Shown piece by piece: positions 1-64,000 of a stretch of DNA of 64,000 nt (position 1 is the first letter of the stretch; every line of letters begins with the position of its first letter). The position numbers and the translations under genes are program-made. Location of the stretch: assembly GCF_003260015.1 (NCBI RefSeq), contig NZ_QCXS01000002.1, positions 62,001 to 126,000 on the forward strand, written 5' to 3'. Origin of the DNA: Nakamurella deserti. Its GTDB lineage: Bacteria; Actinomycetota; Actinomycetes; Mycobacteriales; Nakamurellaceae. The notes under the pieces were generated by a model that saw nothing but the letters and a program-made list of their open reading frames with translations, ran no database searches and was not told the origin of the DNA.

Positions 1-90
1 CCGCAGCAGCAGTTGGTCCAGCGAGGTCAACCGGCCGGCCGCCTCCTGCGCGAACAGGTCGCGGATCTGGTCGCGGGTCAGGGTCGCCAC
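1..90 (-). CDS. cheA: Chemotaxis histidine kinase CheA, N-terminal fragment (cut by window edge)
   Basis: Thirty codons from a GTG at 90-88 running off the left edge. The peptide begins [19 protein letters not shown] and continues as an amphipathic helix, as expected for the first helix of a CheA HPt (P1) domain; the phospho-accepting His would lie outside the window. GGAG lies 9 nt before the GTG. It overlaps the end of cheW by 13 nt, so the two are probably translationally coupled. Order mcp-cheW-cheA suggests one signalling operon. The call rests on the short N-terminus plus context; another HPt-containing protein is possible. Confidence 0.6.
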   Translation of the reverse strand, partial: MATLTRDQIRDLFAQEAAGRLTSLDQLLLR

Positions 91-542
91 GGAGCGGCTC
101 CGGACGGGGCGGGCTCGCGGGCGTCGCCGCGGAGCCGTTCGGGGGTGAGCAGGGCCGCGGGATCCAGCAGGACCACCACCCGGTCGCCGTCGCGGTGCAC
201 GCCGGCGGTGCCCGGCCGTTCGGACGGTCCGGACGCCGCACCCAGTTCCGATCGCCAGGGCAGCGCGCTGGCGGCGAGACCGGCCAGACCGTCGGCGGTC
301 TCGACGACGGCCGCGAACGGCGCCGCACCGGGCACGGGGTCCGCCCGTCCCACGCCGAGCAGCGCGGCGGTGTCGAACAGCGGCACGATCTGACCTCTCA
401 GGTTGAACAGCCCCACCACGAAGGGCGGAGCCGTGACCAGCGGCGCGACCTCCGGGCCGGCCACCACCTCGCGCACCCAGTCGATCCCGAGCGCGTACAC
501 CTCGGCCCCGACGGGCAGCAACACCGCCTGGATGCCGGTCAC
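78..542 (-). CDS. cheW: CheW-like chemotaxis coupling protein
   Basis: Protein of 154 aa with the CheW SH3-like fold: an N-terminal strand set ([20 protein letters not shown]), the central [14 protein letters not shown] motif characteristic of CheW that contacts receptor and CheA, and a C-terminal [11 protein letters not shown] strand. CheW bridges receptors and the CheA kinase at the cytoplasmic membrane. The ATG overlaps the mcp stop (ATGA) and its own stop lies inside the cheA start region, giving a tightly coupled three-gene unit. It is slightly diverged, with a Pro/Arg-rich C-terminal tail of about 15 residues. Family assignment is secure; the signal sensed is unknown. Confidence 0.9.
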
Positions 543-2551
543 CGGCTGTTCGCGCCGACCAACGTGGTGGTGGCCGCCGTGGTCTCGAGGTTGCCCGCGA
601 GTTCGGCGAGGGTGCCGGCGGCGGCGGCGATCTGCTGTGCGGTGGCCGACACCTGACGGCTGGCGTCGGTGAGCTGTTCCATCGTCTCGACGACCTGGGC
701 GTTGGCGGTCCGTTGCTGCTGCGTGGTCAGGCGGACCTGGTTGTTGGCGTCGGAAACCGCGGCCAGCAGGAGCAGGCCCTGCTGCATCTGCTTGGCGCCC
801 TTCTCCATGGCCATCACGGTCGCGTTCGTCTCGCCCTGGACGGCCGAGATGATGGTGGCGATGTCACCGGCGGAGGTCTTGGAGCGCTCCGCCAGCCGCC
901 GGACCTCGTCGGCGACGACCGCGAAGCCACGGCCGTTCTCGCCGGCGCGGGCGGCCTCGATGGCGGCGTTGAGCGCGAGCAGGTTGGTCTGGTCGGCGAT
1001 GTCGTTGATCAGCACCCGGAGTGCGTCGATCTCGCTCACCCGGCCGGCCAGCGCCAGCGTGCGCTCGCTCGACGCGGCGATGTCGGCCTCGGCCCGCTCC
1101 AGGTTGTCCCGGGTCTCGGCGGTCTGCCGGGCGACGTCGTCGACGGTGTCGGCGATGGCGGTCGAGGCGCGTGCCAACTCCTCGGTGGTGGCGGTGACCT
1201 CGGTGACGGCCGCACTCTGCTGGGCGGTCGTGGCGGCCAGTTCGTCCGACGAGGCCGACAGTTCCGCCGCGGCGGAGTTGACCTCGACGCCGGCGGTGTT
1301 GACCTGGTGGATGAGGCTCTGGCAGGTCGCAAGCATCGCGTTGAACGCATCGCCCAGGGTGATCAGCTCGTTGGCTCCACGCGGCTCCACCCGTACGTCC
1401 AGGTCGCCACCGGCGGCGGCGTGCGCGGTTTCGGTGAGGCGGCGGATCGGCAGCGTCGTGCGCCAGGCCAGCAGGACCGACACCGCGACCGCGACCACGG
1501 CGGCGATGGAGACCACCAGCACGGCGTTGTCGCGCTCGATGTCGACGGGCGCCAGCACCTCCGCGGCCGCCTCGTGCACGATCACCACCCAGCCGAGGTC
1601 GTCGAGGAGGGCGTAGCCGCTGATGACGTCCGTTCCGCCGGACTCGACGTACCGGGCGTGACCGGGTTCTCCGGTGGCCGACGCCTGTTGCACGGCGGGG
1701 TTGTCGACCGTCGTGCGCAGTGCGCCGGCCGCGAGGAGCGCGCTGCCGTCGGTGATCTCTCCCATCGCGCTGCTGTACACCAGCTGTCGCTGGGCGTCGA
1801 CGGCCAGGATGACCCCGGTGTCCAGCGGCCGGAGCAGCGTGGCCAGTACCGCCGGATCGAGCTGGGCCACCAGCACCGCCGCCGGGCGGCCGTCGGCACC
1901 GAGCACCGGCTGGGCCATCACCCACACGATGCCGCCGTCCCGCACCGCGGGGGACGTCACGACCGGGCTGCCGGCGGCCGCCTGGTCGAACCACGCCTGG
2001 CCGCGGACGTCGACGACGGTCGCGGGGTCCGACGACGCCAGCACGGCACCGTCGAGGCCGACCGTCTCGATCGTGGTGAACGCGCCGTAGGTCTCGGTCG
2101 TCTCGGCGAGCTCCGCCGACGCCGCGGCACCGGCCGGATCGGCGGCGAGGGTCACCGCGAGGTGGTCCACGTCGAGCCGCCGCTCGTCGAGCCAGTCGCG
2201 CACCCGCTCGACCACCGACTGGGCGGTCTTCTCGTGCTCGTGCTGATTGGCCGCCACCAGACTGGACGACGCGCGGCTGGTCAGCAGCACCGCCAGCACC
2301 ACCATCAGCGGCAGGGACACCAGCACCATGGCCGCGACGAGCCGGGTGGCGAACCGTCCGGTCAGCCCACTCCACCGCGACGGCCCGCCCCGCGGTGCGC
2401 CACCGATCGGCCCGGCGGAACGCACGGGAACGGGGGACCGGTATGCCTCGGACCCTCCGGGTGGGTGGGGCCGCGGCGGCAGGGTCGCGGTCGCCGTGCC
2501 CCGCCCGACGCCGTAGCCCGACATCGTGGTGTGGTCAACGTCGTACGCCAT
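539..2551 (-). CDS. Methyl-accepting chemotaxis protein with periplasmic sensor domain
   Basis: 670 aa from the chosen ATG at 2551, which has GAGGGG 10 nt upstream; the frame is open 55 codons further but that extension looks non-coding. Order: Pro/Arg-rich N-tail, TM1 (about 70-92), extracellular dCache-like sensor (about 95-340), TM2 (about 342-363), HAMP (about 364-415), then the cytoplasmic signalling coiled coil whose hairpin tip ([20 protein letters not shown], about 517-536) is the invariant CheA/CheW contact. Membrane chemoreceptor. The ligand cannot be read from sequence. No C-terminal CheR-tethering pentapeptide is seen. First gene of the mcp-cheW-cheA unit, probably driven from the AT-richer interval near 2600-2660. 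Confidence 0.93.
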
Positions 2552-2623
2552 GGCTGCCGCGCCCCTCTTCGCCGCACGGGCGCTGTGTCCGGTCATCGCG
2601 GCGTGGCACCCGAGGGCCATGTC

Positions 2624-2654
2624 GACAATGAGTTGCAAGTGATGACTCATTGTC
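2624..2654. promoter_or_regulatory. Perfect 10-bp inverted repeat upstream of the chemoreceptor gene
   Basis: GACAATGAGT at 2624-2633 and its exact reverse complement at 2645-2654, separated by 11 nt. The tract is markedly AT-richer than its surroundings and lies 73-103 bp before the chosen mcp start. Two arms one helical-turn multiple apart suit a dimeric repressor or activator. Operator function is inference. Confidence 0.5.
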
Positions 2655-2804
2655 ACATTTGTGGCGGGGAGGACGTCAGAGCCGACAGAGTGTGATCGCC
2701 GGAGCGCGTTCGTCACCCACGGTCATCGCATCCGCGCGCGGCACCCGACCGGGGACGGGACGGCCCCAACGCGCGGACACCGCGACGCTGCGTACCGGCG
2801 CCGC

Positions 2805-3485
2805 CGGGAGCGGGCCGCGGTGTGCCGATCCGCGTGTTCACCGACCCCACCCGGGACGGCGCGGACGGGCGCCGCCCACGCCGTCCGGGAGTCCGGACGA
2901 GCGGTCGTCGGCCCGTCGTCGGCGGTCGTGTCCGGAGCGGGCCGCGGCATGCCGATCCGCGTGCCCACCGACCCAAACCGGGACGGCGCGGGCGGGCGCC
3001 GCCCACGCCGGCCTGGCGTCCGGACGAGTGGTCGCCGGCCCGTTGTCGTCGGCCCGTTGTCGGGATAGGTCGCGTCCGGAGCGGGCCGCGGTATGCCGGT
3101 CCGCGTGTCCACCGATGCCTGGACGGCGCGGGCGGGCGCCGCCCAGGCCGGCCTGGCGTCCGGACGAGTGGTCGCCGGCCCGTTGTCGGCGGCCCGACGT
3201 CGGACGGTCCGGAGCGGGCCACGGTATGCCGGTCCGCGTGTCCACCGACCCAAACCGGGACGGCGCGGGCGGGCGCCGCCCACGCCGGCCTGGCGTCCGG
3301 ACGAGCGGCCGTCGGCCCGATGACGGCGGCCCGACGTCGGACGGTCCCGAGCGCGCCGCGGTATGCCGATCCGCGTGCCCACCGACCCAAACCGGGACGG
3401 CGCGGGCAGGCGCCGCCCACGCCGGCCTCGCGTCCGGACGAGCGGCCGTCGGCCCGGCGACGGCGGACGGGTGCGGAGCGGGTGC
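2805..3485. repeat. Tandem array, five units of about 127-144 bp
   Basis: The anchor TGCCGRTCCGCGTG occurs at 2823, 2950, 3094, 3227 and 3364 (periods 127, 144, 133, 137). Units share a GC-rich body with the phrase ACCCAAACCGGGACGGCGCG and differ by substitutions and short indels. All six frames stay open because of base composition, which creates long spurious ORFs. Unlike the other arrays here it lies between two divergent genes and does not adjoin a gene end. Confidence 0.85.
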
Positions 3486-3804
3486 ATCGGGTGTCGGCGG
3501 TCGGCGGTCGGCGGGGAAGCGGAGACCCGCGGCGCTGGACGGGCCGGGCCGGCCGGGCAGGCCGGGTCCGGCCGCGGCCGGAAAGGTAGAACTGCAGCAT
3601 GAACAGGACGGGGTCGATGCCGTCGACCGTGGGCTGCCCGCCGCCCGGTCTGGGTCTGGTGAACCCGGCGTCCGTGGTCGGCGGTGTGGTGTGGCCGGTC
3701 GGCGTACGGCCGGCGCCGGGCGGGGGGCCCGGGCGCGGCGGCGGCCCGGCGGGCGCCTCCTGCCCGCGGACGCCGAAGGCTCCCGGCGTCGGCGGCCGAC
3801 CCGC
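3486..3804. other. Gap between repeat array and DUF429 gene, no gene recognised
   Basis: Very GC-rich DNA following the array. Frames are open but show no family motif and no start with a Shine-Dalgarno. It must contain the promoter of the rightward gene, but no convincing -10 or -35 was identified. Confidence 0.5.
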
Positions 3805-4959
3805 GTGCCGGTGACGCGGACGACCAGGTTCCTGGGGGTCGACCTGGCCTGGGGGCAGCGCCACCGTAGTGGGGTGGCCGAGGTCACCCCGGACGGAGCG
3901 CTGGTCGAGTTCGGTGAGCGCACCACCGACGACGAGCTGATCGACTGGCTGGGGCCGAGATGCGAGGGACCGGTCGTCGTCGCCTTCGACGCGCCCCTGG
4001 TGGTGGTCAACCCGACCGGGAGCCGGCCCGCCGAGCAGACGGTGGGACACCTCTTTCGCCGTCAGCACGCCGGTTGCCACCCGACCAACCTCGGCCGACC
4101 GGGGTTCGCCGACGGTGGTCGGGCCGCCCGGCTCGCGCGCCGCCTGGGACTGGACACCGACCCGAGGGCCGGCGGCGACCGGACGGCGCTGGAGGTGTAC
4201 CCGCACGCGGCCCTCGTCGCCCTGCTCGAGCTGGATCTGATCCTGCGGTACAAGGACCGGCCGGGACGTGACCTGACCTTCCGGCGGTCGGAGATGCTGC
4301 GCCTGATGGACGGTCTCGAGTCACTGGCGGCAGCAGCCGTGCCGCTGCGGGTGGCGGCCGATCCCCGCTGGCAGGAGGTCCGGGCCGCGGTGACGGCCGC
4401 CCCGACCAAGGCGGCGCTGTCCCGGGTGGAGGACAGCATCGACGCGGTGGTGTGCGCCTACGTGGGTCTGCACGCCCGGCGTCGGCCGGAGCGCACGGCG
4501 TTGTGCGGAACCCTGACGGACGGCTACATCGTCTCGCCGGTCACCGCCGAGATGGCGGCCCGGCTCCCCGCCGTGCGCGCCGCCGGCCACCCGGCGGTGC
4601 TCTGGGGCAGGGGGGAGACTGAGGTGATGACCGATCCCCTGACGCCGGCCGCGGTCGACGAAGCACTCACCGACCTGACGGAGTGGCGCGGCGCCGACGG
4701 CATGCTGCTGGCCGCCTACGCCGCGGACACGGCGGCGGACGCCCTGGCCCTGGTCGCCGCGATCGGTCAGGTCGCCGAGGAGCTGAACCACCACCCCGAC
4801 GTCGACTGGCGCTACGACCGCGTCTTCGTCGCCACCACGAGCCACGACGTGGGAAGGCAGCTCACCGCGCGTGATCTCGCGCTCGCCGAGCGCATCACCG
4901 CGCTTGCCCGGGCCGCCGCGGTGACCGCGGTGCCGGACGAGGCGCGACCCGGAGCGTGA
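3805..4959 (+). CDS. DUF429 protein continuous with a pterin-4a-carbinolamine dehydratase domain
   Basis: 384 aa from GTG 3805 (GTG 3811 is equally possible; the frame is open far upstream through repeats). Residues 8-245 are a DUF429 domain, an RNase H-like fold: LGVDLAWG, VVAFDAPLVV, LEVYPHAALV, and RVEDSIDAVVCAY. Residues about 278-370 are a pterin carbinolamine dehydratase: EELNHHPDVDW, then TTSHD and LTARDLALAERI, retaining the paired His, Trp and second His typical of the active site. The domains are normally separate proteins. An ATG at 4627 (residue 275) preceded by GGGGGAG and GAGG could start a free-standing 110-aa dehydratase. The last codons (VPDEARPGA) are repeated in the downstream array. 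DUF429 function is not established. Confidence 0.8.
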   Translation: MPVTRTTRFLGVDLAWGQRHRSGVAEVTPDGALVEFGERTTDDELIDWLGPRCEGPVVVAFDAPLVVVNPTGSRPAEQTVGHLFRRQHAGCHPTNLGRPGFADGGRAARLARRLGLDTDPRAGGDRTALEVYPHAALVALLELDLILRYKDRPGRDLTFRRSEMLRLMDGLESLAAAAVPLRVAADPRWQEVRAAVTAAPTKAALSRVEDSIDAVVCAYVGLHARRRPERTALCGTLTDGYIVSPVTAEMAARLPAVRAAGHPAVLWGRGETEVMTDPLTPAAVDEALTDLTEWRGADGMLLAAYAADTAADALALVAAIGQVAEELNHHPDVDWRYDRVFVATTSHDVGRQLTARDLALAERITALARAAAVTAVPDEARPGA

Positions 4960-5720
4960 GGGCCACGCCGTCCCGCCGGGGCCCGGCCGGCGGAGGGTGC
5001 CGCGGCTGGGGCTCGGAATGCCGGACAGGGCGCGAGCCGGGGGTGAGGCTCACGCCGTCCCGCCGAGGCCGGCGGTCAGAGGGCGCAGCGGTCGGGGCTC
5101 GGAGATGTCGGACAGGGCGCGAGCCGGGGGCGAGGCTCACGCCGTCCCGCCGAGGCCGGTGGCGGTGGCGCAGCGGTCAGGGATCGGAAATGCCGGACAG
5201 GGCGCGAGCCGGGGGCGAGGCCCACGCCGTCCCGCCGGGGCCCGGCGGGCGGTGGCGCCGCGGCTGGGGCTCGGAGATGCCGGACAGGGCGCGCCTCGGA
5301 GGGTCAGGCTCACGCCGTTGCGGTTCGGGCCCGGCGGGCGGATGCGCAGCGGGGGGGCTCCGAGGTGTGGACGAGCTCAGGCCGCGCCGTTCACTCTCGA
5401 CGGGCGAAGGATGCAACTGTTGGGGCCGTGCGGTGCCCTGGGAGGCGCAACCCGGAGCGTGAGGCTCACGCCGTCGGGGTGATGCCCGACGGCCGGACGG
5501 GCAGCGGCCGGGGCTCCGAGAGTCGACGTGCCCACGCCGTCCCGGTGACTCGCGACGGGCGGAGGGCGCAGCGGCCGGGGCCGTGCGGTGCCGGACGAGG
5601 CGCGAGCGGGGCGGAGGGCTCAGACCGCCCCGGCGACGCCCGACGGATCGAGGCGCAGCGGCCCGGGCTCGGAGATGCCGGGCGTGCAGGGCTCGTCGCC
5701 TGGGGGCGGCGCCGTGATGG
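4930..5720. repeat. Tandem array made from the 3' end of the DUF429-dehydratase gene
   Basis: CACGCCGTCCCGCC-type anchors occur at 4964, 5051, 5138, 5223, 5311, 5467 and 5533 (periods 87, 87, 85, 88, then degenerate). Each unit carries a version of the gene's last codons (TGCCGGACRRGGCGCGA) followed by the stop position. The TGA of the gene sits 7 nt before the first anchor; TGA is kept at that place in units 2 and 6 and is CGA in units 3 and 4. A short hairpin of GTGAG-G-CTCAC or GGCG-CGCC type follows the stop. Beyond 5590 units become irregular. No gene is recognised in this stretch. Confidence 0.85.
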
Positions 5721-5744
5721 GGCCGCAGCCGCGGCCCCGCCGGC

Positions 5745-5972
5745 TCACGGTTCGCCTTCCCAGGCGACCCACTGCGGATGGAACTCGCACCGCGGCCACA
5801 CCATGACGGTCGCGCAGGTCACGCACTGCCAGGTGCGGTGCGGCATACCCGCGCACAGGCAGGGCTGGGTGCCGACCAGCACCTTCTGCGGACCGAGGGC
5901 ATGACCGGCGGGACACCGCGCAGGCGCCAGCTCGACCACGGCCATGCCCTCTTGGCGGTAGAAGTTCCCCAT
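5745..5972 (-). CDS. Small Cys-rich (zinc-ribbon-like) hypothetical protein
   Basis: 75 aa from ATG 5972, chosen because a TACCGT -10 element ends exactly 6 nt before it, the spacing seen at other apparent leaderless genes here; ATG 5945 would give 66 aa. The sequence has CPAGHAL, PCLCAG, WQCVTC and WPRCEFHP, so several Cys/His pairs that could hold one zinc ion. There is no signal peptide or membrane segment. I recognise no named family; small proteins of this look are common and uncharacterised in actinobacteria. The gene is convergent with the DUF429 gene across the repeat array. Confidence 0.65.
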   Translation of the reverse strand: MGNFYRQEGMAVVELAPARCPAGHALGPQKVLVGTQPCLCAGMPHRTWQCVTCATVMVWPRCEFHPQWVAWEGEP

Positions 5973-5978
5973 GGCATC

Positions 5979-5984
5979 ACGGTA
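5979..5984 (-). promoter_or_regulatory. Leaderless -10 element TACCGT of the Cys-rich gene
   Basis: TACCGT on the minus strand followed by 6 nt and the ATG at 5972. Transcription would begin at or next to the start codon. No -35 match is obvious. Confidence 0.5.
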
Positions 5985-6107
5985 GGACGCGGCACCGACA
6001 GTGACCCGAGGGTCGATCGCCGGTCGCCGCCGCCACCGTCCCGGTGCCCGGACATCACCGGCCGTCCGTCGGCCCGGTGCCGTGCGGGTACTCGGCGCCG
6101 CGGGCCG

Positions 6108-6233
6108 GAACACCACCGCGACGCGCTGGAGCACCACCGCGACGGGCCGGAGCACCGCCGCGGGCCGCCGGAGCACCGCCGCGGGCCGCCGGAGTACCGC
6201 CGCGGGCTGGCGGAGCACCGCCGCGGGCCGCCG
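6108..6233. repeat. Six tandem 21-bp repeats
   Basis: Exact 21-bp periodicity with units starting at 6108, 6129, 6150, 6171, 6192 and 6213 (consensus GAGCACCGCCGCGGGCCGCCG). It lies about 75 bp beyond the stop of the reductase gene at 6307 and upstream of the Cys-rich gene. Because 21 is a multiple of 3 the array reads as a heptapeptide repeat in any frame, but nothing supports translation. The rest of 5985-6306 holds no recognisable gene. Confidence 0.85.
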
Positions 6234-6306
6234 GCGCGGGACCGAGGCACGAGACCGGGGCGCGGCGACGGTCGACGCCGACACGATGGTCGACCGTCGC
6301 GACCGC

Positions 6307-7398
6307 TCAGCGGCCGGCGGGCACCCGGTCCGGCCACGAGCCGCGCCGGTACTGCGGCGGGTAGGCGATCTCGTGATGGTCCAGCCCCAGCTCGTGGGCG
6401 GCCCGGAACGGCCACGACGGATCGCGCAGCGCGGCCCGGGCGAGCAGCACCACGTCGGCCTCGCCGTCGGCCAGGATCTGCTCGGCCTGCTGTGGCTCGG
6501 TGATGAGGCCGACCGCGCCCACCGGGATGTCCACGCGATGGCGGACCTCCGCGGCCAGCGGCACCTGGTAGCCGGGTCCCACCGGGATGGAGGCCGGCTC
6601 GTTGCCGCCCGACGACATGTCGATGAGGTCGACGCCGGCGGCCGCCAGCCACCCCGACAGCTCGGTGGTCTGCTCGACGTCCCAGCCGCCGTCCACCCAG
6701 TCGGTGCCGGACAGCCTGACCAGGAGGGGCTTGTCGCCCCAGACGTCGCGCACCGCGTGCACGATCTGCAGCAGCAGGCGACTGCGGCCGGCGAGATCGC
6801 CGCCCCAGGCGTCGGTCCGCAGGTTCGACCGGGGAGACAGGAACTGGTGCAACAGGTATCCGTGTGCGGCGTGGAGCTCCACCACGTCGAACCCCGCCCG
6901 GTCGGCCCGAACCGCCGCGTCGGCGAAAGCGGCGACGATGTCGGTGATCTCGCGCTCGCTCAGCTCTGCGGGTGCGCGGTAGCCGGCGAACGCGACGTCG
7001 GACGGGCCGACCGTGGGCCAACCGCCGTCCTCGACGGGAACGCTGCCCTGGGTCGGCGACCAGGGGCGGTAGGTGGACGCCTTGCGTCCGGCGTGGGCGA
7101 GCTGCACCCCGATCCTGGCACCCTGCCCGTGCACGAACTCCACCACCCGTGCCCAGGCCGTGGTCTGGTCGTCGTTCCACAGGCCGGCGTCCTGCGGACT
7201 GATCCGGCCCTCCGGCAGCACGGCTGCCGCCTCGGTCAGCAGCAGCCCGAAACCGCCGGTCGCGCGGGCCCCCAGGTGCACCAGGTGCCAGTCGTTCACC
7301 ACCCCGTCGACGGCGCTGTACTGGCACATCGGCGCCAGCCACACCCGGTTGGCGAAGGTGGTGCCGCGCAGGGTCAGGGGAGAGAAGAGCAGGCTCAT
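6307..7398 (-). CDS. namA: Old yellow enzyme family NADPH dehydrogenase / ene-reductase (YqjM/NamA-like)
   Basis: 363 aa from ATG 7398, the usual length of the YqjM branch. FMN-dependent TIM barrel that reduces activated C=C bonds with NADPH in the cytosol. Visible motifs: APMCQYSA with the regulatory Cys of this branch near residue 27, QLAHAGRKAS, the active-site pair in ELHAAHGYLLHQFLSP, the substrate and flavin loop SNLRTDAWGG, and the phosphate-binding end (GEADVVLLARAALRDP). The frame is open 61 codons upstream but that part is Arg/Cys-rich and unlikely to be coding. Physiological substrate unknown. It stands alone; no operon partner in the same direction within 300 bp. Confidence 0.9.
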   Translation of the reverse strand: MSLLFSPLTLRGTTFANRVWLAPMCQYSAVDGVVNDWHLVHLGARATGGFGLLLTEAAAVLPEGRISPQDAGLWNDDQTTAWARVVEFVHGQGARIGVQLAHAGRKASTYRPWSPTQGSVPVEDGGWPTVGPSDVAFAGYRAPAELSEREITDIVAAFADAAVRADRAGFDVVELHAAHGYLLHQFLSPRSNLRTDAWGGDLAGRSRLLLQIVHAVRDVWGDKPLLVRLSGTDWVDGGWDVEQTTELSGWLAAAGVDLIDMSSGGNEPASIPVGPGYQVPLAAEVRHRVDIPVGAVGLITEPQQAEQILADGEADVVLLARAALRDPSWPFRAAHELGLDHHEIAYPPQYRRGSWPDRVPAGR

Positions 7399-7766
7399 GT
7401 CGGGTGCAGCGCAGTCCCGTCGGCCGAACTTCCCCGCGGGGCCGTGACGACGACCACAGCGATCAGCCGGACACCGTCGACAGCGACGTCGAGGGCAGGC
7501 CGTGCGCGGCGGCCACCGGTGCAGTGACGAGCAGGCCATTCCGCACCCGCACCGGTGGCGACGATCCGCGTCAACGGGCAAGGACGGTCGGTGCCCGCCC
7601 GAGGCGCTGCGTCACGGGGTCGGTGCGGCGGGCATCGACCGTTCCTGGAGGGGGACGCAGAAGGACCGGTGGACGCCCGACGAGGTGCGGCTTCGCCGTC
7701 TCGCCGGGAGGGCGTCCGCCGGTCCTCCGACGTGGTCGGGACCGTCCCTCGACGGCCCCGGGAGGA
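7399..7766. other. Intergenic gap between reductase gene and galU
   Basis: No coding signal is convincing on either strand. The right half holds a long imperfect hairpin listed separately. The left part must hold the reductase promoter, but no clear elements are seen. Confidence 0.5.
7663..7725 (-). terminator. Hairpin downstream of galU
   Basis: Arms of 16 nt at 7663-7678 and 7710-7725 pair with a single G-U mismatch, enclosing 31 nt that can fold further. It lies about 40-100 nt after the galU stop in the direction of transcription. No U-tract follows, as is common in high-GC actinobacteria, so terminator function is inferred. Confidence 0.45.
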
Positions 7767-8684
7767 CTACAGAGAGACCACGAACTCCTTCAACCAGGCG
7801 TTGAACGCCCCGCCCAGGTCGTCCCGCTCACTCGCCAGCTTCACGAGCGTCTTCAGGTAGTCGAGCTTGTCGCCCGTGTCGTACCGGCGGCCGCGGAAGA
7901 CCACGCCGACGACGCCGCCGCCCGCGCCCTTGTCCATGTCTATCAGCGCCGCGAGCGCGTCGGTCAGCTGGATCTCGCCGCCGCGGCCGGGCTGGGTCTC
8001 GTGCAGCACACCGAACACCTGGGGGGTGAGGACGTAGCGGCCGATGATGGCGAGGTTGCTGGGGGCGACCTCCGGGTCGGGCTTCTCGACCAGTTCGGTG
8101 ACCTGGAAGACGTCCAGGCCGTCCTCGAGGCCGGACCGCACCGACGCGGGGAGCTCGCTCACACCCGCGCAGCCGTACATGTTCGTCTGCTCGCGGGGGA
8201 CCTCCATGAGCGCGATGACGCTCTGTCCGGTGGCCTCGTGCACGGCGATCATCTGCTGCAACAGGTGGTCGCGCTCGTCGATGAGGTCGTCACCGAGCAT
8301 CACCGCGAAGGGGTTGTCCCCGACGTGCTGCTCGGCGCAGAGCACGGCGTGCCCCAGGCCCTTCGCGTCGCCCTGCCGGACGTAGTGCACGTCGGCGAGG
8401 TCGTTGGACGCGGTGACGAGTCCGAGCTTGGTGGTGTCGCCCTTGGCCTCCAGGGTCGTCTCGAGCTCGAAGTTGCGGTCGAAGTGGTCCTCGAGCGGCC
8501 GCTTGTTGCGGCCGGTGATCATCAGGACGTCATCCAGCCCGGAGGCGACGGCTTCCTCGACGACCAACTGGATCGCCGGCTTGTCGACGACCGGCAGCAT
8601 CTCCTTCGGCACCGCCTTGGTCGCCGGCAGGAACCGGGTTCCGAGTCCCGCTGCGGGGATGACTGCCTTGGTCACTTTCGGCAC
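7767..8684 (-). CDS. galU: UTP--glucose-1-phosphate uridylyltransferase
   Basis: 305 aa. Makes UDP-glucose from UTP and glucose 1-phosphate for polysaccharide and glycolipid synthesis. The N-terminal nucleotide-binding signature is AVIPAAGLGTRFLPATK, with KEMLPVVDKP and VVEEAV following; later VMLGDDLI, ELVEKP and GRRYDTGDKLDY match GalU. I chose GTG 8684 because GAGAGG lies 9 nt upstream; an upstream ATG at 8753 would add 23 Arg-rich residues with no conservation expected. It is next to a pabB-like gene in the same direction, 137 bp apart. Confidence 0.94.
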   Translation of the reverse strand: MPKVTKAVIPAAGLGTRFLPATKAVPKEMLPVVDKPAIQLVVEEAVASGLDDVLMITGRNKRPLEDHFDRNFELETTLEAKGDTTKLGLVTASNDLADVHYVRQGDAKGLGHAVLCAEQHVGDNPFAVMLGDDLIDERDHLLQQMIAVHEATGQSVIALMEVPREQTNMYGCAGVSELPASVRSGLEDGLDVFQVTELVEKPDPEVAPSNLAIIGRYVLTPQVFGVLHETQPGRGGEIQLTDALAALIDMDKGAGGGVVGVVFRGRRYDTGDKLDYLKTLVKLASERDDLGGAFNAWLKEFVVSL

Positions 8685-8821
8685 GCTGGCCAACCTCTCG
8701 TGGTCCGCACGCCACGGACGGACCCGGGCGTGGTGTGAACGCCGACCGCCCACGGGGTGGGGCCGGTCGGGTCGCTACGGTCGGGCTCATCCTTTCACCG
8801 GCGCCGGGCGCCGCATCTTGA

Positions 8822-9886
8822 TCAGGCTGTGATGTTCTCAAGGCCGGGCGTGACCCTCACCTCGCCGGCCGGCGCCGAGGCGAGCCCGATCAGCCGGGCC
8901 GCCTTGAGCTCCGTCTCCCGCCACTCGGCGTACGGGTCCGACGGGTGGGTGATGCCCGCACCGGTGCCGAACCGCAGTCGCCGGCTGCCGTCGTCGTCGG
9001 TCGTGGTGAAGAAGGACCTGATCCCGACGGCGAGCTCGGCCCGGCCGCGGTCGGCGTCGACGAACCCGACCGCGCCGCAGTACGGCCCCCGCGGGACCGG
9101 CTCGAGCTCGGCGATGACCTCGAGCGCCGCGAGCTTCGGTGCGCCGCTGACCGACCCCGGGGGGAACGTCGCGGCCAGGATCTCCCCCCAGCCCACGCCG
9201 GGGCGGCGTCGTCCGCTGACGGTGGAGACCAGGTGCACGAGCCCCGGGTGGGACTCGGTCGCGAGGAGGGCGTCCACCCGGACGGAGTCGGAGGTGCAGA
9301 CCCGGTTCAGGTCGTTGCGGACGAGGTCGGTGATCATCACGTTCTCGGCGGTGTCCTTGGCCGCGAACGGCTCGCCCGCCGCCGCGGTGCCCTTGATCGG
9401 TGCGGACGTCAGCCGGTCGGCGTCGGCGGCCAGGAACAGCTCGGGGGAGGCGCACACCACCCAGTCGTCCCCGGTGTGCAGCACCCCCTGGTAGGGCGCG
9501 GGGTTGCCGGCGGCGAGCACCCCGGCCAGCGCGGCGGGGTCGGCGCCGGGCGGCAGCGGGGCGTCGAGCATCCGGCAGAGGTTAACCTGGTAGACCTGCC
9601 CGGCCTCGACGAGCCGCCGGATGACGCCGACCCGGGCCACGTACCCGTCCGCGTCCAACGACGACCGCCAGCTGTCCGGCGCAGGCCCGCGCCAGCCACT
9701 GACGACCGGCAGCGGCGCCGTCCGCACGGTGGCGAAGCGGTATCCGGTCAGCCGGCCCTCGAAGGTCGCCAGCACCGCCCACCAGCCGCCGCGGTCCAGC
9801 GCCGCGGGATCGCCGACGAGATCCACGACCTCGACCAGGTCGGTCGCCCAGCGGCCGCCGAAGTGCGCCCACGCCCGGCCGGTCAT
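8822..9886 (-). CDS. pabB: Aminodeoxychorismate synthase component I-like (chorismate-binding) enzyme
   Basis: 354 aa of the anthranilate/para-aminobenzoate synthase component I family. It has the C-terminal chorismate-binding core: SAPIKGTAAAG, the DLVRNDLNRVC helix, TFPPGSVSGAPK and YCGAVGFVDADRG, plus GTGAGITHPSDP near the end. The PIKGT form of the motif fits PabB rather than TrpE; the length, shorter than full PabB, fits the stand-alone core. Expected reaction: chorismate plus ammonia to aminodeoxychorismate for folate synthesis. No amidotransferase or lyase gene is adjacent. The start is supported by a TACCGT -10 element 8 nt before the ATG. Confidence 0.85.
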   Translation of the reverse strand: MTGRAWAHFGGRWATDLVEVVDLVGDPAALDRGGWWAVLATFEGRLTGYRFATVRTAPLPVVSGWRGPAPDSWRSSLDADGYVARVGVIRRLVEAGQVYQVNLCRMLDAPLPPGADPAALAGVLAAGNPAPYQGVLHTGDDWVVCASPELFLAADADRLTSAPIKGTAAAGEPFAAKDTAENVMITDLVRNDLNRVCTSDSVRVDALLATESHPGLVHLVSTVSGRRRPGVGWGEILAATFPPGSVSGAPKLAALEVIAELEPVPRGPYCGAVGFVDADRGRAELAVGIRSFFTTTDDDGSRRLRFGTGAGITHPSDPYAEWRETELKAARLIGLASAPAGEVRVTPGLENITA

Positions 9887-9894
9887 GACTGATC

Positions 9895-9900
9895 ACGGTA
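9895..9900 (-). promoter_or_regulatory. Leaderless -10 element TACCGT of pabB
   Basis: TACCGT on the minus strand ends 8 nt before the ATG at 9886, implying a leaderless or nearly leaderless mRNA. It is divergent from the NUDIX promoter about 50 bp away. Confidence 0.5.
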
Positions 9901-9946
9901 ACGGCCCGCCGGACGCGCCCGCCCCGGCGCGGCGGCCCGGGGTCGC

Positions 9947-9952
9947 TACGCT
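9947..9952 (+). promoter_or_regulatory. Leaderless -10 element TACGCT of the NUDIX gene
   Basis: TACGCT followed by 6 nt and the ATG at 9959; no Shine-Dalgarno sequence is present between them. Confidence 0.55.
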
Positions 9953-9958
9953 CCGCCC

Positions 9959-10570
9959 ATGACCGCCAGTGCCGAACCCCCCGTCCGCCGGACCGGCTCC
10001 CGCGTCGTGTACCGCAACGACTGGATGAGCGTCCGCGAGGACGACATCGAGTTCGCCGACGGCACCCGCAGCATCTACGGCGTCCTCGACAAGCCCGACT
10101 ACGCCGTCATCATCGCGGTGGAGGAGTCGGCGGCCGGGCCGCGCTTGCATCTCGTGGAGCAGTACCGGTACGCCATCGAGCGGCGGTCGCTGGAGTTCCC
10201 GATGGGCGGTTGGCCGGCCGGGAAGTCCGGCACCGCCGAGGAACTGGCCCGCGCCGAGCTCCGGGAGGAGACCGGGCTGACCGCCGACACCTGGGTCCGG
10301 CTCGGTCACCTCGTGCAGTCCACGGGGCACAGCTCCCAGGCCTTCGACGTGTACCTGGCCACCGGCCTGACCGCCGGCGACCACGAGCGGGAGGCCACCG
10401 AGGGCGACATGGAGCACCGGGTGGTGACCGAGGACGAGTTCTGCGACCTGGTGGCGGGGGGCACCATCACCGACTCACCGACGGTCGCCGCGTACGGGAT
10501 GCTGCTGCTGCACCGCCGCACCCTGGCCGCCGCGGAGCGGCAGGGCCCGGCCGGCGCCGCGGCGCACTAA
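9959..10570 (+). CDS. NUDIX hydrolase, ADP-ribose pyrophosphatase type
   Basis: 203 aa. The NUDIX box is visible at about residues 89-108: GKSGTAEELARAELREETGL, with Ala in place of the usual first Arg of the REUXEE core; the metal-binding Glu residues (REET) remain. Upstream VVYRNDWMSVREDDI and LVEQYRYAIERRSLEFPMGG match the ADP-ribose/sugar-nucleotide pyrophosphatase branch, which hydrolyses nucleoside diphosphate-X compounds in the cytosol. Exact substrate is not determinable. Monocistronic-looking, transcribed leaderless and divergent from pabB. Confidence 0.88.
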   Translation: MTASAEPPVRRTGSRVVYRNDWMSVREDDIEFADGTRSIYGVLDKPDYAVIIAVEESAAGPRLHLVEQYRYAIERRSLEFPMGGWPAGKSGTAEELARAELREETGLTADTWVRLGHLVQSTGHSSQAFDVYLATGLTAGDHEREATEGDMEHRVVTEDEFCDLVAGGTITDSPTVAAYGMLLLHRRTLAAAERQGPAGAAAH

Positions 10571-10628
10571 GCTCCCTGCCGGGCCGATCGGGGTCCGGCC
10601 GTGGAGTCGAGCAGGAAGAGGGTGCGCC

Positions 10629-11279
10629 GTGTCCGAGGACCGCGCGGCCGCCGCCCCGCCGACAACCGCCGGCACAGACCGTATCTGGACCATCCCCAAC
10701 CTGCTGTCGTTCGTGCGGCTGCTCGGCGTGCCGCTGCTGCTCTGGCTGATCCTCGGTCCCGAGGAGGACGGCTGGGCCTTCGTCGTCCTGGCGCTGAGCG
10801 CGGTCAGCGACTGGGCCGACGGCAAGCTGGCCCGACTGCTCGACCAGTTCAGCCGCCTGGGCGCGGTGCTGGACCCGCTGGCCGACCGGCTGTACATCCT
10901 GGCCACGCTGTTCGCCTTCGTGGTGCGCGGCATCCTGCCCTGGTGGGTGGCGGTGCTGATCGTCGGCCGGGACCTGGTGCTGGCGCTGTGCCTACCGGTG
11001 ATGCGACGGCACGGGTACGGCCCTTTCGAGGTGCACTACCTCGGCAAGGCCGCCACCTTCTGCCTGCTCTACGCCCTGCCGCTGCTGCTGCTCGCGCAGG
11101 GGGACTCGACGCTGGCGCTGATCGCGCGTCCGCTGGCCCTCGGCTTCACCGGCTGGGGCGTCCTGCTCTACCTGTGGGCCGGTGCGCTCTACCTGGGGCA
11201 ACTCCTGTGGGTCGTCCGCAACACCCCGGTGGTCCCGCCCGAGCGGCGGATCTCGGTGCGGAGCGCGACGGGTGTCTGA
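10629..11279 (+). CDS. pgsA: CDP-alcohol phosphatidyltransferase (PgsA2-like)
   Basis: 216 aa integral membrane enzyme. The CDP-alcohol phosphotransferase signature D-x2-D-G-x2-A-R-x8-G-x3-D-x3-D is complete (DWADGKLARLL to GAVLDPLADRL). About five to six hydrophobic segments follow. It condenses CDP-diacylglycerol with a polyol phosphate; the genomic place is that of mycobacterial pgsA2 (Rv1822), annotated as phosphatidylglycerophosphate-type synthase, so the exact acceptor is uncertain. GTG start with GGAAGAGG upstream. Its last codons overlap the next gene's GTG by 8 nt, so it starts an operon with the DUF881 and sbp genes. Confidence 0.9.
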   Translation: MSEDRAAAAPPTTAGTDRIWTIPNLLSFVRLLGVPLLLWLILGPEEDGWAFVVLALSAVSDWADGKLARLLDQFSRLGAVLDPLADRLYILATLFAFVVRGILPWWVAVLIVGRDLVLALCLPVMRRHGYGPFEVHYLGKAATFCLLYALPLLLLAQGDSTLALIARPLALGFTGWGVLLYLWAGALYLGQLLWVVRNTPVVPPERRISVRSATGV

Positions 11280-12195
11280 CCGCGTTCCCGCCGACGCGAC
11301 CCCGGCCGAACCGGCGGCGGAGCGCCCGGGTCCGCTCGGTCCGCGCCCGAGCTTCCCGGCGCCGCTGCTGGAGTCCCTCGCGCAGGACCACCTCGATCCC
11401 GGATACCAGCGCGCCGCCGACCGGCGCCGGACCGGCGGTGCACCGGCCCGGGTGTCCGGCAGCTGGCTGCTCGCCGGCACCGTGGTCATCGGCCTGCTGC
11501 TCGGGGTCGCCTTCCAGACCACCCGGGCCAACTCGGCCGGGGTCGACGAGGCCCGGCTGGGCCTCCTCGGTGACGTCAGCCGCGCTCAGGCCGACGCGTC
11601 GGTGCTGGAGGCGTCGGTGGTCGCGCTCAACGACGAGCTGCGGTCCGTGCAGGCGGCGGCCGGCGGGGGCGCACTGGCCAGCCTCACCGCGCTCGAGCAG
11701 ATGAACGCCCTGCTGGCCGTGACCGGACCGGGGCTGCGGATCAGCCTGAACGACCCGGAGGCCGCCACCGGCAACGGCGCCGTCCTCGACCGCGACATCC
11801 AGCTGCTGGTCAACGGGCTGTGGTCGGCCGGCGCCGAGGCGGTGGCGATCGGCGGGGTGCGGCTGCGCAGCACCAGCGCCATCCGGCAGGCGGGCGGGGC
11901 GATCCTGGTCGACAACCGCCCGGTGCTGTGGCCGATGACGATCGAGGCGATCGGCGACCCGGCGACGTTCCAGCAGCGCTTCGTCTCGACCCCGGGCTTC
12001 GGCCGGTTCAGCTCGTTCGAACAGCTCTACGACGTCGACTTCGAGGTGAGCCCGGTCGGCGACGTCAGCCTGCCGGCGGCGGCCGCGGTGGACGCGCGCT
12101 ACGTCGAGCAGCCCACCGCCACGACCACGGCCGAGGCCACGACCGTCCCGGAGTCGGGGACCGCCGGGACCGGCACGACCACCCCCACGAGCTGA
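11272..12195 (+). CDS. DUF881 family membrane protein (first copy)
   Basis: 307 aa from GTG 11272, overlapping the pgsA stop. Short cytoplasmic N-terminus, one TM (about 63-83, LLAGTVVIGLLLGVAF), then a coiled-coil-like stretch and the DUF881 domain (ALLAVTGPGLRISLND, AEAVAIGGVRL, ILVDNRPV, IEAIGDP), which is extracytoplasmic. Rv1823-like by position and sequence. DUF881 proteins flank sbp in many actinobacteria and Firmicutes and are linked to division and envelope assembly, but the biochemical role is unknown. The C-terminus is a Thr-rich tail. Confidence 0.88.
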   Translation: MSDRVPADATPAEPAAERPGPLGPRPSFPAPLLESLAQDHLDPGYQRAADRRRTGGAPARVSGSWLLAGTVVIGLLLGVAFQTTRANSAGVDEARLGLLGDVSRAQADASVLEASVVALNDELRSVQAAAGGGALASLTALEQMNALLAVTGPGLRISLNDPEAATGNGAVLDRDIQLLVNGLWSAGAEAVAIGGVRLRSTSAIRQAGGAILVDNRPVLWPMTIEAIGDPATFQQRFVSTPGFGRFSSFEQLYDVDFEVSPVGDVSLPAAAAVDARYVEQPTATTTAEATTVPESGTAGTGTTTPTS

Positions 12196-12229
12196 GGAGA
12201 ACGACCATGACCACTCCCGGGGGGAACCC

Positions 12230-12562
12230 GTGTACGCGGTAGTCGCGCTCGTGATCGGCGTGGTCATCGGCCTGATCACCTCACCGACCGTGCCGGACTG
12301 GCTCGGCCCCTACCTGCCGATCGCGGTGGTCGCCGCCCTGGACGCCGTTCTGGGCGGGCTGCGGGCCAAGCTCACCCACGTCTTCGACGCCAAGGTGTTC
12401 GTGGTGTCGTTCGTGGCCAACGTGCTGGTCGCGGCACTGATCGTGTTCCTCGGTGACCAGCTGGGAGTCGGCTCCCAGCTGTCCACCGCGGTGGTGGTCG
12501 TCCTCGGCATCCGGATCTTCGGCAACGCCGCGGCCATCCGGCGGCACATCTTCAAGGCCTGA
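12230..12562 (+). CDS. sbp: Small basic protein Sbp (DUF1290)
   Basis: 110 aa membrane protein with three to four hydrophobic segments: AVVALVIGVVIGLI, LPIAVVAALDAVLGG, VFVVSFVANVLVAALIVFLG and LSTAVVVVLGIRIFGN. GLRAKLTHVFDAKVF and IFGNAAAIRRHIF are the family signatures. GTG start 12230. It sits between two DUF881 genes exactly as Rv1824 does. A tiny 11-codon ORF (12207-12242, with AGGAG before its ATG) overlaps the GTG and may couple translation. Function is unknown; conserved with division genes in Gram-positives. Confidence 0.9.
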   Translation: MYAVVALVIGVVIGLITSPTVPDWLGPYLPIAVVAALDAVLGGLRAKLTHVFDAKVFVVSFVANVLVAALIVFLGDQLGVGSQLSTAVVVVLGIRIFGNAAAIRRHIFKA

Positions 12563-12563
12563 C

Positions 12564-13316
12564 GTGACCGCCCCCGCCCCGGATGCCCCGGAACCCGCCG
12601 CCCCCGCACCGCCCGCACCGCCGACCACCACCGACCGGCAGCGGAGGATCTCGCACCTGTTGATCGGTGTGCTCTGTGCGGTGCTGGGCTACGCCATCAT
12701 CATCCAGGTCCGGGCCACCGACAACGGGGACACCCTCGCCACCGCCCGGCCGCAGGACCTCGTGGCCATCCTGGACGGCGTCAACCGCCGCGGCGCCGAC
12801 CTGACCGCGGAGATCGACGAGCTGCAGCGGACCCTGGCCACGTTGCGCTCGGGCGGCGCGTCGTCGCAGGCGGCGCTGCAGGAAGCGGAGCGGCGGGCCC
12901 AGGCGCTGGCCATCCTGGCCGGTACCGCCGCCGCCCGCGGCCCCGGCGTGTCGATGGTGATGACCGACCCGGCCACCGGCGTCACCCCCGAGGTGCTGCT
13001 GGCCGCGCTGCAGGAGCTGCGCAACGCCGGCGCGGAGGCGGTCCAGGTCAACGACGTCCGGATCGGCGTCAACTCCTCGTTCAGCGGCCGGGCCGGCGCG
13101 ATCACCGTCGACGGCACCGCGGTCACCGCGCCGTACACGATCCTGGCGATCGGCGACCCGCCCACCCTGACCGCCGCGATGAACATCCCCGGTGGGGTCG
13201 GCGACACCGCGAAGCGGGCCGGCGGGACGCTGGTGGTGACGGCCGCGACCACGGTCACGGTGGACGCCTTGCGACCGTTGCAGCCGACCACCTACGCTCG
13301 GCCGGCCGGTGGATGA
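12564..13316 (+). CDS. DUF881 family membrane protein (second copy)
   Basis: 250 aa from GTG 12564, one base after the sbp stop. Pro/Ala-rich cytoplasmic start, one TM near residues 31-49 (LLIGVLCAVLGYAIIIQV), a helical stretch (LTAEIDELQRTLATLR), then the DUF881 domain (RGPGVSMVMTDP, AEAVQVNDVRIGVNS, YTILAIGDP). Rv1825-like by position. Paralogous to the gene at 11272; together with sbp they probably form one membrane complex (inference). Confidence 0.88.
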   Translation: MTAPAPDAPEPAAPAPPAPPTTTDRQRRISHLLIGVLCAVLGYAIIIQVRATDNGDTLATARPQDLVAILDGVNRRGADLTAEIDELQRTLATLRSGGASSQAALQEAERRAQALAILAGTAAARGPGVSMVMTDPATGVTPEVLLAALQELRNAGAEAVQVNDVRIGVNSSFSGRAGAITVDGTAVTAPYTILAIGDPPTLTAAMNIPGGVGDTAKRAGGTLVVTAATTVTVDALRPLQPTTYARPAGG

Positions 13317-13398
13317 GATCCCGTCCCCGGCCGCGATCCTCGGGTCGTGCCGCACCCGTCGGGGACCGGTGCGGTCGGGGAGATGAAGGAGAACCGCA

Positions 13399-13779
13399 GT
13401 GATTCCTGAGGATCTGGGCTACAGCGACCAGCACGAGTGGGTGCGCAGTGGCGAGGACGTGGTCCGCATCGGGATCACCGACTACGCGCAGAACGCGCTG
13501 GGCGACATCGTGTTCGTCCAGCTGCCCGAGGTGGGATCCGTGGTGACGTCCGGAGACGCCATCGGCGAGGTGGAGTCCACCAAGTCCGTCTCGGAGATCT
13601 TCACCCCGTTGACCGGCACCGTGGTGTCCGTCAACGACACCCTCGAGGCGTCCCCGGAACTGGTCAACACCGACCCCTACGGCGACGGCTGGATCTACGA
13701 ACTCGAGGTGGAGGACCCGGCCACGGTGGCCGACCTGCTCGACGCGGACGCCTACGCCGAGATCATCGGCGACGCCTGA
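13399..13779 (+). CDS. gcvH: Glycine cleavage system H protein
   Basis: 126 aa. Lipoyl carrier that shuttles the aminomethyl group between P, T and L proteins. The lipoylation site is Lys62 in the motif ESTKSVSE; YSDQHEWV near the N-terminus and DPYGDGWIYEL near the C-terminus are typical. GTG start with AAGGAG upstream. gcvP lies 3 kb downstream in the same block; gcvT and the L protein are not in the window. No glycine riboswitch is visible upstream. Confidence 0.96.
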   Translation: MIPEDLGYSDQHEWVRSGEDVVRIGITDYAQNALGDIVFVQLPEVGSVVTSGDAIGEVESTKSVSEIFTPLTGTVVSVNDTLEASPELVNTDPYGDGWIYELEVEDPATVADLLDADAYAEIIGDA

Positions 13780-14003
13780 GCGACGCCCGGCCGCCGCCCT
13801 GACCAGTCCCGACCGGCCCCGATCGGTGCCGGACGGACGGAGGGCGACGTCGGCGACGATAGGATGTCCCCACCCGTTCGGGCTCCGGCGTGCGCCGGGC
13901 CCACCGACGGGTGCTCTTCCGTGACAGATCGACACACACCGACCACCATTACGGGCGCGGCGACGGCGACGCCGACCGCGACGGACGACAAGGGAGTTGC
14001 CGC

Positions 14004-14468
14004 GTGACCGAGCGAGAGAACGGATCCGAGTCGACCTCGGTCTTCTCAGGCGGGCTGCTCCACCGCGAGGCGGAGCCCGTCGCCGAAGACACGGCGGACA
14101 CGGCCGAAGCGACTCTCTCCGGTCTCGAGCCGGTCGCCTCGGGCACCGCGCTGCTGGTCGTCAAGCGGGGTCCGAACGCCGGTTCCCGGTTCATCCTGGA
14201 CAAGGCCGTGGTGACCGCCGGCCGGCACCCGGAGAGCGACATCTTCCTCGACGACGTGACGGTGTCCCGCCGGCACGCCGAGTTCACCCTGGGCGCGGAC
14301 GGCTACGAGGTCGCCGACACCGGCTCGCTGAACGGCACCTACGTCAACCGTGAAGCCGTGGAGTCCTCGGCGCTGGCCAACGGCGACGAGGTCCAGATCG
14401 GCAAGTTCCGGCTGGTCTTCCTGACCGGCGGTCCCGGCGGCCAGGCCGGAAGTGCCGCGGACGCGTGA
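14004..14468 (+). CDS. garA: FHA-domain metabolic regulator GarA
   Basis: 154 aa from GTG 14004 with AAGGGAG 7 nt upstream. The C-terminal FHA domain (about 49-140) keeps the phosphothreonine-binding residues: GRHPESD, SRRH and LNGTYVN. In mycobacteria GarA inhibits 2-oxoglutarate-using enzymes and is switched off when PknG or PknB phosphorylates a Thr doublet in the N-terminal ETTSVF motif. Here the equivalent is SESTSVF, leaving a single Thr (Thr11) with Ser before it. The gene is next to ftsR, as Rv1827 is to Rv1828. Confidence 0.93.
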   Translation: MTERENGSESTSVFSGGLLHREAEPVAEDTADTAEATLSGLEPVASGTALLVVKRGPNAGSRFILDKAVVTAGRHPESDIFLDDVTVSRRHAEFTLGADGYEVADTGSLNGTYVNREAVESSALANGDEVQIGKFRLVFLTGGPGGQAGSAADA

Positions 14469-14475
14469 CGGACTC

Positions 14476-15216
14476 ATGACGGCCCTCGGTCTGGCGTCCG
14501 TGCCCGACGGTCCGCAGCCCACCCTCAGCATCGGTGCGGTGCTGGCGAAGCTGAAGCCGGAGTTCGACGACGTGTCGATCTCCAAGATCCGGTTCCTCGA
14601 ATCCGAGGGTCTGGTCACGCCGCAGCGCACGGCGTCCGGGTACCGGCAGTTCACCCACGCCGACGTCGACCGCCTGCGGTACGTGCTGGCCGCGCAGCGC
14701 GACCACTACATGCCGCTGAAGGTCATCAAGGACCAGCTGGACGCCATCGACCGCGGACTCGAACCGGACGGCACCACCGCGCGGCTGCCGCGCGCGCTGC
14801 AGGCTGCCCCCGGCCCGGAACTGCCCGCCTTCGCGGGCCGCTCGCCGGTGCGGATGACACGCAAGGAACTGCTCGCCGAATCGGGTCTGGACAACAACCA
14901 GCTCCGCGAACTCGAGTCCTTCGGGCTCGTCCAGCCGGGGTCCAGCGGCTACTACGACGCCGACGCGGCCCTGATGGCGACCACCATCGGGGAACTCGTC
15001 GAGGCGGGGATGGAGCCGCGGCACCTGCGGCCGTTCCGCACCGCCGCCGACCGGGAGGCGACGCTGGTCAGCCAGCTCGTCGCCGCCCAGGCCAGGCAGA
15101 AGAACCCGGACGCCCGGGAGCGCGCCGAGCAGCAGGCCGCGCAGCTCGCCACCACGCTGATGAGACTCCACGCGCTGTTGGTCAAGGCCGGTATCCGGCG
15201 CGAACTGGGCGGCTGA
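14476..15216 (+). CDS. ftsR: MerR-family regulator FtsR (Rv1828-like)
   Basis: 246 aa from ATG 14476, eight bases after garA; an ATG at 14452 overlapping garA is the alternative. N-terminal winged helix of MerR type: SIGAVLAKLKPEFDDVSISK, IRFLESEGLV, RTASGYRQFTHADVDRL, followed by a helical dimerisation region (QLDAIDRGL) and a second HTH-like part. Orthologue of Rv1828 and Corynebacterium FtsR, an activator of ftsZ, by sequence and by neighbourhood. No ligand-binding cysteines. Confidence 0.9.
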   Translation: MTALGLASVPDGPQPTLSIGAVLAKLKPEFDDVSISKIRFLESEGLVTPQRTASGYRQFTHADVDRLRYVLAAQRDHYMPLKVIKDQLDAIDRGLEPDGTTARLPRALQAAPGPELPAFAGRSPVRMTRKELLAESGLDNNQLRELESFGLVQPGSSGYYDADAALMATTIGELVEAGMEPRHLRPFRTAADREATLVSQLVAAQARQKNPDARERAEQQAAQLATTLMRLHALLVKAGIRRELGG

Positions 15217-15303
15217 TCCACCCGTCCGCGCGTGCTCAACCCGTTATCCGATCCCGGCCCGGGCGTTGTGTAGCGTTGTCGCTGAGCAGGAGGGCTGACC
15301 GAG

Positions 15304-15804
15304 ATGATCGAAATGCGCATCGTGGGCGTCCGCGTCGAGATGCCGAGTCAACAGCCGATCCTGATCCTGAGTGAGCGCGACGGGAACCGCAGCCTGCCGA
15401 TCCTGATCGGTACCACCGAGGCGTCGGCGATCGCGATGCACCTGCAGGGTCTGCGCCCGGCGCGACCGCTGACCCACGACCTCCTCGGTCAGGTCATCAC
15501 CGCCCTCGGGCACGCCGTCCAGCAGGTCCGCGTGGTGGACTTCCGCGAAGGCACCTTCTACGGCGAGTTGGTCTTCGAGAACGGCACCACCGTGTCGGCC
15601 CGTCCCTCCGACGCCGTGGCGCTGGCCGTGCGCACCGAGATCCCGGTGTTCGTCGACCCGGCCGTGCTGGACTCCGCCGGCGTCGTGGTGTCCGAGGACG
15701 ACGAGGCCGAGGAGCTGCCCGAGGAGGAGAGCGAGGACGAGGTCGAGCGCTTCCGGGAGTTCCTGGACACGATCTCGCCCGAGGACTTCGACGAGGGCAA
15801 GTAG
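15304..15804 (+). CDS. DUF151 bifunctional nuclease domain protein (Rv1829-like)
   Basis: 166 aa with AGGAGG upstream of the ATG. The domain covers most of the protein: MRIVGVRVEMPSQQPILIL, RSLPILIGTTEASAIAMHL, GTFYGELVFENG and RPSDAVALAVRTEIPVFV. The C-terminus is very acidic (about residues 137-155). Plant homologues have nuclease activity, which names the family; the bacterial role is unproven. Sits between two MerR genes as in mycobacteria. Confidence 0.92.
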   Translation: MIEMRIVGVRVEMPSQQPILILSERDGNRSLPILIGTTEASAIAMHLQGLRPARPLTHDLLGQVITALGHAVQQVRVVDFREGTFYGELVFENGTTVSARPSDAVALAVRTEIPVFVDPAVLDSAGVVVSEDDEAEELPEEESEDEVERFREFLDTISPEDFDEGK

Positions 15805-16030
15805 CCCGTCCGGGGTCGGACATCTCACAGCGCGTGAGGTAACCCTTCGGTCACGGTGGAGGACACGCCACCCGCAGCGTTGACCCGTCACCCTCGCGGG
15901 GCTTACCGTCGCAGGAACAACGCTGGTGTGATTCAGCCCCCGGTCGGCATCCCGTCGACCTCCTGTCGGCCGTTCCCACGGTCACCGCGGGTCCGGGCAC
16001 GACGTGATCGGCGCGGAAGGTGGACGGCGA

Positions 16031-16585
16031 ATGCCTCAGAGCGAGCAGGAAGCGCTCTTCGAGAACACCGAGCTGCCCGACGAACACGTCGGGTACCGCG
16101 GCCCGACGGCCTGCCAGGCCGCAGGCATCACCTACCGCCAGCTCGACTACTGGGCGCGTACCGGGCTCGTCGAGCCGACCGTGCGCACCGCCACCGGCTC
16201 CGGCACCCAGCGGCTGTACTCCTTCAAGGACATCCTGGTGCTGAAGGTGGTGAAGCGGCTCCTGGACACCGGGGTCTCGCTGCAGAACATCCGGGTCGCG
16301 GTCGATCACCTGCGCGACCGCGGCATCGAGGACCTCGCCGGTATCACCCTGTTCTCCGACGGCACCACCGTGTACGAGTGCACCTCCGCCGAGGAGATCG
16401 TCGACCTGCTGCAGGGCGGTCAGGGCGTGTTCGGCATCGCCGTCGGCGGCACTATGCGGGAGATGACCGGCCAGCTTGCCGAATTCCCGGGCGAGCGCAT
16501 CGGCCTCGACGACGTCGACGTCGCGTCGGCGCCCACGGGGTCGGACGAGCTGTCCGCGCGGCGACGGGCCCGCACAGCCAGCTGA
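16031..16585 (+). CDS. MerR-family transcriptional regulator (Rv1830-like)
   Basis: 184 aa from ATG 16031, preceded by GGAAGGTGG at 8 nt; an in-frame GTG at 16004 is less likely. The HTH is visible at about residues 22-80: GYRGPTACQAAGITYRQLDY, WARTGLVEP, QRLYSFKDILVLKVVKRLLD. The C-terminal part carries ITLFSDGTTVYECTS and IAVGGTMREM, conserved in Rv1830 relatives, and is thought to be a dimerisation or sensing part. Regulated genes unknown; neighbouring gcvP is a possible target by position only. Confidence 0.9.
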   Translation: MPQSEQEALFENTELPDEHVGYRGPTACQAAGITYRQLDYWARTGLVEPTVRTATGSGTQRLYSFKDILVLKVVKRLLDTGVSLQNIRVAVDHLRDRGIEDLAGITLFSDGTTVYECTSAEEIVDLLQGGQGVFGIAVGGTMREMTGQLAEFPGERIGLDDVDVASAPTGSDELSARRRARTAS

Positions 16586-16707
16586 CGGCGCCGCCGCCCC
16601 GGGGATGACGCGCGCGTCACGCGCCCCACGGGCCACCCGCGCGGTTCCACGGGTCAGGAGGGGGCACCATGGAGTGATCGACCACCGATCACGCCCAGAA
16701 GGACCTC

Positions 16708-19614
<2,907 letters not shown>

Positions 19615-19778
19615 GGCCGTCGGGGGCGGGTCCGGCCACGACAGCGGTGGCGGCCCGCCTCCGGACCAGGGGATGCTCGCGGCCCGTCGCCGTCCCGCGC
19701 GGCCGGGCCGGTCGGCGGGTCCCCTGAGTCGGCGTCGAATGCGGCGACCACCCCGGCCCACGGGGCGCGAGCCGGACG

Positions 19779-20966
19779 TCAGCCGGTCGAGGGTGCGGTG
19801 CTCCCCGCAGTGTCGGGAACCGCACCCGTGCCGAGCGGCGCCGCCGGCAGCCCCAGCGCGGTGGCCAACGCGTCGGCGACCGTGAGGTCCGACGGCGGCA
19901 GCGCGGTGACCGGCACCGTGGTGTCCACGCCGGTGCCCGGGGTCGGCCCGGCAGTCGCCGGGCCGGCGGCGCCGGGCACCCGCCACCCGGCCTGCTGGAG
20001 CAGCGTGGCGGCCGCCGGCGATCGCAGGAACGCGATGAACGCCGCCGCGCCCTCCGTCTCGGTGACGTCGACCCAGTCCGCCGCCAGCGTGACCGCCGTC
20101 AGCTCGTCCCCGGCGGTGGGACCGTCGGGCCGGATGACCGTCAGCGGGTCCGCCGCCGCGGCGTTGTAGGCCGCGACCGTGGCTTCCAGCGCCGGCACCG
20201 CGCTGAACGTCGGGTTGCCGCCGGCGAGGTCGTCGAGCAGATCCGCCGCCGACGACGACACGGCGGCGCGACCCGCCACGGACCGGAGGGCGTCGGTTGC
20301 GCCGGCCACGGACTCGGCGGTGACCGCGGTGGGCCCGCCGGCGATCATCGACTCCAGGGCGTATCCCGTCGCCGGGTCCAGCCGGGGGTCGCCGAGGGCC
20401 AGGCGCAGGGGTTCGCCGTCCGCCAGCGGCGGGGCGTCCCCGGCAGCCAGCGCCACCAGCAGGTTCGCCCACGAGGGAAAGGTCGTCGGTGCGTCACCCC
20501 CCGCCACGGCCAGCACCACCGGTGAGGTGGCGATGACGGTGTCGTTGTAGCCGGCGACGAGGGCGGGTGCGGCGGTGGCCACCGACGCCAGGTCGGCCGG
20601 GTTGTCGGGGATCCAGACGGCCGGCGGCGGCGTCGCCTGCCCGGACCAGCCGGCCGGCAACGCGGCGGCGGCCTGCGCGGATGCGACGGCGTTGACCTGT
20701 GCGGTCAGGCAACTGCCGCGGGCCTCGGGGGCGGTGGCGTTGAACGCGGCCGCCACCTGCGCGAGGCCGGCGGCGGCGCCGCCGGCGGCGATGTCGATGC
20801 GGGTGCTGCCGCTGCAGCGGGTGTCCACCACGCCCGCGCCCGAGTCGCTGCGCAGGAAGACGATCCAGCCGACGCCGGCCACGAGCGCCAAGACCACCCC
20901 GACCACGGTCGCGATCAGCCAGGTCGCCACGCCCCGTCGCCGGGATTCGTCCCCGTGCCGACCCAT
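19779..20966 (-). CDS. Membrane-anchored periplasmic-binding-protein-like protein
   Basis: 395 aa. A short Arg-rich cytoplasmic start, one TM near residues 15-38 (WLIATVVGVVLALVAGVGW), then an extracytoplasmic Ala-rich domain that looks like a type 2 solute-binding fold: TRIDIAAGGAAAGLAQVAAAF, AVWIPDNPADL, LRLALGDPRLDPATGY, and FIAFLRSPAAATLLQQAGWR. Similar binding domains occur fused to VWA domains in actinobacteria; no VWA or MIDAS motif is present here. The C-terminus is Pro/Thr-rich. No transporter genes are adjacent, so the ligand and role are unknown. Confidence 0.7.
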   Translation of the reverse strand: MGRHGDESRRRGVATWLIATVVGVVLALVAGVGWIVFLRSDSGAGVVDTRCSGSTRIDIAAGGAAAGLAQVAAAFNATAPEARGSCLTAQVNAVASAQAAAALPAGWSGQATPPPAVWIPDNPADLASVATAAPALVAGYNDTVIATSPVVLAVAGGDAPTTFPSWANLLVALAAGDAPPLADGEPLRLALGDPRLDPATGYALESMIAGGPTAVTAESVAGATDALRSVAGRAAVSSSAADLLDDLAGGNPTFSAVPALEATVAAYNAAAADPLTVIRPDGPTAGDELTAVTLAADWVDVTETEGAAAFIAFLRSPAAATLLQQAGWRVPGAAGPATAGPTPGTGVDTTVPVTALPPSDLTVADALATALGLPAAPLGTGAVPDTAGSTAPSTG

Positions 20967-21274
20967 GTGGTCCCCCTTCCGCGACTGCCCATCCTAGTGA
21001 CGGCGCCTCCGTCGGCACCTGCGTCGCGCCCGCCACCCGGGCGGGCGAGCGTCCCCGATCAGGGGCGTCCCTGATTTCGGGACCACGGACCCTGGCTGTG
21101 CTGGAAGCGGGGCGGCGGACCTGACACCATGGACCCCGATACGCCCGACGCTGCGTCCTGCGGCACCATGGAACGCGAACACCATGGAGCTGCCCGACCG
21201 GCACGCGTCCGGGTGGGTAGACGTCCAGTGCAGTCCCGGCTGGGAACCGCAGGATCTCGAGAGGATGCGCTCAC
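20967..21274. promoter_or_regulatory. Upstream region of pspA with inverted repeat and short direct repeats
   Basis: Divergent intergenic region. ATCAGGG and CCCTGAT form a 7-bp inverted repeat with a 4-nt spacer at 21058-21075. CACCATGGA occurs three times (21125, 21164, 21180). Mycobacterial pspA is controlled by ClgR and SigE; whether either site is such an operator cannot be told here. No other gene is seen. Confidence 0.4.
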
Positions 21275-22093
21275 ATGGCCAACCCGTTTGTGAAGGGCTG
21301 GAAGTACCTGATGGCTCTGTTCTCCTCCAAGGTGGACGAGTACGCGGACCCGAAGGTGCAGATCCAGCAGGCCATCGAGGACGCCCAGCGCCAGCACGCC
21401 GCGCTGTCGCAGCAGGCCGCCGCGGTCATCGGCAACCAGCGTCAGCTGGAGATGAAGCTGACCCGCCAGATGGGCGAGGTGGAGCGGTTCCAGGCGTCGG
21501 CCCGGCAGGCGCTGAAGCTCGCCGACGACGCGCGCGCCAAGGGCGACGTGACCAAGGCCGCCGAGTACGAGCAGACCGCCACCGCCTTCGCCACCCAGCT
21601 GGTCGCCGCCGAACAGCAGATGGAAGACCTCAAGGGCATGCACGACCAGGCCCTGCAGGGGGCCGAGCAGGCCAAGAAGGCCGTCGAGCAGAACGCCATG
21701 CAGCTGCAGTCCAAGCTCGCCGAGCGCACCAAGCTGCTGTCGCAGCTGGAGCAGGCGAAGATGCAGGAGCAGGTGTCGGCGTCGCTGAAGTCCATGTCGG
21801 AGCTCACCGCGCCGGGCAACACCCCGTCGTTGAACGAGATCCGCGACAAGATCGAGCGTCGTTACGCCAACGCGCTGGGCTCCGCGGAACTCACCGCGAG
21901 CTCGGTCGAGGGCCGGATGATGGAGGTCGAGAAGTCGACCATGGACATGGCCGGCGCCTCGCGTCTGGAAGCCATCCGCGCACAGCTGCACCCGGAGCTG
22001 GCCGGCCAGCAGGCGCGCGCCATCGATCCCTCCGCGGTGAACACCCCGTCGTTCGACAAGAACGTCCAGCAGCAGCCCAACACCACGGGCTGA
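21275..22093 (+). CDS. pspA: Phage-shock protein A (PspA/IM30 family)
   Basis: 272 aa, almost entirely helical. N-terminal amphipathic helix ([23 protein letters not shown]) binds stressed membrane, followed by the long antiparallel coiled coil (about 25-215) with [15 protein letters not shown] and [15 protein letters not shown] typical of PspA. A Gln/Asn-rich tail ends the protein. It oligomerises on the cytoplasmic face of the membrane and preserves its integrity under stress. Forms a pair with the next gene, 19 bp downstream, as Rv2744c does with pspM. Confidence 0.94.
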
Positions 22094-22112
22094 GTGGTAG
22101 GCAGGTAACCCG

Positions 22113-22919
22113 TTGTCCATGCGCAAGGCGGTGGTCCGGGGCGCGATGGCCAAGGCCGTCACCGCCGGCCGCTCCGAGGTCGTCCAGCAGGCCACGTCCG
22201 CTGCCGGTGAGATGCTCCGTGTCCGCCGCGACCCCTCGGTCGCGGCGGCACGACGCGTGCGCAGCGCGCAGCGACGGGTGAGCCTGTGGGGGGCCGGCGC
22301 GGTGGTCCCGGCCGGCGCCCTCGGCGTGCAGTTCATGAGCAGTGCCGGCGCCTTCGCGAGCCAGGAGGTGCTGCGCACCATGCTGTACGTGGCGATCCTG
22401 CTGGTCGCCGTCGTCGGGATGGTGCGTGCGGCTGCCGATCTCCGTGACCGCAAGAAGGCGGTGCGGGCACTACCGCCGCCGCAGCCCACCCGGACCGTGG
22501 TGACCACCAGGATCCGGCCGCAGCTCGCGGAGCTGAGCCGCTATAGCGACGGACTGCGCAAGCTCGCCGGCCTCACTGGGCTGGACCCGTCGTCGGAGCT
22601 GGCCCGGGAGCTGCGCGACGACATCATCACCGCCGCCGACAGCGCCGAGAAGGCGCTGCGCGCACGCGCCGCCGAGCTGACCGACCTGGAGCACGCCGCG
22701 GTGACCGCCCCGGCGGACGCCCGTCCGGGACTGCGGGTCCTGGCCGACCAGCTCGCGTCCGAGGTCACCGCCGGGGTCGCCGAGTACGGCAACTACGTGA
22801 CCGCGGTCAGCGAGATCGTCGTCGCCGGCCGGACGATGCGCGTCGACGGCAACGAGCTGGCCGACGGGGCCGACAAGCTGCGCTGGCTGGCCGTTGGCAT
22901 GCGGGAACTGGCGGGCTGA
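22113..22919 (+). CDS. pspM: Phage-shock envelope-stress membrane protein PspM-like
   Basis: 268 aa from TTG 22113 (ATG 22119 is the alternative). A basic N-terminus of about 50 residues, two TM segments (about 58-76 and 88-106: LLVAVVGMVRAAADL follows the second) and a cytoplasmic helical C-terminus. The size (Rv2743c is about 270 aa) and place directly after pspA identify the PspM family, which anchors PspA at the membrane in mycobacteria. No ClgR gene is in the window, so the regulator is elsewhere. Confidence 0.8.
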   Translation: MSMRKAVVRGAMAKAVTAGRSEVVQQATSAAGEMLRVRRDPSVAAARRVRSAQRRVSLWGAGAVVPAGALGVQFMSSAGAFASQEVLRTMLYVAILLVAVVGMVRAAADLRDRKKAVRALPPPQPTRTVVTTRIRPQLAELSRYSDGLRKLAGLTGLDPSSELARELRDDIITAADSAEKALRARAAELTDLEHAAVTAPADARPGLRVLADQLASEVTAGVAEYGNYVTAVSEIVVAGRTMRVDGNELADGADKLRWLAVGMRELAG

Positions 22920-22980
22920 CCGCAGCTCGCGGACCGGCGGTTCCGTGCCGACGGGTCCGATGGGTCCGCGGGCCAGGCCG

Positions 22981-23091
22981 TCACCGGCGTCGGCGCAGCT
23001 CCCGCCACTGACGCACCAGCAGGGCCAGGACCAGCGCCAGCCCGATGATCATCAGCACGGTGACCAGCGGCGAGCCCGGGGTGAGGTCCAT
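22981..23091 (-). CDS. Possible 36-aa single-pass membrane peptide
   Basis: Reading MDLTPGSPLVTVLMIIGLAL and then VLALLVRQWRELRRRR: one clean TM with a positively charged C-terminus, the shape of a real small membrane protein. The only ribosome-binding candidate (GAGG) is very close to the ATG, which weakens the call. It is antisense to nothing and lies between pspM and the DUF3046 gene. No family recognised. Confidence 0.4.
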   Translation of the reverse strand: MDLTPGSPLVTVLMIIGLALVLALLVRQWRELRRRR

Positions 23092-23167
23092 GCCCTCAGC
23101 ATGACGGGTGCCGGAGCCGGCGGCGAGCGGCGGGGACGGGCCCGCGACGCCGGTATCGTCGGTCCAC

Positions 23168-23374
23168 GTGCGAGTGACCGAGTTCCGGGCCCTGATGGCC
23201 GAGCACTTCGGCAACCGGTCCCGATCCGTGGCCAAGGACCACGTGTTCGGTGTGCTGGGGGAGCGGACGGCCGATCAGGCCATCGACGCCGGCATCCCGC
23301 CCCGTGAGGTCTGGTTCGCCGTGTGCGACGCCTTCGACGTGCCCGCGACGCTGCGCTGGGGTCTGCCCGACTGA
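23168..23374 (+). CDS. DUF3046 protein (Rv2738c-like)
   Basis: 68 aa from GTG 23168, the same length as Rv2738c, and likewise just upstream of recA. VTEFRALMAEHFG, HVFGVLGERTADQAIDAG and FDVPATLRWGLPD cover the whole domain. A TATCGT -10 element lies 8 nt before the GTG, suggesting a leaderless mRNA. Function unknown; conservation next to recA/recX suggests but does not prove a DNA-repair connection. Confidence 0.9.
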   Translation: MRVTEFRALMAEHFGNRSRSVAKDHVFGVLGERTADQAIDAGIPPREVWFAVCDAFDVPATLRWGLPD

Positions 23375-23447
23375 CGGAGTCCGGTTCCGGTGACGACGCC
23401 GTTGCCGCGGGGCGGGGGCTCGCGACACGCCGTCGACACGCTGGAAG

Positions 23448-23463
23448 TCGAACACCTGTACGT
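23448..23463 (+). promoter_or_regulatory. LexA-type SOS box and -10 element before recA
   Basis: TCGAACACCTGTACGT matches the actinobacterial SOS consensus TCGAAC-N4-GTTCGA in the whole left half and 4 of 6 in the right half. A TAGAGT -10 element follows at 23465-23470. The recA ATG is at 23655, so the leader is about 180 nt. LexA control of recA is established in the group; this particular site is inferred. Confidence 0.65.
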
Positions 23464-23654
23464 CTAGAGTTGTCCCCACGAGGTCAACCATCCACATCCG
23501 GTGTGCGCATCGCGGTCACTGTCGGTGCCTCGCTCTAACGTCCTTCTCGTACCGCAGGCCGGGCCCCCCGGCCGCGGTACACACCGACAGCACACAACGA
23601 AGCCCAGGCCCGCACGGCGCCCGGTCGACGGAATCGAAAGGCAAGGGGTGGGTC

Positions 23655-24698
<1,044 letters not shown>

Positions 24699-24798
24699 GC
24701 CGCTCCGGACGAGCTGACACCACGGCCGTCGTGCCCCACCCGGACCCGTCCGGGGGAGTCGGCGGCCGTGGTCGTCCGTCCCCGAGGAGGAACCGACG

Positions 24799-25443
24799 AT
24801 GACATCCGACGTCACGGACGTCGTCCGCGCCCTGCGTGAACGACTCGCCGCTCTGGAAGCGGACCGGAGCCCGTCCGACCCGACCGACGCAACTCCCCGA
24901 TCGGGCGGGCCGGACGGGACCGCTGCCGGTTCGGGCGTCGAGTCCAGCGGTGCCGAGCTCAGCGAGGAGGAGCGGGCCGAGGAGACCCAGGCGAAGAACA
25001 TCTGCCTGCGGCTCCTCGCCGACTCGGCCCGGCCACGCGCCGGGTTGGCGCAGAAGCTCGCCCAGCGGGGGATCGGTCCGGCGACCATCGAGCGCGTGCT
25101 GGACCGCTTCACCGAGGTCGGGCTGATCGACGACCAGGCCTACGCGGAGGCCTACGTCCGGACGAAGCACCAGGAACGTGCGCTGTCCCGACGGGCGCTG
25201 ACCTCGGAGCTCCGGCGCAAGGGCGTCGACGACAGCGTCGTCGCCGCGGCCGCGGAGCAGGTCGACCCGGACGCCGAGGAGGCGGCCGCTCTGCGCCTCA
25301 TCACCAAGCGTGCGCCGGCGGCCCTCGCGGCCGGCCCGGAAGCGGCCCGGCGGCGTCTGCTCGCGCTGCTCGATCGACGCGGCTACCCGGCCGAGGTGTC
25401 CATCCGGGTGGTCGAGACGGTGTTGGCTCGCCAGGACGAATGA
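24799..25443 (+). CDS. recX: Regulatory protein RecX
   Basis: 214 aa with GAGGAGG before the ATG. Caps and inhibits RecA filaments. The N-terminal 55 residues are acidic and low in complexity; the three-helix RecX repeats follow: ICLRLLADSARPRAGLAQKL, IERVLDRFTEVGLIDDQAYA, RRALTSELRRKGVDDSVV, and LLALLDRRGYPAEVSIRVV. Conserved partner of recA in this position. Confidence 0.94.
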   Translation: MTSDVTDVVRALRERLAALEADRSPSDPTDATPRSGGPDGTAAGSGVESSGAELSEEERAEETQAKNICLRLLADSARPRAGLAQKLAQRGIGPATIERVLDRFTEVGLIDDQAYAEAYVRTKHQERALSRRALTSELRRKGVDDSVVAAAAEQVDPDAEEAAALRLITKRAPAALAAGPEAARRRLLALLDRRGYPAEVSIRVVETVLARQDE

Positions 25444-25783
25444 CGCCGGCGCCCCGCACTCCGCCGGTGGTTGACGCTGAACCCGTTCGGGGGTTCCGTC
25501 GCGGTCGGGTCGGTCTGCTCCGCCTTGACCCTGTCTGTCGACGTCCTTAATCTCGACATCACAGGAGGATCACGAAAACACTTGACACCTATTCCGACCG
25601 GGCCCGTTCATCGTTCCGAGCGACGTTCCAAGCCATAGGCATCATTGTCGACAGCGCGGACCGCGACCCCCCACCGGGTCCGCCGACGCACGCGACGTCC
25701 ACGTCACGTGCTGAGCGGGGCGCGTCCGCGACCGATCCTCCCCGCCGTGCCTCTGTGGCGCGGTCACTGAGAGAGGAGGTGTC
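25444..25783. promoter_or_regulatory. rny leader region with candidate promoter
   Basis: TTGACC (25525-25530), a 16-nt spacer and TTAATC (25547-25552) make the best promoter candidate in this AT-richer stretch, 230 bp before rny. A small hairpin (GAACCC-GGGTTC) near 25480 may end recX. An AGGAGG at 25563 precedes an 18-codon TTG-initiated reading frame at 25582 that may be a leader peptide or chance. Confidence 0.45.
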
Positions 25784-27628
25784 ATGGACAACCCACTGGT
25801 GGTCGTTTTCGCCATCGTCATCATCGTTCTGCTGATCGCTGTTCTCGTTTCCCAGTCCCGACGACGCCCCGCTGACAGCACTCCGAGCACCGGGCTGACC
25901 GACGAGGTCGCGCGGGAGCTGATGGCCACGCTGGCCGGGACTTCCCACCACACCGAGAGCGGCAGCGCCGCGCCCGTCACCGACGAATCCACAGAAGAGG
26001 CCGCCGAGGTCCGCCGGCTCGCACTCGAGGACGCCGAGCGCGCCCGCGCCGCGGCGGCCGCGGACGCCGAGGAGGTCCGCCGTCGCGCCGCCGCCCAGGC
26101 CGAGGCCGTCCGGAGATCGACCCAGGAGGAGCTCGCCCGCGAGCGTGCGCAGGTGCAGGCCGAGCTCGACCGGATCCGGGCACGGGCCGAGAGCGAGGGC
26201 CGGCGGGCCGCAGAGCTCGCCTCCACCTCCCTGGTCGCCGAGAAGGCAGACCTGCAGGCGGCGCAACAGGCGCTGCGGCAGGCGACCAGTCAGCTCGCGG
26301 AGGACGTCAAGCGGGCCGAATCCGAGCGGCTGGCCTCGGCCACCGCCAAGGCCGAGGCCGAGGCGTTGAAGCAGCTCGTCGCCGATCGGCAGGCCGTGCT
26401 GGATGCCGAGAAGGCCACGATCGCGGCGAAGGAGCTGGAACTGCGGGAGGCCTCCCGGGCGGTGGAGTTGCGAGCGGTGGAGCACCAGCACGAGCTGGAG
26501 CGCATCGGCGGCCTCACCGCCGAAGAGGCCAGGACCGCGTTGCTCAGCCGGATGGAGGAGCAGGTGCGCCGGGAAGCGGCCATCGCCGGCCGCCGCATCG
26601 AGGCCGAGGCCGAGGCGACCGCGAAGTCGCGCGCCCGGGCCATCGTCGCCGAAGCCGTCCAGCGGGTCGCCAGCGACCAGACCGCCCAGTCGGTGGTGTC
26701 GGTGGTGCACCTGCCGGCGGAGGAGATCAAGGGTCGCATCATCGGCCGCGAGGGCCGCAACATCCGCGCGTTCGAGACCGTCACCGGCGTCAACGTCATC
26801 ATCGACGACACCCCCGAGGCGGTGCTGCTGTCGTGCTTCGACCCGGTCCGCCGCGAGGTCGGGCGGGTCACGCTGCTCAGCCTCATCGAGGACGGCCGGA
26901 TCCACCCGCACCGCATCGAGGAGGCCTACGAGCGGGCGCAGGACGAGGTCGAGGCGCTGTGCCGGCGCGCCGCCGAGGACGCCCTCATCGACGTCGGTAT
27001 CAGCGAACTGCACCCCGAACTGATGACCATGCTCGGGCACCTGAAGTACCGCACGTCCTACGGCCAGAACGTGCTCGGTCACATGGTCGAGACCGCCCAC
27101 ATCGCCCGCGGAATGGCCTACGAGCTGGGCGTGGACCCGACGGTGCTGGTGCGGGGGGCGTTCCTGCACGACATCGGCAAGGCGCTCACGCATGAGGCCC
27201 GCGGCTCGCACGCCATCGTCGGGGCCGAGCTCGCCCGGCACTACGGCGAGAGCGACGAGGTCGCGCACTGCATCGAGGCGCACCACGACGAGGTCACCCC
27301 CGGCACCGTCGAAGCGGTCCTGACCCAGGCCGCCGACGCCTGCTCCGGCGGCCGTCCCGGCGCCCGGAGGGAGTCCCTGGAGTCCTACGTGCAGCGCATG
27401 GAGCGCATCGAGGCCATCGCCGGGGCGAAGAAGGGTGTCGAGAAGGTCTTCGCCATGCAGGCCGGTCGCGAGCTGCGCGTGATGGTCAAGCCCGAGATCG
27501 TCGACGACCTCGAGGCGCATCTGATCGCCCGCGAGGTCGCCAAGCAGATCGAGGAGGAGCTGACCTACCCGGGTCAGGTCCGGGTCACCGTCATCCGCGA
27601 GTCGAGGGCCACCGAGATCGCCCGCTGA
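25784..27628 (+). CDS. rny: Ribonuclease Y
   Basis: 614 aa membrane-anchored endoribonuclease. One N-terminal TM (residues 5-22, VVVFAIVIIVLLIAVLV), a long charged coiled coil (about 65-295), a KH RNA-binding domain with KGRIIGREGRNIRAFE (about 315-330), and an HD hydrolase domain with FLHDIGKALTHE (His462-Asp463). GAGAGAGGAGG precedes the ATG. Starts mRNA decay at the inner face of the membrane in organisms that have it; many actinobacteria rely on RNase E/J instead, so both systems may coexist here. Followed by a strong terminator hairpin. Confidence 0.95.
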   Translation: MDNPLVVVFAIVIIVLLIAVLVSQSRRRPADSTPSTGLTDEVARELMATLAGTSHHTESGSAAPVTDESTEEAAEVRRLALEDAERARAAAAADAEEVRRRAAAQAEAVRRSTQEELARERAQVQAELDRIRARAESEGRRAAELASTSLVAEKADLQAAQQALRQATSQLAEDVKRAESERLASATAKAEAEALKQLVADRQAVLDAEKATIAAKELELREASRAVELRAVEHQHELERIGGLTAEEARTALLSRMEEQVRREAAIAGRRIEAEAEATAKSRARAIVAEAVQRVASDQTAQSVVSVVHLPAEEIKGRIIGREGRNIRAFETVTGVNVIIDDTPEAVLLSCFDPVRREVGRVTLLSLIEDGRIHPHRIEEAYERAQDEVEALCRRAAEDALIDVGISELHPELMTMLGHLKYRTSYGQNVLGHMVETAHIARGMAYELGVDPTVLVRGAFLHDIGKALTHEARGSHAIVGAELARHYGESDEVAHCIEAHHDEVTPGTVEAVLTQAADACSGGRPGARRESLESYVQRMERIEAIAGAKKGVEKVFAMQAGRELRVMVKPEIVDDLEAHLIAREVAKQIEEELTYPGQVRVTVIRESRATEIAR

Positions 27629-27650
27629 CCGACCCTCCGCTCACAGCACG

Positions 27651-27679
27651 ACGGCCCGGCAGACACCCTGCCGGGCCGT
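27651..27679 (+). terminator. Terminator hairpin after rny
   Basis: A perfect 12-bp stem (ACGGCCCGGCAG with CTGCCGGGCCGT) and a 5-nt loop, 22 nt after the rny stop. Only a very short T tract follows. Confidence 0.8.
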
Positions 27680-27795
27680 TCTGCGTCGAGGGGCGCTGGT
27701 TCCTGCCGCTTCCTCGAGGAGTGGCGCGCCGCTGGCTGGGCGGTGGGAGCCCCGACCGCGGCGCCTGCGTGCGGAATGGGTCGGCCGGACACCCG

Positions 27796-28175
27796 CGCGA
27801 CGAGATCGTGGCGGTTCTGCCCCGCAGAGCGGGCACGATCCGCGACGGGAGCGCGGCCGCCGCTCGTTGTCTGCCGCTCCGGATCTGCCGCACGAATGCG
27901 GGTCTGCCCACCCTGCAGGGTGGGCAGACCTGGGTTCGGTGGGCAGATTCCGGTGGTGGGTCCGCATCGTGGGGCGATCCGGTTGTCGTGGGGGACCGGC
28001 GAGCGGCCGGGTTTCGGAGCCGCCGGGGTTGCTCTGGAACGGCAGGCGGCCGGGACCCGGAGCCGCCGAGTGGACCCCACAACGAGATCGTGGCGGATCC
28101 CACCCGGCGAGCGGGAAGGATCCACCACGATTCGGTCGCGAACGGGAAGCGTCCGGGTTCAGAGCCGCCCGGTGT
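27796..28175. repeat. Diverged repeats including the gluD 3' end and hairpins
   Basis: About three diverged copies of a module: GAGATCGTGGCGG (27803 and 28084), a GAGCGGG loop region, and GGAGCCGCC (28014, 28059). The last copy runs into the gluD stop (TTCAGAGCCGCC at 28158); the earlier copies read TTCGGAGCCGCC and CCCGGAGCCGCC, so the stop TGA corresponds to CGA or CGG. Two copies fold as hairpins: 28087-28131 (14-bp arms, one G-U) and 27804-27840 (7-bp outer arms plus CCCGC/GCGGG). The first may serve as the gluABCD terminator. No gene is seen in 27680-28158. Confidence 0.6.
27901..27930. repeat. Perfect 30-bp palindrome
   Basis: GGTCTGCCCACCCTG followed directly by its exact reverse complement, with no spacer. 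It lies in the convergent interval between rny and gluD. In RNA it would form a tight hairpin on either strand; as DNA it could be a site for a dimeric protein. Confidence 0.85.
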
Positions 28176-29055
28176 CCGTCAGCCCCGGCGCCTGTGCGGC
28201 CTCGACGGTGGGTGCCGGCTCCACCGGGCCGCTGCCGCGACCGGCGCGCTTGCGCCGGGCCCGGTTCTCCAGGTAGCTGGCCAGGCTGGTCAACGCCAGG
28301 TTGAGCAGGATGTAGATGACGGCGATGACGATGTAGATCGGCACCACGTTCTTGTAGAAGCTGGCGGCGGTGCCGGCGACACGGCGGAGCTCGACGAAGC
28401 CGATGAGGATGCCACCCAGGGCGGTGTCCTTGAGCACCACCACCAGCTGGCTGACGATGGCCGGCAGCATCGCGGTGAGCGCCTGCGGCAGCAGCACGAT
28501 CTGCATCATCTGCGACTTGGTCATGCCGATCGCCAGCGACGCCTCGCTCTGACCGCGCGGCAACGACAGGATCCCGGCCCGGAACACCTCCGCCAGCACC
28601 GACCCGTTGTACAGGACCAGCGCGATGACCACCGCGTACAGCGGGTCGGCGACGTCGAGCACGGTGACGGTGAAGCCGAACGCGAACACCATCAGGATCA
28701 GCACCGGAATGGCCCGGAAGAACTCCACGACCACACCGGCCGGCACCCGGATCCAGGCGTGGTCGGACAGCCTGGCGATGCCCAGCAGCGCGCCGATCGG
28801 CAGTGCGATGACGACGCTGAACAACGCCGCCTTGAGCGTGTTCCACAACCCGGGCAGCAGGTAGGTGGTCCACATCTGGGAGGTCAGGAACGGCTTCCAC
28901 AGCGCCGCCCGCAGCTGTCCCTTGTCCTCCAGGGTCGCGATGACCCACCAGACGCCGAGCGCGAGCAGCACCAGGAAGACAGCGGACAGCACGTTGTTGC
29001 GCAGCCGGGCCCTGGGCCCGGGGTGGTCGTACAGCACGGCGGTCGCCTTGCTCAT
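28159..29055 (-). CDS. gluD: Glutamate/amino-acid ABC transporter permease GluD
   Basis: 298 aa from ATG 28159-29055 (GGGACGGGAG upstream). An inner-membrane permease of the polar amino acid family, with about five TM segments and the EAA loop (SEASLAIGMTKSQMMQIVLLP) that contacts the ATPase. The N-terminus carries an extra cytoplasmic stretch and TM typical of GluD. Last gene of gluABCD. The C-terminal 30 residues are Pro/Ala-rich and their DNA is related to the downstream repeats. Confidence 0.92.
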   Translation of the reverse strand: MSKATAVLYDHPGPRARLRNNVLSAVFLVLLALGVWWVIATLEDKGQLRAALWKPFLTSQMWTTYLLPGLWNTLKAALFSVVIALPIGALLGIARLSDHAWIRVPAGVVVEFFRAIPVLILMVFAFGFTVTVLDVADPLYAVVIALVLYNGSVLAEVFRAGILSLPRGQSEASLAIGMTKSQMMQIVLLPQALTAMLPAIVSQLVVVLKDTALGGILIGFVELRRVAGTAASFYKNVVPIYIVIAVIYILLNLALTSLASYLENRARRKRAGRGSGPVEPAPTVEAAQAPGLTDTGRL

Positions 29056-29173
29056 GTCCGCACTCCCGTCCCGCAGTGGACCTCGACCCGGTGCATCACG
29101 ACACCGTGGGCCTCGACACCGTGAACCATGACGCGCATCGCGACGCCCTGGACGATCCTCCATGGGTGCTGAC

Positions 29174-29878
29174 TCATCGCTTGACCCCCACCTTCTTGGC
29201 GATGCGACCGAACAGCAGGCCGGTGGGCAGCGTCAGGATGACGAACCCGAGCGCGAAGACGATGAAGATGGCGGTGAACTTGTCCGCCTCGTTCTCCAGC
29301 ATGGTGTTCATCAGCAGCGACGCCTCCGCCACGCCGATCGCCGACGCCACGGTGGTGTTCTTGGTCAATGCGATCAGCACGCTGCCCAACGGCGCCACCA
29401 CCGCGCGGAAGGCCTGCGGCAGCACGATGATCCCCAGGATCTGGGTGAACTTCAGCCCGATCGCGCGCGCCGCCTCGGCCTGGCCGACCGGGACGGTGTT
29501 GATGCCCGACCGCAGCGCCTCGCTGACGAACGTCGAGGTGTAGAGGACCAGGCCCAGCACGGCGAGCCGGAAGTTCTGCGAGGTCAGGAACGCCTGGGCC
29601 CCGGCGGCACCCTCGCCGCGGGACGCCAGCCGCACGCCGAGCCCGTTAGCCAGCACCTGCGACATCGCGATGATGACCACGGTCAGCGGGATGTTGCGGA
29701 CCATGTTGACGTAGACGGTGGCGAAGCCACGCATCATCGGCACCGGCGAGACCCGCATCGCGGTCAGCACGGTGCCCAGGATCAGCGATCCGACCGCCGC
29801 CCACAGGGTGAGCTGGATGGTGTTCCAGAACGCACCGAGCAGGTTGTAGCGCGGATCGCTGAGGAAGCTGAAGTTCAC
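29174..29878 (-). CDS. gluC: Glutamate/amino-acid ABC transporter permease GluC
   Basis: 234 aa from GTG 29878 with AGAGAGG 6 nt before it. Permease with about five TM segments; the EAA loop is AEAARAIGLKFTQILGIIVLP and NMVRNIPLTVVII is typical of the His/Glu/Gln permease family. Pairs with GluD to form the channel. A stable hairpin separates it from gluB, so it is probably less expressed than the binding protein. Confidence 0.93.
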   Translation of the reverse strand: MNFSFLSDPRYNLLGAFWNTIQLTLWAAVGSLILGTVLTAMRVSPVPMMRGFATVYVNMVRNIPLTVVIIAMSQVLANGLGVRLASRGEGAAGAQAFLTSQNFRLAVLGLVLYTSTFVSEALRSGINTVPVGQAEAARAIGLKFTQILGIIVLPQAFRAVVAPLGSVLIALTKNTTVASAIGVAEASLLMNTMLENEADKFTAIFIVFALGFVILTLPTGLLFGRIAKKVGVKR

Positions 29879-29938
29879 GGCGACCTCTCTTCTCGCGGGG
29901 GCGGGAACCGCCGCCGGCACAGCGGGGGAGACGACGAC

Positions 29939-29974
29939 GGGTGGCCGGCCCGGACGGATCCGGGCCGGCCACCC
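29939..29974 (-). terminator. Intercistronic hairpin between gluB and gluC
   Basis: A perfect 15-bp stem (29939-29953 with 29960-29974) and a 6-nt loop, 22 nt after the gluB stop. Such hairpins after binding-protein genes usually stabilise the upstream mRNA and partly stop transcription, giving an excess of binding protein. That role is inferred. Confidence 0.75.
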
Positions 29975-29995
29975 GCCTGGAGTGAAGGGGTCAGG

Positions 29996-30928
29996 TCAGC
30001 CGATGGTCGGCGGCGTCGGGATGACGTAGCCCGACGGCCCGACGTTGGCCTCGAGCGCGGCGGCCCAGGAGCCGTCGTCGATCATCTTCTTGATGGCCGC
30101 GTTGACGGCATCGGTGCCGGCGGTGTCGCCCTTGGTGAGGCCGATGCCGTAGTTCTCGTCCGAGAAGCCCTTGCCGACCAGCTTCAGCTGGCCCGGGTAC
30201 TGGGCGGCGTAGCCGGCCAGGATGACGTCGTCGGTGGTGACGGCGTCGACCGCACCGCCGGCGAGCGCCTCGACGCACTCGGTGTAGGTGCCGTACTCCT
30301 GCAGCGCGACGTCGGCGGCGTAGGTGTCCTTGACCTTCTGGGCCGAGGTGGAACCGGCGACGGAGCACAGGATCTTGCCGCTCATGGCCTCGGGTCCGGT
30401 GATGTCGGAGCCCTCGGCGACCAGCAGGTCCTGGTGGGCGACGAAGTACGGCCCGGCGAAGTTGACCTTCTCCTTGCGCGCGTCGGTGATCGAGTAGGTC
30501 GCCACGATGTAGTCGACGGTGCCGTTCTCGATCGACGCCTCGCGCTCGGACGACTTGGTCTGGATGAACTCGATGCCCGACTCCTCGACGCCCAGCTCCT
30601 TGGCGACGTACGTGGCGACGTCGACGTCGAACCCAGAGAACGAGCCGTCCGGGTTCTGCAGACCCAGGCCCGGCTGATCGAACTTGATACCGATCTTGAG
30701 CGTGCCGGCGGCGGCCTTCTCGACCAGGCCGGCCCCGCCGGTGGCGGTGCCTCCGGTGGCTTCGGCCACCGCGGACCCGGCGGAGGAGGTGGCGCCGGCG
30801 GCGACGGAGCCGGCGGCGGAGGTGGCGGAGCTGACGGCGGAACCCGCGTCGGTGCTGCCACAGGCGGACAGGGCCAGGCCTGCGGCGACGAGGCCGGCGA
30901 CGGCCGGCCCGAGCTTGCGGAACTTCAT
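29996..30928 (-). CDS. gluB: Glutamate-binding lipoprotein GluB
   Basis: 310 aa. Lipoprotein signal: KFRKLG, a hydrophobic core, then the lipobox LSAC with Cys23 as the lipidated residue. A Ser/Ala/Gly-rich linker follows to about residue 70, then the solute-binding domain (LKIGIKFDQPGLGLQ, GFDVDVATYVAKELG, VDYIVATYSITDARKEKVNF, DAVTTDDVILAGYA, GIGLTKGDT). The pattern is that of glutamate/aspartate-type SBPs. GGAGG lies upstream of the ATG. Delivers substrate to GluCD at the membrane surface. Confidence 0.94.
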   Translation of the reverse strand: MKFRKLGPAVAGLVAAGLALSACGSTDAGSAVSSATSAAGSVAAGATSSAGSAVAEATGGTATGGAGLVEKAAAGTLKIGIKFDQPGLGLQNPDGSFSGFDVDVATYVAKELGVEESGIEFIQTKSSEREASIENGTVDYIVATYSITDARKEKVNFAGPYFVAHQDLLVAEGSDITGPEAMSGKILCSVAGSTSAQKVKDTYAADVALQEYGTYTECVEALAGGAVDAVTTDDVILAGYAAQYPGQLKLVGKGFSDENYGIGLTKGDTAGTDAVNAAIKKMIDDGSWAAALEANVGPSGYVIPTPPTIG

Positions 30929-31037
30929 GGATGTACCTCCGGGTGTGCGGCGCGGGACGTTCCCGCTGGATCACGTGCAGGTCGTGGTGCGGCTGCCGGT
31001 GGTGCGGTCCGGACGGGGACCCGGCAGCGTCGGACGG

Positions 31038-31790
31038 TCAGTGCGTGAGGATCTTGGACAGGAAGTCGCGGGCGCGGGGCGACTGCGCCCGGGTGAAGAA
31101 CTCCTCGGGGGTGGCGTCCTCGACGATCTCGCCGGCGTCCATGAACACGACGCGGTCGGCGGCCTTGCGGGCGAAGCCCATCTCGTGGGTCACGCAGATC
31201 ATCGTCATGCCCTCCTGCGCCAGCGACGTCATCACGTCGAGCACCTCGTTGACCATCTCCGGGTCCAGGGCCGAGGTCGGCTCGTCGAAGAGCATCACCT
31301 TCGGCTGCATCGCCAGCGCGCGGGCGATGGCCACCCGCTGCTGCTGACCGCCGGACAGCTGGGCGGGCAGCTTGTCCTTCTGGGAGGCGATACCGACCCG
31401 CTCCAGCAGGTTGATGGCCTTCTTCTCGGCGTCGGCCTTGTTCATCCGGCGGACCTTGATCGGGCCCAGGGTGACGTTCTCGAGGATGGTCTTGTGCGCG
31501 AAGAGGTTGAACGACTGGAAGACCATGCCGACATCGGCGCGCAGACCGGCCAGCGCCTTGCCCTCCGACGGGAGCACGGTGCCCTGGATCTCGATGCGGC
31601 CCTCGTCGATGGGCTCCAGCCGGTTGATCGCCCGGCACAGCGTCGACTTCCCCGAGCCGGACGGCCCCAGGACCACGAGCACCTGTCCGGCGGGAACCCG
31701 GAGGTTGATGTTCTTCAGCACGTGCAGCGCCCCGAAGTGCTTCTGCACGTCGTACATCCCCACCATCGGCGGGCTGGAAGCCTCGGTCAC
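31038..31790 (-). CDS. gluA: Glutamate/amino-acid ABC transporter ATPase GluA
   Basis: 250 aa. Walker [11 protein letters not shown]-loop [12 protein letters not shown], signature [16 protein letters not shown], Walker [14 protein letters not shown] and the H-loop [10 protein letters not shown] are all present. Powers uptake through GluCD. GTG start at 31790 with GAGGG close upstream. First gene of gluABCD; lies between recX/rny and miaB, the same location as in other actinobacteria. Confidence 0.95.
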
Positions 31791-32148
31791 TGACCCTCGT
31801 CTCTTCGTTCGCTGGTGTCACCGGCGGGTGCATCAGCATCCTGCGGCACCGGACGGGATGCTGCCGTCCGTGCACCATTCGGCACTCCCGCGGCACCTGT
31901 CAATCACCGGGCCGGGCACCACCGACAGACCCGTCCGTGTGACGACCGATCGCGCTGAGCCACCGCGCCCCGCCGGGACCGGTGCGTGGAGCTTGGCACA
32001 CCGCACAGCACGGATCGCCCTCGAAGGCCATCTGCAATGCAGTCTTTACGTGATCTTGGCATACGAGTGACACGACGGCCCCGTGTCCACCTCCGGTCGT
32101 ACGGTCGGACGGCGGGTGACCGGGACGGCCGGCCGTAGGCTGTTCGCC
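31791..32148. promoter_or_regulatory. Divergent gluA/miaB intergenic region
   Basis: No gene. An AT-richer core near 32030-32070 contains the short palindrome CTGCA-A-TGCAG (32032-32042), a possible operator for the transporter operon. The miaB -10 element is listed separately. The gluA promoter could not be fixed. Confidence 0.4.
32136..32141 (+). promoter_or_regulatory. Leaderless -10 element TAGGCT of miaB
   Basis: TAGGCT followed by 7 nt and GTG 32149. This spacing supports that GTG over the upstream in-frame ATG at 32083, which would then not be transcribed. Confidence 0.55.
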
Positions 32149-33687
32149 GTGACCGCTGCACCCGAACTCGTCCCCGCGGCCGGGTCCGCGACAGCCCCGA
32201 CCGTCCCGAGCGCCCCGCGCCGGACCTACCGGGTCCGGACGTACGGCTGCCAGATGAACGTCCACGACTCGGAGCGGCTGTCCGGGCTGCTCGAGGAGGC
32301 CGGTCTGCGGCCCGCACCGGACGACGAGCCGCTGGCCGACGTCATGGTGCTCAACACCTGCGCCGTCCGGGAGAACGCGGACAACAAGCTGTACGGCAAC
32401 CTCGGGATGCTCGCCTCGCAGAAGCACCGCCGACCGGGCATGCAGATCGCCGTCGGTGGCTGCCTCGCGCAGAAGGACCGCGGCGAGATCCAGCGCCGCG
32501 CACCGTGGGTGGACGTCGTCTTCGGCACCCACAACGTCGGCGCGCTGCCGGTGCTGCTCGAACGGTCCCGGCACAACGAACGCGCCGAGATGGAGATCCT
32601 CGAGTCGCTCGACGTGTTCCCCTCCGCGCTACCGGCCAAGCGGGAGTCCGCGTACAGCGCGTGGGTCTCGATCTCGGTCGGTTGCAACAACACCTGCACG
32701 TTCTGCATCGTGCCGAGCCTGCGGGGCCGGGAGGCCGACCGGCGGCCGGGCGACATCCTCGCCGAGGTCGGGATGCTCGCCGCCGACGGGGTTCTCGAAG
32801 TGACCCTGCTGGGCCAGAACGTCAACTCCTACGGGGTGGAGTTCAGTGACCGGCAGGCCTTCGGCAAACTGCTGCGGGCCTGCGGCGACGTCGACGGACT
32901 CGAGCGGGTCCGGTTCACCAGCCCGCACCCGAAGGACTTCACCGACGACGTGATCGCCGCGATGGCCGAGACCCCGGTCGTCTGCCACCAGCTGCACATG
33001 CCGTTGCAGTCCGGTTCGGACCGCGTGCTGAAGGCGATGCGCCGCTCGTACCGGCAGCAGCGCTATCTCGGCATCCTGGAGCGCGTCCGCGACGCCATGC
33101 CGGACGCCGCGGTCACCACCGACATCATCGTGGGCTTCCCGGGGGAGACCGAGGACGACTTCCGACAGACCCTGGACGTCGTCGAGCAGGCCGAGTTCTC
33201 GGCCAGCTACACCTTCCAGTACTCACCGCGGCCCGGCACGCCGGCCGCGACGATGCCCGACCAGGTGCCGCCGGACGTGGTCAAGGAGCGCTATCAGCGG
33301 CTCCACGCCGCGGCCGAGGCGGCGGCGCTGCGGGGCAGCCGCCGGCAGGTCGGCCGGACGCTCGAGGTGCTGGTGGCCGCGAACGAGGGACGCAAGGACG
33401 CCGCCACCGAGCGGCTCAGCGGGCGGGCCCGCGACGGGCGCCTGGTGCACTTCTCCCCGGCGGGCGCGGTGGGGGCGGTACGCCCGGGTGACGTGGTCAC
33501 CACCGTCGTCGACCGCGCGGCTCCCTACTTCCTGGTCGCCGACGGCCCGCTGCTGTCGCACCGTCGGACCCTCGCCGGTGACCGCTCGGAGCAGGGAGTA
33601 CGGCCCACGACGCCGGGTATCGGGTTGGGGCTGCCCGGGTTCGGGCGACCGGCGCCGGTCGCGGTCACCGGCGGCTGCAGCCGCTGA
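32149..33687 (+). CDS. miaB: tRNA-2-methylthio-N6-dimethylallyladenosine synthase
   Basis: 512 aa from GTG 32149. Radical SAM enzyme that adds a methylthio group to i6A37 of tRNAs. The N-terminal iron-sulfur cysteines are Cys34 (YGCQMN), Cys71 ([12 protein letters not shown]) and Cys105 (GGCLAQ); the radical SAM cluster cysteines are Cys179, Cys183 and Cys186 (CNNTCTFC). [29 protein letters not shown] and a C-terminal TRAM domain follow. miaA, which makes its substrate, is 3.2 kb downstream. The last codons (AVTGGCSR and stop) are repeated twice more in the following array. Confidence 0.95.
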
Positions 33688-34010
33688 GCCCCCGGGTCGG
33701 CCGCGTCCGTCGGCGGTCGGTCACGACACCGCTGGGGTGTCCGTCGATTGTTCTGGCGGCTGGCGCCGGTCGCGGTCACGGCGGCAGCAGCCGCTGAGCC
33801 CGCGGGCCGGCTGCGTCCGTGGTGCGCCCGTCGGCGGTCGGCGGTCGGTCACGACACCACTGGGATGTCGGTCGTGCGGACGTGGGCCTGCCAGGTTGCG
33901 GTCACCGGCGGCTGCAGCCGCTGAGCCCGCGGGCCGGCTGCGTCCGTGGTGCACCCGTCGGCGGTCGGTCACGACACCGCTGGGGTGGTCGGTCGTGCGG
34001 ACCGGCCGAC
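33640..34010. repeat. Tandem array made from the 3' end of miaB
   Basis: GCGGCTGCAGCCGC followed by TGAGCC lies at the miaB stop (33671) and recurs at 33781 (GCGGCAGCAGCCGC variant) and 33908; periods 110 and 127. The stop TGA is present in all three copies and the preceding codons (GTCGCGGTCAC) are repeated too. Each unit also has GGTCGGTCACGACACC. The 14-mer is a palindrome, so every unit has a hairpin at the stop codon. No gene lies in 33688-34021. Confidence 0.85.
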
Positions 34011-34021
34011 GCCGCCCGGGC

Positions 34022-34837
34022 TCAGCTGGTGATGACCAGGTCGGCGCGCTGCCGGGTGGGGGCGATCAGCTCGGCGTTGACCGCGTCGACGCCGGTGGTG
34101 GCCCGCTTGAGCGCCGCGTTGGGCGTCCGCCCGAACTGGATGTGCCGGCGGACCAGCCGGTTGATCCGGATGTCCTCACCGGGATCGAGGAACCACACCG
34201 CGTCCAGCACGGCCCGCACCGCGGGCCACGGCGCCACGTCGTGCAGCAGGTAGTTGCCCTCGGTGATGACGTAGCGGACGTCCGGGGCGACGGCGATGGA
34301 ACCGGCGACCGGCTCCTCCAGCGTGCGGTCGAACGCGGGGGCGTAGACGACCTCGTCGCGCTGCGTCCGGAGCCGGTGCAGCAGCGCCAGGTAGCCCTCG
34401 GCGTCGAAGGTCTCGGGGGCGCCCTTGATGTCGGCGAGCCCCTGCGCCTGCAACTGCCGTTGTGCGAGGTGGAACCCGTCCATCGGCACCACCGCCGCGC
34501 GTTCGCCGGCCAGGGTGAACTCGTCGAGCAACCGCGCCGCGGTCGTGGACTTGCCGGAGCCCGGTCCGCCGGTGAGTCCGACGATGATCCGGGTCGCGCC
34601 CGTCCGCTCGGCGTGGGACCGGATCAGGCCGGCCAGCCGGATCGCGTCGTCGGGCATCTCGGCAGGGGCGGGTGCCGGGGCCGGTGGCGCGGCCGCGGGC
34701 GTCGGCTCGTCCGGATCGGGTCCGTCGCCCGGAGCGTCTGACTCCGGGGTGGGGGCGTCGTCGACCGGTCGGGCGTCGGCGGGCGCGTCAGTGGGTGCCG
34801 GGGCGACGATGTCGGGCCCGGTGTCGTCGGTGGTCAT
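34022..34837 (-). CDS. Nucleoside/nucleotide kinase family P-loop protein (uridine kinase-like)
   Basis: 271 aa. The first 60 residues are Pro/Asp/Ala-rich and probably disordered; an ATG at residue 61 could be an alternative start. The kinase core has Walker A GGPGSGKST (90-98), VVPMDGFHLAQRQL with the substrate Asp, PAFDRTLEEPVAG, and YVITEGNYLLHD, the pattern of the phosphoribulokinase/uridine kinase/PanK-like superfamily. The phosphate acceptor is unclear; sugar or nucleoside kinase are both possible. Transcribed just after the DUF349 gene (9 bp gap). Confidence 0.8.
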   Translation of the reverse strand: MTTDDTGPDIVAPAPTDAPADARPVDDAPTPESDAPGDGPDPDEPTPAAAPPAPAPAPAEMPDDAIRLAGLIRSHAERTGATRIIVGLTGGPGSGKSTTAARLLDEFTLAGERAAVVPMDGFHLAQRQLQAQGLADIKGAPETFDAEGYLALLHRLRTQRDEVVYAPAFDRTLEEPVAGSIAVAPDVRYVITEGNYLLHDVAPWPAVRAVLDAVWFLDPGEDIRINRLVRRHIQFGRTPNAALKRATTGVDAVNAELIAPTRQRADLVITS

Positions 34838-34846
34838 GCCGCTCCG

Positions 34847-36727
34847 TCAGTCGACCGCGTTCTCGGCGGCCTTGAGCCACTCGAGCCACTGGTTGGCCTG
34901 GGCCTGGGCGGCCGAGGCGCGCTTGGTGTCGCCCGCGGCGGTGGCCTTGTCGGCCTGCGCCTGGAACGACTCGTACCGGGAGCGGAACTGCGCCAGCCGT
35001 GCGGTGGTCTCCGGGTCGGTGCGCCGCCAGAGCGTCTCCTCCGCCGACCTGACCTTGTCCTCGACCGCGCGCAGCCGGGCGTCCAGGGTGCGGATCTTCT
35101 CGCGGGGGACTTTGCCGGCGGCCTCCCAGCGGTCCTGGACCGACCGGAGGGTGGCCTTGGCCGCGTCCAGTCCGGCGGCCGGGTCGATGCGCTCCGCCTC
35201 GGTCAGCAACTCCTCCTTGACCGCGGCGTTCGCCTCGAACTCGGCGTCCCTGGACGCGAACGTCTCCGAACGGCGTGCGAAGAACTTCTCCTGCGCCGCC
35301 CGGAAGCGGTTCCACAGAGCGTCCTCGACGTCGCGGCTGGTGCGGCCGGCGGCCTTCCACTCGGCCATCAGATCGCGGTAGGCCCCGGCGGTCTCGCCCC
35401 ACTCGGTGGAGTCGGACAGGGCCTCGGCGCGGGCGATCAACTGCTCTTTGACGCCCTTGGCGGCGCCGCGCTCCTTGTCCATCTCGGCGAAGTGGGAGCC
35501 ACGCCGGCGGATGAAGGTGTCACGGGCCTTGGAGAAGCGCTTCCACAGCAGGTCGTCGGTCTTGCGGTCGATGCCGCGGATGGTGCGCCACTCCTCGACG
35601 ATCTCCTTCAGGCGGTCGCCGCTGGCCTTCCACTGGGTGGACTCGGCGAGCGCCTCGGCCTCCTCGCAGAGGGCCTCGCGACGGGAGACCGCCGCGGCCT
35701 TGGCGCTCGCCTTGTCCTTCGCGGAGTCGGTGATCGCCTGCTCGGCGGCGGCGATGACGGCGTCGAGCCGGGTCGCGGCGGAAGCGAGGTCGCCCACGGC
35801 GGGCAGGGTGTCGATGCTCTGGCGGAGCATCTGGGCGTGCGTGCGGGCCGCCTTGGGGTCACCGGAGTGACCGGCAATCCGGGTCTCCAGGACGACGATC
35901 TCGGTCATGAAGTCGTCGAACCGACGACCGTAGTGGGCCAGCCCGGCCATCGGGGCGCCGGCCTGCCACATGCCGACCACCCGCTCGCCGTCGGCGGTCT
36001 TGACATAGACGGTGCCGTCGTCGTCGACGCGACCCCACGGGGTGGGGTCCGATGTCTCGACGATCTCCGAGACCGCCACGACGGGCGCGGCTCCCGTGGC
36101 GGCGTCGGCGCCGACCGGGCGAGGGACCGGCGTCGGCCGTCGCGGCCCACCGGGACGGCCCGGTCCACCCGGCCGGCCGGGTCCCGCGGGCCGCGCCGGC
36201 GCCCCGGCGACGGACGGTGCCTCCACGTCCGGCGCTTCCGCGGTCGGTGCCTCCTCGGTCGGCGCTTCGGCGGTCGGTGCCTCCTCGGTCGGCGCGGCGG
36301 CGGGGATGTCGGTGGCGGTGTCCGCCGGAGCGGCGTCGGCGGTCGGTTCGGCAGCGGTGTCCGTCACGGTGTCCGACATGGTGTCGGGCGCCTCGTCGGT
36401 CGATTCGGCGGCCGCGACGTCGGCGGACGGTGCCAACCCGGTGGGCGACGCGGTGTCAGACGGTGCGGTGTCAGACGGTGCGGTGTCAGACGGTGCAGTG
36501 TCAGTGACGGTGTCGGGCGACGCGTCGGCCGGCTCGTCCAGCGCGGCGAGCTCGGTGACGTATTCCTCGTCGGCGTCGTTGAGCTCCTCGGCGGTGGCGA
36601 CGGCCGCGGCGATCTCGGCCGAGGTGGGGTGCGCGAGGTCGGTCACGTGGGTCTCATCCGACTGTCCGGTGGACGCTGCGTCCTCCGCCGGCGGAGAGTT
36701 CGTCACGGACTCGTGGTGCTCGGTCAT
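34847..36727 (-). CDS. DUF349 domain protein
   Basis: 626 aa. Residues 1-200 are acidic and repetitive (TAPSD triplets, EAPTAEAP repeats), then Pro/Gly-rich; residues about 215-626 are charged helices with repeated DUF349 units, each with a Trp-containing motif such as WRTIRGIDRKTDDLLWKRF, WKAAGRTSRDVEDALWNRF and WEAAGKVPREKIRTLDARL. VYVKTADGERVVGMWQAG just before them is typical of actinobacterial members. Cytosolic; function not known. It is divergent from miaA and precedes the P-loop kinase gene in one operon. Confidence 0.88.
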   Translation of the reverse strand: MTEHHESVTNSPPAEDAASTGQSDETHVTDLAHPTSAEIAAAVATAEELNDADEEYVTELAALDEPADASPDTVTDTAPSDTAPSDTAPSDTASPTGLAPSADVAAAESTDEAPDTMSDTVTDTAAEPTADAAPADTATDIPAAAPTEEAPTAEAPTEEAPTAEAPDVEAPSVAGAPARPAGPGRPGGPGRPGGPRRPTPVPRPVGADAATGAAPVVAVSEIVETSDPTPWGRVDDDGTVYVKTADGERVVGMWQAGAPMAGLAHYGRRFDDFMTEIVVLETRIAGHSGDPKAARTHAQMLRQSIDTLPAVGDLASAATRLDAVIAAAEQAITDSAKDKASAKAAAVSRREALCEEAEALAESTQWKASGDRLKEIVEEWRTIRGIDRKTDDLLWKRFSKARDTFIRRRGSHFAEMDKERGAAKGVKEQLIARAEALSDSTEWGETAGAYRDLMAEWKAAGRTSRDVEDALWNRFRAAQEKFFARRSETFASRDAEFEANAAVKEELLTEAERIDPAAGLDAAKATLRSVQDRWEAAGKVPREKIRTLDARLRAVEDKVRSAEETLWRRTDPETTARLAQFRSRYESFQAQADKATAAGDTKRASAAQAQANQWLEWLKAAENAVD

Positions 36728-36920
36728 GGATCGACGGCCTTCCTACTGCGTGACGAGGGAGGTGGGACCTCCGGGCGCCCGTGGCGCCCCTGGCGTGCGG
36801 TCCGACGCCCACCTGCGTGTGGGCCCGGTCCACCCGAGTCTGCCCGTTGTCGGACGGATCGGGTAGTCAGCGGTCAACTTACCGGCTCGCAGGGGTGCCG
36901 GCGGGACCGGTCGCACCCGT

Positions 36921-36926
36921 TAACCT
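36921..36926 (+). promoter_or_regulatory. Leaderless -10 element TAACCT of miaA
   Basis: TAACCT followed by 6 nt and the ATG at 36933; the identical hexamer and spacing recur before dapF. Confidence 0.6.
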
Positions 36927-36932
36927 GCCTGC

Positions 36933-37853
36933 ATGTCCGGGTCCCGAGCGCTGCCGCGGCTCGTCGTCGTCGCAGGTCCGACGGCCACCGGGAAGTCCGA
37001 CCTGGCGCTGGCGCTGGCCGAGGAGACCGACGGGGAAGTGGTCAACGGCGACGCCCTGCAGCTGTACCGGGGCATGGACATCGGCACCGCGAAGCTGCCG
37101 GTCGACGAACGCCGTGGCGTCCCGCACCACCTGCTCGACGTCCTCGACGTCACCGAGACGGCGACGGTGGCGGCCTACCAACGTCGGGCGCGCGCGGCCG
37201 TGGAGGACGTCCTGGCCCGTGGCCGCACGCCGATCCTGGTCGGCGGCACGGGCCTGTACCTGCAGTCGGTCGTCGACGAGCTCGAGTTCCCGGCGACCGA
37301 CCCGGTGGTGCGCCGCCGGCTGGAGGACGAGCTGGAGGAGGTCGGTGACGTGGCGCTGCACCGGCGGCTCGCCGCACTGGACCCGCCCGCGGCGGCGCGT
37401 ATCGAGCCCCGCAACGGCCGGCGGGTCGTCCGGGCGCTGGAGGTCATCGAGCTCACCGGCCGGCCGTTCTCGGCGACGATGCCCACCCGCGGCGCGTTCC
37501 GCTACGACGCGATCTGGTTCTGCGTCGACCGCGACACCGCCGAGCTCGACGCCCGCATCGCCCGGCGGGTCGACCTGATGGTCGAGCAGGGCCTGCTCGA
37601 CGAGGTGCGCCACCTCGCCGCCCACGGTCTGCGCGACGGTGTCACCGCGTCCCGGGCGCTGGGCTACCAGCAGATGCTGGCGGTGCTGGACGGCACCTCG
37701 ACCGTCGCGGACGCGGTGCGGGACACGGTCGCCGGCACCCGGCGCTACGTCCGCAGACAGCGGGCCTGGTTCCGTCGCGACCAGCGGCAGCTCTGGTTGC
37801 GGGCCGAGGCCCCCGACCTGGTCGGCACCGTGCTCGCCGCCGCCCGCGGGTGA
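36933..37853 (+). CDS. miaA: tRNA dimethylallyltransferase
   Basis: 306 aa. Transfers a dimethylallyl group to A37 of tRNAs reading U-first codons, the step before MiaB. P-loop AGPTATGKSDLALALA (11-26), then NGDALQLYRGMDIGTAKL, VPHHLLDVLDV, VGGTGLYLQSVVD, and the tRNA-binding end (ALGYQQML, TRRYVRRQRAWFRRD). Starts a same-direction run miaA-dapF-hflX-tatA, each with its own short spacer. Confidence 0.96.
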   Translation: MSGSRALPRLVVVAGPTATGKSDLALALAEETDGEVVNGDALQLYRGMDIGTAKLPVDERRGVPHHLLDVLDVTETATVAAYQRRARAAVEDVLARGRTPILVGGTGLYLQSVVDELEFPATDPVVRRRLEDELEEVGDVALHRRLAALDPPAAARIEPRNGRRVVRALEVIELTGRPFSATMPTRGAFRYDAIWFCVDRDTAELDARIARRVDLMVEQGLLDEVRHLAAHGLRDGVTASRALGYQQMLAVLDGTSTVADAVRDTVAGTRRYVRRQRAWFRRDQRQLWLRAEAPDLVGTVLAAARG

Positions 37854-37911
37854 CGGCTGATCCCTGTGTTTCCGGGCCGGCGGCGGCACTCACCGCTCCC
37901 CGCGTGCCCAT

Positions 37912-37917
37912 TAACCT
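37912..37917 (+). promoter_or_regulatory. Leaderless -10 element TAACCT of dapF
   Basis: TAACCT followed by 6 nt and GTG 37924. Confidence 0.6.
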
Positions 37918-37923
37918 GGAACC

Positions 37924-38781
37924 GTGACCCGACCGACCGCGCCCATCGACTTCCTCAAGGGTCACGGCACCGAGAACGACTTCGTCCTGCTGCCCGACCG
38001 GGAGGGCACCCTCGACCTCGACGCCGCCCAGGTGCGGGCGCTGTGCGACCGCCGTTCCGGCATCGGCGGGGACGGCGTCATCCGTATCGCGCCCAGCGGC
38101 GACGGTGACCATTTCCTGATGGACTACCGCAACGCCGACGGCTCCCTCGCCGAGATGTGCGGCAACGGGGCCCGGTTGTTCGCCCACTTCCTCTACACCG
38201 AGGGCTGGGTGCCGGTTGGTCCGTTCCGGTTCCACACCCGAGGTGGCCTGCGCGAGGCGCGACGTGTCGACGATGGCGACATCGCCATCGGAATGGGGTC
38301 GGCGACGGTCGGCGCCCCCGCCACCACCGCCGCCCGGCTGCACGACGGGAGCTGGCAGACGTTCGAGGGGGTCGCCGCCGACGTCGGCAATCCCCACCTG
38401 GTGGTGCACACCGACGTGGATCTGGGGGAGCTGGACCTGACCGTCGCGCCGCGTTACGACGCGGCCGCCTTCCCCGACGGCGTGAACATCGAGTTCGTCA
38501 ACGTCCGGGCGGCGGACAACGTCAGCATGCGGGTGTTCGAGCGCGGAGTGGGGGAGACGCAGTCCTGCGGGACGGGCACCGTCGCCGTCGCGGCGGCGCA
38601 TCTGGCCGCGGCCGGCCGTGCCGTCGGCACCGTCACCGTCACCGTCCCGGGCGGCGTCGTCCGGGTCGACGTGGATCCCGCCGGCAGCACGCTCACCGGC
38701 CCCGCCGTGATCGTCGGGCGGGGGCAGCTGGACCCCGCGTGGTGGACCCGGGCGTCCGCGTCGGGCTCCGCGCTGGGCTGA
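37924..38781 (+). CDS. dapF: Diaminopimelate epimerase
   Basis: 285 aa. Interconverts LL- and meso-diaminopimelate for lysine and peptidoglycan synthesis. The two catalytic cysteines are visible: Cys79 in AEMCGNGARLF and Cys215 in QSCGTGTVAVAAA. FLKGHGTENDFVLL at the start and VNIEFVNVR are family hallmarks. Supplies meso-Dap for MurE, consistent with the Dap-type DNPR motif in murE of this window. Confidence 0.96.
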   Translation: MTRPTAPIDFLKGHGTENDFVLLPDREGTLDLDAAQVRALCDRRSGIGGDGVIRIAPSGDGDHFLMDYRNADGSLAEMCGNGARLFAHFLYTEGWVPVGPFRFHTRGGLREARRVDDGDIAIGMGSATVGAPATTAARLHDGSWQTFEGVAADVGNPHLVVHTDVDLGELDLTVAPRYDAAAFPDGVNIEFVNVRAADNVSMRVFERGVGETQSCGTGTVAVAAAHLAAAGRAVGTVTVTVPGGVVRVDVDPAGSTLTGPAVIVGRGQLDPAWWTRASASGSALG

Positions 38782-38832
38782 CAGCGAACGAACCGGAAAA
38801 TCGCTGGCCGTTCGTGGCACCCTGGTAGGTAT

Positions 38833-40323
38833 ATGACGACTGACGAACTGTTCCCCGAGTCCACCGGACCGCAGGAGGCGACCGCGTCTCCGGTCCGTCC
38901 CGCGCCGGACACCGCCCGCCGCGCGGTCGCCGAGCACATCGGGGACACCCAGGGCGACCGCGACCTCTCGGACCGGGCGGCGCTGCGGCGGACCCGGGGT
39001 CTGTCCACCGAGCTCGAGGACATCACCGAGGTCGAGTACCGGCAGCTCCAGCTGGAACAGGTCGTGCTCGTCGGTGTCTGGGCCAACGGTTCGGCCGACG
39101 AGGCCGAGGAGTCCATGGAGGAGCTGGCCCGGCTCGCGGAGACGGCCGGGTCGGTCGTCCTCGACACGATGATCCAGCGGCGGGACCGTCCCGACGGGGC
39201 CACCTACCTCGGGTCCGGCAAGGTCAAGGAACTGCGCGAGATGGTCGACGGCAACGGCGCCGACACCGTGATCGTGGACGGTGAGCTCACGCCCAGCCAG
39301 CTGCGGCAGCTCGAGGAGCGGCTCAACATCAAGGTCGTGGACCGGACCGCCCTCATCCTGGACATCTTCGCCCAGCACGCCCGCTCCAAGGAGGGCAAGG
39401 CCCAGGTCGAGCTCGCCCAGCTCAACTACCTGGTGCCGCGACTGCGCGGCTGGGGAGCGGCGCTGTCCCGGCAGCGCGGTGGCCGGGTGGCCGCCGGTGC
39501 CGGTATCGGCTCCCGTGGTCCCGGTGAGACCAAGCTCGAGATCGACCGCCGGCGCATCCACAAGCGCATCGCCCAGCTCAAGCACGAGCTGTCGGCGATG
39601 CAGATCGTCCGGGAGACCAAGCGCTCGCAGCGCCGCGCCAACGCCGTCCCCGCGGTGGCGATCACCGGCTACACCAACGCGGGGAAGTCCAGCCTGCTGA
39701 ACGCGATCACCGACGCGGGGGTGCTGGTCGAGGACGCGCTGTTCGCCACCCTGGATCCGACCACCCGTAAACACCGCACCGCCGACGGCCGCGTCTACAC
39801 GCTGACCGACACCGTCGGGTTCGTCCGGCACCTGCCGCACGAGCTGGTCGAGTCGTTCCGGTCGACGCTGGAGGAGGTCGCCCACTCCGACCTGATCATG
39901 CATGTCATCGACGGTTCGGTGGAGCAGCCGGAGAATCAGGTGACCGCGGTGCGGGAGGTGCTCGAGTCGATCGACGCGGGCAAGGTCGCCGAGCTGCTGG
40001 TGGTGAACAAGGTCGACGCCGCCGACGAGGTGTCACTCGCGCGGCTGCGTCACCTGCTGCCGGACGCCGTGTTCGTGTCCGCGCACTCCGGCGCGGGGAT
40101 GGAGGCCCTCCGTGACCGGATCGCGTCTTTGCTGCCGGACCCGTCGGTGGTGATCGACGCGCTGGTGCCGTTCACCGAGGGTGCGCTGCTGGGCCGCGTG
40201 CACAGCGAGGGGACCGTGCTCGGGCAGGAGCACACCGAGTTCGGCACCCAGGTGCGGGCGAAGGTCCAGCCCGATCTGGCCGGTCGTCTCGAAGAGTTCA
40301 GCAACATCCCAGCTCACGCCTAG
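38833..40323 (+). CDS. hflX: Ribosome-associated GTPase HflX
   Basis: 496 aa. N-terminal HflX domain (about 70-265) with GVWANGSADEAEESMEELA, TYLGSGKVKEL and the glycine-rich GAGIGSRGPGETKLEIDRRR; the GTPase domain follows with G1 GYTNAGKSSLLN (279-290), G2/G3 TLDPTTRKH and DTVGFVRHLP, and G4 NKVD. Binds 50S subunits and splits or rescues stalled ribosomes. No Shine-Dalgarno is seen before ATG 38833; a TAGGTA sequence abuts it. Confidence 0.95.
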   Translation: MTTDELFPESTGPQEATASPVRPAPDTARRAVAEHIGDTQGDRDLSDRAALRRTRGLSTELEDITEVEYRQLQLEQVVLVGVWANGSADEAEESMEELARLAETAGSVVLDTMIQRRDRPDGATYLGSGKVKELREMVDGNGADTVIVDGELTPSQLRQLEERLNIKVVDRTALILDIFAQHARSKEGKAQVELAQLNYLVPRLRGWGAALSRQRGGRVAAGAGIGSRGPGETKLEIDRRRIHKRIAQLKHELSAMQIVRETKRSQRRANAVPAVAITGYTNAGKSSLLNAITDAGVLVEDALFATLDPTTRKHRTADGRVYTLTDTVGFVRHLPHELVESFRSTLEEVAHSDLIMHVIDGSVEQPENQVTAVREVLESIDAGKVAELLVVNKVDAADEVSLARLRHLLPDAVFVSAHSGAGMEALRDRIASLLPDPSVVIDALVPFTEGALLGRVHSEGTVLGQEHTEFGTQVRAKVQPDLAGRLEEFSNIPAHA

Positions 40324-40409
40324 CCGCACCAGTCCACGCGCCGGGTACCCTCGAATCACAGAAGTCAGTCGTGGCGCACTCGTGCCGCGAGTTCCTCGGG
40401 AGGTTCGCA

Positions 40410-40730
40410 GTGGGCGGTTTGCAGTGGTGGCACATCCTGATCGTGGTGATCGTGTTCCTCCTGCTGTTCGGCGGCAAGCGACTGCCCGAGGCCGCTCGTG
40501 GCCTGGGTCGTTCGATGCGGATCCTCAAGTCCGAGGTCGGCGCCATGAGCGAGGACAGCAAGAAGGAAGAAGACCCGGCGTACCGGGCTGACACGACCGT
40601 GGCGCAGCCGGCACCCATCACGCCGACGCCGTTGCCCCCGGCGTCGGTGCAGCCCATCCCGCCGGTGCAGCCGGTCAATCAGGCCCCGAAGATCACGGTC
40701 AACGGCCGGCCGATCGACCAGGCGAAGTAG
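40410..40730 (+). CDS. tatA: Twin-arginine translocase TatA-like subunit
   Basis: 106 aa from GTG 40410 (GGGAGG 7 nt upstream; an ATG at 40371 would add 13 residues before the TM). Short N-terminus GGLQWWH, one TM (HILIVVIVFLLLFGGKRLP) with the conserved FGxKRLPEAARGLG hinge and amphipathic helix, then a charged and Pro/Gln-rich tail. This is the TatA/E shape. tatC and tatB are not nearby, so it may be an additional TatA. Last gene before a bidirectional terminator. Confidence 0.88.
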   Translation: MGGLQWWHILIVVIVFLLLFGGKRLPEAARGLGRSMRILKSEVGAMSEDSKKEEDPAYRADTTVAQPAPITPTPLPPASVQPIPPVQPVNQAPKITVNGRPIDQAK

Positions 40731-40756
40731 CACCCGGTCGCCCTGCGGGCGACGAC

Positions 40757-40805
40757 ACGGCGACGGCCGGAGCGGATCCACGGGATCTGCTCCGGCCGTC
40801 GCCGT
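40757..40805. terminator. Bidirectional terminator between tatA and lexA
   Basis: A perfect 17-bp stem (40757-40773 with 40789-40805) with a further GATCC/GGATC pairing in the loop. It sits between convergent genes, 27 nt after tatA and about 70 nt after lexA. Confidence 0.8.
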
Positions 40806-40873
40806 ATGTCGGGGCCGGTCACGCCGCGAGTCACGATCGGATGCGCCGGTCCGGCGCACCCACCGTCGACCGC

Positions 40874-41689
40874 TCAGACCTTGCGGAGCACCGCCACGAC
40901 CTTGCCGAGCACCGTGGCGTCATCGCCCGGGATCGGGTCGAACGCGGGGTTGTGCGGCATCAGCCAGACATGGCCGTCCTTGCGGCGGTAGGTCTTGACC
41001 GTCGCCTCGCCGTCGATCATGGCCGCGATGATGTCGCCGTTGTCGGCTGCGGGTTGCTGTCGGATGACGACCCAGTCACCGTCGGCGATGGCCGCCTCGA
41101 TCATCGACTCGCCGACCACCTTGAGCAGGAAGAGGGTGCCCTCGCCGACGAGCTCGCGGGGAAGCGGGAACACGTCCTCGATGGCCTCCTCGGCCAGGAT
41201 CGGCCCACCCGCGGCGATACGGCCGACGACCGGCACGTACTGCGGGCTGGGCCGGTTCTGCCACTCCTCGGTGGTCTCCTCGACCGGACGGATGTCCACC
41301 GCGCGGGGACGGTTGGCGTCCTTGCGCAGGAGTCCCTTGCGCTCCAACGCGTTCAACTGGTGGGCGACCGAGGAGGGGGATTTCAGGCCCACCGCCTCGC
41401 CGATCTCGCGGACACTGGGCGGATAGCCGCGCTTGGCGACGGACTCGCGGATGTAGCGCAGCACCTTGCGTTGGCGCGGCGTCAGGACGACCGGCGCGCC
41501 GGCGTCGTCCGTGCCGTCCACGCCGTCCGCACCGTCGGTCAGGTCGGCGAGGGAGTCGGCAGCCGGGTCGAGGACGTCGGGGACGACGACCGGCGCGGCC
41601 GCCGGTGCACCGGGCACGATCGTCGCGACGACGGGATCGTCGGCGCCGTCGCCGGGACGGGTTCTCACTGCCATCTCTGCTCCACTCAT
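40874..41689 (-). CDS. lexA: SOS repressor LexA
   Basis: 271 aa from ATG 41689, preceded by AGGAGG at 7 nt. An unusually long Ala/Asp-rich N-terminal extension (about 65 residues) precedes the winged-helix domain ([43 protein letters not shown]). The self-cleavage site is Ala160-Gly161 in [10 protein letters not shown]; the catalytic Ser195 (GESMIEAAI) and Lys232 (VKTYRR) are present. Represses DNA-damage genes until RecA triggers cleavage. A good SOS box lies 115 bp upstream, so it is autoregulated. Confidence 0.95.
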
Positions 41690-41803
41690 CTCCGGGCCTC
41701 CTGCCGCCGGGTCGGCGGCCTGGGAACCCACCGTTCCCGCAGGTCGGACCACCGTCACCGGTCGTCCACCGGAGCACCAGAGTACGGCGGTGGAGGTCAC
41801 GAT

Positions 41804-41819
41804 TCAAACATCCGTTCGA
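41804..41819 (-). promoter_or_regulatory. SOS box of lexA
   Basis: TCAAACATCCGTTCGA matches TCGAAC-N4-GTTCGA at 11 of 12 positions. A minus-strand TACTCT at 41779-41784 is a plausible -10 element just downstream. Confidence 0.8.
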
Positions 41820-41882
41820 TCGACACGCCGCGTTCTCTTCACACTGTCGGTGCCCGCGTGTACAAATCGAGCAGACGTTCGA

Positions 41883-41898
41883 TAGAACGTCCGTTCGG
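41883..41898 (+). promoter_or_regulatory. SOS box of the divergent LysM gene
   Basis: TAGAACGTCCGTTCGG matches the consensus at 10 of 12 positions, 79 bp from the lexA box and about 90 bp before the LysM start. It predicts that both divergent genes belong to the LexA regulon. Confidence 0.7.
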
Positions 41899-41985
41899 AA
41901 TGGCAGGGGCCCCGGAGACGTTGAACGGGGTGGGCCCGGCGCGTTCCGGGCGCCGGACGAGTTCTCTCACGAACGGACCGCGAAG

Positions 41986-42729
41986 ATGACGACGACGACG
42001 ATGAACCGCAGTGCCCGCACCGATCGCACGACGACGTCGACGGAGGTGACGGCCGCCGCCGGCCCGCGCGCCGGTGGCGACGCCCGTGCGGGCCGCGCCG
42101 GTCGCACCGCCGGTGGGGCGGCGCGATCGTGGGCGCCCGTGTGGGTCCGTCCGGTCGGCGCGGTGCCGGCGGTGTTCCGCCGCGCGGTCGTGCCGCCCAC
42201 CTCTCCCGACGGGGCGGCCACGCCCGTCCGGCTGGACGAGGCCACGCGCCGCCTGCTGCGGGTGCCGTCCCTGGTCGCCGAGACCGCACAGCGGCTCGGC
42301 AGCCGCGCCTCCGACGCCGCGGGTGCGCCGGAGCGGGTCATCCGCCGGCGGCCACGTCGGGTCCACACCCGTCGGCCGGCCTCGGGTCTGCTGCGGGTCA
42401 CGCCGGCCCTCGGTGCCGGTGGCGGCTGTGACGCGGCACCCCGGCGGTCGACGGTTCCGTCCTACCGGATGAGCCGCGCCGCGCGGTTGTCCCTGACGAT
42501 CACGGTCGTCGCCGCCGTCGTGGTGATGGCGGCCAACGCGATGCTGTCCTCGGGTCCGACCACCACCACCCAGATCACCGTGACCGCGGGTGACACGCTG
42601 TGGTCCATCGCCCAGGACGCCGCACCGGACGACGAGGTGTGGTCGGTCATCGACGAGATCTCCGCCCTCAACGGCCTGACCGGTACCGATGTCGTGCCCG
42701 GACAGGTGCTGACCGTCCCGGTCGGCTGA
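41986..42729 (+). CDS. SOS-linked LysM-domain membrane protein (Rv2719c/ChiZ position)
   Basis: 247 aa from ATG 41986. A Thr/Arg-rich cytoplasmic N-terminus of about 165 residues, one TM (about 168-186, [18 protein letters not shown]) and a C-terminal LysM domain ([14 protein letters not shown] and [15 protein letters not shown]) facing the cell wall. Mycobacterial Rv2719c and corynebacterial DivS, both next to lexA, are SOS-induced division inhibitors; the context suggests the same job here. A 29-codon ORF at 41900-41989 ends in an ATGA overlap with this start and may couple translation. Confidence 0.8.
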
Positions 42730-42866
42730 CCGCACCCTGCCGCCCGGTGCGTGTGCTCCGCTCCCCGTTCACCGGAGCCGTCCGGAGCCCCGGCGCGACC
42801 GCCACCCGTAAACTGGCTGCGGCCCGGATGGACGGCAGGAACGAGGACGAAGGTGGCGACCGGATC

Positions 42867-43430
42867 GTGAGGTGCCCCTTCTGCCGTTTCCCCGACTCCC
42901 GGGTCATCGAGTCCCGCGAAGTGGACGACGGCGCGGCCATCCGCCGCCGCCGGTCCTGCCCGGAGTGCTCGAAGCGTTTCACCACGGTGGAGGAAGCCGT
43001 GCTGGCCGTCGTCAAGCGCAGCGGCGTCACCGAGCCTTTCTCGAGGGCCAAGGTCATGGTCGGCGTCCGACGGGCCTGCCAGGGACGTCCGGTCGACGAG
43101 GACGCTCTCGCGTTGCTCTCCCAGCAGGTCGAGGAGGAGATCCGCGCCAAGGGCACTGCGGAGGTCACCAGCCACGAGGTCGGCATGGCCATCCTGGGGC
43201 CCCTGCGTCAGCTCGACGAGGTGGCCTACCTCCGGTTCGCCTCGGTGTACCGCTCCTTCCAGTCCGTCGACGACTTCGCCAGTGAGATCTTCCGGCTGCG
43301 CGCCGATCGCCCGGCAGCCGATGCGGCCGCCGGGGCGCCGGACGGCCAGGCGTCACCCGAGGGCCCATCGGACGAGACGTCCCGCTCCGCCGCCCGCATC
43401 GCCGGCGGCGACGAAGCCGCTCTGTTCTGA
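42867..43430 (+). CDS. nrdR: Transcriptional repressor NrdR
   Basis: 187 aa from GTG 42867. N-terminal zinc ribbon with Cys3, Cys6, Cys31 and Cys34 (CPFC and CPEC), then an ATP-cone domain ([37 protein letters not shown]). Represses ribonucleotide reductase genes in response to dNTP/ATP. The C-terminal 35 residues are an extra Ala/Ser-rich tail. A TAAACT -10 element lies about 50 nt upstream. Conserved after lexA in actinobacteria. Confidence 0.95.
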
Positions 43431-43508
43431 CCCGGTTCCCGGTGCACCGGGCAGCCGCACGTCCTGACCCCCGGGCCCGGGTCGGCGGGCGGTGTCGGTG
43501 CCCGGCGG

Positions 43509-43514
43509 TACCGT
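43509..43514 (+). promoter_or_regulatory. Leaderless -10 element TACCGT of the DUF885 gene
   Basis: TACCGT followed by 6 nt and the ATG at 43521. Confidence 0.55.
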
Positions 43515-43520
43515 GCGCGC

Positions 43521-45185
43521 ATGGCCTCCGTCACCGAGATCTCCGATCACTACGTCCGTCAACTGGCCGCACTCAGCCCGATCACCGCCACCTACATCGG
43601 CCGGCCCGGTTTCGAGGGGGTGCTGGACGACCTCTCGCCGGCCGGTGTGGCCCGGAAGAACGATCTCGACCGGGACACCCTGGCGCAGCTCGCCGCCGCC
43701 ACCCCCCGCTCGGCCGACGAGATCGTCGCCCTGCAGGTCATCACCGAGCGACTGGAGCTCGCTGTCGAGACCTTCGAGGCGGGCTACACCCATGCCTCGC
43801 TCAACGTCATCGAGAGCCCGCTGCAGAACGTCCGGATGGTCTTCGACCTGATGGCGACGGACAGCGATGACGCGTGGGAACTCATCGCCCGCCGGATGGC
43901 CGCGGTGCCGGCGGCGCTGACCGGGTACCGCGAGAGCCTCGAGGTGGCCGCCGGCCGCGGGCTGGTGTCGGCCCGCCGTCAGGTCGAGAAGTGCGCGACA
44001 CAGTGCCGCAACTACGCCGGGGACGAGAAGGGCGGCGGATTCTTCGCTGGCCTGGCCGAGACTTCCGGCAGGACCGGCGCGCTCAAGGAGCGGTTGTCCG
44101 CGGCGGCCACCGACGCCGATCGGGCGTACGCGGACCTGGGCTCGTTCCTGTTGACCTCGTTGCTGCCGCAGGCACCGGTCCGCGACGCCGTCGGTGAGCG
44201 GCGGTACCGCCTGGCCATCCGTGACTTCGCCGGCGCCGAGCTCGACCTCGCGGCGACCTACGCCTGGGGCTGGCAGGAGTTCTTGGCCATCGAGCGGGAA
44301 CTGGTCGAGGTGGCGGCGCGGATCACCGGCGGCGGTGGCCCGGCCGCGGCGGCGGCGGCTCTCGACTCCGATCCCGATCGGCAGCTGCACGGGACGGAGG
44401 CGCTGCGCGACTGGATGCAGCGCGTTTCCGACGAGGCCGTCACGGAGCTGGGCCGGGAGCATTTCGACGTGCCCGACGCGATCCGGGTGCTCGAGTGCCG
44501 CATCGCGCCGCCCGGCGGCACCACCGGCGCCTACTACACCGGACCCAGCGACGATCTGTCCCGTCCGGGCCGGATGTGGTTCGCCGTCGAGCCCGGGCGC
44601 GAGGTTTTCCACCCCTGGCGCGAGACGACGGTGATCTACCACGAGGGTGTGCCCGGCCACCATCTGCAGATCGCCACCCAGGTGTTCCAACGCGAGCACC
44701 TCAACGACTTCCAGCGGCTCCTCGGTGGAACCAGCGGACACGCCGAGGGCTGGGCGCTCTACGCCGAACGTCTGGTCCGCGAGCTGGGCTACCTCGACGA
44801 TGCGGCTCTGCTCGGGATGCTCAACGACCAGCTGTTCCGGGCGGCGCGGGTCGTGCTGGACATCGGCATGCACCTGGAGTCGGAGATCCCGCCGGGGACC
44901 GGCTTCCACGAAGGCGAACGGTGGACCCCGGAGCTCGGTCTGGAATTCCTCCTCAGCCGCACCCTGACCGAGCCTCGGCTGGCCGCAGACGAGATCGACC
45001 GCTACCTCGGCTGGCCCGGGCAGGCACCTTCGTACAAGGTCGGCGAGCGGGTGTGGCTCAAGGCCCGGGAGGCGGCGCGGGCCCGCCACGGGGATGCGTT
45101 CGATCTCCGGGCGTTCCACACGGCTGCCCTCAACCTGGGCGGGATGGGTCTCGACCCGTTGCGCACGCTGCTCGACCGACTCTGA
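43521..45185 (+). CDS. DUF885 family metallopeptidase-like protein
   Basis: 554 aa, the usual length for DUF885. The zinc-site region is YHEGVPGHHLQ (His374 to His381), a variant HExxxHH arrangement, followed by SGHAEGWALYAERL with the probable third ligand Glu. The rest is helical. Probably a cytosolic carboxypeptidase- or oligopeptidase-like enzyme; no signal peptide is seen. Substrate unknown. Convergent with the GNAT gene. Confidence 0.85.
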   Translation: MASVTEISDHYVRQLAALSPITATYIGRPGFEGVLDDLSPAGVARKNDLDRDTLAQLAAATPRSADEIVALQVITERLELAVETFEAGYTHASLNVIESPLQNVRMVFDLMATDSDDAWELIARRMAAVPAALTGYRESLEVAAGRGLVSARRQVEKCATQCRNYAGDEKGGGFFAGLAETSGRTGALKERLSAAATDADRAYADLGSFLLTSLLPQAPVRDAVGERRYRLAIRDFAGAELDLAATYAWGWQEFLAIERELVEVAARITGGGGPAAAAAALDSDPDRQLHGTEALRDWMQRVSDEAVTELGREHFDVPDAIRVLECRIAPPGGTTGAYYTGPSDDLSRPGRMWFAVEPGREVFHPWRETTVIYHEGVPGHHLQIATQVFQREHLNDFQRLLGGTSGHAEGWALYAERLVRELGYLDDAALLGMLNDQLFRAARVVLDIGMHLESEIPPGTGFHEGERWTPELGLEFLLSRTLTEPRLAADEIDRYLGWPGQAPSYKVGERVWLKAREAARARHGDAFDLRAFHTAALNLGGMGLDPLRTLLDRL

Positions 45186-45224
45186 GCACGACTGGCTCTG
45201 GCTCTGGCTCGGCTCGGGCCTTGG

Positions 45225-45430
45225 TCCGGCACGCCCCGGCTGTGGCGTCTCGGCTCGGCCGATGATGCCGGTGTCGTCCATCGGCGGCACGTGCCGGGGA
45301 TGGCAACAGGTGCCTTGGGATGGTGGCGGGCCGGGTGTTTCGGCTCGGCCGGTGATGCCGGTGATGCCGGTGTTGTCCGGGGTAGCGGGTGCCCGGGGAC
45401 GGTGGCGGGCCGGCTCAGCCGCTGATGCCG
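45225..45430. repeat. Repeats made from the 3' end of the GNAT gene
   Basis: CGGCTCRGCCGNTGATGCCGG occurs at 45251, 45341 and, at the gene end, 45411 (periods 90 and 70). Translated in the gene's direction, the copies read PMDDTGIIGRAE and PDNTGITG, against the real C-terminus PLDDAGISG-stop. The stop TGA of the gene is CGA in both outer copies. An irregular TCTGGC stretch lies between the DUF885 stop and the first copy. Confidence 0.8.
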
Positions 45431-45990
45431 GCGTCGTCCAGCGGCAGCAGGCGACCGAGGATGGCGAAGGGCCGGGCGTCCCCGGCGAAGTGGTGATGGC
45501 GCAACACGTCGACGAAGCCGAGACGACGGTAGAGCCGCCAAGCGCGGTTCTCGCCCTCGGGAGTCGACAGCAGCACCGCGTCCTCCTCGGCGGTGGCCAG
45601 CATTCCACGCAGCATCCGTTCGCCCAGACCCGCGCCCTGCCAGTCCGGGCGGACGTGCAGCTCGGTCAGCTCCCGGTAGGACGCCATCCAGTACCGGACC
45701 TGCGCGTCGGTCATGCCCCGCCGGACCTCGCTGTTCCACCACTGGTGGCCGCCGCCGGTGTAGCCGTAGCAGAGTCCGATCACCGCGTCGTCCTCGTCGA
45801 GGGCCACGACGCAGCTGAACCCCGGTCGCCGGCTGTGTTCGATCCACGTTGGCCGGCGGTGCTCGACGGACATGTCCGGGTAGCGCATCGCGGCGATGTA
45901 GACGCGGAGCAACTCGTCCACCCGCTGCTGGAAATCATTCACCGAGTAGGCCCGCAGGGTGAAGCGCCGGGGCGTCTGGTCGGTCGTCAC
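45415..45990 (-). CDS. GNAT family N-acetyltransferase
   Basis: 191 aa from GTG 45990; the open frame extends 55 codons upstream but that part is Arg/Pro-rich. Acetyl-CoA binding motif A is LHVRPDWQGAGLGERMLRGM, preceded by the DAVIGLCYGYTGGG strand and followed by AWRLYRRLGFVDV. Transfers an acetyl group to an unknown amine. The 3' end is duplicated in the downstream array. No partner gene. Confidence 0.88.
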   Translation of the reverse strand: MTTDQTPRRFTLRAYSVNDFQQRVDELLRVYIAAMRYPDMSVEHRRPTWIEHSRRPGFSCVVALDEDDAVIGLCYGYTGGGHQWWNSEVRRGMTDAQVRYWMASYRELTELHVRPDWQGAGLGERMLRGMLATAEEDAVLLSTPEGENRAWRLYRRLGFVDVLRHHHFAGDARPFAILGRLLPLDDAGISG

Positions 45991-46337
45991 CGGACGGCCC
46001 GACGGTACGGGCGCGGCGGGTCGTTCGGCGCGCCTCCGCAAGCGTCCGGTCCCGCCGGACCTCGGCGACCCGTGGGTGCGGCCCGGTGACCCGGGAACGT
46101 TCTGAGGTCGTCCGACACCCGTCCATCTCATCACGGCCCGGCGTCCTGTCGTCACCGGCCGGGGACGGCCGTCCGGCCGGCATGCCGGCGGGGCCTCACG
46201 AGGGTCTGTCGCGCAGGTCTCGCACCCATCCGGAATGGCCCCCGGTACGGGTTCGTTTCAACTGACAGATGTCACTGTCGGTGGTGCCGGGTAGCGTCGT
46301 ACGTGCGTTCGACGGACAGAGGAAAGGGCTGATCAGG

Positions 46338-46826
46338 ATGACCATATCGATGGCTTTCCCGGTGGCGGACGGCGGCGTGGAGCCGGCTGTTCTGCGTCCC
46401 GTGGCGGGACCGCGGCGGCCTGCGGCCCGCCGGTCCGCGCCGGTCGCCGCGCCCCGCTCGGCGGGGGTGCGGGAGATGCTCGCCGATGCGCACCGCTGCC
46501 TCGACCGGGCGATGGCCTCCACGGACCTGGCCGACCGCTACGCGGCCGCGCACCTCGGGGCACTGCGTGGAGCGTCGGCGGTCCTGGCGACGCTGCCGCG
46601 ACCGGTCTCGCGGACCGTGCGCAACGCCAGCGCCTGGGTGCAGCTGGAGCGGTTGGCGCCCGAGTACGGGTCCTGGGCGGCGTTCTTCGCCGCCGGGTCC
46701 AGCAAGCGCAAGGCGGCCGAGGCGGGGATGACGCGGTTGATCAGCCCGGCCGAGACCGACGATCTCATCCGGCAGACGGGCCAGTTCCTGGCGTTGATCG
46801 ACGAATCGCTGCTGATGGCCGCCTGA
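46338..46826 (+). CDS. SAV_6107 family HEPN domain protein
   Basis: 162 aa from ATG 46338, with GGAAAGGG about 10 nt upstream; the frame is open from 46269. An Arg/Pro/Ala-rich start, then a helical bundle: MLADAHRCLDRAMASTDLADRYAAAHLGALRGASAVL, WVQLERLAPEYGSWAAFFAAG and LIRQTGQFLALIDESL. The family sits beside dinB in many actinobacteria, as here. HEPN proteins are often RNases, but the canonical RxxxxH motif is not clear. Its stop codon begins a 23-bp repeat array. Confidence 0.82.
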   Translation: MTISMAFPVADGGVEPAVLRPVAGPRRPAARRSAPVAAPRSAGVREMLADAHRCLDRAMASTDLADRYAAAHLGALRGASAVLATLPRPVSRTVRNASAWVQLERLAPEYGSWAAFFAAGSSKRKAAEAGMTRLISPAETDDLIRQTGQFLALIDESLLMAA

Positions 46827-46934
46827 CCTCCGGTTCGGCGCGACCTCCGGTTGGGCGCGATACCGACCTCCGGTTCGGCGCGATACCGACCTCCGGTTCG
46901 GCGCGATACCGACCTCCGGTTCGGCGCGATACCG
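46827..46934. repeat. Five tandem 23-bp repeats directly after the HEPN gene
   Basis: CCTCCGGTTSGGCGCGA starts at 46827, 46844, 46867, 46890 and 46913; the last four are 23 bp apart, the first unit is short by 6 bp. The array starts at the base after the TGA. Later copies are nearly identical, suggesting recent expansion. Confidence 0.9.
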
Positions 46935-47575
46935 GTGACGGGCGCGGGGGAGGGATGGGCCGAGTGAAGCCGTGGCTGGATCTGAGCGAACGGTCGTCGG
47001 TGCCAATCAGAGCCGTGTCAATGAACGGCCGGTCCGAGGGGACGGCCGTCGGTACCTGCCGGAGCCGTGCCGGGAAGGCGTGGCCGGGCCGGGAAGTCCT
47101 GTCGTTCGGTGCCTTCCTGCCCGGGGGGATGACCCCGGACCATCTCACCCAGCCGCCCGACGCCACTGCGGAGGTGGCTGCTGTGGGCTGCCGCCGCCAA
47201 GCACCTCTGTGAGCCGTCGCGGGCAGGGGTTCGAGGGGGGCGTCGCGTGGGTCTGCAGTTCAGGCCCTTAACGAGCGTGAACACCCGCGAAGCGGGGCCG
47301 CCGATGCCACACCCGGCACCACGGACGCCGTGCCGCCCCGCACTCGAGCGAGGCCGCAGTGGTCACCAGCACAGGCCCCCTACTTTCCGGATACGTTCGT
47401 ACCGTGGGGCTGTCGGGCGCGAGGCCGGCTCGTACCCGGCAGGTTCGGCCATCGGTGTCGAAGGGCCGATGATCGTCCCGCCGATAGTGCGGTGCGGTGC
47501 CGTCACCCCGGGTCCGTCACATCCGGGCTCACACCGGCACAGCACACCGGCACAGCACACGGAAGGGACGCGGTC
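46935..47575. other. Gap between HEPN repeats and dinB, no gene recognised
   Basis: About 640 bp without a convincing coding frame on either strand. TACCGT near 47398 may be part of a dinB promoter. I looked for an SOS box here and saw none. A decayed gene cannot be excluded. Confidence 0.45.
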
Positions 47576-48823
47576 GTGGGAGCGAGCACCGGGCGGCGGC
47601 GGTTGGTCACCCCCGACCCGAGCGCCGTCGACGACAGCGCCTGCCGGGTGCTGCACGCCGACATGGATGCCTTCTACGCCACCGTCGAGCTCCGCCGCCG
47701 ACCCGAACTCCGCGGGGTGCCGATGCTCGTGGGGTCGACCAGTGGCCGTGGGGTTGTGCTGTCGGCCACCTACGAGGCCCGGGCGCACGGAGTCCGGTCG
47801 GCGATGCCGGTGGGCCGCGCCCGGGCGCTGTGCCCGTCCGTCGTCGTGGTCGAGCCCGACATGGCCGCGTACAGCGAGGCGTCGACCGAGGTCATGCGGC
47901 TGTTCCGGGACGTCACCCCCCGGGTGGAGGCTCTCTCGGTGGACGAGGCGTTCCTCGACGTGGGCGGACTGCGGCGGATCGCCGGCGGGCCGGCCACGGT
48001 CGCCGTCCGGCTCCGCGAGCGGATGGCGTCCGAGCTGGGGCTGTCGTGCACCATCGGCGTCGCCTCGACCAAGTTCATGGCCAAGCTCGCGTCGACGCTG
48101 GCCAAGCCGGACGGGCTGCTGGTCGTACCCCCGGACGAGGCACTGGCGGTGCTGCATCCGCTCGACGTCGATGCGCTGTGGGGTGTGGGTCCCAAGACGG
48201 CCGAAGGCCTGCGGCGGGTCGGTATCCGCACGATCGGGGAGCTGGCCCATCTGGACCGCAGCACGCTCACCAGTCTTGTCGGGGCGGCCGGGGCGGTGAA
48301 GCTGCATGAACTCGCGTGGGCACGGGACCCGCGGGAAGTCGTCGAGCGGGCACCTGAGCAATCGATGAGCGCCGACGCGACGTTCGCGTCCGACATCACC
48401 GATCGGGCCGAGATGTCCCGCGAGTTGCTGCGCCTTGCGGAGCGCGTCGGCCGCCGGATGCGGGCCACCGGGCAGCGGGCGCGGTGCGTGTCCATCCGGG
48501 TCCGCTGGGAGGACTTCACCACGGTGAGCCGGTCGCAGACGTTGCCCGCCGCCACCGACGTCACCCGGCAGATCCACCAGGTCGCGGTGGAGCTGCTCAC
48601 CCGCCTCGGACCGCAGCGCCCGGTGCGGCTGCTCAGCGTCAAGCTCGACCAGCTCGAGCAGGCGGGAGAGCCGGACGGGCAGCTCAGCTTCGACGACGCG
48701 CCGCAGACCGGCTGGAAGGACGCGGAGGCGGCTGCCGATGCCGTCGTCGCCCGTTTCGGCGCGGGCCTGATGCGCCCGGCCTCGCTGCTGACCCCGCGGG
48801 ACCGGACCGTCCCGGAGCGCTGA
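47576..48823 (+). CDS. dinB: DNA polymerase IV (Y-family)
   Basis: 415 aa from GTG 47576 with GGAAGGGA 7 nt upstream; the frame is open much further, with no conserved content. Palm catalytic residues are visible: Asp29 and Asp31 (LHADMDAFYATVE) and Asp123-Glu124 (SVDEAFLDV). SCTIGVASTKFMAKLAS and the HhH region LWGVGPKTAEGLRRVG follow, then the little-finger domain. The C-terminus has QLSFDD, a plausible sliding-clamp binding motif. Error-prone translesion polymerase. Paired with the HEPN gene. Confidence 0.94.
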   Translation: MGASTGRRRLVTPDPSAVDDSACRVLHADMDAFYATVELRRRPELRGVPMLVGSTSGRGVVLSATYEARAHGVRSAMPVGRARALCPSVVVVEPDMAAYSEASTEVMRLFRDVTPRVEALSVDEAFLDVGGLRRIAGGPATVAVRLRERMASELGLSCTIGVASTKFMAKLASTLAKPDGLLVVPPDEALAVLHPLDVDALWGVGPKTAEGLRRVGIRTIGELAHLDRSTLTSLVGAAGAVKLHELAWARDPREVVERAPEQSMSADATFASDITDRAEMSRELLRLAERVGRRMRATGQRARCVSIRVRWEDFTTVSRSQTLPAATDVTRQIHQVAVELLTRLGPQRPVRLLSVKLDQLEQAGEPDGQLSFDDAPQTGWKDAEAAADAVVARFGAGLMRPASLLTPRDRTVPER

Positions 48824-49202
48824 TGAACCCACGGGGAAAGCCCGAGGGGAGGCCGGCGGCCTTCGGCCGGAGAGTTCCGAGACGGCAACCGTGCCCCGCC
48901 CGGACCGCCCGCAACGGGTGGGTGGTCACCGGTTCCGGCCACCCGTTCCTACGCGGGCTCGATGCCCTGCTGGAGTTCCCCGCCGGTGAGGTCGGGGGCC
49001 ACTCGAGACCCGTCGGCAGCGCCCTGCGGACCCGGCTCGCGGACCCTCGACCGCACCGTGACCATGTCGGTTCCAGGTGGGTACAAGATCGTGTGGAAGT
49101 CCGCCGAAACTGCTCGTATTCTGGACCTACGTGGCAGCATTACGCTGACGACGCGCCCACCTGTCGCTACCAAACACCCCCACCGGTGCCGGAGGAGTAT
49201 CA
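48824..49202. other. Gap between dinB and the DUF3040 gene
   Basis: No coding signal found. The right end is AT-richer, with TATTCT near 49115 and TTACGC near 49140 as possible promoter elements of the downstream gene. Confidence 0.45.
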
Positions 49203-49583
49203 ATGCCGCTCTCCGAGCATGAGCAGCGCATGCTCGACCAGATCGAGCGCGCCCTCTATGAGGACGACCCGAAGTTCGCCAACAGCGTCGACGAACGGCG
49301 TATCCGACGACGTCGGCCGTTCATTGCGGGGATCGCGTTCCTGATAGGTCTCGTCTGTCTCGTCAGCGGTGTCATCCTGGCCCAGGACAACCTGGGTCTC
49401 GGTGTCACCGCCAGCGTGGTCGGCTTCGTTCTGATGGTCGCCGGCGTGGGTCTACTGGTGTTCGGCCAGCCCGCCGGGCGTACCGCGATGACCGGCAGCA
49501 GCCCCGCGTCGGCGAAGAAGCCCGCGTCCAATCTGTCCGACCGGATGGAAGAGCGCTTCCGCCGCCGTTTCGACCAGGAGTAG
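49203..49583 (+). CDS. DUF3040 membrane protein
   Basis: 126 aa with GGAGGAG 6 nt before the ATG. N-terminal conserved helix PLSEHEQRMLDQIERALYEDDPKFA, an Arg cluster, two TM segments (about 40-58 and 67-86), then a cytoplasmic tail (SDRMEERFRRRFDQE). Rv2169c-like, a regular neighbour of the dcw cluster in actinobacteria. Function unknown. Confidence 0.93.
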   Translation: MPLSEHEQRMLDQIERALYEDDPKFANSVDERRIRRRRPFIAGIAFLIGLVCLVSGVILAQDNLGLGVTASVVGFVLMVAGVGLLVFGQPAGRTAMTGSSPASAKKPASNLSDRMEERFRRRFDQE

Positions 49584-49617
49584 TCGGTAGCGCTTCCCGC
49601 GCCACCAGAGACGTTTT

Positions 49618-49653
49618 CATCACGGGCGGACCCATGCGGGTCCGCCCGTGATG
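49618..49653. terminator. Perfect hairpin after the DUF3040 gene
   Basis: A 16-bp perfect stem with loop ATGC, 34 nt after the stop; TTTT precedes it, so it would also end transcription coming leftward from the tgpA side. Confidence 0.8.
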
Positions 49654-49809
49654 CGTTCCCAGGACGGTTCTCGTTCCGGTCGCTCGGACGCCGATCCTCC
49701 GTGTCCGCTCGTCCCGGGTGGGCCCACGGAGCCGTCGGCCACGTCCGCGCACGGGTGGCGGACGGTCGCCAGGTCACGGTCACTGCAGCCCGGACGGCGG
49801 CGTTCGCGA

Positions 49810-50925
49810 CACGTGCCGTCCGACCGCTGCACCACTGAGCTGGCCGCAGCGGAGAGCCGACGCCGTGCGGCGAAGAATCGCGGGTCTGTCCGCTGCACCC
49901 CTGACTGCCCGCAGCGGCGGGTCGACACCGTGCGGTGACGCTCAGCGGCCGTTCAGGGCGGGTCTGTCCGCTGCACCAACGACCTGGCCGAAGCGGCGGA
50001 GGGCCGACGCTGTGCGGCGATGCTCGGCGGCCGGCCGTGGCGGGTTCGACGGCCGTACCCCCGACCTCGCGGCACCGGAGAGTTGACACCGTTCGTCCAG
50101 GCTTAGCGGCCGGTCATGGCGGGTCCGACCGCTGCACCACTGATCTCGAAGCGGCGGAGGGCCGACGCTGTGCGGTGACGCTCGGCGGCCGGTCGTGGCG
50201 GGTTCGACCGCTGCACCACTGATCTCGAAGCGGCGGAGGGCCGACGCCGTGCGGGGATGCTCGGCGGCCGGTCGTGGCGGGTTCGACGGCCGTACCGCTG
50301 ATCTTGATGCGGCGGAGGGGCGATGCTGTGCGGGGATGCTCGGCGGCCGGTCGTGGCGGGTTCGACGGCCGTACCGCTGATCTCGAAGCGGCGGAGGGGC
50401 GATGCTGTGCGGGGATGCTCGGCGGCCGGTCGTGGCGGGTTCGACGGCCGTACCGCTGATCTTGATGCAGCGGAGGGGCGATGCTGTGCGGGGATGCTCG
50501 GCGGCCGGTCGTGGCGGGTTCGACGGCCGTACCGCTGATCTCGAAGCGGCGGAGGGGCGACGCCGTGCGGGGATGCTCGGCGGCCGGTCGTGGCGGGTTC
50601 GACCGCCGTACCCCTGACCTAACGGCACCGGAGAGTTGACACCGTGCGGTGACGCGCAGCGGCCGGTCATGGCGGGTCCGACCGCCGCACCACTGATCTT
50701 GATGCAGCGGAGGGGCGACGCTGTGGGTGACGCAGCAGCCGGTCAGGGCGGGTCGGACCGCCGCCCCACTGACCTGGCCGCAGCGGAGGACCGACGCCGT
50801 GCGGCGACGCTCAGCGGCCGCTCAGGGCGGGTCGGACCGCCGCCCCACTGACCTGGCCGCAGCGGAGGGCGGACGCCGTGCGGCGACGCTCAGCGGCCGT
50901 TCAGGGCCGGTTCGACCGGCGGAAC
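49810..50925. repeat. 79-bp tandem array continuing into the 3' end of tgpA
   Basis: Anchor points (GCTGCACC or GCCGTACC type) lie at 49826, 49892, 49970, 50052, 50131, 50210, 50289, 50368, 50447, 50526, 50605, 50684, 50760 and 50839: fourteen units, nine successive intervals of exactly 79 bp. The next expected position, 50918, falls in the tgpA coding end, and sequence 50889-50925 is clearly homologous to the unit across the tgpA stop (50901-50903). The stop position is TCA (TGA on the minus strand) in the outer units and TCG in central ones. Central units are nearly identical. The stretch 49654-50900 holds no gene. Confidence 0.92.
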
Positions 50926-53270
50926 ACCGATCGGGGCAGCAGCCGGTCGCGCAGGCCGCGCGGCGCTGCGTGCTCCAGGTCGACGGCGATCCGACGGACG
51001 TCCTCCGCGAGGTCGGCCGCGGGCCGGTCCGCGGTCAGCGTGCCGGCCGTACCCGCCGCGGGCGCCGTCGAGCCGGCCCCGTCCGCCGCGACCGGAGCCG
51101 CGTCCGAGGGCGCGACGGGCGCGTACCCGTCCGGGGAGTACCACGACGACTCGGCGGCCAGCACGATACGGCGCAGCCCACCGCGCGAGACCTCGGTCAG
51201 CTTCCCGTCGCGGGCCAGTTGGTTGGCGGCCTTCCTGATCGTCACTCCGGAGTCGAGATCGAGTCCGTGATCGGTCGCGAGATCTTCGAGCTCCGACCAG
51301 GCTGCCCCCGGCGCACCCGCGCCACCGGCGACCGCCTCGGCCAGCCGCCGGTCGCGCCGTCGGCGGCGCAGCGCCCCGGGTACGGCGAGCGCGGCCCCGA
51401 GGACCAGCAGCAGCACCAGCGTCCAGGTCATCCACGGCTGCCAGAAGGGCGTCGTGTTCCCCTGACCGCCGTCGGCCACGGTCACCGTGCTGACCTCGGT
51501 CCGCGTCTGCCGCGGCTCGTTGCTGGGGATGTCGTCCGGCACGTCGTCGGTCGCGGCGGCCGAGGTCGGTGCGGACGACTCCGCGGACGGGGCGGTGCTC
51601 GCCGCGAACCCGTCCAGGCTGCCGCCCTCCGCGAGCGGAGTGGGATCGAAGCGGACCCAGCCGGCGTTGTCGAAGCGCACCTCGACCCAGGCGTGTGCGT
51701 CATGGCTGTCGATGAGCCAGCTCCCCGACGACTCCTGGGTGCCCTGGGTGAACCCGATGGCGACCCGGGCGGGGATGTCGAGGCTGCGCAGCATGACGGC
51801 CATCGCGGCCGCGTACTGCTCGCAGTAGCCCTGCTTGCTGGTGAGGAAGTCGGTCAGCAGGTCACCGCTGTTGCCCACCGGCACCTGCAGGTCGTAGGTG
51901 AAACCGTTGGCGGGGTCCTTGAACCACTCGCGCAGCAGCAGTGCCTTGTCGAACGGCGTCGCCCCGTCGGCGGTCACCCGCTGCGCCTCGGCGGCGGCGA
52001 GTTCCGAGATGCCCTCCGCCGACGTCAGGGTCTCGGTGGGGGTGACCGTGTCGGCGCGGAGCTCCTCCTGCGGGATCTCGCCGGCGCCGACGGTCAACCG
52101 GTAGTTCTCCGGACGGGTCGACCCGTCCCGGAAGATCGAGCCCAGCTCGGGGTTGTAGGAGTAGTCGTCCTCGAGCCCGGTCACCTGCGAGGTGCCCTGG
52201 TACATCGGGACGAAGCGGTCGGAGAAGCTCAGTACCTGGACCTCGACCTGTGCGGGCAGTGCACCGGGATTGCGGGCCAACGGGCGGACGTCGATGGGGG
52301 AGCCGGCCGCCTGGGCACCGTCGTCCGGATCGACCAGCCCGAAACCCTCGCCGGCGGTCCACGCCTCCAGGGCGGTGGTCCGCAGGTAGTCGGCTTCCGG
52401 GAGGCCGTTCACCCGCAGCACCTCCCGGGACTCGCCACGGACGAGGTCACCGTGCAGAGACGCGAAAGCGGACAGGCCGATGTTGCTGCCGCCGCCGCCC
52501 TGACCGCTGCGATCCAGCCGGCCGGCGGTGCCGACGTCGGTGATCGAGTCGGCGACGATCACGCTGGACCCGATGGCCAGCAGCAGGGCCAGGCCACCGG
52601 CCGCGGCCACGCCCACCCCCGCCCGTAAGCCGACCCGCCGCCCGGGGTGGCCGCCCACCGCCACCAGGGCCGCGTAACAGGCCGCCGGCAACGCGAACGC
52701 CCACCAGGGCAGGAGCGCCTCACTGATCGACGCCGGCACCGAGTACAGGCACAGCAGCGGCAGCGCGACCAGAGCCGGTGCGTCGACCTCGGACACGAAG
52801 AAGTCCACGATCAGCGCGATGAGACCCAGCGAGATGGCGATGAGGAACGACAGTTCCGGGCTGGCCGGCGCCGGTACCGTGCTCTGCACGATCTGGTCCC
52901 ACGCGCCGCTCAGCAGGGTGTGCGCCTCCCGGACCGCCCGCGCGTTGGGGATGAGGCCGCCGTAGCCGCCGCTTGTGAAGACGGCGGTGAGGGTGACGAC
53001 GATGCCGGCGGCCTGGGCGAGGACCGTGACCGGAGCGGGCACCCGCAGCAGCCGGCAGCCGAGGCCGATCAACCAGACCAGCCCGACGATCTGCACCATC
53101 GGGGCGATCCACTCGCCCCCGTCGAGGATGGTGCCCAGCGCGACGCTGCCCGCCAGCACGGACAGTGCGCCGAGCGCACTGGCGAACGGCTTGGGCATCA
53201 CCGGCGTCCGTCCGGCACGTGGAGCGGGGGTGTCGCCGGCGGACGGACGGGTCAGGGTCGGGGCACTCAT
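50901..53270 (-). CDS. tgpA: Transglutaminase-like membrane protein (TgpA family)
   Basis: 789 aa. An N-terminal block of TM segments (about residues 30-230), a large extracytoplasmic region with a transglutaminase core (Cys483 in KQGYCEQYAAAM, the His in DSHDAHAWVEV, the Asp in VRFDPTPL), another TM near residue 620 and a C-terminal cytoplasmic DUF4129-type region with EDLATDHGLDLD. Probably crosslinks or cleaves envelope peptides; in Pseudomonas the homologue is essential. Last gene of the moxR-DUF58-tgpA operon. Its C-terminal codons (RSVFRRSNRP) are part of the 79-bp repeat. Confidence 0.92.
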   Translation of the reverse strand: MSAPTLTRPSAGDTPAPRAGRTPVMPKPFASALGALSVLAGSVALGTILDGGEWIAPMVQIVGLVWLIGLGCRLLRVPAPVTVLAQAAGIVVTLTAVFTSGGYGGLIPNARAVREAHTLLSGAWDQIVQSTVPAPASPELSFLIAISLGLIALIVDFFVSEVDAPALVALPLLCLYSVPASISEALLPWWAFALPAACYAALVAVGGHPGRRVGLRAGVGVAAAGGLALLLAIGSSVIVADSITDVGTAGRLDRSGQGGGGSNIGLSAFASLHGDLVRGESREVLRVNGLPEADYLRTTALEAWTAGEGFGLVDPDDGAQAAGSPIDVRPLARNPGALPAQVEVQVLSFSDRFVPMYQGTSQVTGLEDDYSYNPELGSIFRDGSTRPENYRLTVGAGEIPQEELRADTVTPTETLTSAEGISELAAAEAQRVTADGATPFDKALLLREWFKDPANGFTYDLQVPVGNSGDLLTDFLTSKQGYCEQYAAAMAVMLRSLDIPARVAIGFTQGTQESSGSWLIDSHDAHAWVEVRFDNAGWVRFDPTPLAEGGSLDGFAASTAPSAESSAPTSAAATDDVPDDIPSNEPRQTRTEVSTVTVADGGQGNTTPFWQPWMTWTLVLLLVLGAALAVPGALRRRRRDRRLAEAVAGGAGAPGAAWSELEDLATDHGLDLDSGVTIRKAANQLARDGKLTEVSRGGLRRIVLAAESSWYSPDGYAPVAPSDAAPVAADGAGSTAPAAGTAGTLTADRPAADLAEDVRRIAVDLEHAAPRGLRDRLLPRSVFRRSNRP

Positions 53271-53312
53271 CGGGTCACTCCACGGACGGGTCGCGGCGTC
53301 GTCATCGGGTCG

Positions 53313-54659
53313 TCATCGGGTGGTCCGGGCGCGGGAGCCGAAGCCGTCGTCGACGGCACACGCCCGACGCCACCCCTGGGCCAGGTCGTCGCCGCGTCCG
53401 ACCGGGACGACGCGCCAACCGGCGGCGGTCAGGGCCGGCGCGGGGTCGTGGGGCGGGACGACACCGTCCCAGTCGGCGGTGTCCAGCAGCAGCGCCACCG
53501 CGGTCGACGTCCGGCGCCGGCCGGCGATGAGCAGTGAGGTGGTGCGCTCGTCGAGTCGGCCCAGCACCGCCACGAGCAGCCCGTTGGAAGCCACCGCCGC
53601 CGGGTCGACGAGCGTCGACGGGTCGCCCTCGAGCAGGGCCAGCGAGGCGAGCACCTCGTCGGCGATGTCGTGCCCGCCGGCCAGTTGGCGACCGTTCTGC
53701 GCGATCAGCCGGACGTGGTTGTCGGCGGCGAGCAGATGCAGGGTCACCGACGCGGCCAGGCTGACCGCCACCTCGAGGCTTGAATCCGCGCCGCTGCCGG
53801 CGTGCGCCCGCAGCCGGTGGTCCAGCAGCACCGTGGCCCCGCCGTGGGACACCGGCTCGGTGAGCCGCACCATCAGGTCGTCGTGCCGGGCGGTGGCCCG
53901 CCAGTGCACGGTGCGGATGTCGTCGCCGCGTTGGTACTGCCGGACCCCGACGTCGGGATCCCCGCCGGTGGTGCCCTGGGCGGCCCGACCGGACGGGGCC
54001 GACAGCGAGCCGCCGCTGGTCGGACTGCCCTGCAGGGCGACCACGGTCGGCACCACGAGCACCTCGCTGACCACCGGCAGCGTCCGGTTGTCCTCCCAGG
54101 TGCCGAACGGGTCACCCAGCCGCACCTGGGGCGGCCCGAGCACGAACCGGCCGCGGCGTCGCGCGGTGAGCTGGTAGTGCGAGACAGCGGCCCGACCGGC
54201 GGCCAGCGCGGGGATGAGGCAGTGGGTGCCGTCGGACAGGTCCGGGGTGCCCGGTTCGAGCAGCTCGATGGGCCGGGTCCGGCTGGTGCCGTCGTTGGTG
54301 ACCACCAGCGCCACCGAGCCGGTCGCCCCGGGGCTCAGCCGCTCGGGGGTCACGTAATGGGCGGCGGTCAACGACGACCGGCGGGTGGCGGTGATGGCCC
54401 AGGCCAGCAACGGGAGCAGCGCGGCCAGCAGACCGACCCGGAGCAGGTCGCGCTCGTCGAGGACGACCCCGCACAGGCAGGCGGCGAGCCCGCCGGCCAG
54501 CAGGCAGCGGCCGCGGGTGGTCAGGCCGCGGTGACCGCTACCGGCCGTTCCCGCCGACCGCGCCGGCCGGCCCATGCCGCGGGGCGGCGCGGGCGGGCCG
54601 GCATCGTGCGGGCGGGGTGGCGCCGCGCCGGACCCGGCCGGGGCCACGTGCGTGCTCAA
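53313..54659 (-). CDS. DUF58 membrane protein
   Basis: 448 aa, apparently from TTG 54659, four bases after the moxR stop; GTG 54647 is the alternative. Pro-rich start, two TM segments (about 52-70 and 73-90), a beta-rich extracytoplasmic or cytoplasmic domain with VTNDGTSRTRPIELLE and GPPQVRLGDPFG, then the DUF58 hallmark GGDPDVGVRQYQRGDDIRTV and HWRATAR, and a VWA-like fold (VLLDHRLR, LVAVLGRLDERT). Works with MoxR ATPases in an unknown envelope process. Confidence 0.9.
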   Translation of the reverse strand: MSTHVAPAGSGAAPPRPHDAGPPAPPRGMGRPARSAGTAGSGHRGLTTRGRCLLAGGLAACLCGVVLDERDLLRVGLLAALLPLLAWAITATRRSSLTAAHYVTPERLSPGATGSVALVVTNDGTSRTRPIELLEPGTPDLSDGTHCLIPALAAGRAAVSHYQLTARRRGRFVLGPPQVRLGDPFGTWEDNRTLPVVSEVLVVPTVVALQGSPTSGGSLSAPSGRAAQGTTGGDPDVGVRQYQRGDDIRTVHWRATARHDDLMVRLTEPVSHGGATVLLDHRLRAHAGSGADSSLEVAVSLAASVTLHLLAADNHVRLIAQNGRQLAGGHDIADEVLASLALLEGDPSTLVDPAAVASNGLLVAVLGRLDERTTSLLIAGRRRTSTAVALLLDTADWDGVVPPHDPAPALTAAGWRVVPVGRGDDLAQGWRRACAVDDGFGSRARTTR

Positions 54660-54663
54660 CGGA

Positions 54664-55695
<1,032 letters not shown>

Positions 55696-56199
55696 GTGGC
55701 TCCTCTGTCGTCGTACTGCGGAGCGACGTGCTCCGGATCGTCCGCGGGGTGTCCCCTGATCGGAATGCCGTGCGTCGACCGCGCCGACGGAGGTTCCCGG
55801 AAGGGCCGCCGAGGGCAGTTGCGGTGTCTGGTACGCCAGTCTGCCAAAAGCGGGGCGCCGGCGACGGGCGTCCGGTGGACCGGCTCCGATCGGGCGGCGT
55901 TCTTCACTGCCGGTGATCGACCTGTCGCGCACGGTCGAAACGGGCGTGACCAGCAGTTCCGCCGGAGGTCGACGCCGTCGACGCCACCGCGGCCCCGCCG
56001 GCCGACGGTCCCCACCGCCCGCCACTCCGGCCCACCCGGCCGTGGGTGGCGCCAGAACTGTCCTTTTCGTCCATTCCGCGAGCCCCTCGGGAGTGTCCCG
56101 ATGGTGAGCCGACCGTGTCGGGCGTGGAAATCCGCCCCACCGCGCCCCACCGCCTCCGACCAGCGCAGATGCCTCCCGAGACGGCGCAGACACACCGCA
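55696..56199. other. Divergent moxR/mraZ intergenic region
   Basis: About 500 bp with no gene recognised on either strand. The mraZ operator at its right end is listed separately. GTGATCGACCTG near 55913 is AT-richer and may belong to the moxR promoter. Confidence 0.45.
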
Positions 56200-56258
56200 G
56201 TGGGGCTTGTCTGTGGGGGAAAGTGGGGTAACGTGTCAGGAACTGGGGCGCGGTGGGC
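56200..56258 (+). promoter_or_regulatory. MraZ operator and mraZ promoter
   Basis: TGGG motifs at 56201, 56214, 56224, 56244 and 56254. The 10-bp steps (56214-56224 and 56244-56254, with 20 between) fit the known MraZ binding pattern of TGGGN repeats separated by 5 nt. TAACGT at 56229-56234 is a likely -10 element inside the cluster. Autorepression of mraZ and the dcw operon is established in other bacteria. Confidence 0.75.
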
Positions 56259-56297
56259 AGCATCCCCTGGATTGCACGGAGGAGGGGAGGTGCCGGT

Positions 56298-56738
56298 GTG
56301 GCTTTCAGTGGTTTCGTCGGCACGTACACCCCCCGTCTGGACGACAAGGGCCGCGTCACCCTCCCGGCGAAGTACCGCGACAAGCTCGCCGGCGGGGTCG
56401 TGCTGATGCGCGGCCAGGACCACACCCTCTACGTCCTCACCACCGAGGGCTTCGAGACGTTCGCCGACCGGGCCATCAACGCCGAGATCACCGATGCCAA
56501 ACAGATCGGGTTCCAGCGCTACATGCTCGCCAACACCGAGGACCAGCGTCCGGACGCACAGGGTCGTATCTCCATCCCGGCCAAGATGCGCGAGTACGCC
56601 AACCTCGGCAAGGACGTCGTCATCAACGGCGCCGGTCTGCGGATGGAGATCTGGGCGGCCGACGCCTGGGCCCGTTACGAGGCCGAGCAGGAAGCCGCCT
56701 ACGCCTCGCCGGAAGCCGGGATCTTCGACCGCGGCTGA
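56298..56738 (+). CDS. mraZ: Transcriptional regulator MraZ
   Basis: 146 aa from GTG 56298, with GGAGG upstream. Two SpoVT/AbrB-like repeats: FVGTYTPRLDDKGRVTLPAK and YMLANTEDQRPDAQGRISIP, each with the DxKGR or DxQGR turn. Forms a ring that binds the TGGG repeats upstream of its own gene and represses the dcw cluster. The codons at the stop (GACCGCGGC-TGA) and the bases after it are related to the following short array. Confidence 0.95.
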   Translation: MAFSGFVGTYTPRLDDKGRVTLPAKYRDKLAGGVVLMRGQDHTLYVLTTEGFETFADRAINAEITDAKQIGFQRYMLANTEDQRPDAQGRISIPAKMREYANLGKDVVINGAGLRMEIWAADAWARYEAEQEAAYASPEAGIFDRG

Positions 56739-56892
56739 CGGATCCACCAGCACCGCCCGCACCACCGCACGATCCGCCTGACAGCACCACCCGCACCACC
56801 GCACGATCCGTCTGACAGCACCACCCGCACCGCCCGCACCACCGCACGATCCGTCTGACAGCACCACCTGCACCACCTGCACCACCGAGGCC
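56730..56892. repeat. Short tandem repeats after the mraZ stop
   Basis: GATCCGYCTGACAGCACCACC starts at 56771, 56805 and 56848 (periods 34 and 43). The mraZ end (GACCGCGGCTGACGGATCC then CAGCACCGCCCGCACCACC) aligns with the unit, with the stop TGA kept in every copy. CACCACCTG/CACCGCCCG sub-repeats cause the length differences. Confidence 0.75.
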
Positions 56893-56922
56893 ACGCAGTC
56901 CGGCCTCCACCCGACAGTCCGT

Positions 56923-57022
56923 CCTGGAGCGACTTCCCCCGCGCCAGGCCGGATCTCCGTCCTGATGCGACTTCCCCCGCAGCAGGCCGGGGTGGCCCTG
57001 GAGCGACTTCCCCCGCGCCAGG
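56923..57022 (+). ncRNA. mraW RNA motif: three tandem CUUCCCC-loop hairpins
   Basis: Three hairpins at 56923-56948, 56961-56986 and 56997-57022, each with a CCTG...CAGG stem, a GCG/CGC upper stem and the loop ACTTCCCC. Hairpins 1 and 3 are identical; hairpin 2 has compensating changes (the G-C pair becomes a mismatch and the next mismatch becomes T-A), so the fold is under selection. The location, upstream of rsmH (mraW) in an actinobacterium, and the CUUCCCC loops match the published mraW RNA motif from memory. Presumed cis-regulatory; mechanism unknown. Confidence 0.75.
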
Positions 57023-57134
57023 TCCGCCTTCTCGGGTGGGGACCAGTCCGCGTGGCCGCGTCATCTCCACCGATCCGCCCGACCATCCACGAGCCCGCCG
57101 ACAGCACCGGCGAACCGACGAGAGGGTGACGGAC

Positions 57135-58091
57135 ATGGTCGACGAGCACGTACCCGTGCTGGCCGACCGGGTCGCATCCCTGCTCGACCCGGCGCTGTCC
57201 CGGGACGGCGCCGTGTTCGTCGACGCCACCCTGGGCCTGGCCGGCCACACCGTGCTGATGCTCGACCGGCATCCCGGCCTGCACGTCGTCGGTATCGACC
57301 GCGACCGGGCCGCCCTGGCCCTGGCCCGGGAACGTGTGGAGGCCGCCGGCTTCGGCGACCGCTTCGACGCCGCCCATGCCGTCTACGACCAGATTCCCGC
57401 GGTGCTGTCCGACCTGGGGGTGCCGGCGATCGACGGCATCCTGTTCGACCTCGGTGTCTCGTCGATGCAGCTGGACCGCGCCGATCGCGGCTTCGCCTAC
57501 GCGGTGGACGCGCCGCTGGACATGCGGATGGACCCGTCCGCGGGGCTGACGGCCGCTGATGTGCTCAACACCTACGCCCCCGGCGACCTCGTGCGCATCC
57601 TGCGCGAGTACGGCGAGGAGAAGTTCGCCACCCGCATCGTCTCGCAGGTCGTCAAGCAGCGCGCCGTCCGGCCGTGGACGACCAGCGCGCCGCTGGTCGA
57701 GCTGATCCGCACCGCCATCCCGGCCGCCGCCCGCCGCACCGGGGGACACCCCGCCAAGCGCACGTTCCAGGCGCTGCGCATCGAGGTCAACGACGAACTG
57801 GGCGCGCTGCGTCGCGCGATCCCCGCCGCGGTCGAAGCGCTCGCCGTCGACGGGCGGATCGTCGTGATGGCCTACCAGAGCCTCGAAGACCGGATCGTCA
57901 AACAGGCGCTCACCCCGCTGACCCGGTCCACCACACCGCTGGACCTGCCCGTCGACCTGCCCGACCACGCGCCGCAGCTGCAGTGGATCGTCCGTGGTTC
58001 CGAAGCCCCCACCGATGCGGAGGTCGCGGCAAACCCGCGGGCCGCCTCCGCCAGACTCCGCGCCGCACAACGTATCCGGGAGGCCGTGTGA
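57135..58091 (+). CDS. rsmH: 16S rRNA (cytosine1402-N4)-methyltransferase
   Basis: 318 aa from ATG 57135 with GAGAGGG 8 nt upstream. [12 protein letters not shown] at the start, the SAM motif [53 protein letters not shown] and the [15 protein letters not shown] helix identify RsmH (MraW). Methylates C1402 of 16S rRNA. Second gene of the dcw cluster, preceded by the mraW RNA hairpins; its GTG-TGA end overlaps the ftsL start. Confidence 0.96.
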
Positions 58092-59125
58092 ACCACCCCG
58101 CCAGCTCCGTCCCCCAGCGGCGAGCCGCGGACGGCCGATCCCGCCGCCCGTCCCGCCCGGTTCCGCCGGTCGGTCCCGCGTCGGTCGCCGGCACGGTGAC
58201 GACGACCGCCCGACCGGACCGGGACACCGGCGCCCCCACCGGCTTCCTCCCGGACGCGCTCCGCGGGCCCGATCCCCGGCCGGGCCGCGGCCGGACCGGT
58301 GGACCGCACCCGTCGGGTGTGCGGCCGTCGGCGGCCGAGGCCGCCCGGCTGCGCCGCTCCCGCCGCAACGCCAAGATGGCCACCACCCTGCGCGGTGGGG
58401 CGCCGGTCGAGCAGCGCCGGTTGACCTCCCGCCAGATCCCCTTCGTGGCGGTCCTCGTCGGACTGCTCGGTGCCGGGCTGGCGGGGGTCCTGTGGCTGAA
58501 CACGCTGACCGACGAAGCCGGCATCCGTACCAATCAGGCGACGTCGAAGGCCGCCGCCCAGCAGCTGCAGATCGAGGCGCTGGAGAGCGACATCGCGGTC
58601 AGGAGCGCCACCCCGGCCATCGCCGCAGCCGCCCGCGCGCTCGGTCTGGTGCCGGCCGGGGATGCCGCCATCCTGGTCGTGCCGACCGACGGTGGCGCCG
58701 CCACGGTCGTCGGTGAGCCGAAGCCGGTGCCGGATCCGGTCGCCGAGGCCGCGGCTGCTCAGGCCGCCGCCGCCGCCGCGCAGCAGCAGGCTGACGCCGC
58801 CGCCGCCGCGGCCGCCGCCGCGGCCGCCGCTCAACAGCAGCAGCAGGCCGATACCGCCGCCGCCCAGCAGCAAGCCGACGCCGCCGCCGCCGCCCAGCAG
58901 CAGGCCGACGCCGCCGCCCAGCAACAGGCCGACGCTGCCGCCCAGCAACAGGCCGACGCTGCCGCCGCCCAGCAGCAGGCCGACGCCGCCGCCCAGCAGC
59001 AAGCCGACGCCGATGCCGCAGCCGCGCAACCGGCCGCTGCCGCGCAGCCCGTCACCCCGACCACCGACCCGGCCGCGGCCGGTGTCCCCACCGATGCCGC
59101 CACGACCTCTGGAGCAGCCGGATGA
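58088..59125 (+). CDS. ftsL: FtsL-like division protein with long Ala/Gln repeat tail
   Basis: 345 aa from GTG 58088, overlapping the rsmH stop. A 115-residue Arg/Pro-rich cytoplasmic part, one TM (about 117-140, [20 protein letters not shown]), then a short helical periplasmic part ([33 protein letters not shown]) as expected for FtsL/DivIC. From about 216 to 325 the chain is almost only A, Q and D, with repeated AQQQADA blocks; this is far longer than in usual FtsL. Likely helical or disordered, in the periplasm. The position between rsmH and ftsI supports the name; the overlap ATGA couples it to ftsI. Confidence 0.85.
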
Positions 59126-61410
59126 AGCGTCTCCACCGATCCGGACCCGCGCAGCCGGCGGGACCCGCGGCCGCCGACGGCACCGGCCGGACAACGGCCG
59201 ACCGCACCCGCGCCGGCGCCGGCGCCGGCTCCGTCCGGTTGAACCGCTCGCACGGCTCCGGGTCCACCCGCGCCGACCGCGACGCGCGATCCGCCGGCCG
59301 CCGTACCCCCGCCGGCGACTGGGCCGACGTCGCACCGCGGCGCGCCACCGGCCGACCCGCCACCGGCCGCCGGGCCGTCGGCGCGCCCGTCGACGACCGG
59401 GACGTCCGCCGCGGCGACGTCGACGCCCCGCGACGCGGCGGCTCAGGACGCGGCCCCGAGGACACCCGGCCACCGTCGCAGCTCGACCGCGACGAGTACC
59501 GCGGCCGCCGTCCCGGCGCGACCATGTACGCCCGCACCACCGCTCTCCCGCAGCCGACGCCGAAGGCCGCGCAGCGACCGCCGAAGAACGCCGCGAAATC
59601 CGTGCGCGGCCGCCGCTCCCGTCCGATGCGCCAGGCGCCCGGTCGGCCGGACAACCGGATCAAGGCCGTCCTCGTCGCGTTGCTGGTGATGCTGCTCGTC
59701 GCGGTGGTCAAGCTGACCTTCATCCAGGGGTGGTCGGCCACGGCGTACGCCGAGAAGGCGTTCGACCAGCGCACCCGTGAGACCACCGTGGTGGCCGAGC
59801 GCGGCACCATCAGCGACCGCAACGGCACCCCGCTGGCCTTCACCGTCGAAGGCAAGGCGATCGCCGGCCGGCCGTACCTGTTCGTCAACGACGAGGAGCG
59901 TCAGAAGGTGGTCGACGCGCTGGTCGCCGCCTTCGGCGCGCGGGTCGACGCCGTCGAACTCATGGCGCAGCTGAAGTCCGACGACGAGTACGTCTACCTG
60001 GTCCGTGGGCTGATGCCCGCCGAGGCCGACAAGGCGATGGCGGTCATCACGCCGATCCTGGCGTCCTACAAGTCGCAGCTGGATCCGAAGTACGCCGGTC
60101 ACGAGATCGACGGCGTGGCCACCGAACCGCAGCAGCTGCGCGAGTACCCCGACGGTGGTGTCTACAAGCCGGTCGTCGGCAACACGTCCAGCTGGGACGG
60201 CGACGGCACCATGGGCATCGAGAACCGTTTCAACTCGTTGCTGGCCGGTACCGACGGCAAGCGCACGGTCGAGGTGTCGCCGAGCGGTGTCATCCCCGGC
60301 AGCGCCCAGATCCTCGAGGCCGCCGTCGACGGTTCCGACCTCACCGTGACGCTGGACGCGGACCTGCAGTACAGCGTCACGCAGATGCTGCAGTCCTACG
60401 TCGACCAGACCGGCGCCAAGCGCGGGATGGCCGAGGTGCAGGACGTGCAGACCGGTGAGATCTACTCGCTGGCCACCTACGAGCCCGGGGTCGACGCCGG
60501 TGCGCAGTCCAACATCGCGGTCAGCGCGCCCTTCGAGCCCGGCTCGGTCAACAAGGTGGTCACCTTCGCCGCCGCGCTCGAGGCCGGCCTGATCACGCCC
60601 ACCTCGGTGTCCAGCGTCGACGGCGAGATCCAGATGGGCGGCAGCACCATCCACGACGCCTGGGAGCACGGCCCGATCGACATGACCGCGACCGGCATCC
60701 TGGCCAAGTCGTCCAACGTCGGCACCCTGCAGATCGCCCAGCAGCTGGGCCCGGACGCGTTCGCCGCCGAGCTGAACAAGATGGGTCTCGGCCAGAAGAC
60801 CGGGATCGAGCTGTCCGGTGAGTCGCCCGGCGTGGTGCCCGACCAGGAGCAGTGGTCGTCGACCTCGTTCGCGAACCTGCCGATCGGGCAGGGTCTGTCG
60901 ATGACGCTGGTGCAGATGGCCTCGATGTACCAGGCGATCGGCAACGGCGGGGTCAAGCTGCCGCCGACGCTGGTCAAGGGCACCACCACCGACGGCAGCT
61001 ACACGCCCGCCGCACCCGCGGCCGGCACCCCGGTGATGAGCGGCGAGACCGCGGACACCCTGGTCGACATGCTGCGGGGAACCACCCAGGACGGCGACGT
61101 CGCCCACCGCGGTACGGCGGCGGCGGCGGCCATCACCGGCTACCAGGTGGCGGCCAAGACCGGCACCGCGCAGCAGGTCGACCCGACCACCAACGACTAC
61201 TCCAAGACGATGTTCAACTCGACCATCGCCGGCCTGGTGCCCGCCGACAACCCGCGCTTCGTGGTGGCGATCATGCTCGACGCACCGCAGGGCGGGAAGA
61301 ACGCGGTGCCGCTGTTCCACGACATCGCCGCGTACGCCATGCGTGCGTTCGACGTCGCGCCGTCGGCGGAACCGGCCCCGGTGTACGACCTGTACGTCCC
61401 CGGACAGTGA
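59122..61410 (+). CDS. ftsI: Septal peptidoglycan transpeptidase FtsI (PBP3)
   Basis: 762 aa. An unusually long Arg/Pro/Gly-rich cytoplasmic N-terminus (about 178 residues), one TM (about 180-198), a pedestal domain (RGTISDRNGTPLAF) and the penicillin-binding domain: SxxK Ser475-Lys478 (PGSVNK), SxN Ser530-Ser531-Asn532 and KTG 679-681 (AAKTGTAQ). Crosslinks septal peptidoglycan with FtsW. Starts inside the ftsL stop codon. Confidence 0.96.
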   Translation: MKRLHRSGPAQPAGPAAADGTGRTTADRTRAGAGAGSVRLNRSHGSGSTRADRDARSAGRRTPAGDWADVAPRRATGRPATGRRAVGAPVDDRDVRRGDVDAPRRGGSGRGPEDTRPPSQLDRDEYRGRRPGATMYARTTALPQPTPKAAQRPPKNAAKSVRGRRSRPMRQAPGRPDNRIKAVLVALLVMLLVAVVKLTFIQGWSATAYAEKAFDQRTRETTVVAERGTISDRNGTPLAFTVEGKAIAGRPYLFVNDEERQKVVDALVAAFGARVDAVELMAQLKSDDEYVYLVRGLMPAEADKAMAVITPILASYKSQLDPKYAGHEIDGVATEPQQLREYPDGGVYKPVVGNTSSWDGDGTMGIENRFNSLLAGTDGKRTVEVSPSGVIPGSAQILEAAVDGSDLTVTLDADLQYSVTQMLQSYVDQTGAKRGMAEVQDVQTGEIYSLATYEPGVDAGAQSNIAVSAPFEPGSVNKVVTFAAALEAGLITPTSVSSVDGEIQMGGSTIHDAWEHGPIDMTATGILAKSSNVGTLQIAQQLGPDAFAAELNKMGLGQKTGIELSGESPGVVPDQEQWSSTSFANLPIGQGLSMTLVQMASMYQAIGNGGVKLPPTLVKGTTTDGSYTPAAPAAGTPVMSGETADTLVDMLRGTTQDGDVAHRGTAAAAAITGYQVAAKTGTAQQVDPTTNDYSKTMFNSTIAGLVPADNPRFVVAIMLDAPQGGKNAVPLFHDIAAYAMRAFDVAPSAEPAPVYDLYVPGQ

Positions 61411-61454
61411 CGGCGACGACGGTCTCGATGGCGGGCGACGGCCCGTCCCGCGGG

Positions 61455-61460
61455 TAGGTT
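61455..61460 (+). promoter_or_regulatory. Leaderless -10 element TAGGTT before murE
   Basis: TAGGTT followed by 7 nt and GTG 61468. It would give an internal, leaderless transcript for murE-murF within the dcw cluster. Confidence 0.55.
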
Positions 61461-61467
61461 CTCACCC

Positions 61468-63225
61468 GTGTCGAGCAGCCCGAGCCCCCGTCCCGCCCGT
61501 TCGGTACCGCAGTCGCTGGTGCGGCTGGCCGACCTCGCGGGGGCCCGCCTGGAGTTCCTGCGGCCGGCCACCGACGAGGCCGGCCACGAGCTGCCGGACG
61601 GTGCCGACGTGACCGTCACCGGCATCACGCTGCGGTCGGGGGACGTCCAGCCGGGCGACCTGTTCGCCGCTCTCCCCGGTGGCCGCAGCCACGGAGCGAG
61701 CGCGGTCGCCGCGGCTGTCGGGGCGGGCGCGGTGGCGATGCTGACCGACCCGGCCGGGGCCGCGCTGGCGCGGGAGGCCGCGCCCGAGCTGACCCTGCCG
61801 CTGCTGGTCGTGGACGAGCCGCGTCCGGTGCTGGGGGAGCTGGCCGCCGAGCTCTACGGCCGGCCCAGCGAGTCGCTGCTCGTCATCGGGATCACCGGGA
61901 CGTCGGGCAAGACCACGACGAGCTACCTCGTCGAGGCCGGGCTGGTGGCCAACGGGCTGCGGACCGGCGTCATCGGCACCGTGGAGACCCGGATCGGCGC
62001 CGACGTGCTGCCCAGCGCCTTCACCACCCCTGAGGCGCCCGACCTGCAGGCGCTGCTGGCCGTCATGGTCGAGCGCGGGGTGCAGGCGGTGGCCATGGAG
62101 GTGTCGTCGCACGCACTGGCCCTGCACCGGGTCGGTGCGGTGCGCTTCGCGGTCGGCGCGTTCACCAACCTGTCGCAGGACCACCTCGACTTCCACGCCG
62201 ACATCGACGACTACTTCCGGACCAAGGCGCAGTTGTTCGACGGCCGCGCCGCCGCCGGCGTGGTGGACGTGGACGGCGAGTACGGGCGGCGCCTCGCCGC
62301 CGAGCACCCCGAGGTCGCCACGGTCGCGGCGTTCAGCGGCGCGGCCGCCGACTGGACCGTCACCGACCTCACCATCGGCGCGGCCGGGATCACCAACTTC
62401 ACCGTGCACGCCCCGGCCGCCGACATCCCGGTCGCGCTGGAGCTCCCGGGCTCGTTCAACGTCTCCAACGCGGTGCTCGCGCTGGCCTGCATCGCCGCCG
62501 CCGGCCTCGACCCGCTGCTCGCCGCGCCGACGCTGACGTCGGTGGTCGTGCCGGGCCGGATGCAGAGCGTCGACCACGGGCAGCCGTTCCTCGCGGTCGT
62601 CGACTACGCCCACAAGCCGGCGGCGCTCACCGCGGTCCTCACGGCGCTGCGGCCCGACACCACCGGCCGGATCGTGCTGGTGATCGGCGCCGGCGGCGAC
62701 CGCGACCGCGGCAAACGCGCGCTGATGGGGGCCGCCGCGGTCACCGGGGCGGACATCGTCGTGGTCACCGACGACAACCCACGCACCGAGGACCCGGCCG
62801 CCATCCGGGCCGAGATCCTCGCCGGGATCGCGGGCGTCGCGCACACCGCGACGGTGCACGAGATCGGCGACCGGCGGGCGGCGATCCGCGCCGCGGTCGA
62901 CGCCGCCGGCCCCGGGGACACCGTCGTCATCGCCGGCAAGGGGCACGAACAGGGCCAGTACGTCGGCGATACGGTCATCCCGTTCTCCGACGTCGACGAA
63001 CTGACCGACGCGCTGCACGCCCGGGCCGCCGCGCCGACCGCCGATCCGGCCGCCGCGCCGGCCGCCGCGTCGACCGCCGATCCGGCCGCTGCGCCGACCG
63101 CCGACCCGGCCGGCGCGCCGACCGCCGACTTGGCCGCCGCACCGACCGCCGCGCCGACCGCCGACCGAGCCGCCGCGCGATCCGCCGACCCGGCCGCCGC
63201 CCTCCCGGAAGGAACCACCCCGTGA
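61468..63225 (+). CDS. murE: UDP-MurNAc-tripeptide synthetase MurE (meso-diaminopimelate type)
   Basis: 585 aa. Adds meso-Dap to UDP-MurNAc-dipeptide. ATP loop GITGTSGKTTTSY (141-153), TTPEAPDLQ, EVSSHALAL, NLSQDHLDFH and, decisive for substrate, DNPR (436-439), which marks meso-Dap rather than Lys. IAGKGHEQGQ near the end. Residues 518-585 are an extra tail of near-repeats APTADPAA, encoded by a 24-bp repeated sequence; no such tail is expected in MurE. The GTGA overlap joins it to murF. Confidence 0.95.
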   Translation: MSSSPSPRPARSVPQSLVRLADLAGARLEFLRPATDEAGHELPDGADVTVTGITLRSGDVQPGDLFAALPGGRSHGASAVAAAVGAGAVAMLTDPAGAALAREAAPELTLPLLVVDEPRPVLGELAAELYGRPSESLLVIGITGTSGKTTTSYLVEAGLVANGLRTGVIGTVETRIGADVLPSAFTTPEAPDLQALLAVMVERGVQAVAMEVSSHALALHRVGAVRFAVGAFTNLSQDHLDFHADIDDYFRTKAQLFDGRAAAGVVDVDGEYGRRLAAEHPEVATVAAFSGAAADWTVTDLTIGAAGITNFTVHAPAADIPVALELPGSFNVSNAVLALACIAAAGLDPLLAAPTLTSVVVPGRMQSVDHGQPFLAVVDYAHKPAALTAVLTALRPDTTGRIVLVIGAGGDRDRGKRALMGAAAVTGADIVVVTDDNPRTEDPAAIRAEILAGIAGVAHTATVHEIGDRRAAIRAAVDAAGPGDTVVIAGKGHEQGQYVGDTVIPFSDVDELTDALHARAAAPTADPAAAPAAASTADPAAAPTADPAGAPTADLAAAPTAAPTADRAAARSADPAAALPEGTTP

Positions 63226-64000
63226 AGCCGATGACCGTGGACGAGGTGGCCGCGGCCGTCGGGCTGCCTCCGGTGGGCTCCGAGGCGCTGGTCACCTCGG
63301 TCGAGTTCGACAGCCGCAAGGTGGGTCCGGGCACGCTGTTCCTGGCGCTCGTCGGGGAGTCGGTCGACGGGCACCGCTTCGCCGCCGCCGCGCAGGCCGC
63401 GGGCGCGGTCGCCGTCCTCGGTTCCGCCGACGTCGACGCGACCATCCCGCTGCTGCGCGTGCCCGACCCGCTGGCCGCGCTCGCCGGCCTGGCCACCGTC
63501 TCCGCGCGGGCGCTGATCGCCGACGGCCTCCGGGTGATCGGGGTCACCGGGTCCGCCGGCAAGACCTCGACCAAGGACCTGCTCGCCGCCGTCGCCGCGG
63601 CGGCGGGGGAGACGATCGCGCCGCCGGAGTCGTTCAACAACGAGCTCGGCCACCCCTACACCGTCCTGCGGGCGACCGAGGACACGAAATACCTGGTCCT
63701 GGAGCTGTCGGCCCGCGGCGTGGGTCACATCGCGATGCTCACGACCATCGCGCCGCCGGCCATCGGAGTGGTGCTCAACGTGGGCACCGCCCATCTCGGC
63801 GAGTTCGGCTCGGTCGACGCCATCGCCACCGCCAAGGGCGAGCTGGTCGAGGCGCTCCCCGACGGCGCCGACGGCGGGGTGGCCGTGCTCAACGCCGACG
63901 ACGGGCGGGTCGCCGCCATGAGCGGCCGCACCCTCGCCCGGGTGGTCACCTACGGCACCAGTGCCGACGCCGACGTCCGCGCCGAGGACATCGAGGAGGA
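63222..64000 (+). CDS. murF: UDP-MurNAc-tripeptide--D-Ala-D-Ala ligase MurF (cut by window edge)
   Basis: The first 259 codons from GTG 63222, which overlaps the murE stop; GGAAGGA precedes it. MTVDEVAAAVGLP, SVEFDSRKVGPGTLFLAL, ATP loop VIGVTGSAGKTSTKD (105-119), ESFNNELGHPYTVL and LNVGTAHLGEFGSVDAIA identify MurF. Adds D-Ala-D-Ala to complete the pentapeptide precursor. The frame is open to the last base; the C-terminal half lies outside the window. Confidence 0.95.
   Translation, partial: MKPMTVDEVAAAVGLPPVGSEALVTSVEFDSRKVGPGTLFLALVGESVDGHRFAAAAQAAGAVAVLGSADVDATIPLLRVPDPLAALAGLATVSARALIADGLRVIGVTGSAGKTSTKDLLAAVAAAAGETIAPPESFNNELGHPYTVLRATEDTKYLVLELSARGVGHIAMLTTIAPPAIGVVLNVGTAHLGEFGSVDAIATAKGELVEALPDGADGGVAVLNADDGRVAAMSGRTLARVVTYGTSADADVRAEDIEE

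Follow-up and report, generated by a model that had tools for sequence, protein, structure and literature searches.

A 79-bp tandem repeat array running across the stop codon of a tgpA-like gene in Nakamurella deserti

Organization of the locus

The window analysed here is a 64-kb stretch of the Nakamurella deserti genome (4.63 Mb, 6 contigs) comprising positions 62001–126000 of contig C2, and coordinates are given relative to its first base. Within it, a tgpA-like transglutaminase gene converges with a DUF3040 gene, and most of the spacer between the two is filled by a tandem array of 79-bp units (Table 1). Tandem repeat makes up 991 bp (75%) of the 1,317-bp spacer.

Table 1. Features of the DUF3040–tgpA locus, in window coordinates
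Feature	Position	Strand	Evidence or remark
DUF3040 gene, left convergent neighbour	49203–49583	+	Pfam PF11239, E 1.8e-27
Perfect GC-rich hairpin with 16-bp stem, outside the array	49618–49653		34 nt past the DUF3040 stop
Leftmost unit, truncated and decayed	~49814–49879		68% ungapped match to consensus at 49814; 49818–49873 in repeat family D2
Pair of divergent units at the left edge (78 and 82 bp)	49880–50039		66–87% identity to other units
Second-type unit	50040–50118		86% like the unit at 50593
Homogeneous six-unit block	50119–50592		85–99% pairwise identity
Pair of divergent units (79 and 76 bp)	50593–50747		71% alike mutually
Final two units, the second holding the tgpA stop codon	50748–50905		96% alike
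tgpA-like transglutaminase gene	50901–53270	−	Pfam TgpA_N and Transglut_core
Unit-like beginning of the next step, within the final ~10 tgpA sense codons	50906–50935	−	17.4 bits

TRF called a period of 79 at 49911–50932 with 12.9 copies and 84% matches, together with a second call of period 237 (3×79) at 49880–50932. The array of about 14 units proposed by an earlier sequence-only reading was borne out by these calls and by pairwise alignment of the units, which resolved 13 near-complete units and one truncated unit, together occupying 49814–50905 (~14 copies). The near-complete units were 76–82 bp long, mostly 79 bp, and covered 49880–50905, starting at 49880 (78 bp), 49958 (82 bp), eight positions from 50040 to 50593 (79 bp each), 50672 (76 bp), 50748 (79 bp) and 50827 (79 bp), with the next step falling at 50906. 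The tgpA stop codon, at 50901–50903 on the minus strand, therefore lies inside the last unit.

The central units had been described as nearly identical and the units at both edges as diverged. This was true of the six central units but not of the right edge, where the last two units are close to identical, and the contrast between centre and edge is further complicated by the units at 50040 and 50593, which are 86% alike across a distance of seven units. The unit history is one of amplification in blocks, in line with unequal exchange, and shows no simple centre-to-edge gradient. The pairwise identities thus fit the unequal crossing over that had been proposed, a mechanism that we infer from a single sequence.

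A search of the spacer for perfect hairpins with stems of at least 9 bp gave just one, that to the left of the array, and the predicted RNA fold of 49584–49680 had a z-score of −6.13. This hairpin is probably the terminator of the DUF3040 gene. Perfect hairpins with 12–16 bp stems were present 10–30 nt from the DUF3040 stop in five of 14 relatives (L009, L010, L014, L016 and L019).

Continuation of the array into tgpA

The correspondence between the array and the end of tgpA was scored with a profile of ten 79-bp units. The segment 50906–50935 scored 17.4 bits, compared with 11.6 bits for the best other position in the window (125,460 positions, both strands), and none of 1,000,000 GC-matched random 30-mers reached this score, the 30-nt match length having been picked post hoc once the cumulative score was known. 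With a 20-nt match (to 50925, the limit of the range given in the sequence-only reading), 14 of 1,000,000 random sequences and two of 125,500 window positions did as well. Over 37 nt the score fell to −1.1 bits, a value reached by 66 of 1,000,000 random sequences and 25 of 125,432 window positions, and this decay indicates that the homology stops near 50935. Read from the alignment, six of 13 aligned units carry the stop-codon complement at the identical unit position.

The phase of the array thus crosses the tgpA stop, as had been suggested, and the tgpA end is closer to the unit than random GC-matched sequence is. The further suggestion that this is the clearest case of a gene end joined to an array did not hold. 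In local alignments of gene ends with the 300 nt that follow them, a score of 33 was obtained for the gene that ends at 33687, while tgpA was absent among the listed scores of at least 16. The end of that gene (32116–33687), including its stop, recurs twice downstream in a ~127-bp array at 33640–33968; this copy has the highest score in the sample and is a cleaner example than tgpA.

Orthologous spacers in related genomes

The DUF3040 and tgpA genes were convergent in 14 of 16 relatives, the spacer counts omitting L021 (no downstream DNA) and L024 (DUF3040 not within 1,398 bp). The 14 spacers ranged from 11 to 730 bp, with one of merely 11 bp. TRF (score at least 40) identified some repeat in eight of them, with periods of 11–93 bp among those listed, all other than 79. 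In the spacers of six of the 14 relatives TRF found no repeat at the same threshold, where the count may be low: by eye, the gene end and stop recur ~30 nt further on in the TRF-negative spacer of L023. The gene end of L022 was likewise seen by eye to recur downstream.

No match to the 79-bp unit at E 0.001 was present among the candidates scored (at most 38–40 per genome) in 16 other genomes of the genus. Comparison of the array with the DNA downstream of tgpA in relatives gave short weak matches, the best having an E of 0.002 (L016). In L024 a 32-bp duplication extends across the tgpA stop, apparently a similar event that happened independently.

Past the tgpA stop, in the spacer towards DUF3040, L017 (G015) carries a perfect 32-bp inverted repeat at 259–326 nt and a related 13-bp one at 28–57 nt. 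In L013 (G006) a hairpin with a 9-bp stem occurs three times at 36–263 nt past the stop within a 93-bp tandem repeat, the hairpin there being carried by the repeat units.

Placement of arrays relative to genes

The distribution of arrays in the N. deserti genome was examined in 40 stretches totalling 800 kb, with the window excluded and with genes called by a simple codon-model script rather than a standard annotator. Such arrays are frequent in the genome. Of 85 intergenic arrays, the 80 located within called spacers were entered in a placement test, in which each array was given 2,000 random positions within the spacer that holds it and a span was defined as at least 6 nt across the stop. 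Stops were spanned by 15 of 80 arrays against 17.3 expected (P 0.85), and the window alone gave two against 2.5. Starts were spanned by one of 80 arrays against 10.9 expected, and none of the 2,000 placements gave a number as low. The codon-score caller might trim starts, so start avoidance was rechecked with the most-upstream starts. For the 57 arrays that were left (the others presumably become more than half coding), stops were spanned by 15 against 16.6 expected and starts by two against 7.8 (P 0.001).

A bias was also seen in array periods. For periods of at least 30 bp, all 16 arrays wholly within genes had a period that was a multiple of three, compared with 17 of 37 intergenic arrays; for all periods the counts were 104 of 122 and 37 of 85 respectively, leaving 18 of 122 within-gene arrays with other periods.

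The pattern in this genome is therefore one of harm avoidance and not of attraction to gene ends. The sequence-only reading had treated the tgpA array as an instance of a special gene-end pattern, but stops are spanned as often as random placement predicts and it is starts that depart from chance. Given arrays in spacers, overlap with stops is to be expected. A striking repeat entering a gene can thus be explained by placement and selection: a duplication across a stop is protein-neutral, and one across a start is less likely to be so.

Three other arrays in the window may be noted. One (periods 87/172/155, 4931–5675) lies across the stop of a gene called at 3805–4959. Another, of 23 bp (4.1 copies, 98% match, 46825–46934), starts at the stop of a gene called at 46467–46826. 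The third, a 137-bp array of 3.9 copies at 2930–3466, is in the divergent spacer between the genes at 539–2620 (−) and 3805–4959 (+) and contradicts a gene-end rule.

The same test was applied to five other genomes sampled at 400 kb each. Observed and expected stop spans were 3/2.7 (G002), 6/7.7 (G006), 5/2.6 (G007, P 0.06), 2/4.1 (G027) and 2/1.1 (G033), and the corresponding start spans were 0/1.9, 2/4.4, 0/1.3, 4/2.7 and 1/1.1. No single one of these genomes was significant alone for stop or start spans, and start avoidance was significant in N. deserti only. The share of convergent spacer occupied by arrays was 0.025, 0.071, 0.009, 0.157 and 0.008 in the same order; in the genus-mates G002, G006 and G007, the tandem shares were 0.038, 0.054 and 0.008 and the divergent shares 0.013, 0.047 and 0.032. 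Convergent spacers rich in arrays also occur outside the genus, as G027, with its share of 0.157, belongs to another family.

Origin and role of the array

The position of the match within tgpA bears on which came first, gene end or array. The match includes the RSV codons by the PRS motif conserved in the genus (unit positions 20–30, at 50925–50935; P 0.0007 at random for this part alone), and for this reason the sequence suggests that the tgpA end seeded the array. The motif lies near the C-terminus in 15 of 17 tgpA proteins of the genus, with PLS and PHS in the other two, and that part of the gene therefore predates the array. An origin in which the array arose first and then took over the tgpA tail, supplanting the final codons, would fit the tail FRRSNRP that follows PRSV, which is unlike the relatives, where R stands after the residue following P-x-S. 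The resemblance of the unit to the RSV codons of a genus-shared motif speaks against this order, as does the finding that in 14 of 16 relatives tgpA ends 4–8 residues past the same motif, like the N. deserti gene (the tail is longer in L017 and runs off the contig end in L021), and we consider it improbable. It is similarly doubtful that arrays arise preferentially at gene 3′ ends, for instance through convergent transcription or replication conflict that promotes tandem duplication there. Such a preference would agree with the array coverage of N. deserti spacers, which is highest in convergent ones (0.174, against 0.076 in tandem and 0.084 in divergent ones), with the five stop spans against 2.6 expected in G007 (P 0.06), and with the recurrence of gene 3′ ends downstream in five of 334 genes (0 expected from shuffled pairs; score 16, window included and supplying two), compared with 0 of 334 5′ ends recurring upstream at the same score and scope. 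However, the stop spans in N. deserti itself are at the random level, spacers bearing an array make up a similar fraction of the convergent ones (20 of 103) and of the divergent ones (18 of 112), with 30 of 309 for tandem ones, and arrays in tandem spacers are centred near the middle (0.43, n=33). The convergent shares in the genus-mates G002, G006 and G007, set against their tandem and divergent shares, also speak against it, and three other genomes had no excess of recurring 3′ ends (1 of 319, 1 of 300 and 0 of 316) over 5′ ends (two, two and one). The higher convergent share counts against a purely neutral reading in so far as this accounts for it only through weaker constraint, a cause that would suffice but is not proven. 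A broader possibility, to which we give some limited weight, is that the lineage has an unusually high tandem duplication rate, with species-specific minisatellites continually born in gene spacers, mainly kept at the ends of convergent genes, and orthologous spacers that hold unrelated arrays in each species.

A role for the array itself was considered at the RNA and protein levels. The array lies directly past the tgpA stop, between tgpA and the perfect hairpin, where it might act in the 3′ region of the tgpA mRNA as a terminator, a roadblock or a stabilizer made of repeated hairpins. This is very unlikely, given that three units folded on both strands like their shuffles (z −0.69 to 0.81), that covariation across 13 units was absent, with two-sided compensatory change in none of the predicted pairs (0 of 17, 0 of 14), that the sole terminator-like site in a scan of 49500–51000 (at 49654) falls outside the array, and that the orthologous spacer is free of TRF repeats in six of 14 relatives. 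Rfam gave no matches in the 64-kb window at gathering thresholds. At the protein level, the array had been taken as non-coding on the grounds that 79 is not a multiple of three; the conclusion holds, but the argument is incomplete, as a run of three units spans 237 bp and keeps the frame, and 49942–50670 does contain an open antisense frame of 242 codons. The array is judged non-coding by its codon statistics and not by its period. That frame has a flat GC content by codon position (0.73/0.72/0.74), a codon score of −0.257 per codon compared with +0.258 for tgpA, and no Pfam match, so a repetitive protein encoded across three-unit frames can be practically discounted.

The array is thus probably a locus-specific neutral minisatellite that grew from a duplication of the tgpA end and has persisted where it is least harmful. 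Under this reading, a tandem duplication with breakpoints on either side of the tgpA stop would have been the source of the first repeat, the duplicated segment comprising the last tgpA codons, the stop and ~45 bp of downstream DNA. The protein would have been unaltered, because the original stop would still be reached first. Replication slippage and unequal exchange could then have raised the 79-bp unit to ~14 copies and homogenized blocks of them, while selection would keep arrays away from starts and reading frames and tolerate them between genes and past stops. Seen directly are the array and its match to the tgpA end, the lack of the array in the relatives examined and, in the sampled DNA, the avoidance of starts and the multiple-of-three bias; the duplication event, the mode of exchange and the neutrality of the array are inferred. 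The 79-bp locus could serve for strain typing, and the DUF3040–tgpA spacer, with repeats that differ by species, would be a handy place to watch the birth and loss of minisatellites.

Comparison with known repeat systems

Searches of a literature library, few of which named the genus, turned up no publication describing arrays of this type in Nakamurella; PMC9789016 has no mention of ‘repeat’, and in the accessible part of PMC3035273 the only repeats mentioned are CRISPR. The array consists of head-to-tail units of tens of base pairs (TRF period 79, 12.9 copies), as bacterial minisatellites do. It is an ordinary minisatellite of an already published kind, that of tandem repeats over stop codons.

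Matches of the unit to its own genome were confined to the array locus (all seven, among the best 40 of 67 candidates), and a longer query gave one weak 73% match elsewhere. The plasmid collection held no match to the unit, and a comparison of 51 sampled arrays yielded merely two short cross-matches. Mycobacterial VNTR/MIRU loci are likewise tandem repeats of Actinobacteria that lie between genes and have units tens of base pairs long. MIRUs, however, are interspersed repeats whose related units occupy many loci, whereas the 79-bp unit is found at one locus apart from the weak match, and membership in a dispersed MIRU-type family was rejected.

REP/BIME elements are repeats located in the spacers between genes, as is this array. 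They are named as palindromic units (PMC2884548), and here no inverted-repeat pair of at least 20 nt was found in 49600–51000. An assignment to REP/BIME was therefore rejected, the array having no palindromic unit, a three-unit fold with z near 0 and no dispersal.

The closest comparison is with a survey of VNTRs in Yersinia pestis (PMC3689786), in which 10 of 88 VNTRs lay over stop codons and six over starts, one of the six being a CRISPR. The survey argues that overlap with a stop should matter less, and it found diversity to be lower within 400 bp of 5′ ends, although some stop-overlapping loci were nonetheless low in diversity (PMC3689786). The Y. pestis motifs are 1–60 bp and their copy number was measured across strains, whereas the N. 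deserti unit is 79 bp and is known from one sequence; in both, the repeats include the stop codon of a gene (PMC3689786).
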